A stretch of DNA of 34,831 nucleotides, taken from the NCBI GenBank assembly GCA_021801465.1, contig JAJYXY010000091.1, positions 1-34,831 on the forward strand. The letters are read 5' to 3'. The notes under the pieces were generated by a model. The model searched no databases, was not told the origin of the DNA, and was given only the letters and a program-made list of their open reading frames with translations. This document shows, one piece after another, positions 1 to 34,831 of this stretch. Both the position numbers and the translations under genes were made by a program. Every line of letters starts with the position of its first letter. Positions within the stretch are counted from its first letter, which is position 1. The DNA comes from Pseudomonadota bacterium (lineage in GTDB: Bacteria > Pseudomonadota > Alphaproteobacteria > Acetobacterales > Acetobacteraceae).

Positions 1-71
1 AGGGCGCGGCCGCCGAGACCACGCGCGAGCGGGTGATGGCGGCCTATTTCGGCATGGCGGGCGGGCGGTGA
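1..71 (+). CDS. 3' end of a branched-chain amino acid-type ABC transporter ATPase (LivF/LivG-like), truncated by window start
   Basis: Frame open from base 3 reads ..GAAAETTRERVMAAYFGMAGGR*, resembling the C-terminus of LivF/LivG; TGA at 69-71 overlaps the GTG start of livH at 68. Confidence 0.55.
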   Translation, partial: GAAAETTRERVMAAYFGMAGGR

Positions 72-970
72 TCTTTCTCAATCAAATGCTGCAAGGGGTA
101 TTTCTCGGCGCCTATTACGCGCTGATTGCGTGTTCGCTCTCGTTTCTGTTCGGCGTCATGCGGATCATCAATCTCGCCCATGGCAGCCTCGCCGTGCTCG
201 CCGCGTTCTTGCTGTTCGTTCTCGCCGATCGCTTCGGCCTCTCACCCTGGCTCGGCCTGATCCTGGTTGTGCCGGTGATGGCGGCGCTGGGCTGGGTTTT
301 GCAGATTCTGGTGCTGGAGCGGAGCCTCAAGGGCGGGCTTTTGGTGCCGCTGCTCAGCACCTTCGGCCTCGCCATCATGATCGATAATCTTCTTTTTCAA
401 GGTTTCGGCGCCGACACCCGCTCGCTCGCCCCGGCGATCGGCGATCTCTCGTTCGCGAGCTGGGCGCTGAACGATGATCTCGCCATCGGCGCGCTCGACG
501 CCATCATTCTTCTCGCCGCGATCATCGTGCTCGGCGGATTGCAGCTTTTTCTCGCGCGCACGCGGCTTGGCCGGACGATCCGCGCCACCGCCGAAGAGCC
601 CGAAATCGTCGGCCTGATCGGCATCGACGCGCGCGCCGTCTATGCACTGGCGACCGCGATCGCCTTGGCGCTCGCGGCGATCGCCGGGGCATTTCTCGCC
701 TTCCGTGCGACATTCAACCCCTATAGCGGTGGCATGCAGCTTCTGTTCGCCTTCGAGGCGGTGGTGATCGGGGGGTTTGGCTCGCTTTGGGGGACGCTGA
801 TCGGCGGCATCGCGCTCGGTGTTGCGCAAAATCTCGGTGCCTTCATCAACCCGCAAGGGTTTCTCATCGCCGGGCATGGGTTTTTTCTCGTAATCCTGAT
901 CGCCCGCCTCTATCTCGGCCCGCTGGCCGAGCGTGTGCGCTTTCGCCGGCAGCGGGCACCGGCGGCATGA
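68..970 (+). CDS. livH: Branched-chain amino acid-type ABC transporter permease (LivH family)
   Basis: Polytopic membrane protein; LivH-like motifs (YYALIACSLSFLFGVMRIINLAHGS, GGFGSLWGTLIGG). Confidence 0.9.
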   Translation: MIFLNQMLQGVFLGAYYALIACSLSFLFGVMRIINLAHGSLAVLAAFLLFVLADRFGLSPWLGLILVVPVMAALGWVLQILVLERSLKGGLLVPLLSTFGLAIMIDNLLFQGFGADTRSLAPAIGDLSFASWALNDDLAIGALDAIILLAAIIVLGGLQLFLARTRLGRTIRATAEEPEIVGLIGIDARAVYALATAIALALAAIAGAFLAFRATFNPYSGGMQLLFAFEAVVIGGFGSLWGTLIGGIALGVAQNLGAFINPQGFLIAGHGFFLVILIARLYLGPLAERVRFRRQRAPAA

Positions 971-2019
971 GTTTCACGCCTATGAGCGTCGCACACGGCC
1001 CCCGGGTGGAGCGTTGGACGAAGCGCGCGGCGCTGTTCGTCGCGTCCTCGTTCGTCGCGCTCGCGGTGCTCGCGTGCGGGCCATGGTTGTTTTCGCCCGG
1101 CGCCATCGATCGGCTCAGCGAATTTTTCGTCTATGTCATCCTCGCCGTGACGTGGAACCTGCTCGCCGGCTATGGCGGTCTGGTTTCGGTCGGGCAGCAG
1201 GCGTTTTTTGGCCTTGGCGCCTATGCCGCGATCCGGCTTTCGGCTGGCGGCGTCAGCGTCTATCCGGCGCTGCTGCTCGGCGCCCTCGTCGTCGGCGCGC
1301 TCGCGCTCCCGATCGGCGAGGTGATGCTGCGCCTGAGCGGGGGTGAATTCGCGATCGGCATGTGGGTGGTCGCGGAACTTGCGCATCTCCTCGTCAATCT
1401 CGACCCACTGGTGCAGGGGGAAACCGGCACCTCGCTGATCGCGCTCGATGCCTTGAACGCTGCGGCACGGCGCGCCGATACGTATTGGGCGGCGCTGGCC
1501 GGCATGGTGTTGCTGCTCATCCTCACCTTTGCGCTTCTCCGCGGGCGCCTCGGCACCGCGCTGCAAGCGATCCGCGACGATGAGCTCGCCGCCGCCTCGA
1601 TCGGGGTGCGGGTCTTGGCGACCAAGCGGGTGGTGTTCGTGCTCGCCGCCGCCGGCGCCGCCCTCGCCGGCGCGCTCTGGCTCGCGAGCGCCATCACCTT
1701 CCAGCCGCATGCCTATTTCAGCGTGCAATGGTCCGCCTACATGATTTTCATGACCCTGGTCGGCGGGCTCGGCACGTTCGAGGGGCCCATCGTTGGCGCG
1801 CTCCTGTTTTTTCTCGTCGAGACCGAATTCGGCGCAAGCGGCGTCTGGTATCTCGTCGGGCTCGGGGCGGCGGCGCTCGGTTTCGCGCTATTTGCGCCGC
1901 GCGGCCTTTGGGGTGGGTTCTCGCGGCGCTTCACCCCGCGGCTTTTGCCTCTCGGCTATCACGTCATCATGCCGCAATCAGACGTCCGCGACGGCGCGGG
2001 CGGGAGGGAAGAAAGATGA
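967..2019 (+). CDS. livM: Branched-chain amino acid-type ABC transporter permease (LivM family)
   Basis: ATG at 967 overlaps livH stop (ATGA). Motifs NLLAGYGGLVSVGQQAFFGLGAYA and VGGLGTFEGPIVGA. The ORF-track start at 787 is too far upstream. Confidence 0.9.
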   Translation: MSFTPMSVAHGPRVERWTKRAALFVASSFVALAVLACGPWLFSPGAIDRLSEFFVYVILAVTWNLLAGYGGLVSVGQQAFFGLGAYAAIRLSAGGVSVYPALLLGALVVGALALPIGEVMLRLSGGEFAIGMWVVAELAHLLVNLDPLVQGETGTSLIALDALNAAARRADTYWAALAGMVLLLILTFALLRGRLGTALQAIRDDELAAASIGVRVLATKRVVFVLAAAGAALAGALWLASAITFQPHAYFSVQWSAYMIFMTLVGGLGTFEGPIVGALLFFLVETEFGASGVWYLVGLGAAALGFALFAPRGLWGGFSRRFTPRLLPLGYHVIMPQSDVRDGAGGREER

Positions 2020-3197
2020 AAACCGAGATCGCCATCATCGGCGCCGGCCCCGCCGGCTTGTTCCTTGGTCATCTCTTGCGCCGCGCCGGCATCGATGCGG
2101 TGATCCTCGAGAGCCGCACCCGCGAAGAGGTGGAGGGCACGATCCGCGCCGGCGTCCTCGAACATTGGGTGGTAGCGCTGATGCGCGAGCTCGGCCTTGC
2201 CGCGCGGCTCGAAAAGACTGCCGATTTTCACGACGGCATCACCCTGCAATGGAACGGCGAGCGGCTGCATCTCGACATGCGCGACTTGACCGGGGGCAAA
2301 TTCGTCACCGTCTATCCCCAGCATGAGGTGCTGCGCGATCTCATTGCCGGGCTGCTCGACGCGGGCGGGGAAATCCTGTTCGGGGTGGGCGAGACGGCGC
2401 TTCATGGGGTTGCCAGCAGCGACCCTTGGGTCAGTTTTCGCCCCGGCAAAACCGGCCCCGCGACGCGGCTCGACTGCCGCTATATCGTCGGCGCCGATGG
2501 CTATCACGGGCCAAGCCGCCAAGCGATTCCGGCCGAGCGGCGGGCGGAGTTCCACAAGCTCTATCCTTTCGGCTGGCTCGGGATCCTCGCCCAGACCGGG
2601 CGTTCCTGGCCGGAGCTGATCTATGCGAACCAGGCCGAGGGCTTTGCCCTCCTCAGCACCCGCTCGCCCGAGGTGCAGCGTCTCTATATCCAATGCAACC
2701 CCGACGACGATATCGCGCTCTGGCCGGATGAGCGGATCTGGGAAGAATTGCGCAGCCGGCTCGCCGTACCCGGCTGGACGCTGGCCGAGGGGCCGATTTT
2801 CCAAAAAGGGATCATCCCGCTGCGCAGCTTTGTCTGTGAGACGATGCAGTATGGCCGCCTGTTCCTCGCCGGCGACGCCGCTCATATCGTGCCGCCGACC
2901 GGGGCCAAGGGGCTCAACCTCGCGGTCGCCGACGTCGTCGTGCTGGCCGAGGCGCTGATCGCCCGCTACCAGCGCAACGATGAGGAAAAACTCGCGCGAT
3001 ACAGCGAGACGGCGCTCCGGCGCGTGTGGAAAGGCGAGCGGTTTTCCTGGTACATGACGACGATGCTGCACCGTAATCCGGCGGAGACGGACTTCGAGCG
3101 CCGCATCCATTTCGCCGATCTCGATTTCGTCCGCACCTCGCGCGCTGCCGCCACTGCCTTGGCAGAAAATTACGTGGGCTTGCCGTTCGATCGCTGA
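2016..3197 (+). CDS. pobA: 4-hydroxybenzoate 3-monooxygenase (FAD-dependent)
   Basis: ATG at 2016 overlaps livM stop. GAGPAGL FAD motif, YPQHEVLRDLI, LAGDAAHIVPPTGAKGLNLA; PobA-like throughout. Confidence 0.9.
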   Translation: MKTEIAIIGAGPAGLFLGHLLRRAGIDAVILESRTREEVEGTIRAGVLEHWVVALMRELGLAARLEKTADFHDGITLQWNGERLHLDMRDLTGGKFVTVYPQHEVLRDLIAGLLDAGGEILFGVGETALHGVASSDPWVSFRPGKTGPATRLDCRYIVGADGYHGPSRQAIPAERRAEFHKLYPFGWLGILAQTGRSWPELIYANQAEGFALLSTRSPEVQRLYIQCNPDDDIALWPDERIWEELRSRLAVPGWTLAEGPIFQKGIIPLRSFVCETMQYGRLFLAGDAAHIVPPTGAKGLNLAVADVVVLAEALIARYQRNDEEKLARYSETALRRVWKGERFSWYMTTMLHRNPAETDFERRIHFADLDFVRTSRAAATALAENYVGLPFDR

Positions 3198-3266
3198 CCG
3201 CTTGCCTCCCCTGTTCTCGCTTGCAAGGCGTGGCGAAAAAACCTTTAATCCGTCGATCATGCCCTG

Positions 3267-4277
3267 ATGGCACGTTTGCCAAAACTTGCCCAAAGCCACG
3301 TGCCTTGGGGATGGGAGGAAACAATTTTCGCCGCGATGCCGCCCGAGCCGTATCCAGCTTTTTCTCTCTCGCGCGATGCCAGGGTGGTCGCCTGCGCGCG
3401 CCGCGAGCCCGTGCTCGGCTGGCAACCGGCGTCGGCCGAAGACAGCCGCGAACGCTGGGCGGCACCGCGCGAGCGCAAGCCGCGCTTTGGCCGCACCGGC
3501 GGGGTTTCGCTCGCGCTCCATCTTCTCGCGCTCGCCGCGACTTTGCTCTGGGCATCGCGTTTCACCGCGCCGACACCGATCGATGAGAGTGGCGCCGTCG
3601 CCATGATGTTCGCGCCAACCGAACATCAGGCCCTGCCGCCCGCGCAGCCAATCGACCCTCAGGCGGCGCCGGTGCCGCTCGCCGCCGCTACGCCGCCTTC
3701 GGCTCTGCCGCCAACGCCCGAGACCGCCGCGGTGGCGCCGCCGCCCCCGAGCATGGCCATGTCCGCGGCGGCCGAGCCGCTGCCCGCACCAGCGCCGAGC
3801 GCCGAGCCCGTGCAAGCGATGGCCCCGCCGCCCGCCGCACCACCGAAACCCGCCGATCATCCCCGCCCGCCGCACCCGGCCGCAACCCAACTGGCGAAAG
3901 CAAGCGCAAGCCGCCCCGCCGCCAACGCGCCGGCCGCGCCGCCGACCTCCGCGACCGCGTCCCCCGCGGCGCCGCAACGGGCGATGGCGGCGCTGGTGCC
4001 GCCGCATCCTCTGAGCGCCGCCGACGGCAATCACGCGCCGCTCTATCCGATTTCCGCCGCACGTCGGCGCGAGCAGGGCCGGGTCGTGCTCGATGTCGAT
4101 GTCACCGCCGATGGCCGCGCCGATGCCATACGCATCGCCACGAGCAGCGGCTCCCCGGCACTCGACCGCGCCGCGATCGAGGCGGTGCGGCTCTGGCGAT
4201 TCAATCCGGCGACCCGTGGCGGAACCCCGGTGCCCGCAACCGCCGAGGTGCCGATCAATTTCACCCTCTCGAACTAA
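3267..4277 (+). CDS. TonB-family energy transducer / periplasmic protein
   Basis: Single N-terminal TM, long Pro/Ala-rich linker, C-terminal TonB domain ([58 protein letters not shown]). Confidence 0.88.
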   Translation: MARLPKLAQSHVPWGWEETIFAAMPPEPYPAFSLSRDARVVACARREPVLGWQPASAEDSRERWAAPRERKPRFGRTGGVSLALHLLALAATLLWASRFTAPTPIDESGAVAMMFAPTEHQALPPAQPIDPQAAPVPLAAATPPSALPPTPETAAVAPPPPSMAMSAAAEPLPAPAPSAEPVQAMAPPPAAPPKPADHPRPPHPAATQLAKASASRPAANAPAAPPTSATASPAAPQRAMAALVPPHPLSAADGNHAPLYPISAARRREQGRVVLDVDVTADGRADAIRIATSSGSPALDRAAIEAVRLWRFNPATRGGTPVPATAEVPINFTLSN

Positions 4278-4313
4278 CCCTTTCTGCGCCGGCGCGTGGA
4301 TCGGGCGCGGGTA

Positions 4314-5480
4314 TCAGGCCGGTTTGCGTCGGCGTGGCGGGCGCGAGACCGTGTGCAGCCACGCGCGCAGGGGCTGCCAGAGCACGCGCTCGGCGCTAGT
4401 GCCGGCGATCATGCCGATATGGCCGGCCTCTGGCTCGATCAGGGTCGCATTCGGGATCAAGGCGGCGAGCGGACGGGCGCTGGCTGGCGGCACCAGGCGG
4501 TCGCGCGTCGGCGCCGCGATCAGCGTCGGAAGCGCGAGCGCATTTGGCTCGACCGGCAGCCCCGCCACCAGCCATTGGCCGCGCGCCGGCGTATTCTCGC
4601 CATACCAGCCGCTAACGGCCTCGCGCGCGACCGGCTCGGCGAGCGGCACGCCATCATTCAGCCAGTCCTCGAGGGCGACGAAGCGCGCGGCACGCGCAGA
4701 GCACGGGTCGAGCTGCGCGAACGCACGATATTTTGCGCCGACGCCAAACGGATCGACCAGGGCGAACATCGTCTGCAGCCAGTCGATCGGCAATGCATGC
4801 CCGAGCGCAAGCGCCGGCTCCATCAGCGGCAGCAGCCGCGCGAGCGCCTGCGCGCGCGCCCGATCGTCGGCATGGAAATCCCACGGGGTCGCGAGCAAGG
4901 CGAGGGCACGAAAACGCGCCGGCTGGCGCAGCGCGGCCGCGAGCGCGAGCAGCCCGCCCATGCAATAGCCAACCAGGATCGGCGCCTCATCAAGCGCGCC
5001 GAGCGCCCGCTCGAGCCGGCCGACGATATAATCGGTCAGGGTAAAGCGCCGCTCGCGGGTGCCGGGCCAGCCCCAATCGAGGAGAAGTGGGCGAACCCCC
5101 TCGCCGGCGAGAAAGCGCAGCAACGAGGCGCCATGGTCGAGATCGAGAATGGTGCCGCGATTGACCAGGCTCGGAATGAACAGAACCGGCGGCCCGGCGC
5201 CGCCATAATCGAGGAGACGGGTTTCGCCCTCGCGCCAGATCGCCGGCGGCTCGAGGAGGGTGCGGCGCCAGGGGTGGCGGCGGTAGGCGGCGATGCCGGC
5301 GATCAGCGCCTGATCTTCGGCGAGAGTCGCGGCGAGGACGGCGCGGGCGAGACCGTCAGGATCGCCGCTTGCCGCGACGAGGTGGGCGAGAGCGGGGCTT
5401 TGCCTCGGGCGCGGGTGCGAGCTCGGCCAGACGCTGCTCCAAGGCGGCAAGCCGGCAATGGAGGCGCTCGATTTCAGCAT
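4314..5480 (-). CDS. phaC: PhaC-like polyhydroxyalkanoate synthase / alpha-beta hydrolase
   Basis: Lipase-like box with cysteine nucleophile (VGYCMGG), candidate Asp (APTRDRLVPP) and His (EAGHIGMIAG); VLFIPSLVNRGTILDLD. Start uncertain: the ORF opens at 5618, with in-frame ATGs at 5525 and 5480 and possible TTG starts further in. Confidence 0.78.
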   Translation of the reverse strand: MLKSSASIAGLPPWSSVWPSSHPRPRQSPALAHLVAASGDPDGLARAVLAATLAEDQALIAGIAAYRRHPWRRTLLEPPAIWREGETRLLDYGGAGPPVLFIPSLVNRGTILDLDHGASLLRFLAGEGVRPLLLDWGWPGTRERRFTLTDYIVGRLERALGALDEAPILVGYCMGGLLALAAALRQPARFRALALLATPWDFHADDRARAQALARLLPLMEPALALGHALPIDWLQTMFALVDPFGVGAKYRAFAQLDPCSARAARFVALEDWLNDGVPLAEPVAREAVSGWYGENTPARGQWLVAGLPVEPNALALPTLIAAPTRDRLVPPASARPLAALIPNATLIEPEAGHIGMIAGTSAERVLWQPLRAWLHTVSRPPRRRKPA

Positions 5481-5817
5481 CGCGAGGGTCAGATGGAGAA
5501 GCAGCGGGCGCGGGCCACGGCGCATGAGCGGCGCTGGCGCCTCGGTCCCGCTCACGGCCCGCCGCCGCCTGCGGCCATCCCGGATAGGACGCCTCGCGCG
5601 GCATCGCCTGGATGACACTGGCCAGCGCGCCGGCCCAGAGCGCGAGCAGCGTCTGAGCGGTTTCCTGCGCCTCGCGATCGATGATCATGGCGGCGAGTTC
5701 GCTTTGCCAAAGCGTGATCCAATCCCGCGCCAGCGCCGCGAGATCCGGCGCGCTCGCGCCGTCTCCCGACGCCGCCTGGCGCGCGTCGGGCGGGTCTGAC
5801 GCGCCGGCACTGTTCAT
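5356..5817 (-). CDS. Small PHA synthase-associated protein (PhaE-like/phasin-like, tentative)
   Basis: 153-aa ORF just upstream of phaC on the same strand; DWITLWQSELAAMIIDREAQETAQTLLALWAGALASVIQAM, then a short heptad-like segment (DAEIERLHCRLAALEQRLAELAP) and a basic tail. Confidence 0.6.
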   Translation of the reverse strand: MNSAGASDPPDARQAASGDGASAPDLAALARDWITLWQSELAAMIIDREAQETAQTLLALWAGALASVIQAMPREASYPGWPQAAAGRERDRGASAAHAPWPAPAASPSDPRDAEIERLHCRLAALEQRLAELAPAPEAKPRSRPPRRGKRRS

Positions 5818-5928
5818 CCCTCATCCATGCTCCGTCTTCGCCCTTGCCGCTTCAGAGAGAATATTTGCCTCCTCCCACGCGGGCGGGCAGAGTGCGGGTA
5901 TCACGCGCCGCAACATAGGGAATGATCG

Positions 5929-6573
5929 ATGTCTGAGCCAGAGCCGCCGCGCCATGAGAAGACGCCCCCCCTCGTGATCAAGAAATATGCCAATCGACGC
6001 CTCTATAATACCGAAAGTTCGAGCTATATCACGCTCGATATCCTCGCCGACATGGTCCGCGCGGGGCGGGATTTCGTCGTCTATGACGCCAAAACTGGGG
6101 ATGACATTACCCGCAGCGTGCTCACCCAGATCATCGTTGATGAGGAAAACAAGGGCCGCGCGCTGCTCCCCACCGGGTTTTTGCGTCAGCTGATCGGGCT
6201 TTATGGCGAAGGGTTCCAGGGCTTACTGCCTGGCTATCTCGAACAGGCGATGACGAGCTTCGCCGAACAGCAGCAGCAGATACGCCGGGCGATGCAGCAG
6301 ACGGTGGGCACGCTGTTTCCCGGGGTCGAGGAGATGAGCCGGCGCAATCTCGCGATGATGGAACAGGCGATGAGCCTTTTCTCGCCATTCCAGCGCGCGC
6401 GCGAGGCGGCGGCGCCGGCGGCGGAGGAAATCGCCGATCGCGAGCATGAAATCGCGGTGCTGCGCGCCGAGGTTGCCGCATTACGGGCGGAACTCGGGAG
6501 GGACGCGACTTCCGCGAAGGCCAAACCGGGCGAGACGGCGAAACCAGCGACGCCATCGGCCGCCGATGATTGA
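5929..6573 (+). CDS. phaR: Polyhydroxyalkanoate synthesis repressor PhaR
   Basis: VIKKYANRRLYNTESSSYITLDILADMVRAGRDFVVYDAKTGDDITRSVLTQIIVDEE is a characteristic PHB/PHA accumulation regulator domain. Confidence 0.93.
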   Translation: MSEPEPPRHEKTPPLVIKKYANRRLYNTESSSYITLDILADMVRAGRDFVVYDAKTGDDITRSVLTQIIVDEENKGRALLPTGFLRQLIGLYGEGFQGLLPGYLEQAMTSFAEQQQQIRRAMQQTVGTLFPGVEEMSRRNLAMMEQAMSLFSPFQRAREAAAPAAEEIADREHEIAVLRAEVAALRAELGRDATSAKAKPGETAKPATPSAADD

Positions 6574-6758
6574 CAAGAGCGTTTGACAGAGAAATTAATG
6601 TCTTGACTGAAACGAACGTCAAACTTTCGTTTTTCCTTTGACGCTCTTTCGGAAAAGTGCCACATTCGCGCCACCGGAGACGGTCGCAGGGGATGACCCT
6701 GCGGCCGGCGGCCAGAGAAAGCCGCTATCGCTTATTTTCGATCATCCTGGAGGCCGCC

Positions 6759-7280
6759 ATGTCCAATCACGAACCGCTTTTTCCAAAATATGATGCCGCA
6801 GACCAGGAAAGTGAGGCGGAGCTCGGGCAAGAGGCGCTGCATCACGCGCGTTTTGGCGACGTCGAAACCCGGGAGGCGCGCGGCTCCGCTCGCGCCAGCC
6901 TCGCCGATCGTCATGTCGGCGCGCGCATTCGTGAACGCCGCGTGATGCTCGGCCTCTCGCAGCAGCAACTCGCGCAAATGATCGGCGTCACCTATCAGCA
7001 GGCGCATAAATACGAACGCGGCTTCAACCGCATCTCCGCCGGCCGGCTCTATGACATCGCCTTGGTGCTCGGGGTTCCGGTGTCCTGGTTCTTCGAGGGC
7101 CTGTCGGCTGATGACGAGACCCAAGCGGTCACGCCGCGCCAGCGCATGTGCTTGGAACTCGCCCGCAATTTCGCCGCGATCGACAATATCAAGCACCAGG
7201 AAGCGCTGAGCAACATGGCCCGCGCGCTCGCCGCGCAATCGGCGGCAGTGCAAAGCCGCGAGGCCCAAAGCCACCGCTGA
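6759..7280 (+). CDS. XRE-family helix-turn-helix transcriptional regulator
   Basis: RIRERRVMLGLSQQQLAQMIGVTYQQAHKYERGFNRISAGRLYDIALVLGVPVSWFFEGL; ATG at 6759 after an aggag-like RBS. Confidence 0.88.
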   Translation: MSNHEPLFPKYDAADQESEAELGQEALHHARFGDVETREARGSARASLADRHVGARIRERRVMLGLSQQQLAQMIGVTYQQAHKYERGFNRISAGRLYDIALVLGVPVSWFFEGLSADDETQAVTPRQRMCLELARNFAAIDNIKHQEALSNMARALAAQSAAVQSREAQSHR

Positions 7281-7484
7281 TCGCCATCAGCGAGCCCGCC
7301 GACCGGCACATCAGCCCAGGGACATCAGCGCCAAAATCAATACCCGCAGGGTTGGCCGGCGGCTGCGCGCCGGCTGCAGGTCGCGGGGCGCACCGATCGC
7401 CGCCCGCTTCATCGCCGCCGCTCATGCCCGGCTTGCGCTCGGGAAAATGTTGCGCAAGAAGGCGCGGGCGCAGACGGAGCGGAA

Positions 7485-8609
7485 ATGGCCACAACGACAG
7501 AGCGACTTCTCGTAACCTATCGGGTGCGGGGCGAGGCAGCGACGATCGCCGATCGTGCCCAGGCCCTGGCGGTCGAGCAAAGCGTCGAGATGCCGCTCGC
7601 GGCCATCGATGTCCCACGCATCGCGACCGAGATCGTCGGCGCGGTGCAGGCGATCGAGGATCGTGGCGGCGGCGTGTTTGATCTCCGCATCTCCCTCGCC
7701 ACGGCAACGATGGCGGGCCCCGACGGCCCCGAGGCCGGGCAGATCCTCAATATGGTTTTTGGCAATTCCTCGCTTCATGAGGATGTCATGCTTTGGGATA
7801 TCGATCTCCCGGCCGGCTTTGCCGCGCTTTGCGGCGGCCCACATTGGGGGATTGGCGGGCTTCGTGAGCGTCTTTGCGTCGGCGCAAGGGCGATCACCGC
7901 GACCGCGCTCAAGCCGCAGGGCCTCTCGCCCGACGAACTCGCGACCCTCGCCGGGCGCCTTGCCGCCGGCGGGATCGACGTGATCAAAGACGATCACGGC
8001 ATCGCTGACCAGCGCTATGCACCGTTCGCCGCGCGGGTGCGCGCCTGCGCCGAAAAAATCGCCGAAAATGCCGTAAAAACCGGCCACCCGACTCGCTATG
8101 CCCCCAATCTTTCCGGCTCACTCGATGCGCTCCGCCGGCAGGTCGAGGCGGCGCGGGCGGTTGGGATCGATCTTTTCCTGATCGCCCCATTCGTCGTCGG
8201 CTTTCCCGCTTTTGCCACTATCGCGCGGGAAAACCCTGATCTCGGCTTCCTCGCCCATCCGGCGATGGCGGGTGCCGCGCGGATCAATCCCGCCTTGCTT
8301 TATGGCAAGCTGTTTCGCCTATTCGGCGCCGATGCCGTGATCTATCCCAATCATGGCGGGCGGTTCGGCTACACCCCGGCCATCTGCCGCGAGATCGCAG
8401 CGATGGCGCGGGGGCCGCTCGCTGGCCTGGCCGCGGCGTTGCCTGTCCCCGCCGGCGGCATGACGCCGGCGCGCGTCGCGGAGATGCTTGCCTTTTACGG
8501 CCCGGATACGATGTTGTTGATCGGCGGCGCCCTCCTCTCCGCCGGCCCCCATTTGGTCGAGGAAACCCGCACTTTCGTGCGCGCGGTTGCGGAGACATCG
8601 CATGGCTGA
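7485..8609 (+). CDS. RuBisCO-like protein (form IV RLP)
   Basis: RuBisCO large-chain fold signatures: ATALKPQGLS, GGIDVIKDDHGIADQ, YPNHGGRFGY, VPAGGMTPARV, LIGGALLSAG; 374 aa. Confidence 0.9.
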   Translation: MATTTERLLVTYRVRGEAATIADRAQALAVEQSVEMPLAAIDVPRIATEIVGAVQAIEDRGGGVFDLRISLATATMAGPDGPEAGQILNMVFGNSSLHEDVMLWDIDLPAGFAALCGGPHWGIGGLRERLCVGARAITATALKPQGLSPDELATLAGRLAAGGIDVIKDDHGIADQRYAPFAARVRACAEKIAENAVKTGHPTRYAPNLSGSLDALRRQVEAARAVGIDLFLIAPFVVGFPAFATIARENPDLGFLAHPAMAGAARINPALLYGKLFRLFGADAVIYPNHGGRFGYTPAICREIAAMARGPLAGLAAALPVPAGGMTPARVAEMLAFYGPDTMLLIGGALLSAGPHLVEETRTFVRAVAETSHG

Positions 8610-9114
8610 CACCAAGACCACCACCCCCCTTCCCGCCTTTCGCCGCCTTGAGACACCGACCGAGGCGGAGGCCGCGCTGAGACAGGGAGGGCTTCGCTGG
8701 GGCGGGGTCGCCGAACTTTCCTATAAGGAAGATGAGACGACGCCGTTTCGCGCGGTCACCCGGCAGGTTCTGTTTCAGAGCCCCGAACTCGCCGGCGAGT
8801 GGCGTTATTTCGAAGTGGCGCCGGGCGGATATTCGACGCTCGAGCGGCATGAGCATGCGCATGGCGTGATGATTTTGAGCGGGCGCGGCCGGGCGCTGGT
8901 GGGCGACGCGGTGCGGGCCGTAGCGCCGTTCGATCTGGTCGCGATCCCAGGCTGGACCTGGCATCAATTCCGCGCCGATCAGGACGCGCCGCTCGGCTTT
9001 CTCTGCCTTGTCAACGTCATCCGCGACAAGCCGGTTTTGCCGGACGCTGCGGATCTCGCCAATCTTCGGCGCAACCCTGAGATCGCGGCGTTTCTCGGCC
9101 TTTCGCAGCAATGA
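8602..9114 (+). CDS. Cupin-domain protein, possibly CupA-like methylsulfurylase
   Basis: Cupin signature (WRYFEVAPGGYSTLERHEHAHGVMILSGRGRALVGD...DLVAIPGWTWHQFRA); start overlaps RLP stop by 8 nt. Confidence 0.85.
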   Translation: MADTKTTTPLPAFRRLETPTEAEAALRQGGLRWGGVAELSYKEDETTPFRAVTRQVLFQSPELAGEWRYFEVAPGGYSTLERHEHAHGVMILSGRGRALVGDAVRAVAPFDLVAIPGWTWHQFRADQDAPLGFLCLVNVIRDKPVLPDAADLANLRRNPEIAAFLGLSQQ

Positions 9115-10904
9115 GCGAGGCGACGGCGGCACAGCCCCGCATCGAGGACTATGCCATGATCGGTGATGGCCATAGTGCCGCGCTGGTCAACCGCACAGGG
9201 TCCGTGGATTGGCTGTGTTGGCCGCGTTTCGACAGCCCCGCCTGTTTCGCCGCCCTTCTCGGCGGGCGCAATCACGGTCGCTGGCTGATCGCACCGAAGG
9301 GAGCGGTGCACACCATCAGCCGCGCCTATCGCGGCAGCTCGCTCGTCTTGGAGACGGTGTTCACGACCGAAGACGGCGAGGTCGCACTCATCGATTTCAT
9401 GCCGCCGAATGGCGCCTCCTCCTCGGTCATCCGTCTCGTCGCCGGGCGTTCAGGGCGGGTTACCATGCGCCTCGATCTCACGCTGCGCTTCGATTACGGC
9501 ACCACCATCCCCTGGGTGACCCGCCTTTCCGATGGCAATGGCATCCGCGCGATCGCCGGCCCCGACATGGTGGTGTTGCGCACACCCATCACCTTACTCG
9601 GCCAAAATCTCGCGACCATTGCCGAGTTCGAGATCGCCGCCGGCGAGACCATCCCCTTCACCCTCACCCATTTCGCCTCGCATGTCGCGCCCGACCCGCC
9701 GCTCGACCCGCTCCACGCCCTCGCCACGACCGAGCAATTCTGGGCCGAGTGGTCCGGGCGCTGCAGCTGCGACGAGCGTTATCGCGAGCCGGTTCTTCGC
9801 TCGCTGATCACCCTGAAAGCGCTGATCTACACGCCAACCGGCGGCATCGTCGCAGCACCTACGACCTCGCTTCCCGAACAATGGGGCGGGCCGCGCAACT
9901 GGGATTATCGCTATTGCTGGCTGCGCGATGCGACACTGACCCTCGATGCGCTGATGGCGGCGGGGTACTATGACGAGGCGGAGGCGTGGCGCAACTGGCT
10001 GCATCGGGCGATCGCCGGCAGCCCGGCGCAGGTGCAAATCATGTACGGCCTCGCTGGCGAGCGCCGGCTCGCGGAATGGGAGGCGACGTGGCTGCCCGGC
10101 TTTGCTGGCTCGCGCCCGGTTCGGATCGGCAATGCCGCCTCGGATCAGCTTCAGCTCGACGTCTATGGCGAGGTCATGGATTCGGCCCATACCGCGCGGC
10201 GGGGTGGCCTTGGGGCGGCGCGCGATTCCTGGCCGATGCAGCGCAGATTGCTCGAACATCTCGCGCGGATCTGGGATCGCCCGGACGAAGGATTATGGGA
10301 AGTCCGCGGCGGGCGGCGGCATTTCACCTTTTCCAAAGTGATGGCCTGGGTCGCCTTCGACCGCGCGATCAAGGATGCCGAGACCTATCATCTCGACGCG
10401 CCGCTCGAACGCTGGCGGGCGTTGCGCGATCACATCCACGCGACCATCTGCCGGGAAGGCGTCGATCCCGAGCGCCAATGTTTCGTCCAAAGCTTTGGCG
10501 CGCGTGAGCTCGATGCCAGTCTTCTGCTCATCCCGCTGGTCGGGTTTCTGCCGCCCGAAGATCCGCGCGTGCGCGCGACCATCGCCGCGATCGAGCAGGA
10601 TTTGATGGAGGACGGGCTGGTGCTGCGCTATCGCACCGAGGCGGGAACCGATGGCTTGCCGCCGGGCGAGGGGGCGTTTCTCGCGTGCAGCTTCTGGCTC
10701 GTCGATAATCTCGTCCTGCAAGGGCGCCGCGCCGAGGCAGAGGCTCTCTTCGCGCGGCTACTCGATTTGCGTAACGATGTCGGCTTGCTCGCCGAGGAGT
10801 ATGATCCGCATGCCCGGCGCCAGCTCGGCAATTTTCCGCAAGCTTTTTCGCATCTCGCCCTCGTCCGCGCGGCGCTGACCCTGGCCGCTGACCCTGGCCG
10901 CTGA
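9111..10904 (+). CDS. Glycoside hydrolase family 15 protein (glucoamylase/trehalase-like)
   Basis: IEDYAMIGDGHSAALVNRTGSVDWLCWPRFDSPACFAALLGG, EQWGGPRNWDYRYCWLRDATLTLDALMAAGY, PSLPEQWGG-like core; ATG overlaps cupin stop (ATGA). Confidence 0.92.
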   Translation: MSEATAAQPRIEDYAMIGDGHSAALVNRTGSVDWLCWPRFDSPACFAALLGGRNHGRWLIAPKGAVHTISRAYRGSSLVLETVFTTEDGEVALIDFMPPNGASSSVIRLVAGRSGRVTMRLDLTLRFDYGTTIPWVTRLSDGNGIRAIAGPDMVVLRTPITLLGQNLATIAEFEIAAGETIPFTLTHFASHVAPDPPLDPLHALATTEQFWAEWSGRCSCDERYREPVLRSLITLKALIYTPTGGIVAAPTTSLPEQWGGPRNWDYRYCWLRDATLTLDALMAAGYYDEAEAWRNWLHRAIAGSPAQVQIMYGLAGERRLAEWEATWLPGFAGSRPVRIGNAASDQLQLDVYGEVMDSAHTARRGGLGAARDSWPMQRRLLEHLARIWDRPDEGLWEVRGGRRHFTFSKVMAWVAFDRAIKDAETYHLDAPLERWRALRDHIHATICREGVDPERQCFVQSFGARELDASLLLIPLVGFLPPEDPRVRATIAAIEQDLMEDGLVLRYRTEAGTDGLPPGEGAFLACSFWLVDNLVLQGRRAEAEALFARLLDLRNDVGLLAEEYDPHARRQLGNFPQAFSHLALVRAALTLAADPGR

Positions 10905-10951
10905 CCCTGGCCGCTGACCCTGGCCGCTGACCCTGGCCGCCTACCCTGGCC
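10874..10951. repeat. 13-bp tandem repeat (GCTGACCCTGGCC), five perfect copies plus one degenerate copy
   Basis: Units at 10874, 10887, 10900, 10913, 10926; degenerate unit gcctaccctggcc at 10939-10951. The GH15 stop codon lies inside the array. Confidence 0.97.
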
Positions 10952-11016
10952 GCCGAACCGGTAAGTAACGCGGTGAACAAGGCGTAGACGCGCAGCTTTG
11001 CGACGCCGCGCGGCGA

Positions 11017-11445
11017 TCAGGTCTCCTGACCGGCCGCAGCGGCGAGGCTCGCCTCCAGCGGATCGGAAGGCTGGTCCCCGGTGCCGGGCTGCGCTTCGTT
11101 TTCTTCCATCTCGCCGCCAAACGGGCGCCGCGGCGGCTGCTGGCCATATGTCGCGGCCTGTTGTTGCGCCGCCGCCTGGGTCATGGCGCTGAGAATCCGG
11201 GAATAATGCTCGGCGTGCTGGAAATAGCTTTCAGCCATCACCCGGTCGCCGCCGCTCGTCGCGTCGCGGCCGAGCTGCAGGTATTTTTCATAGAGCTGCT
11301 GGGCGGTCCCGCGCACGCGAAGATCCGGGCCATTGCTGTCGAAAACGTGATTGCGATTGAGCGGCACGCCGCCTTGATGATGGCGCGTCACGCCGCCATT
11401 GGCATTGCCGCGGTGATTACGGCCGCGCATACGTTTAATATTCAT
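11017..11445 (-). CDS. DUF4167 domain-containing protein
   Basis: GPDLRVRGTAQQLYEKYLQLGRDATSGGDRVMAESYFQHAEHYSRIL is the DUF4167 signature; located next to prmC as is common in alphaproteobacteria. Confidence 0.92.
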   Translation of the reverse strand: MNIKRMRGRNHRGNANGGVTRHHQGGVPLNRNHVFDSNGPDLRVRGTAQQLYEKYLQLGRDATSGGDRVMAESYFQHAEHYSRILSAMTQAAAQQQAATYGQQPPRRPFGGEMEENEAQPGTGDQPSDPLEASLAAAAGQET

Positions 11446-11757
11446 GCTGGCTTCATGCTTTCCTATTCATACACCCGGCTTCATACACCCGGCGACCGCG
11501 CCATCAGGCCGCACGCCGCCGCATACGGCCACAAACGAAGATCCCATAACTTGGCTTCGGCACCACCCCACGCCCATGGCCGGCAAAACAAAACCAGATC
11601 AGCCAGATCATGACCAAAAAACAGCCCTTTGGGCCGTTCACCGGCGGTGCGGAGCGCAAACTACTCGCGCGACGGCGGCCCGCCAATAGATTTTTTCGCG
11701 CCCCAGACAATTTTCCCCACGTGATGCGATTTCGTCACGTTTTTGCCCTGTCTTTCC

Positions 11758-12672
11758 TCAACCGACCTCGGGCGCGGCGACGATCAAGGCGCGGGGTATG
11801 CCGGAAAGATCGGCAACATGCGTCACGTGGGCAAAGCCTTGCGCCACGGCAAGGGCGGCCACCCGTTCCGCTTGGCCAGCGCCGAGTTCGATGACCGCCG
11901 GCGCACCCGGCGCCAGCAAAGGCGCGAGTGCGGCGAAAACCGTGCGATAGGCGAAAAGCCCATCCTCCCCGCCATCGAGGGCGCGCCTTGGCTCATAGAG
12001 GGCGACCTCGGGCGCGAGGCCGGGGATTGATGCGGTTTCGATATAGGGCGGGTTGCAGAGGACGAGATCAAAGCGCGCGCGAACCGCCCCCGCCCAGTCG
12101 CCGCACAGAAACAGAGCCCGCCCTGCGAAGCCGAGTGCTGCCGCGTTTCGTTCCGCGACCGCCAATGCTGCTGGTGAGAGATCGACGCCGACCCCGATTG
12201 CGTCGGGAAATTCCTGCAAGGCGGCGAGCAGCAGAGAGCCGCTCCCGGTGCCGAGATCGAGCACGCGCCGCACCGCCTGGCGCACGGGTAGCCGCGTGAT
12301 CGCGGCCTCGATCAGGGTTTCGCTGTCCGCCCGCGGGACCAACGTCGCTGGCGAGACGGCAAAGGCGAGCCCCCAAAATTCCCGCACCCCGAGGATGTGG
12401 GCGAGCGGCTCGCGGGCCAGCCGGCGCGCGAGCAGCGCCTCGAAGCCTGGCGCAGCCTGCGCGAGCGAAAACGGGCGCGCGCGTTCACGCACCAGGGTTT
12501 CTTGGTCGCAGCCAAGCGCATGGCCGAGCAGCAAGCGTGCCTCCAGGGCCGGGGCCTCGATCCCCGCGCCCGAGAGCCTAGCGGCGATGTCAGCGAGCGC
12601 CGCGGCCAGCGGCGGATCAGTTGCCGCCGCCGGATGGGGCCAGCTTTTCGTGGATTTTATTGCCCCAGGCAT
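11758..12672 (-). CDS. prmC: Peptide chain release factor N(5)-glutamine methyltransferase
   Basis: NPPYIE motif (FDLVLCNPPYIETASIPGLAPEV), RVLDLGTGSGSLLLAAL SAM motif, REFWGLAFAVSPATLVPRADSETLIEAA. Start uncertain; the true start may be a non-ATG codon near 12620. Confidence 0.88.
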   Translation of the reverse strand: MPGAIKSTKSWPHPAAATDPPLAAALADIAARLSGAGIEAPALEARLLLGHALGCDQETLVRERARPFSLAQAAPGFEALLARRLAREPLAHILGVREFWGLAFAVSPATLVPRADSETLIEAAITRLPVRQAVRRVLDLGTGSGSLLLAALQEFPDAIGVGVDLSPAALAVAERNAAALGFAGRALFLCGDWAGAVRARFDLVLCNPPYIETASIPGLAPEVALYEPRRALDGGEDGLFAYRTVFAALAPLLAPGAPAVIELGAGQAERVAALAVAQGFAHVTHVADLSGIPRALIVAAPEVG

Positions 12673-12895
12673 CGAGTTTCTCGCCCGTCTTGCGCGCCGC
12701 CTTATCGAGGGCGGCGCCGGTTTTCTCCGCCGCCTTGCCGATCGCCCGGCCGGCATCGTTGCCCCATTCGTCGAGCTTTTGGCCAGCCCTCTGCATTGGC
12801 CCGTCATCGGCATGGGCCTGCGGAAGGGCCAAAAAACCAATGGCGAGGGCCGCGATCAGGCCCCGCCTCACGCCGATCATCCACGCCCCGATCAT
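12617..12895 (-). CDS. Small secreted helical protein of unknown function
   Basis: 92 aa with signal peptide (RRGLIAALAIGFLALPQAHADD) and Lys/Ala/Glu-rich mature region; start overlaps the upstream ABC ATPase stop by 4 nt (ATGA). Confidence 0.65.
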   Translation of the reverse strand: MIGAWMIGVRRGLIAALAIGFLALPQAHADDGPMQRAGQKLDEWGNDAGRAIGKAAEKTGAALDKAARKTGEKLDAWGNKIHEKLAPSGGGN

Positions 12896-13764
12896 CGCCT
12901 GTCTCCTCGATCCACCGACGTAAGCGCGGCCTCATCGCGCGGCGCAGGTTGCGCCAGCGCTTTACCCGCGAGCGCTGCGTGCTCGGGCTTGGCGTCCGCC
13001 TTTTCGTCGCCATGCGCCTCGCTCGCGGCAAGATAATGGCCAAGCACCTCGTCTGGCGCGCCATCTTCCATGATACGGCCCTTGTCGAGCCAGATCACCC
13101 TGGTGCACCAGCGCGTCACCACATCCTTGATGTGGCTCGACAAGACGAGGATTTCGGCACTGCGGACCAAGGTTTCAAGGCGTGTTCGCGCCTTCTCCAT
13201 GAACCCGGCATCGCCGGCGAGAAACCACTCATCCATCAGCAGCACCTCGGGATGAATGGCGGTCGCGAGCGCGAAGCCGAGCCGCACCACCATGCCCGAA
13301 CTATAGGTGCGCACCGGAAGATCCATGAACTCGTCGAGATCGGCGAAATCGCGCACATCGTCCTCGAGCCGCCGGATCGCGGCGCGGCCGAGCCCGGCGA
13401 ACAAGCCACGGAGCGAAATATTCTCCCGCCCGGTGAGATCCGGGTTCATGCCGAGATTGGGGTCGAGCAAAGCGTTGAGACTACCTTGGACGCGGATCCG
13501 CCCGCGCACCGGCTCATAAATCCCGGCGAGCGTGCGCAACAATGTCGTCTTGCCGGCGCCATTGCTGCCGACGAGGCCGAGGCGGTCGCCAGCGCCAAGA
13601 TGAAAAGAGACGTCGCGCAGGCCCTGCACCACGACCCGCTTATGCGCGTCTTTGCCGATCCGCCCGCCCGAGGCCGCAGCAAACATCGCCCGCTTCAGGC
13701 TGCGGGCGCTGCCGTGATAGAGCGGAAAATCGACCGAGACATGCTCGGCGTCGACGCTTGCCAT
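12892..13764 (-). CDS. Polysaccharide-type ABC exporter ATP-binding protein (Wzt/KpsT/TagH family)
   Basis: Walker A GSNGAGKTTLLRTLAGIYEP, RIRVQGSLNALLDPNLGMNPDLTGRENI, signature YSSGMVVRLGFALAT, Walker B VLLMDEWF. Confidence 0.92.
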   Translation of the reverse strand: MASVDAEHVSVDFPLYHGSARSLKRAMFAAASGGRIGKDAHKRVVVQGLRDVSFHLGAGDRLGLVGSNGAGKTTLLRTLAGIYEPVRGRIRVQGSLNALLDPNLGMNPDLTGRENISLRGLFAGLGRAAIRRLEDDVRDFADLDEFMDLPVRTYSSGMVVRLGFALATAIHPEVLLMDEWFLAGDAGFMEKARTRLETLVRSAEILVLSSHIKDVVTRWCTRVIWLDKGRIMEDGAPDEVLGHYLAASEAHGDEKADAKPEHAALAGKALAQPAPRDEAALTSVDRGDRR

Positions 13765-13767
13765 GGA

Positions 13768-14676
13768 TTACACCCAAAACGCGAGGCGGCCCCGCACACG
13801 CACGAAAAGCAGCCAGGAGAGAATGAGCAAGACGCCGGAGTAAGCAAGCGCCGAGAGCCAGATGATCCCGCCCGGGATATCGCCGAGCAAGGGCGCGCGC
13901 ACGATCTCGAACAAACTATAGAACGGATTGAGCGGCAAAAGCGCTGCCCCGCGATGGATCAACTCGGGCCGCCAGATCACCGGGCTGACGAAGAACGCGA
14001 TTTGCATGATGCTGCCCATGATCGGCGGGATGTCGCGAAAACGGGCGCACACGGCGGCGAGACTCATCGTCAGCGCAAGCGAATCGATGAGCCACAGCAA
14101 AAGCGCGGGCAGAGCGAGCGCCACGCGCGCGCCAGGCCAGGCATTGAAAATCACGAAGACGACGAAAATCACGATCACATTATGGCCAAGAACGATCACG
14201 TTGCGCAGAACGATTCGCCCGCCATAAAGGCTGAACGGCATGCGCACTGCCCGGATCATCGAATCGTTCTGGGTAAAACCGAGACAGGCCTCGGTCACCA
14301 GCGTCTGCAAATAGCCCCAGAGCACCAAGGAGAGCACAAGAAACGGCAGATATTCGCGCAGCACCATGTGAAACAGCGTCGAATAGAGAAAGCCCAGCGC
14401 TGCGACCATCACCGCGGTCGACAGGGTCAGCCAAAGCGGGCCGAGCATGGAACCGCGATAGCGCCCCTTGACGTCGAGCCACGCGAGGGTCGCGCCAAGC
14501 CGCCAGAGCCTGAGCGCGCCCCTGATATCGGCAATGGCCTGCCGTTGACGGCCGAAATAGCCGAGCCCCGCGATGAGATCGAGGGTCGTCTCGCCGGTGG
14601 TGTGCAAACGAAGCGGCGGGATGGGTGCCGCCGAGGGGAGAGGGGCGCGGGTCATGCGCGGCGTCGCATAGCCCAC
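13768..14676 (-). CDS. Polysaccharide-type ABC exporter permease (Wzm/TagG family)
   Basis: WLDVKGRYRGSMLGPLWLTLSTAVMVAALGFLYSTLF is typical of ABC-2 polysaccharide permeases; adjacent to its ATPase. Confidence 0.9.
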   Translation of the reverse strand: MGYATPRMTRAPLPSAAPIPPLRLHTTGETTLDLIAGLGYFGRQRQAIADIRGALRLWRLGATLAWLDVKGRYRGSMLGPLWLTLSTAVMVAALGFLYSTLFHMVLREYLPFLVLSLVLWGYLQTLVTEACLGFTQNDSMIRAVRMPFSLYGGRIVLRNVIVLGHNVIVIFVVFVIFNAWPGARVALALPALLLWLIDSLALTMSLAAVCARFRDIPPIMGSIMQIAFFVSPVIWRPELIHRGAALLPLNPFYSLFEIVRAPLLGDIPGGIIWLSALAYSGVLLILSWLLFVRVRGRLAFWV

Positions 14677-14742
14677 CGCCGCGGCCAGGGCAATCGCCGC
14701 GCGGCCATGCTCACCCCGACCGGATGCGATGCGCCCGCGCCA

Positions 14743-15234
14743 TCACCCATAAATCGGCGCGAGCCGGGTGCGGTCGCCGCGAATGATCGCCACGCGCTGG
14801 CCGGGGCGGAAATTATTCTCGTTGGTCTGCACCACGGAAATCGTCTGCCCGTCATCCTGGCGGATGATGAATTCGACGGCATTGCCCTTGTTCAACGCGC
14901 TTTCCGCGGTATTGCCGACGAGCCCGCCAAGAAGCGCGCCGCCGATCGCACCCAAGATGTTGCCACGGAAGCTGTCGCCGCCGATGAAACTCCCGGCAAC
15001 GCCACCAAGCGCCGCCCCGCCCATGGTACCAACCCCGCTATCGCCGCCCTGGACGACGACATTGCGCATCGAGACGATGGTGCCGTAGGTGACATAAGCG
15101 GCGCGGCCGACGCCATAGCCGCTATAGGTGCTGTTGGCTGGCGTACCCGTGCAGGCCGCGACCAGCACCAGCCCCGACAGAGCCAAGGCGCCAACCGCCA
15201 GCCGCCACATCCGATCTTTGATTTTATCCATCAT
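14743..15234 (-). CDS. Glycine-zipper 2TM-type outer-membrane lipoprotein
   Basis: Lipobox LVLVAACTG; glycine-zipper segments (GTMGGAALGGVAGSFIGG, GNILGAIGGALLGGLVGN). Confidence 0.8.
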   Translation of the reverse strand: MMDKIKDRMWRLAVGALALSGLVLVAACTGTPANSTYSGYGVGRAAYVTYGTIVSMRNVVVQGGDSGVGTMGGAALGGVAGSFIGGDSFRGNILGAIGGALLGGLVGNTAESALNKGNAVEFIIRQDDGQTISVVQTNENNFRPGQRVAIIRGDRTRLAPIYG

Positions 15235-15315
15235 ACCCGGCCCTTGAGGGGTTACACTTGGTTTGCAGATATGGGCGGTCGCTTGCGAATTCTAGGCTCG
15301 CCCGCCTCCTTTCGC

Positions 15316-16245
15316 TCATATGATCGCATCCAAGGAAGCGCTCATGCGCGGGGCATCCCGGGTGCGACAGGCAATGATCTCAGCCGCGAGCCGCCCGGCA
15401 CTCTCGATCGGCGTCTCGGCGCTGGTATCGATGGTGAGATCGGCTTTGGCGTAAAGTGGCGTTCGCGCCTCGAGAATGGCGTGGAGATCGTCCATCGCCC
15501 GGGTAAGCTCGCTCATCGGGCGGAAATCGCCTTGGGCGATCACCCGCTGCATGTGAAGCCGCGGCGTCGCGCGCACCCAAACCGTCAGGCAATGGCGCAG
15601 AAGGAGCTCGAACGTCGCCGGTTCAGTCACCAAACTGCCGCCGGTCGCGATCACCAGCGCCTCGTTGCTCGCGATCAAGCGGGTGAGTGCGCGCAGTTCC
15701 AGCCGACGATAGCCGGCCTGGCCGTTTTGATCGAAAATCTCGCCAAGGCTCGCCCCAGCCTCTTGCTCGATTTCCCGCCCGAGTTCGACAAAGCGCGCCC
15801 CGAGCCGTGCCGCGAGCAACGGCCCGAGCGTCGATTTGCCGCCGCCGCGCAAGCCGATCAGCGCCACCCGCATGGTCCGCAACGGCGCGGCCAGGCGCGG
15901 AAAATGCTGCGCGATCAGCCGCCGCGCGACAGCAAAATCCTCGGCGTCAAGCCCCGAGAGCATCTGCTCGAGAAGAACGAACTCGAGATCCCGCGCCTCG
16001 CGTTCGGTAAGCAGAAATCCGATATCGGTCGCCAGCGCTTCGGCAATGCGCCGGAGCAACAGAATTGATACATTACCCTCCCCGCTCTCGATCTGCGCGA
16101 TATAGCGCTCCGAGACGCGGGCGCGGCGCGCGAGCAAGCGGCGGGTCATGCCACGCTCGGCGCGCCGCCGGCGCAGCCGCGCGCCGACCCCTGCGAGATA
16201 GGCGCGTTGCGCCGCGCTCGGATCAGACGGCGGGCTTTGCGTCAC
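15316..16245 (-). CDS. HTH (XRE) - shikimate kinase-like fusion regulator (BzdR/BoxR architecture)
   Basis: N-terminal HTH ([39 protein letters not shown]) fused to a P-loop shikimate kinase-like domain ([34 protein letters not shown]). GTG start overlaps tyrS stop. Confidence 0.88.
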
Positions 16246-17486
16246 ACCGGCTGCACCAGCCGATGCTGCTTGCGCCCAGCCGAGAGCTTGATCACGCCCT
16301 CCCTGAGATCGTCGCGCGTCAAGGCCCGCGCCTCATCGGTAATCACGGCGTCGTTGACCCGCGCGCCACCGCCCCGGATCAGCCGCCGCGCCTCGCCATT
16401 GCTCGCCGCAAGCCCGGCCGCGACGAAAAGCTGAAATACTGGCACGCCGCGGGCAAGATCGGCGGCGGGGATTGCGACACGCGGCAAATCCTCGGCGAGC
16501 CCGCCCGCGCCGAAAACCTGCCCCGCCGCGCGCGCCGCCGCCTCGGCCGCGTCCCGCCCATGCGCGAGCGAAGTCGCCTCGGTGGCCAGCACGATCTTTG
16601 CCTCGTTGATCTCGGCATCGCGCAAGGCCTCGAGACGCGCGATCTCGGTGAGCGGCAGATCGGTAAAGAGGCGCAAGAACCGCCCGACATCGGCATCCTC
16701 GGCATTGCGCCAGAATTGCCAGTAATCGAACGGCGCCAGCCGCTCGGCGGTGAGCCAGATCGCGCCGCGTGCCGTCTTGCCCATCTTCGCGCCCGAAGCC
16801 GTCGTGATCAGCGGCGAGGTGAGGCCGAACACCGTCTTGCCCTCGGTGCGGCGCACCAGCTCCATCCCGGCGACGATATTGCCCCATTGATCCGATCCGC
16901 CGCACTGCAGAACTACGCCGTGGCGGCGATGAAGCTCGCGGAAATCATAGCTCTGGAGGATCATGTAATTGAATTCGAGGAAGGTCAGCGGCTGCTCGCG
17001 CTCGAGCCGCAGCCGCACGGCATCGAAGCCGAGCATGCGGTTGATGGTAAAATGTGTGCCCACCTCGCGGAGCAACGCAATATAGCCGAGGGCATCGAGC
17101 CAGTCGGCGTTGTTGACCACCATCGCCTCGCCCGGGCGGTCGCCAAAGCGCAGAAACGGGTCGAAGACGCGGCGGATGCCGGCCATATTCGCGGCGATCT
17201 GATCATCCGACAGCAATTGCCGCGCCTCGTCTTTGCCGGAAGGATCGCCGATCCGGCTGGTGCCACCGCCGAGCAGCACCACCGGCCGGTGGCCGTGGCG
17301 CTGCAGCAAGCGCAGCAGCATGATCTGCACCAGGCTCCCGACATGGAGACTATCGGCGGTACAATCGAAGCCGATATAAGCGGCGATCGGCCCGGCTTCG
17401 AGCCGCGCATCCAGCGCTTCGAGGTCGGTGCATTGAAACACGAAGCCACGGGCGATGGCTTCGGTGAGAAAGGCGCTACGCGGCAT
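16242..17486 (-). CDS. tyrS: Tyrosyl-tRNA synthetase
   Basis: [73 protein letters not shown]-terminal S4-like domain. Start ATG at 17486; the 18464 start in the ORF track is not credible. Confidence 0.94.
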
Positions 17487-17523
17487 GATCGTTCGCTTCG
17501 TCGTTGATGGGGTAAGAATATTT

Positions 17524-17559
17524 CTTCTTTTTCTGAAGAAAAAGAAGCAAAAAGACTTT
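17524..17559. repeat. Dispersed AT-rich hairpin repeat, type A copy 1
   Basis: cttctttttc-tgaa-gaaaaagaag (10-bp perfect stem) followed by caaaaagacttt. The 36 bp are identical, in inverse orientation, to 26767-26802. Confidence 0.9.
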
Positions 17560-17653
17560 CTTCCCGTTCTTGCGGCGCCGCAAGCCGGATCCGAGCGGGC
17601 CGCCTCGGCGTGGGCAGCACCGCAGGCACTACCCAATGGAAAAAGTTTTTTTG

Positions 17654-17677
17654 GTTCTTTTTTTTCAAAAAAAGAAC
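17654..17677. repeat. AT-rich hairpin, type B copy 1
   Basis: gttcttttttt-tc-aaaaaaagaac perfect inverted repeat; related to 28521-28543. Confidence 0.8.
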
Positions 17678-17729
17678 AATTCTCTCCGTCGATGTTGATA
17701 CTCTCTAACACAAGCGGCGGAAAGACCAA

Positions 17730-18821
17730 ATGTGGCGGGTGATCGGGCTGATGAGTGGCACCTCGCTCGACGGGGTCGATGCCGCGCTGGTCGAAACCGA
17801 TGGGATGCGCGTCGGAAGCTTCGGCTCCACCATTACGCTGCCCTATCCGCCGGCGCTGCGCGCAGCACTCCGCGTCCTCTTGACGCGCGCGCCGCATCTC
17901 CGCGCTGATGATCCCGCGCTCCAAGCCGCCGAGGCCGAACTCACCGCCCGCCACGCCGACGCGGTCGCGGCACTCGGCACGAAAGCCGACGTGATCGGCT
18001 TTCACGGCCAGACCATCCTGCACGACCCGCAAGCCCGCCGCACCTGGCAGATCGGCGATGCCGCGGCTCTGTCGCGCGCAACGGGGCTTGGCGTGGTCTT
18101 CGACTTCCGGAGCCGCGATGTCGCCGCCGGCGGCGAAGGCGCACCGCTCGTTCCTGTCTTCCATGCCGCCCTCGCGGCGGGCCTGCCGCGCCCAGTCGCG
18201 ATCCTCAATATCGGCGGCGTCGCCAATGTCACGTGGATCGGGGAGCGAGACGATCTTCTTGCCTGTGATACCGGGCCCGGCAACGGCCCCCTCGATGACT
18301 GGCTCATGCGCCACACTGGCGCCCCCTTCGACACCGAGGGCGCCTTGGCGCGCGCGGGACGGCCCGACGACGCGGTGCTCGCGCGCCTGCTCGCCGATCC
18401 CTATTTCCGCCGCGCGGCGCCGAAATCGCTCGACCGGCTGGCCTTTGCCGGCGCCTTGGCGCAAAGCGGGATCGATGCTTTATCCCCGGCCGATGGCGCT
18501 GCGACCTTGGTTGCCTTTCTCGCCGCTGCGATCGCCCTGACCCCTCTGCCGGCGCCACCACGGCGCTGGCTCGTTGCCGGCGGCGGGCGGCATAATCCGG
18601 CGATCATGGCGGCGCTGCGCGAGCGCCTCGCAGCACCGGTGGACGCGGTCGAGGCGCTTGGCTGGAACGGCGACGCGCTAGAGGCGCAATGCTTCGCCTT
18701 CCTCGCCGCCCGCCACCTCGCTGATCTGCCGATCAGTTTCCCAGGAACCACCGGGGTACCGAGACCAATGCGGGGCGGGCGATTTATGCATGCCAAAGAC
18801 GAAGGAAAAACCCTTTTTTGA
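17730..18821 (+). CDS. anmK: Anhydro-N-acetylmuramic acid kinase
   Basis: [62 protein letters not shown]. Confidence 0.95.
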
Positions 18822-18925
18822 AATAGCGCCAAAAACGCGGCGGCTCCGTCATCGCCTGCTTTTTGCGCCGAGATCCGCCCGCCGCGACCATTCTCCCCCG
18901 TTTTCGCCTTCTCGACGGATCATCT

Positions 18926-20386
18926 TCAATTGATCGCGTTCGAGGACGTATGGATGGGGATGAGCGGCTTTCCACGCGGCGCCAGGGCTGGCGCGATGCC
19001 GCCGGCGCGCTTGCCGGGGCTTTGCTGAAGCAGGCGGAGAAAGCCCAACCCCCAATCGAGCGGCGAGCTTTCGGCGACCGCCTGCCACATCGCGCGCCAG
19101 CGGGTCTGGCGTTCGCGCAGATCCATGGCGAGTGCGCGCGTGATCGCCTCGGCGATCGCGTCGGGATCGTTGGGATTGACCAGCAGCGCCGCGTCGAGCT
19201 GCCGCGCCGCGCCCGCGAAGCGCGAGAGAACCAGAACGCCGGGGTCTCGCGGGTCTTGCGCCGCGACATATTCCTTGGCGACCAGGTTCATGCCATCGCG
19301 GAGCGGGGTCACCAACCCAACCCTAGCGGCGCGCATATAGCCGGCCAACGTCGCGCGCGGCCCGCCCTTGGTGATCAGGCGGAGCGGCGTCCAGTCGGGA
19401 TCGCCGCATTCGCTGTTGATCTCGCCAGCCGCTTGCGAAAGCTCGGCGCGGAGCGTCTGATAGCTCGCGACATCCTGGCGCGAGACCGGGGCGATCTGTA
19501 GAAACGTCACCCGCCGGTGCCAGCCGGTCTCGGTCTCGAGGAATCGGCGATAGCCGGCGAGACGCTGCACCAGCCCCTTGGTCGGGTCGAGCCGATCGAC
19601 GCCGAGGATCAGACATTGCCCGCCGAGGCTCCGCCGCAGCCGCTCGACCGTCGGGCTACGCGCGGCGCGGAGGGCGTCGGCGGCGAAATCCTCGGCATCG
19701 ATTTCCGCCGGGAACACGCCAAGGCGCACACGCCTGCCATCGATTTCGAGGAGTTCGGCCGCGATCTGGCGGGCGCCGGCGAGCGTCGTCGCGGCGGCGG
19801 CGAAATTGCCGAGATCGGCGCTGGTTTGAAAACCGATCACATCCGCCTGCAAGAGACCGGCGATCAATTTCCCCGCCGGCGGCGCAAGCGCGAGGAGTTC
19901 CGCGCTCGGGAACGGAATATGGAGAAAGAAACCGATCGGGTTGGCAACCCCGCGCGCGCGCAAAAGCCCGGCCAGCGGCAGGAAATGATAATCATGCACC
20001 CAGACCAGATCGCCATCCTGAAGCAAGGGCAAAAGCGTATCGGCAAAACGGGCGTTGGTCGCAAAATAGGTCTCGGCATCGCTGCGGTCATAACGCATCA
20101 TCTCTGGCAGCGAATGAAACAGCGGCCACAAGACGCCGTTGGCGAAATTGGCGTAATACCCGTCATGCTCAGCCTTGGTGAGAGCCATGGTGGCATAGGT
20201 CACGCGGCCGGCATGGCTGATCCGTGTCCCCTCCTCGGCCGCTTTCGCCGAGATCGAGCCGCTCCAGCCGAACCACACCCCGCCCTCTCGCTCGAGCAAA
20301 GGCTGCAGTGCGGTTGCAAGCCCGCCCGCCTGAGCGCCTTTTTCCGGGAGCGGCACACGGTTCGAGACAACGACAATCCGGTTCAT
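18926..20386 (-). CDS. otsA: Alpha,alpha-trehalose-phosphate synthase (GT20)
   Basis: MNRIVVVSNRVPLPEKG; VWVHDYHFLPLAGLLR; FFLHIPFPS; LGVDRLDPTKGL; TPLRDGMNLVAKEYVAAQ. Start ATG at 20386. Confidence 0.95.
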   Translation of the reverse strand: MNRIVVVSNRVPLPEKGAQAGGLATALQPLLEREGGVWFGWSGSISAKAAEEGTRISHAGRVTYATMALTKAEHDGYYANFANGVLWPLFHSLPEMMRYDRSDAETYFATNARFADTLLPLLQDGDLVWVHDYHFLPLAGLLRARGVANPIGFFLHIPFPSAELLALAPPAGKLIAGLLQADVIGFQTSADLGNFAAAATTLAGARQIAAELLEIDGRRVRLGVFPAEIDAEDFAADALRAARSPTVERLRRSLGGQCLILGVDRLDPTKGLVQRLAGYRRFLETETGWHRRVTFLQIAPVSRQDVASYQTLRAELSQAAGEINSECGDPDWTPLRLITKGGPRATLAGYMRAARVGLVTPLRDGMNLVAKEYVAAQDPRDPGVLVLSRFAGAARQLDAALLVNPNDPDAIAEAITRALAMDLRERQTRWRAMWQAVAESSPLDWGLGFLRLLQQSPGKRAGGIAPALAPRGKPLIPIHTSSNAIN

Positions 20387-20786
20387 CTTTCCACCCCTCA
20401 TGGCAACGGCCCCGACAGCGTCGCCACCTGCTTGCCCGCGCGTTCCACGCCGGGTGTGGCGACATTGCTCCCGCCCCTGCGCGCACACGCAAAACATGCG
20501 CACGCCTCGCTTGCGGGTTTTCGATCGCTCGCCTGCGCCATTGCCGCCAAAATGTGCCGCGCGAGGGCGTGGCGAGCGGACCGGGGGGGGCCGAAAATCC
20601 TGCCCAGTGACGAACTGCCAGCCTCACGCGTGGCGGTTCGACCTGAACAGCGTATTAAGTCTCTGTTAGCTAAGCGCGGCGGGCGCATGGGACAACCCCC
20701 AAATTCATTCCTTGGTGGGTATCCAAGCCCCTGATTGCGGCGTCCTTATGGCGCAAGCGGGGCAGCAGCACGGCAGCGCCGCCGTC

Positions 20787-21494
20787 TCAGCGGGAGATTG
20801 GCGGCGTTTGCGGCGGAATCTCTGCCGTCGGATCGAGAAGGCCGGTCGGCGCGAGTAACGCCAAAGTGACCTCATGCGGCGGCGGGGTGAGAAGAGGCGC
20901 GATGCGCGCGCGGATAGCGGCCAGTGCCGCTTGCCACGTTCCCGGGCGCGGCGGCCGAGGCGCGGCATCGGCGAGTGCCCCCCCCTGACGCCAGGCAAGA
21001 TAGTCTGCCCAGATGAAATGGCGCGACGCGGTGGAGGCTTGCGGCGGCGACGCAACACGGGCAAGGCGGAGCAGCGTTCCAGCACCCGGCGCATCGAGCC
21101 TGGTATCGAACCCAGCGCCGCCCTCGCCCTGCCAGCGCAGCATCTCGACCGCCAGCACCCCACGTCGTGCGCCATCGGAACCGATGACCGCGAGGAGATC
21201 GAGCGGCCCGCGCGACGCCGCCCCGTCGCCGGCAAACGTCGCCACGAGCACCTCACGGCCGGCGAGCGGCAATTTGACCAAGATTCGCGCGCGCGCCCCG
21301 GGGAGGAAAATGGGGGCAGCGCTACCGGCGATCTCGATGCGCAAGCGACCATTGTCACTTTGCGTCCGAAACGGCACCGGGGCGATACCAGGATCGACGC
21401 GAAACGCGCCGCTCCAGAGATCCGCGCCTGGAACGGCGGCAAGCGGTGCTGCAAACAGCGCGCGGCGTGTGAGCAAGGAAAACGAGCTCAGCAT
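20787..21494 (-). CDS. Hypothetical protein with N-terminal signal-like sequence
   Basis: 235-aa [45 protein letters not shown]...; protein-like composition, unlike the alternative frame 20705..21454. No family recognised. Confidence 0.6.
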
Positions 21495-21735
21495 TTGGCG
21501 AGTGGTTCTTTCTCTCCCTGCCCGTCACTGTGCGAGACGTCACGCCAATCTTGTTCTACCCAAGTCCAATTTGCACCAATCCGGGCGGCTGCGGAAGCCC
21601 GATCTCAACCAGGCGTAGAGCAGGGGAGCCCGGACGCATGGGGCAGATCGATGGTCGGTTTCCATGCCCGCTTCGCAAATAGCCCATTTTTCCGACGAAG
21701 ACGACCATCGCGGCCGCGAAACGCCGCGATCGCGC

Positions 21736-21764
21736 TTGACCTTCCCGCCCGGCGAGACCATCTT
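21736..21764 (+). promoter_or_regulatory. Possible sigma70-type promoter for infA operon
   Basis: TTGACC - 17 nt - CATCTT, about 30 nt upstream of infA. Confidence 0.35.
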
Positions 21765-21794
21765 CCGCGCCAATCGCATTGTCGCAGGGGTCTG

Positions 21795-22013
21795 ATGTCA
21801 AAAGAGGATATGATCGAATTTAGCGGGACGGTCACCGAACTGCTACCCAACGCCATGTTCCGCGTGAAACTCGACAATGAACACGTCATCCTTGCCCATA
21901 CCAGCGGCAAGATGCGCAAGAACCGGATCCGCGTTCTCGCAGGCGACCGGGTAAACGTGGAAATGACCCCCTACGACCTCACCAAGGGACGGATCACGTT
22001 CCGCTTCAAGTAA
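21795..22013 (+). CDS. infA: Translation initiation factor IF-1
   Basis: [72 protein letters not shown]; full-length IF-1. Confidence 0.97.
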
Positions 22014-22038
22014 CGTGTCGCCGTGCATGGATGGGCCG

Positions 22039-22626
22039 ATGACGGCAGAGCCACGGCTCATTCTCGCCTCCGCGAGCGCGCAACGCCTGGCTCTGCTCGC
22101 CCAAATCGGCGTCATCCCAGACGACGTCATCCCCGCCGATATCGATGAGAGCAAGCGCGACGACGAGACACCGCGCGCACTCGCCATCCGCCTGGCACGG
22201 GCGAAAGCGGCGCAGGTTGCCGCGCGCCAGCCCGGCGCCTTCATTTTCGCCGCCGATACCGTCATCGCCACCGGCCAGCGGAGCCTCGGCAAGCCCGAGG
22301 ATGCGGCGGCGGCACAGGCGATGCTTGCGCGCCTGGCGGGGCGGCGGCATCGCGTTTTCGGCGCGGTCGTGTTGCGCGCGCCGGATGGACGTCTCGGCGA
22401 GCGCCTGGTGGTCAGCCGCGTCACCTTCGCCCGGCTCGATTCCGCCGAGATCGCGGCCTATGTCGCCGGCGGGGAATGGCGCGGGCGCGCCGGCGGCTAT
22501 GCCATCCAAGGGCGTGCCGGCGGCTTCGTGCGGCTTCTCTCGGGAAGCTATAGCAATGTCGTCGGGCTGCCGTTGTTTGAGACACGGCAATTGCTGCGCG
22601 GGCTCGGCGCCCGGCGCCTTGCATGA
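22039..22626 (+). CDS. maf: Maf-family nucleoside triphosphate pyrophosphatase
   Basis: RLILASASAQRLALLAQIGV, FAADTVIATGQRSLGKPEDAAAAQAMLARLAGRRHRV, GGYAIQGRAGGFVRLLSGSYSNVVGLPL. Confidence 0.93.
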   Translation: MTAEPRLILASASAQRLALLAQIGVIPDDVIPADIDESKRDDETPRALAIRLARAKAAQVAARQPGAFIFAADTVIATGQRSLGKPEDAAAAQAMLARLAGRRHRVFGAVVLRAPDGRLGERLVVSRVTFARLDSAEIAAYVAGGEWRGRAGGYAIQGRAGGFVRLLSGSYSNVVGLPLFETRQLLRGLGARRLA

Positions 22627-22670
22627 TGCCGGGCATGACACCGGGCATGATACCGGGTATGATGCCGTCC
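22623..22670. repeat. 12-bp imperfect tandem repeat (ATGAtrCCGGGC), four units
   Basis: atgatgccgggc / atgacaccgggc / atgataccgggt / atgatgccgtcc; begins within the maf stop codon region. Confidence 0.9.
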
Positions 22671-22705
22671 AGCGAGACCGCTGACCGGTCTTGCGGTCGA
22701 GCGCT

Positions 22706-23809
22706 ATGAGTGTTGCGCTGCGCGTCGCGGCTTCGCCCGGCGAGCGGCACATTGCGCTCACGGCCGGCGAGGACACGCTGCTCGACTACGCGATCTGGCG
22801 CCCCGGCGCCCCGGATGGGATCGGCGATTGGCATTGCGGCAGGGTGATCGCGCGCGTCCCGGCAATGGCCGGGCTGTTCGTTGCGCTCTGCGGCGGTATC
22901 GAGGGTTTTTTGCCGGAAACCGAAGCCGCGCGCGGCGTGAGTGCTGGCACGTTGATTGGCGTTCGCATCACCCGCGCGGCACAAGGGGGAAAGGGGCCGC
23001 GTCTGGCACGCGCCGACCTCCCCGAGGATCACCCAAAGCGTATCGCCCGGCTCGCGCTTGGCCCGAGCCCGCTCGACGAACTCGCCGCCCGCCATCGCGA
23101 GGCGCCGATCCTGGCCGATGACCCGGCGCTGATCGCCGAGCTGCGCGCGACCTTCGGGGCGCGGGTGGCGCGCGTCGGCGCCGCATTCACCCCTGCGATC
23201 GAGGATGCGGTGGCCGCACTCGCCATGTCAGAGGTCGTGCTCGCAGGGGGCGTTCGCGCCCATTTCCAGCCGACCGAGGCGCTGACCGCGATCGATCTCG
23301 ACACTGGCGCTGCGACTGCGGCGCGCGCGGAAAAGGGTGCTGCGCAGCGCGCACAAAATATCGCCCACATCGCCGCCCTTGCGCGGCAAATTCGCTTGCG
23401 CAACCTCTCTGGCGCCATTTTCATCGATTTCGCTGGCATGAAGTCGCGCCATCGCGCCGCCCTCGGCCCGGCGCTCGCCGCGGCGCTCGCCGAGGATCCG
23501 CTGAAACCGCAGCTGCTCGGCTTCACCGCGCTCGGATTTGCCGAGATCACGCGCCCGCGCCGCCGCCCGCCCTTGCATGAATTGCTGCGCGGCCCGCATG
23601 CCTCCGGGCTCCGCGCGCTTCGTGCCACGTTGGCGGCGCTGCAAGAAAGACCGGGGCCGATGCCACGCCTGATCGCCGCCCCGGCGGTGATCGCAGCACT
23701 CAGCGCCGACCCCGTGGCGCGCGACGATTTTGCCCGCCTCTCCGGCCAGGATTGGCGGCTGGCGAGCGATCCCACCTTGTCCCCCGAGGCTTGGCGGATC
23801 AGCGCGTGA
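22706..23809 (+). CDS. Short ribonuclease E/G family protein
   Basis: TAIDLDTGAATAARAEKGAAQRAQNIAHIAALARQIRLRNLSGAIFIDFAGM matches the RNase E/G catalytic core; infA-maf-rng order. Confidence 0.85.
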   Translation: MSVALRVAASPGERHIALTAGEDTLLDYAIWRPGAPDGIGDWHCGRVIARVPAMAGLFVALCGGIEGFLPETEAARGVSAGTLIGVRITRAAQGGKGPRLARADLPEDHPKRIARLALGPSPLDELAARHREAPILADDPALIAELRATFGARVARVGAAFTPAIEDAVAALAMSEVVLAGGVRAHFQPTEALTAIDLDTGAATAARAEKGAAQRAQNIAHIAALARQIRLRNLSGAIFIDFAGMKSRHRAALGPALAAALAEDPLKPQLLGFTALGFAEITRPRRRPPLHELLRGPHASGLRALRATLAALQERPGPMPRLIAAPAVIAALSADPVARDDFARLSGQDWRLASDPTLSPEAWRISA

Positions 23810-23860
23810 GGGGCAAAATCGTGGGTCCGCGACGGCTGTCCCCTGTCCTCAAATGAGCGG

Positions 23861-24676
23861 TCATTCTTTCGGCTGGTCTGTGCGTGGCGTGAGTGTCGCA
23901 GCACCGCAGAGCAGGGGGCCGGCGGGCGGCGGGTTGGGAAGCCATGCGAGGGCGGCGCCGTCGCGGCCGGTGCGAATTTCGCCGACACACGCACCCGCGG
24001 CGAGGATCGGCGCTCCCGGCGGCGGGCAAGGCCCCTCGACACCGACCGCAACCAGGCGCCGTTTGACGAGGCCGCGATAGCGGGTGCGCGCCGTCAGCTC
24101 TTGGCCCATATAACAGCCTTTGGTCCAGGAAATCGCGTCGAGTTCGTCATACCGCGCTTCCAAAAGCAAGGTTTTCCCCGCCTCCAGGTCGCGCGGCCCA
24201 TCGGGAAGACCAAGGCCGAGGCGGTGGGCGTCCCAGTCCTCGGCGCTAGCATTGGTTGGCAGCGAAACCGGGCTCAAGATCCGCGTGCCCGCCTGCGCAT
24301 GACGCGGATCGGGCGCAAAGAGCGCTTCGGCCGGCAGTGGCGGGGGTGCGCCATGCCAAGCGACATAGACGCGCAACGCTGGCGCCGCTGGGGTTAGGGC
24401 CACGTCCATGCGCAAGCGGTAGCGCGCGAGTTTCGACAGGAGATCGGGCAGTTGCGCCGCCGCGCCTTCGAGGAAAAGCCGCTCATCATCGGAGAAAACG
24501 AAAAAATCGGCAAGCCAACGCCCCTGTGGCGTGAGCAAAGCGGCAAAAACCGCGCGCCCCGGCGCCGCCATCGCGACGTCGTTAGAAACAAGACCTTGCA
24601 AAAATGCCACCCGATCGCCCCCGGCGAGGGTGATTACGCCGCGATCGGCAAGCTCGGCGATGTTTGTCATCGCCAA
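23861..24676 (-). CDS. ygfZ: YgfZ/GcvT-domain folate-binding protein (Fe-S cluster maintenance)
   Basis: VAFLQGLVSNDV; WTKGCYMGQELTARTRYRGLVKRRLV (K-G-C-Y-x-G-Q-E motif). Confidence 0.92.
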   Translation of the reverse strand: MAMTNIAELADRGVITLAGGDRVAFLQGLVSNDVAMAAPGRAVFAALLTPQGRWLADFFVFSDDERLFLEGAAAQLPDLLSKLARYRLRMDVALTPAAPALRVYVAWHGAPPPLPAEALFAPDPRHAQAGTRILSPVSLPTNASAEDWDAHRLGLGLPDGPRDLEAGKTLLLEARYDELDAISWTKGCYMGQELTARTRYRGLVKRRLVAVGVEGPCPPPGAPILAAGACVGEIRTGRDGAALAWLPNPPPAGPLLCGAATLTPRTDQPKE

Positions 24677-24769
24677 AACATGGGGCGCTGGCCGCGTACG
24701 GCAAGGAGACGCGGCGAGAGGTGAGACGAAACGGGCTGCGGGGCCGGACTCCTGTGTCTTGATTTTTGA

Positions 24770-24797
24770 TTGACGATGAGACGCCTTGTGTTAATCT
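24770..24797 (+). promoter_or_regulatory. Possible sigma70-type promoter for Hint-domain gene
   Basis: TTGACG - 16 nt - TAATCT, about 140 nt upstream of the GTG at 24936. Confidence 0.4.
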
Positions 24798-24935
24798 CTC
24801 GCCTCCTTCGCTCTGAGACGGGTGGCTTCGGCCCGCCCGGGCGGGCAATGCACCGCGCTCGTATTTTTCCGTATCGGGGTCGCGCGCCGTATCAGAGGCC
24901 GGCCACGGGTCGGGGCAAGTCAGAGGAACAACGCT

Positions 24936-26753
24936 GTGAGCGGCTCCAATTTTCTTGTTCTTCCGAATGAAAGCGGAACCCTCGATACCCTCACCGCGAC
25001 CCAGGATTATTTCGTCGTGGCGATCCGACAGGGGGCGACGCTCGATGTCGCCGCTGGTGGCGCGGCGAGCGTCGATCTGTTGTCCGTCCAACAAGGGGGT
25101 GTTCTGGAGGTCGCGGCGGGCGGCGTTGTCGATGCGAACCTGCTTGCCCTTCAGCAAGGCGGCGTTGGCACCAACCTCAGTTTATATCCCGCCGGTACCA
25201 TTCTTATCGATGGCGGCACGCTCGAGACGACCAATTTGGCGAGCATTGGCGGCGTCGTCGCCATCGAGAATGGCGGCGCGGCCGATCTGCGTCTCGCGCC
25301 CCCGACCGCAATCATCAACGGGGTCGCGCAGAATTCCGGCACGATCGACATTGCCGGCGCAAGTTCAGCGACCCTTGGCTACGCCTCTGGGATCACGCGC
25401 TTTGGCGGTCTCGTCAATTTCTCTGCCGCGGATGGCACTCCGGCGCCGGGCGGCACGGCGGTCGTTGACGATGTCATCGCCAATCTCGGCACCTTCGCTG
25501 ATTTCACGGCCGGCGACACGATCGACCTCAGCGGCTACGCCTCGGGCACCCGCTTCGCCGTCACCGCGTTGCCTCCCCCTTCCTTGCCGGCCTCGGTGCC
25601 GAGTGATCTCTCGACCCTCTATGCGCTCACCGATACGGCCGGCGGCGTTACCGCCACCATCGCGACGCTCGCGGTTATCGATGGCGCGAAGCCTCTGCTT
25701 AACGCCAACAATGACACGATCACCGCCTGTTTCGCTGCCGGGACGCGGATTCTCACGGTGCGTGGCGAGGTCGCCGTCGACGCTTTGCGGGTTGGCGATC
25801 TCGTCGCCACCTTCTCCGGCGCTGGCGCGGCGCTAAAACCCGTGCGTTGGATCGGCTATCGCCATGTCGATCTCACCGCCCATCCGACGCCAGAGAAAGT
25901 GCGCCCGGTGCGCATGATCGCCGGGTGTTTGGCGCCTGGTCTGCCGCACCGGGATTTGGTGCTGTCGCCAGGACACGCGCTTTGCATCGATGATCATCTG
26001 GTCGACGTCGAATGGCTGTTGAACGGCGTCACGGTGACGCAAGACATGACGGTCGATGCCGTCACCTATTATCATATCGAGCTCGATCAGCATGATCTCG
26101 TGCTCGCCGAGGGGGTATTTTCGGAAACCTATCTCGATACGGGCAATCGCGGGCAGTTCGTCAATGCTGGGGCGGCAATTGCACTGCATCCCGATTTTTT
26201 GCCGCACCAGGACAAATCGGTTGGCGCGTGCCGGCCATGGCTGACCGGTGGCCCGTTGCTCCGCGAGATCCGCGCCCGGCTGATCGCGGCGATCGAGGCG
26301 GATGGCTATCGGCTGACGGAACAAGCCGATCTTCATCTCGTGAGCGGTGGCTTGCCTCTCCGCGCAGAGCGTGTTGGCGAGGGCGTGGTGCGCTTTACGC
26401 TTCCCTCCCCGGCGCAAGAGTGCCGCCTTCGCTCGCGGGTTTGGATCCCGGGTGGGGTTGACGCGTCGAATGAGGATATGCGCCGCCTCGGTGTCAGGAT
26501 CCGGGCGTTGGCGGCGATCGGCCCGGCGGGGCGGCGCGCGATTGCCCTCGATGATCCTGCATTGCAGACAGGGTTTTATGGGCTGGAACGTTTCGGCGAT
26601 GACGCGTGGCGCTGGACCACCGGCGATGCCATGATCCCGGCAGTGCTTTTGGCGGATGCTGTCGCGTTGGAGCTGGAGATTGTCAGCACCGGCCTCTATT
26701 GGGATTTGCCAGAGGCCGAGGAATTCGAGGAACCCTATCTCCTCTCCGCCTAA
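24936..26753 (+). CDS. Hint-domain (Hedgehog/intein-like) protein with N-terminal repeat-rich domain
   Basis: ITACFAAGTRILTVRGEVAVDALRVGDLVATFSGAGAALKPVRWIGYR...RDLVLSPGHALCIDDHLVDVEWLLNG (Hint_2 type); N-terminus has repeated hydrophobic/Gly turns (GGVLEVAAGGVVDANLLALQQGG). GTG at 24936 follows agagga. Confidence 0.85.
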   Translation: MSGSNFLVLPNESGTLDTLTATQDYFVVAIRQGATLDVAAGGAASVDLLSVQQGGVLEVAAGGVVDANLLALQQGGVGTNLSLYPAGTILIDGGTLETTNLASIGGVVAIENGGAADLRLAPPTAIINGVAQNSGTIDIAGASSATLGYASGITRFGGLVNFSAADGTPAPGGTAVVDDVIANLGTFADFTAGDTIDLSGYASGTRFAVTALPPPSLPASVPSDLSTLYALTDTAGGVTATIATLAVIDGAKPLLNANNDTITACFAAGTRILTVRGEVAVDALRVGDLVATFSGAGAALKPVRWIGYRHVDLTAHPTPEKVRPVRMIAGCLAPGLPHRDLVLSPGHALCIDDHLVDVEWLLNGVTVTQDMTVDAVTYYHIELDQHDLVLAEGVFSETYLDTGNRGQFVNAGAAIALHPDFLPHQDKSVGACRPWLTGGPLLREIRARLIAAIEADGYRLTEQADLHLVSGGLPLRAERVGEGVVRFTLPSPAQECRLRSRVWIPGGVDASNEDMRRLGVRIRALAAIGPAGRRAIALDDPALQTGFYGLERFGDDAWRWTTGDAMIPAVLLADAVALELEIVSTGLYWDLPEAEEFEEPYLLSA

Positions 26754-26766
26754 CCCCTGAAATCAA

Positions 26767-26802
26767 AAAGTCTTTTTGCTTCTTTTTCTTCAGAAAAAGA
26801 AG
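26767..26802. repeat. Dispersed AT-rich hairpin repeat, type A copy 2 (inverse orientation)
   Basis: aaagtctttttgcttctttttcttcagaaaaagaag is the exact reverse complement of 17524-17559. Confidence 0.9.
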
Positions 26803-26848
26803 CCCTTATCCTGTCTCCACCCTTCCCCCTTTCCCCTCCCCCACGGTC

Positions 26849-27784
26849 ATGAACGATACGCCAGCTTTTCTCGATACCGATCGCCCAAACGTACCCGACC
26901 TCGTCGTGCCGCGCGCGGTGATCCCGTTCACGCTCACGAACGCGCCAGCGCATGGCCGGCTAGTGCGGCTGGGGCCGCTCGCCGACGCGCTCTTGTCGCG
27001 CCACCCACATCCAGCGCCCGTCTCCGCGCTCGCGGGTGAAGCGCTGGGGCTGGTTGCCGCACTCGCGGGTGGGCTGAAATTTCGCGGCTCTTTCAGCCTG
27101 CATGCGCGTGGCGACGGGCGGCTGCGCACCTTGGCGGCCGATTGCACCGATCAGGGGGCGCTCCGTTTTTACGCCGGCCTGGCCAAAGATTTCCCCCCCC
27201 TGACAGACGTTGCCCCGCTTTCCGCGCGCGACCTGCTCGGCGAGGGTCACGTCGCTTTCACCGTCGATCAGGGTGCCGACGGCGCGCGCCATCAGGGGAT
27301 CGTCGCCACCACCGGCACGTCTCTTGCTGACATGGCCGAACATTACTACGAGACCAGCGCCCAGCTCGCGGCGTCGATCTCTCTCGCTTGCAGCCATTTG
27401 CCCGAAGGCTGGCGAGCCGGCGCGCTCATTCTGGAGCGCATCGCCGGTCAGCCGGGCGTCGACCACGCGGCCGCCGAGGAAGGATGGCGCACGGCGCGCC
27501 TGCTCGCCGCAACCCTGACGAAGAGCGAATTGCTCGATGACGCGCTTGCCGCCGAGACTTTACTCTATCGGCTATTCCATGAAACCGGGGTTGATGTCGG
27601 CCGGCCGCGCGCGCTTGCGTTCGGCTGCCGTTGCTCGCGCGCCCGGCTCTCGGCCATTTTGGAGGGGTTTCCCGCCGACGATCTCGACGACATGACGATC
27701 GATGGCGATATCGTCATGACCTGCGAGTTTTGCGCCGTCGATTTCCGCTTCCGGCGAGAGACATTTCGCGGCCGAGAGGCTTGA
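26849..27784 (+). CDS. hslO: Hsp33-family redox-regulated chaperone
   Basis: C-terminal zinc site CxC...CxxC (AFGCRCSRARLSAILEGF...VMTCEFCAVDFRF) and Hsp33-like body. Confidence 0.92.
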   Translation: MNDTPAFLDTDRPNVPDLVVPRAVIPFTLTNAPAHGRLVRLGPLADALLSRHPHPAPVSALAGEALGLVAALAGGLKFRGSFSLHARGDGRLRTLAADCTDQGALRFYAGLAKDFPPLTDVAPLSARDLLGEGHVAFTVDQGADGARHQGIVATTGTSLADMAEHYYETSAQLAASISLACSHLPEGWRAGALILERIAGQPGVDHAAAEEGWRTARLLAATLTKSELLDDALAAETLLYRLFHETGVDVGRPRALAFGCRCSRARLSAILEGFPADDLDDMTIDGDIVMTCEFCAVDFRFRRETFRGREA

Positions 27785-27893
27785 CCGGGGCTGCCGGGTT
27801 CCGCCATTTTCCGGCGCCCGAGACGTCCTTGCCGGTTGGCGGCGCGGGTGACATGGTCTTTAGTGCATTTTCACGCCAGGATGTTTCCCGCCC

Positions 27894-28499
27894 ATGCAAC
27901 GCCTCCCTCATCCCACGCGACGCTTCACCCTTGCCCTGCTGCCCGCCCTTGCCCTCGCCGCCTGCTCGCACGAAGCGGCCGGGCCGTCCTACCCCCTGCT
28001 GCGGTATAACTATCTGACGCAGCTTCATCTCAGCGTTGCGAGCATCGATATCAACGATAGCTGGGTGCCAGAAAGCCAAGCCGACGTCGCGCGCCTCTCC
28101 CCCGAGCCGCCGGAAGACGCGCTCAAGCAAATGGCGCGTGACCGCCTGATCGCCGCCGGCAATAGCGGCCAGGCGGTGTTTAAGATCGAGGATGCGAGCA
28201 TTCGCCGCGAGGGGCCATGGCTCTACGGGCATCTCGCCGTCCAGCTCTCCATCACCGGCGGAAACAACCAGCCGAGCGGCTTCGCTGAGGCCGCCGTCGC
28301 GCGCAACGTCGCGGTCCCGGAGGAAGGGGGCGATACCGCGCTTCGCCAAACGCTCTACGATATGACCAAGGCGATGATGGATAACATGAATGTGGAGTTT
28401 GAGTACCAGGTGCGGAAGTCACTCCGCGATTGGCTGCAAGACACCAGCCCGTCCTCGACCGCGATCCCGCCGCCGGTTGAAGAAAAACCATTGAATTGA
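27894..28499 (+). CDS. Hypothetical lipoprotein
   Basis: N-terminal lipobox LALAAC; 201 aa; protein-like composition. Confidence 0.75.
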   Translation: MQRLPHPTRRFTLALLPALALAACSHEAAGPSYPLLRYNYLTQLHLSVASIDINDSWVPESQADVARLSPEPPEDALKQMARDRLIAAGNSGQAVFKIEDASIRREGPWLYGHLAVQLSITGGNNQPSGFAEAAVARNVAVPEEGGDTALRQTLYDMTKAMMDNMNVEFEYQVRKSLRDWLQDTSPSSTAIPPPVEEKPLN

Positions 28500-28520
28500 T
28501 AGAGAGGCGAGACAAAACCA

Positions 28521-28543
28521 GTTCTCTTTTTTAAAAAAGAACC
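28521..28543. repeat. AT-rich hairpin, type B copy 2
   Basis: gttctcttttttaaaaaagaacc; its reverse complement (ggttcttttttaaaaaagagaac) resembles ggttcttttttttcaaaaaaagaac at 17653-17677. Confidence 0.65.
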
Positions 28544-28563
28544 AAGATTTTTGTCATAAAAAA

Positions 28564-28587
28564 CGGGGGCAGCCGATGGCGCCCCCG
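28564..28587 (-). terminator. Rho-independent terminator downstream of petC, possibly bidirectional
   Basis: cgggggc-a-gcc-gat-ggc-gcccccg hairpin; on the minus strand it is followed by TTTTTTATGAC, on the plus strand by cttcttttt. Lies between convergent genes. Confidence 0.82.
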
Positions 28588-28606
28588 CTTCTTTTTGAGA
28601 TGGTTA

Positions 28607-29428
28607 TTAGTGGAGATCTGACCAGACGCGGCGCTTGACCGCATAGGTGACGCCGGTCAAGAATACCAGAAACAGAATAACGCGCACACCCGTCTGCTTG
28701 CGCTCCTCCATCTCAGGATTGGCCGCCCAGGTGAGGAAGGTGACGACGTCTTTCGCCTCCTGATCCAGGGTCGGTTTCACACCATCCGTGTATTGGACGG
28801 AACCATCCTGTAACGGCTGCGGCATCGCGATCTGATGGCCTGGGAAATACGTGTTGTAGTTCATCCCAGACATCATTTTCACGCCCGCCGGCGGATCGGA
28901 ATAGCCGGTCAGGATCGCGTAGAGATAGTCTGGCCCGCCCTCGCGCGCGAGTTCGAGCACCGATTGATCGGGCGGTAAAGCCCCACCATTGGCGGCCCGC
29001 GCCGCTTCTTCGTTCGGGAACGGCGCCTTGAAATGATCGGAGGGCTTGCCCGGTCGCTCGATCGGCTGGCCTTGGTCATTCACCCCGCCAGGCACCTGAA
29101 CACTCGCGGCGATCGCCTTGATTTGCTCCTCGTTCAGCCCAATGCCTTCCAGATTGCGATAATAGAGCTGATTCATTGAATGACAGCTCGAGCAAACTTG
29201 CTGGTAAATCAGAAAGCCACGCTGCGCCGAGGCGCGATCGAATGTGCCAAAGGGGCCATCGAAACTCCACGCGATATGCGGCAGAGGCGGCACCGGAATA
29301 TCAGCGGTGCTGATCTCATGCGCCGGCGCTTTGGCTGCCGCATCCTCTGCCCGCGCGGCTCCAGCGATGAATGCCCCGGCCAGCGCCGCAACGACTGCCG
29401 AAACCCCAAAGATGGTCACGCCACGCAT
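28607..29428 (-). CDS. petC: Cytochrome c1 (bc1 complex)
   Basis: Haem-binding CSSCH (QQVCSSCHSMNQLYYRNL), signal peptide, C-terminal TM anchor. Start ATG at 29428 overlaps petB stop. Confidence 0.93.
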   Translation of the reverse strand: MRGVTIFGVSAVVAALAGAFIAGAARAEDAAAKAPAHEISTADIPVPPLPHIAWSFDGPFGTFDRASAQRGFLIYQQVCSSCHSMNQLYYRNLEGIGLNEEQIKAIAASVQVPGGVNDQGQPIERPGKPSDHFKAPFPNEEAARAANGGALPPDQSVLELAREGGPDYLYAILTGYSDPPAGVKMMSGMNYNTYFPGHQIAMPQPLQDGSVQYTDGVKPTLDQEAKDVVTFLTWAANPEMEERKQTGVRVILFLVFLTGVTYAVKRRVWSDLH

Positions 29429-30693
29429 CACGCTTTCTCCATCGGCTTGGCGGTCGCACTGCCCGGCATCCGCCCGCCGCCGAGCACTGGCCGGCTGATA
29501 CTCTCGGGCAATGGCAAAGGCCGCTCCAGCTTGCCGAGAATAGGGAGGATCACAAGAAAATGCAGGAAATAATAGAGCGTCGCCAGGCGGCCGATCACCA
29601 CCCAAATCCCCTGCGGGCGATGGGCGCCAACGGCCCCGAGCGCGAACACCGAAATCACCAGCAGCCAGAAAAGTTGGCGATAAATCGGCCGGAAACGCGC
29701 ACTGCGCACCGGGCTGGTGTCGAGCCAAGGCAGCACGAACAGCACCATGATTGAACCGAACATCATCAAAACGCCGCCAAGCTTGTTCGGCACCGAGCGC
29801 AGGATCGCGTAAAATGGCAGGAAATACCATTCCGGGACGATCTCCGCCGGCGTCTGCAACGGGTTGGCAGGAATGTAATTATCGGGGCTTGCAAAGAAAT
29901 TTGGCGCAAAAAATACCAAACCCGCGAACACAATGAAATAAACGCAGATGCCAACACTATCCTTGATCGTGTAATAAGGGTGGAAGGGGATAGTGTCCTG
30001 CGGTGTTTTCACCTCGATCCCGAGCGGATTGTTTGACCCGGTGATGTGGAGCGCCACCACGTGAAAAAAGACCACGCCGACGATCAAGAACGGCAACAGA
30101 TAATGCAGACTGAAGAAGCGATTGAGGGTCGGGTTATCAACCGCGAAACCGCCCCAGAGCCACGTGACGATGGATTTCCCGACCAACGGAAACGCCGAGA
30201 AGAGGTTGGTGATAACGGTCGCCCCCCAATAAGACATCTGCCCCCACGGGAGAACATACCCCATGAACGCGGTTGCCATCATCAGGAGCAGAATAACGAC
30301 ACCAATCATCCACAATAATTCGCGCGGCGTCTTGTATGAGCCATAATAGAGGCCGCGAAAGATATGCACATACACCACGATGAAGAACATCGAGGCGCCG
30401 TTCATATGGACATACCGGATCAACCAGCCCCAATTCACGTCGCGCATGATATGTTCGACGCTGTCGAAGGCGAGCGCCGCATTCGGGGTATAGTTCATCG
30501 CGAGAAAGACGCCGGTTGCGATCATCACCATCAGGTTGACCATCGCCAGCGCGCCGAAATTCCAGAAATAATTGAAGTTTTTCGGCGTCGGGAAAGAGCC
30601 GTATTCCTTCTGCATCATGGTGAACACCGGCATCCTGGTGTCGATCCAGTTGATCACCGGGTTCTTGAACTCGCTTTTATGCAGGCCGACCAT
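29428..30693 (-). CDS. petB: Cytochrome b (bc1 complex)
   Basis: [62 protein letters not shown]. Confidence 0.96.
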
Positions 30694-30736
30694 CGTGCGC
30701 CACTCCGTTCAGATCATCAGAGACAAAGAAACCGCC

Positions 30737-31306
30737 TCAGCCGATTTTGATCTTGGTATCGTTCTCGAATGCGTAAGGGGGGAGATAGAGATTGAGTGGC
30801 GCCGGCCCGTGCCGCACCCGGCCGGACGTATCATACTGGCTGCCATGGCAGGGGCAGAACCAGCCGCCCCACTCGCCGCGCGGATCGGTCGGCTTATTGC
30901 CGAGCGGGATGCAGCCGAGATGCGTGCAAATGCCGATCAGAACGATCCATTGCGCGTGCCCAGCCTTGACGCGATCGGCATCGGATTGCGGCTCGATCAG
31001 TTCGCTCAGCTTCACGTCTTCGGCAGCCTTGATCTCGGCCGGCGTGCGATGGCGAATGAAGATCGGCTTGCCTTGCCAAAGAACGGTGATGCCGGAGCCC
31101 TCGGCGATCGGGTCGAGATTGACCTCGACCGAGGAGAGCGCCAGCACGTCCTGAGACGGGTTCATACTGTCGATCAGCGGCCAGGCGATCGCCCCAGCGC
31201 CGACCACGGCGCCGGCGCCCGCCAGCATCTTCAAGAAATCGCGCTTGGTCGCGCCGTCCCCATGTCCGGCGCCAGGATGGGAGGGGTGAGCAACGGTATC
31301 GGCCAT
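30737..31306 (-). CDS. petA: Rieske iron-sulfur subunit of cytochrome bc1
   Basis: CTHLGCIP...[23 protein letters not shown]; Tat-like N-terminus [24 protein letters not shown]. Start ATG at 31306. Confidence 0.95.
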
Positions 31307-31505
31307 CGTTACCTCGGTCTCCGCGCATGTCGCGGGGTCATTGCCAAAAAAACGTCGCACAAACGGGGCGGCAAGAGGAAAAGACGCAAAATGCAGACCG
31401 CCCGCATGTTAGCCGCTGCAACAAACCCGCTCATGCGGCGCCCGTCAACCCCGGAATCCGGCTTGACATCGACAGAATCGGGAGCAGTCTGCATATGGTA
31501 CTATC

Positions 31506-32399
31506 ATGAACGACCGCCAAACCCCTTCGCCGCGCACGCATCTCGCCCTGCAACAGCCCGCACGCGCCTGGTTCGAGACGCTTCAGGGGCGCATTTGCGC
31601 CGCCTTCGAGGCGATCGAGGACATGGCGACCTTCGCCGGGGGCGAGCCTGGGCGCTTTGTCGCAAGCCCCTGGCGGCGGCCGCACGAGGCGGGGGAAGAT
31701 GGCGGTGGCGGCGAAATGCGCGTCATGCGCGGGCGCGTCTTCGAGAAAGTCGGCGTCAACGTCTCCACCGTCTGGGGGGAATTCAGCGCCGATTTCGCAG
31801 CGCAAATTCCTGGCGCCGCCGCCGATCGGCGCTTTTGGGCCAGCGGTATCAGCCTGGTCGCCCATATGCGAAGCCCGCGTGTCCCGGCGGTGCATATGAA
31901 TACCCGCCTCATCGTCACCACCGAAGGCTGGTTTGCGGGCGGCGCCGACATCACCCCGGCATACCCCGAGAGCGAGGCGGCGCAGGCGGATGCAGCGGCC
32001 TTTCACGCCCGCCTGCGCGCCGCCTGCGATTCCTTCGACCCATCCTATTATCCGCGCTTCAAAGACTGGTGCGATCGCTATTTCTACCTCCCGCATCGCG
32101 GCGAGGCGCGTGGCCTCGGCGGTATTTTCTATGACCATTTGCGAAGCGGCGACGCCGACGCCGATTTCGCGTTCACCCGCGCCGTCGGCGAGGCATTCCT
32201 CGCCGCCTACCCCGAGATCGTGCGCCAGCGCATGCATGAGAGTTGGACGAAAGCCGAGCGCGAGCATCTCCTGGTTCGCCGCGGCCGTTACGTCGAGTTC
32301 AACCTGCTTTACGATCGTGGCACGTTATTTGGCTTGAAAACCGGCGGCAATATCGAGGCGATCCTGATGAGCCTGCCGCCGGAGGTGCGCTGGCCCTAA
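31506..32399 (+). CDS. hemF: Oxygen-dependent coproporphyrinogen III oxidase
   Basis: [74 protein letters not shown]. Confidence 0.96.
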
Positions 32400-32419
32400 C
32401 CCGCGCCATCGCCCCGCGA

Positions 32420-33916
32420 TCAGCGCACCCCCCCTGGCCAAAGCACCACGCGCAGCGTCTGCGCAATGATCAGAAAATCAAACAAGATATTGAAATTTTT
32501 TACATAATAGAGATCGTAGCTGAGCTTCGAGCGCGCATCGTCGATCGAGGCGCCATAGGGATAATTGATCTGCGCCCAGCCGGTGAGACCCGCCTTGACG
32601 ACATGGCGCTCGTGATAGAGGGGCAATTGCTCGGCGAGCATGGCAACGAATGCCGGGCGCTCTGGGCGCGGCCCGACGAGGGACATATCGCCGATCAGAA
32701 CATTGAAGATTTGTGGCATCTCATCGATGCGGGTCCGCCGCAGAAAGGCGCCGATACGGGTGATGCGGCTATCCTTTTCCGCGGCCCACACCGCGCCCTC
32801 ACTCTCGGCATCGAGGCGCATGGTGCGCAGCTTCATAATGCGAAAGACGCGTCCGTTCCGCGTGACCCGCTCCTGGCGATAAAAAATCGGCCCACCATCA
32901 TCGAGTTTGATCGCGATCGCGGCGGCGAGCAAGAACGGCGTGAAGGCCAGCAGAAAAACGACGCTCACGCCGAGATCGAGGGCACGCTTCAAAACGCGGG
33001 TGACGAGGCCGAACTGAAAACCATCGGCGTAAAGCAGCCAGCCCAATTCGATCCGCTTGAGATCGATGCGGCGGATCTCCTTCTCGACGACGTCGAGATA
33101 TTGCTTGACCGGGAAGCCAGCGATCTTGCAGGCAAGCAGAGTATCGAGATCCATGCCGCGCCGCTCATCCGGGGCGACGATGATTTGCTCGGCGGCAAAC
33201 CGCCGCGCCGCGAGAAGCAGCCCCTGCCCGCGTGCGGCCATGATCGGCCCGGTGGCGCCATCGGCGAGACGGGGATCGACCTCGCCGAACACCGGATCGT
33301 GGGCGAAGGCGATCTCGTAATGAACGCCGCGCCCCTCCTTGCCGAGCATCCACACCAAATCCCAGGCCCGCCGCCCGGCGCCGACGATCAGCACCCGGCG
33401 GCGAAACAGGCCCCGCCGCCGCAGCGCATAAAAGACGAGTCGCGCCAGCGTTCCGCTGATCACGCCGCTGCCGAGCGCGATGGTGAATGCCACCACCTGA
33501 TCGCGCGGCACGCTGGCGGGGGCGAAAATGGCGAGGGCCACCATCGATGCGGCCGCCAAGGCGGCGCCGAAACCAACCGCGAGCGGCAAACGGGCCAAAG
33601 CTTTGCGGGTCTCGAGCATCATATCGCGGCGGTAGAGCCCGAGCGCGTAGAGCCCGCCGAGCAACGCCGCCGGATAAGCGAGCCCGACCAGCACCGCCGC
33701 GGGCATCAGTGCCGTGAAGGCGAGGCGCGCGCCGAGCCATGTCAGCGCAAGCAGCACGACATCGAAGAAAAACAGCGCAACCGCGGGGGACGGGCCAGAC
33801 ACCCGCGCCCTCTCATCCCATCCGCCAGGCTCTCCCGCCGCGGCGAGCGGCGGCGCGGCCTGGTCGTTATGCGTCTCGGCCAATCCGGTTTCGGCACTCG
33901 CCATCAGAGACCCCAC
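32420..33916 (-). CDS. Undecaprenyl-phosphate sugar phosphotransferase / exopolysaccharide polyprenyl glycosylphosphotransferase (WcaJ family)
   Basis: C-terminal bacterial sugar transferase domain (KRALDLGVSVVFLLAFTPFLLAAAIAIKLDDGGPIFYRQERVTRNGRVFRIMKLRTMR...GDMSLVGPRPERP); N-terminal TM and CoA-binding-like region. Confidence 0.92.
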   Translation of the reverse strand: MGSLMASAETGLAETHNDQAAPPLAAAGEPGGWDERARVSGPSPAVALFFFDVVLLALTWLGARLAFTALMPAAVLVGLAYPAALLGGLYALGLYRRDMMLETRKALARLPLAVGFGAALAAASMVALAIFAPASVPRDQVVAFTIALGSGVISGTLARLVFYALRRRGLFRRRVLIVGAGRRAWDLVWMLGKEGRGVHYEIAFAHDPVFGEVDPRLADGATGPIMAARGQGLLLAARRFAAEQIIVAPDERRGMDLDTLLACKIAGFPVKQYLDVVEKEIRRIDLKRIELGWLLYADGFQFGLVTRVLKRALDLGVSVVFLLAFTPFLLAAAIAIKLDDGGPIFYRQERVTRNGRVFRIMKLRTMRLDAESEGAVWAAEKDSRITRIGAFLRRTRIDEMPQIFNVLIGDMSLVGPRPERPAFVAMLAEQLPLYHERHVVKAGLTGWAQINYPYGASIDDARSKLSYDLYYVKNFNILFDFLIIAQTLRVVLWPGGVR

Positions 33917-33978
33917 CCTGTTCTCGCGTGATCGAGGTTACCCTCGAGGCCTTAACAATTTGCTGACATGGCGCGGTT

Positions 33979-34434
33979 TCACCCCGCCGCGCGGCGGGCC
34001 TGCTCCCAGAAGGCGCGATAATCATAGGTCGGGTAGAATTCCGTGCTATAGCCGCCCCAGGCGGCGCTTTCGACGACGACATTGACTTCGCGAAGCTTTT
34101 CCGGCGGCAGGCTGAGAATGACGACCTGGCCGATGCCCATCATCACATACCAGCCGACGATCTCGACCCCGGCCGGGGGGAATTTTTTGAACCAGCCGGT
34201 CTCTTTCAGGTGAGCGTTGATTTCGCCGAGCGTCTTCTTCTCGTCATGGCGCAGGAAAATCGTCAGCATGACCCGCCCGGGAGGCAAATCGCCCGGTGGC
34301 GCGCCCGGTGGCGCGGCCGGCGGTGCATCGGCGCGGGCACGATCGGGCTTGATGAAGGCCGCGAACGGCAGGCAAGCGAGCAGGCGGGCGAGGGTGCGGC
34401 GCGGCGCGGCAATTGCGGTCGGTTGGGTCATCAT
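33979..34434 (-). CDS. Hypothetical secreted protein
   Basis: Signal-like N-terminus; IFLRHDEKKTLGEINAHLKETGWFKKFPPAGVEIVGWYVMMGIGQVVILSLPPEKLREVN. Start MMTQP at 34434 overlaps upstream stop (TGATG) after GGAGGAG. Confidence 0.7.
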   Translation of the reverse strand: MMTQPTAIAAPRRTLARLLACLPFAAFIKPDRARADAPPAAPPGAPPGDLPPGRVMLTIFLRHDEKKTLGEINAHLKETGWFKKFPPAGVEIVGWYVMMGIGQVVILSLPPEKLREVNVVVESAAWGGYSTEFYPTYDYRAFWEQARRAAG

Positions 34435-34831
34435 CACTCCTCCGTTTGGGACAGCAAAAGCCCGACCGCCGCCGCAGGCGCGTGGGCGGCAGCGGCGCGA
34501 TCGGCGAAAAGCGGCTGGCATCGGCGCCCGAGCCGGGCGGCGAGGCGGCGCATCAGCGCCTCCCCGACGCCCGCGGTGATCACCGGCGCCGCCGCCGGGA
34601 GCGGGCAGCGCGAGAGCACCAGGAGGGCCGCGTCATGGATCCGGCGCAGCTGCGCCTCGGCGAGAAACGCGGCGAGATCGCGCCAGGCCTCCCGGCTTGC
34701 GGTGCCGGCATCGCGCCCGAGCATGCGGGCGAGCCGGGCGATCGACGCGGCCACGGTCTTTTCCCGCCCATCGGCCGCCGGCAACTGATCATCGGCCTCG
34801 TCGAGTTCGCCGAGAATCCGGTAAAGATCGG
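34434..34831 (-). CDS. Hydantoinase/oxoprolinase-family protein of the H4MPT-linked C1 pathway type (C-terminal part, truncated by window edge)
   Basis: Frame remains open to the edge: DLYRILGELDEADDQLPAADGREKTVAASIARLARMLGRDA...LRRIHDAALLVLSRCPLPAAAPVITAGVGEALMRRLAARLGRRC...AAAVGLLL. Confidence 0.65.
   Translation of the reverse strand, partial: DLYRILGELDEADDQLPAADGREKTVAASIARLARMLGRDAGTASREAWRDLAAFLAEAQLRRIHDAALLVLSRCPLPAAAPVITAGVGEALMRRLAARLGRRCQPLFADRAAAAHAPAAAVGLLLSQTEE

What the first reader, a model, noticed from the sequence alone, without database searches (positions are those of the whole stretch)
17520..17681. Composite palindromic element in a divergent promoter region between tyrS and anmK
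Seen: within the 243-bp gap between two divergent gene starts there is a type A hairpin (17524-17547), a perfect 16-bp palindrome cttgcggcgccgcaag (17569-17584), a GC-rich spacer, and a type B hairpin (17654-17677). Terminator-like hairpins are unexpected upstream of two divergent genes. Inference: a MITE/REP-like mobile or regulatory repeat, or a source of structured RNA.
Basis: partly seen in the sequence, partly recalled or inferred. Interest (0 to 1): 0.6.

Follow-up and report, generated by a model that had tools for sequence, protein, structure and literature searches.

The report
Mobile paired-hairpin repeat, Acetobacteraceae gene ends
The two hairpins between tyrS and anmK are the ends of one copy of a family-specific, multi-copy DNA repeat that normally sits just behind genes, spreads by insertion, and here has inserted into the short shared promoter region of two divergent genes; its ends carry a triple-helix-type symmetry that co-varies across hundreds of copies.

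Summary
Both hairpins lie where reported and are the two ends (A left, B right, facing outward) of a composite repeat of about 105-152 bp. The draft genome holds at least 28 A+B composites plus about 59 single ends. The copy inserted within its genus: relatives and one congener have 35-67-bp empty gaps, one congener keeps a full copy at the same spot, three keep only half. Other composites sit where a congener's genes are 9-10 bp apart. The repeat is confined to Acetobacteraceae (58/200 genomes; 0 of 237 others), with copy number from 0 to 1,209, varying even within genera. Normal sites are just after stop codons and between convergent genes; divergent gaps are strongly avoided, so this copy is atypical. 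No RAYT transposase, target duplication or autonomous partner was found. New here: a tract beside each hairpin equals the parallel complement of the stem's purine arm in 318/332 copies (shuffled mean 152), the signature of a potential intrastrand triplex. A role at gene ends (3'-end formation or attenuation) is inferred, not shown.

The parts
17524..17677 (.). Composite repeat: two outward-facing hairpin ends (A left, B right), imperfect inverted repeats of each other, around a variable core
   Evidence: 28 A+B composites in the draft genome; intact copy at the orthologous site in G003; empty site in G004 and other relatives
17524..17547 (-). End A hairpin, CTTCTTTTTCT-TC-AGAAAAAGAAG read on the minus strand
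17548..17559 (-). End A tag, AAAG-TCTTTTT-G on the minus strand; the tract TCTTTTT (17549-17555) is the parallel complement of the stem's AGAAAAA
17569..17584 (.).
   Evidence: absent from the other composites and from the G003 ortholog
17612..17634 (+). Remnant of the core GC hairpin (consensus GGGCAGTGCC-NNN-GGCACTGCCC), three pairs broken in this copy
   Evidence: alignment of composites; sequence
17642..17653 (+). End B tag, AAAG-TTTTTTT-G; seven T, matching seven A in the stem (six and six in the G003 ortholog)
17654..17677 (+). End B hairpin, GTTCTTTTTTT-TC-AAAAAAAGAAC
17510..17523 (-). Tail beyond end A (AAATATTCTTACCC on the minus strand); family consensus is T-rich at +4/+5
17678..17691 (+). 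Tail beyond end B (AATTCTCTCCGTCG); family consensus is T/pyrimidine-rich
17705..17712 (+). CTAACACA box upstream of anmK; a TTAGCACA-like box stands here in relatives; the element lies between it and tyrS
16242..17486 (-). tyrS, tyrosyl-tRNA synthetase
   Evidence: PF00579, E 1.9e-72
17730..18821 (+). anmK, anhydro-N-acetylmuramic acid kinase
   Evidence: PF03702, E 2.8e-83
26767..26802 (+). Second occurrence in the window: a single A end, 13 nt after the stop of the gene at 24822-26753

Best explanation
SHOWN: 17524-17677 is one copy of a non-coding, multi-copy composite repeat found only in part of the Acetobacteraceae, with two outward-facing hairpin ends (A and B, imperfect inverted repeats of each other) around a short core. 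It is present between tyrS and the conserved box upstream of anmK in this species and (whole) in G003, reduced to its A half in G001, G002 and G005, and absent in congener G004 and in other relatives. INFERRED: one insertion after the G004 split; the repeat spreads as a unit, like a MITE or BIME, through an unidentified mobiliser. Copies survive mainly right behind stop codons and between convergent genes, where promoters are spared. When transcribed there, the long stem, or the outward hairpin with its pyrimidine tail, most likely forms or protects mRNA 3' ends or partly terminates transcription. In the window it is an incidental insertion in a promoter region, where transcripts running outward to tyrS or anmK would meet a hairpin in their leader and may be attenuated. 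The match between tag and stem suggests each end can fold as a pyrimidine/purine intrastrand triplex (single-stranded DNA or RNA); this is inferred from covariation only.
For: Copies. Single long stem -61.4 kcal/mol, z -6.6 for the intact ortholog. Empty, full and half sites at tyrS-anmK. Composite insertions against G004: 243 vs 64, 180 vs 9, 177 vs 10, 148 vs 9 bp. Family restriction and bursts: 58/200 Acetobacteraceae, 0/237 others; 25 to 1,136 copies within one genus. Gene-end placement: G001 37/30/3 tandem/convergent/divergent vs 40.9/11.5/17.6 expected, p 6e-10; all 18 tandem composites here start 1-25 bp after a stop; annotated plasmid copies 4 and 6 bp behind stops. Tag-stem match 318/332 vs shuffled mean 152, length concordance p 8e-19.
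Against: No mobiliser, autonomous partner or target-site duplication found. 13 of 15 sites are shared with G001, so recent movement is slow in this pair. Single ends show no sense bias (12 sense, 21 antisense here; 10 and 12 in G001), which weakens the termination step. Hairpin stems are AT-rich. No expression data. The copies are related, so covariation counts are not independent.
Confidence: 0.72

Rival explanations
1. Ordinary intrinsic terminators with a lineage-standardised sequence, doubled in inverted orientation to serve convergent genes; the tyrS-anmK copy is a misplaced or attenuating terminator.
For: Hairpin followed by T-rich tail (T at +4/+5 in 92/90% of A ends, 77/68% of B ends); convergent gaps enriched (30 vs 11.5 expected) and elements 1-25 bp after stops; hairpins nearly invariant between species; a B end behind an ORF and a GC hairpin in a Microviridae genome.
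Against: Composites appear as 140-170-bp insertions in gaps of 9-10 bp between co-directional genes such as ybaB-recR; single ends are as often antisense as sense; 0 to 1,209 copies among relatives; the G108 tail is CTTCC-rich, not a T run.
Confidence: 0.2
2. A true REP/BIME family moved by a RAYT (Y1) transposase.
For: Short palindromes with a 5' tag, single or in inverted pairs, at gene 3' ends, in hundreds of copies.
Against: PF01797 absent from this draft genome and from G108, G205, G156, G025 and G084; the few hits elsewhere do not track copy number. No GTAG or CGTC tag; PMC3733652 reports CGTC repeats missing in Acetobacteraceae.
Confidence: 0.05
3. A regulatory element of the tyrS-anmK divergent promoter (attenuator or operator).
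For: Position in the leaders of both genes; hairpins intact.
Against: Absent from all other alphaproteobacterial tyrS-anmK gaps inspected, halved in three sister species, core hairpin degraded in the window copy, and more than 80 other copies lie at unrelated genes.
Confidence: 0.06
4. A DNA signal read by a protein, such as an uptake or chromosome-organisation sequence, co-opted at gene ends.
For: Very high copy in some genomes (1,209 in 4.3 Mb) and near-invariant hairpins beside changing flanks; uptake signals in Neisseria and Pasteurellaceae are used in terminators (PMC1852404).
Against: A 33-36-nt structured motif with covarying stem and tag, strong avoidance of divergent gaps, copy number falling to zero among congeners; uptake signals are about 9-11 nt (PMC1852404).
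Confidence: 0.07

Closest known systems
REP / BIME elements (RAYT-associated)
   Same: Short palindromes with a conserved tag on the 5' side, single or in inverted pairs, extragenic, at gene 3' ends, high copy, patchy among related species
   Different: No RAYT found, no GTAG/CGTC tag, AT-rich stem, tag co-varies with the stem, composite inserts as a unit with a lineage-specific core
Potential intrastrand triplex motifs (PIT / TM_ECO of E. coli, PMC4666352)
   Same: Three-tract hairpin-plus-third-strand layout, always intergenic, highly conserved, type A always paired with type B in inverted repeat
   Different: AT-rich with 6-7-nt tracts (TM_ECO is GC-rich, 9 nt), gene-end biased (TM_ECO was more often upstream of ORFs), found as clean insertions and in up to 1,209 copies; Acetobacteraceae not mentioned in that paper's main text
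MITEs
   Same: Short non-coding element with terminal inverted repeats of about 45 bp, folding as one stem, empty and filled sites, bursts of copies
   Different: No target-site duplication, no parent transposon found, single ends outnumber full elements
Uptake-signal terminators of Neisseria/Pasteurellaceae (PMC1852404)
   Same: A high-copy standard sequence in hairpins, enriched between convergent genes
   Different: There two signals form one hairpin; here each motif is a hairpin by itself and pairs face outward around a core

Membership tests
REP/BIME (RAYT-associated) | Y1/RAYT transposase in the genome | tested here: not met
   PF01797: 0 hits in the own draft and in G108, G205, G156, G025, G084; no relation to copy number
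REP/BIME (RAYT-associated) | GTAG or CGTC tag at one end | tested here: not met
   Tag is AAAG-X-G
REP/BIME (RAYT-associated) | Extragenic palindromes, single and in inverted pairs, many copies | tested here: met
MITE | Terminal inverted repeats, non-coding, under about 200 bp | tested here: met
MITE | Empty versus filled orthologous sites | tested here: met
MITE | Target-site duplication | tested here: not met
   51 pairs, flanks share no more than shuffled flanks (3.86 vs 3.88); a 2-3-nt duplication would be missed
MITE | Parent autonomous element or cognate transposase | tested here: inconclusive
   Wider outward pairs hold no recognisable transposase by eye, but only fetched stretches were examined
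Potential intrastrand triplex motif | Three tracts X, X-reversed, X-complement with short loops | tested here: met
   318 of 332 ends exact, shuffled mean 152, maximum 178; tracts of 6-7 nt are shorter than the 8-15 nt that paper kept for its comparison
Potential intrastrand triplex motif | Triplex formed in vitro | not testable with these tools
   Needs CD/NMR or chemical probing
Intrinsic terminator | Hairpin followed by a T tract | tested here: met
   T-rich tail from about +3 in this genome; C/T-rich tail in G108
Intrinsic terminator | Sense orientation downstream of genes | tested here: not met
   Single ends in tandem gaps: 12 sense vs 21 antisense here, 10 vs 12 in G001
Intrinsic terminator | RNA 3' ends mapped at the site | not testable with these tools
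   No expression data

The most novel reading that the evidence does not exclude
A mobile gene-end repeat whose ends are under selection to fold as a T/U-rich intrastrand triplex (third tract lying along the hairpin's purine arm), giving Acetobacteraceae a portable, orientation-independent module at mRNA 3' ends, spread by an unknown mobiliser to as many as 1,200 copies per genome.
Probability: 0.22. Interest if true: 0.8.

Novelty: new variant of a known kind. Interest (0 to 1): 0.55.

Why it matters
No paper in the held library contains the core sequences and no Rfam family matches at its cut-off, so this looks like an undescribed repeat family present in about a third of the Acetobacteraceae genera sampled. 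Its bursts among congeners, clean empty sites and lack of a known mobiliser make it a test case for how REP-like repeats spread without RAYT. The tag-stem covariation is a natural sequence argument that a bacterial repeat may be selected for a triple helix, and it can be tested directly. For genome readers: hairpins in a divergent promoter can be inserts rather than regulators.

Tried and rejected
Rfam at gathering and at loose threshold: nothing credible. Y1/RAYT association: rejected. Target-site duplication by flank matching against shuffles, 51 pairs: no signal. Autonomous element as wider outward pairs: the longest ORFs inside showed no recognisable transposase by eye. Literal sequence search of the literature: 0 papers. 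First gene calling without masking the elements mis-called tyrS across the element; replaced by masked calling. One script failed on syntax. Direct-repeat reading of the tag: all C-bearing variants fit it too, but only at varying offsets (1, 2, 4), while the mirror reading holds one fixed register. Erosion of the T tails facing tyrS and anmK in the window copy was looked for; it is only suggestive (A at +5 on the A side, otherwise within range) and is not claimed. Host genus name: not established; the named relatives found are mostly Acetobacteraceae MAGs with at most 77% identical TyrS.

Full report
OBSERVATION. The two hairpins are at 17524-17547 and 17654-17677. Read on the outward strand, both have the same plan: AAAG, a pyrimidine tract, G, hairpin. 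The motif is expected 0.00 times in shuffles of the window and found three times. The draft genome (2.8 Mb, 311 contigs, 87% complete) has 105 matches with up to two mismatches and none for the reversed control.

WHAT THE ELEMENT IS. From the fetched places I extracted 28 outward-facing pairs, every one A+B, and 59 single ends (15 A, 44 B). The pairs span 105-152 bp as scored. The alignment shows conserved ends, a variable spacer and a GC hairpin GGGCAGTGCC-NNN-GGCACTGCCC, sometimes nearer the A side. The A and B arms are imperfect inverted repeats of each other, so the whole copy folds as one long stem: -61.4 kcal/mol, z -6.6 for the intact copy of congener G003, and z -4.85 for the window copy as RNA.

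INSERTION AT tyrS-anmK. The divergent pair tyrS-anmK (Pfam PF00579 and PF03702) is old: most of 80 tyrS loci from Alphaproteobacteria have anmK next door. In ten Acetobacteraceae-type relatives the gap is 35-67 bp without the element. Inside the genus, G004 has 64 bp and no element. G003 has a complete copy of about 138 bp at the same place in a 212-bp gap. G001, G002 and G005 share a 108-bp gap with the A half and the start of the core, while the B half and the conserved CTAGCACA-like box near anmK are gone. The simplest history is one insertion after the G004 split, then partial deletion in one branch.

OTHER SITES. Of 15 sites testable against 1.6 Mb of G001, 13 are occupied in both, with hairpins nearly unchanged while spacer and flanks changed (one site that the script called empty holds both hairpins when read by eye). 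Against 735 kb of G004, all four testable composites are empty there: 243 vs 64 bp here, 180 vs 9 bp between ybaB and recR, 177 vs 10 bp behind a biotin carboxylase gene, and in G001 148 vs 9 bp between a nucleotidyltransferase gene and a dTDP-sugar epimerase gene. So the composite arrives as a unit, also between tightly spaced co-directional genes.

DISTRIBUTION. With up to 3 mismatches the B end occurs in 58 of 200 Acetobacteraceae genomes, 34 of 102 genera, and with up to 2 mismatches in none of 237 genomes of other alphaproteobacterial families. Copy number jumps within genera: 25, 434 and 1,136 in g74; 46, 0 and 45 in g67; 196, 121 and 1 in g120; 109 against 9 in this genus. G108 reaches 1,209. 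In G108 the pairs are B+B, the cores are not conserved and the tail is TGCTTCCTT-like, so the hairpin with its tag is the conserved unit and the core is lineage-specific. Two Pseudoroseomonas cervicalis plasmids carry full-length relatives (76% and 74%) 4 and 6 bp behind annotated stop codons, one of them exactly between convergent genes. Viral-contig records carry single and paired ends; some may be host DNA.

PLACEMENT. In G001, 70 elements fall 37/30/3 in tandem/convergent/divergent gaps against 40.9/11.5/17.6 expected from gaps of at least 60 bp (p = 6e-10; divergent depletion p = 4e-6). In this genome all 18 tandem composites start 1-25 bp after the upstream stop. The window copy is one of only two composites in a divergent gap here. 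Single ends show no sense bias in tandem gaps (12 sense and 21 antisense here; 10 and 12 in G001), which speaks against a simple one-way terminator. Tails are T/pyrimidine-rich.

TRIPLEX-TYPE SYMMETRY. Call the tag tract X. The motif reads AAAG-X-G-NTTC-X(reversed)-loop-X(complement)-GAAN'. Over 332 ends from several genomes, X equals the parallel complement of the stem's purine run exactly in 318; shuffling gives a mean of 152 and a maximum of 178. Tract length co-varies (7 with 7 twelve times, 5 with 5 five times; p = 8e-19), and C/G positions move together (TCTTTTT/AGAAAAA, TCTTTT/AGAAAA, TTCTTT/AAGAAA). At the tyrS-anmK site itself the B end is 6/6 in G003 and 7/7 in the window. The closing pair N-N' varies as a normal base pair (G-C, C-G, T-A). 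Copies are related, so these numbers are not independent events; still, independent mutation does not predict the pattern. It is the layout of potential intrastrand triplexes as defined for TM_ECO in E. coli, which also pairs type A with type B in inverted repeats (PMC4666352). Whether a triplex forms is untested; templated repair between the tracts could also keep them matched.

MECHANISM AND LIMITS. Shown: multi-copy element, insertion as a unit, gene-end placement, family restriction, tag-stem covariation. Inferred: spread by an unidentified mobiliser; effect on mRNA 3' ends or termination; attenuation of tyrS/anmK here. It is not a strict REP (no RAYT, no GTAG/CGTC tag) and not a classical MITE on every count (no target-site duplication, no parent found). 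Gene calls come from a simple codon-statistics script with elements masked; only the plasmid contexts rest on public annotation.

VERDICT. A real repeat family of a known general kind, undescribed in the library searched, with an unusual structural signature; its location between tyrS and anmK is an incidental insertion.

Noticed in passing
window 17705-17712 and relatives: A TTAGCACA/CTAGCACA-like box recurs in the tyrS-anmK divergent gap across Rhodospirillales-type relatives; it was lost with the B half of the element in G001, G002 and G005.
   Followed up: partly
L020 1420-1536: The only other composite in a divergent gap of this genome; its GC core hairpin is also degraded, like that of the window copy.
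   Followed up: no
L217 801-834 (Microviridae MG945182, UNVERIFIED, cattle blood): A 34-nt exact match to the B end stands in sense behind a small ORF and a long GC-rich inverted repeat, hinting at an Acetobacteraceae host or a borrowed terminator.
   Followed up: partly
G108 and G205: 1,209 and 1,136 copies in about 4.2-4.3 Mb, roughly one per 3.6 kb.
   Followed up: partly
window 10860-10963: Tandem repeat of CGCTGACCCTGGC (13-bp unit, about six copies) at a gene's 3' end.
   Followed up: no
window 15316-16245, minus strand: ORF that looks like a helix-turn-helix domain fused to a shikimate-kinase-like domain, as in BzdR/BoxR-type regulators (read from the translation, not tested).
   Followed up: no
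L251 4711-4783 and L253 4123-4197: Viral-contig records with A and B ends facing inward and nearly touching, the reverse of the usual arrangement.
   Followed up: no
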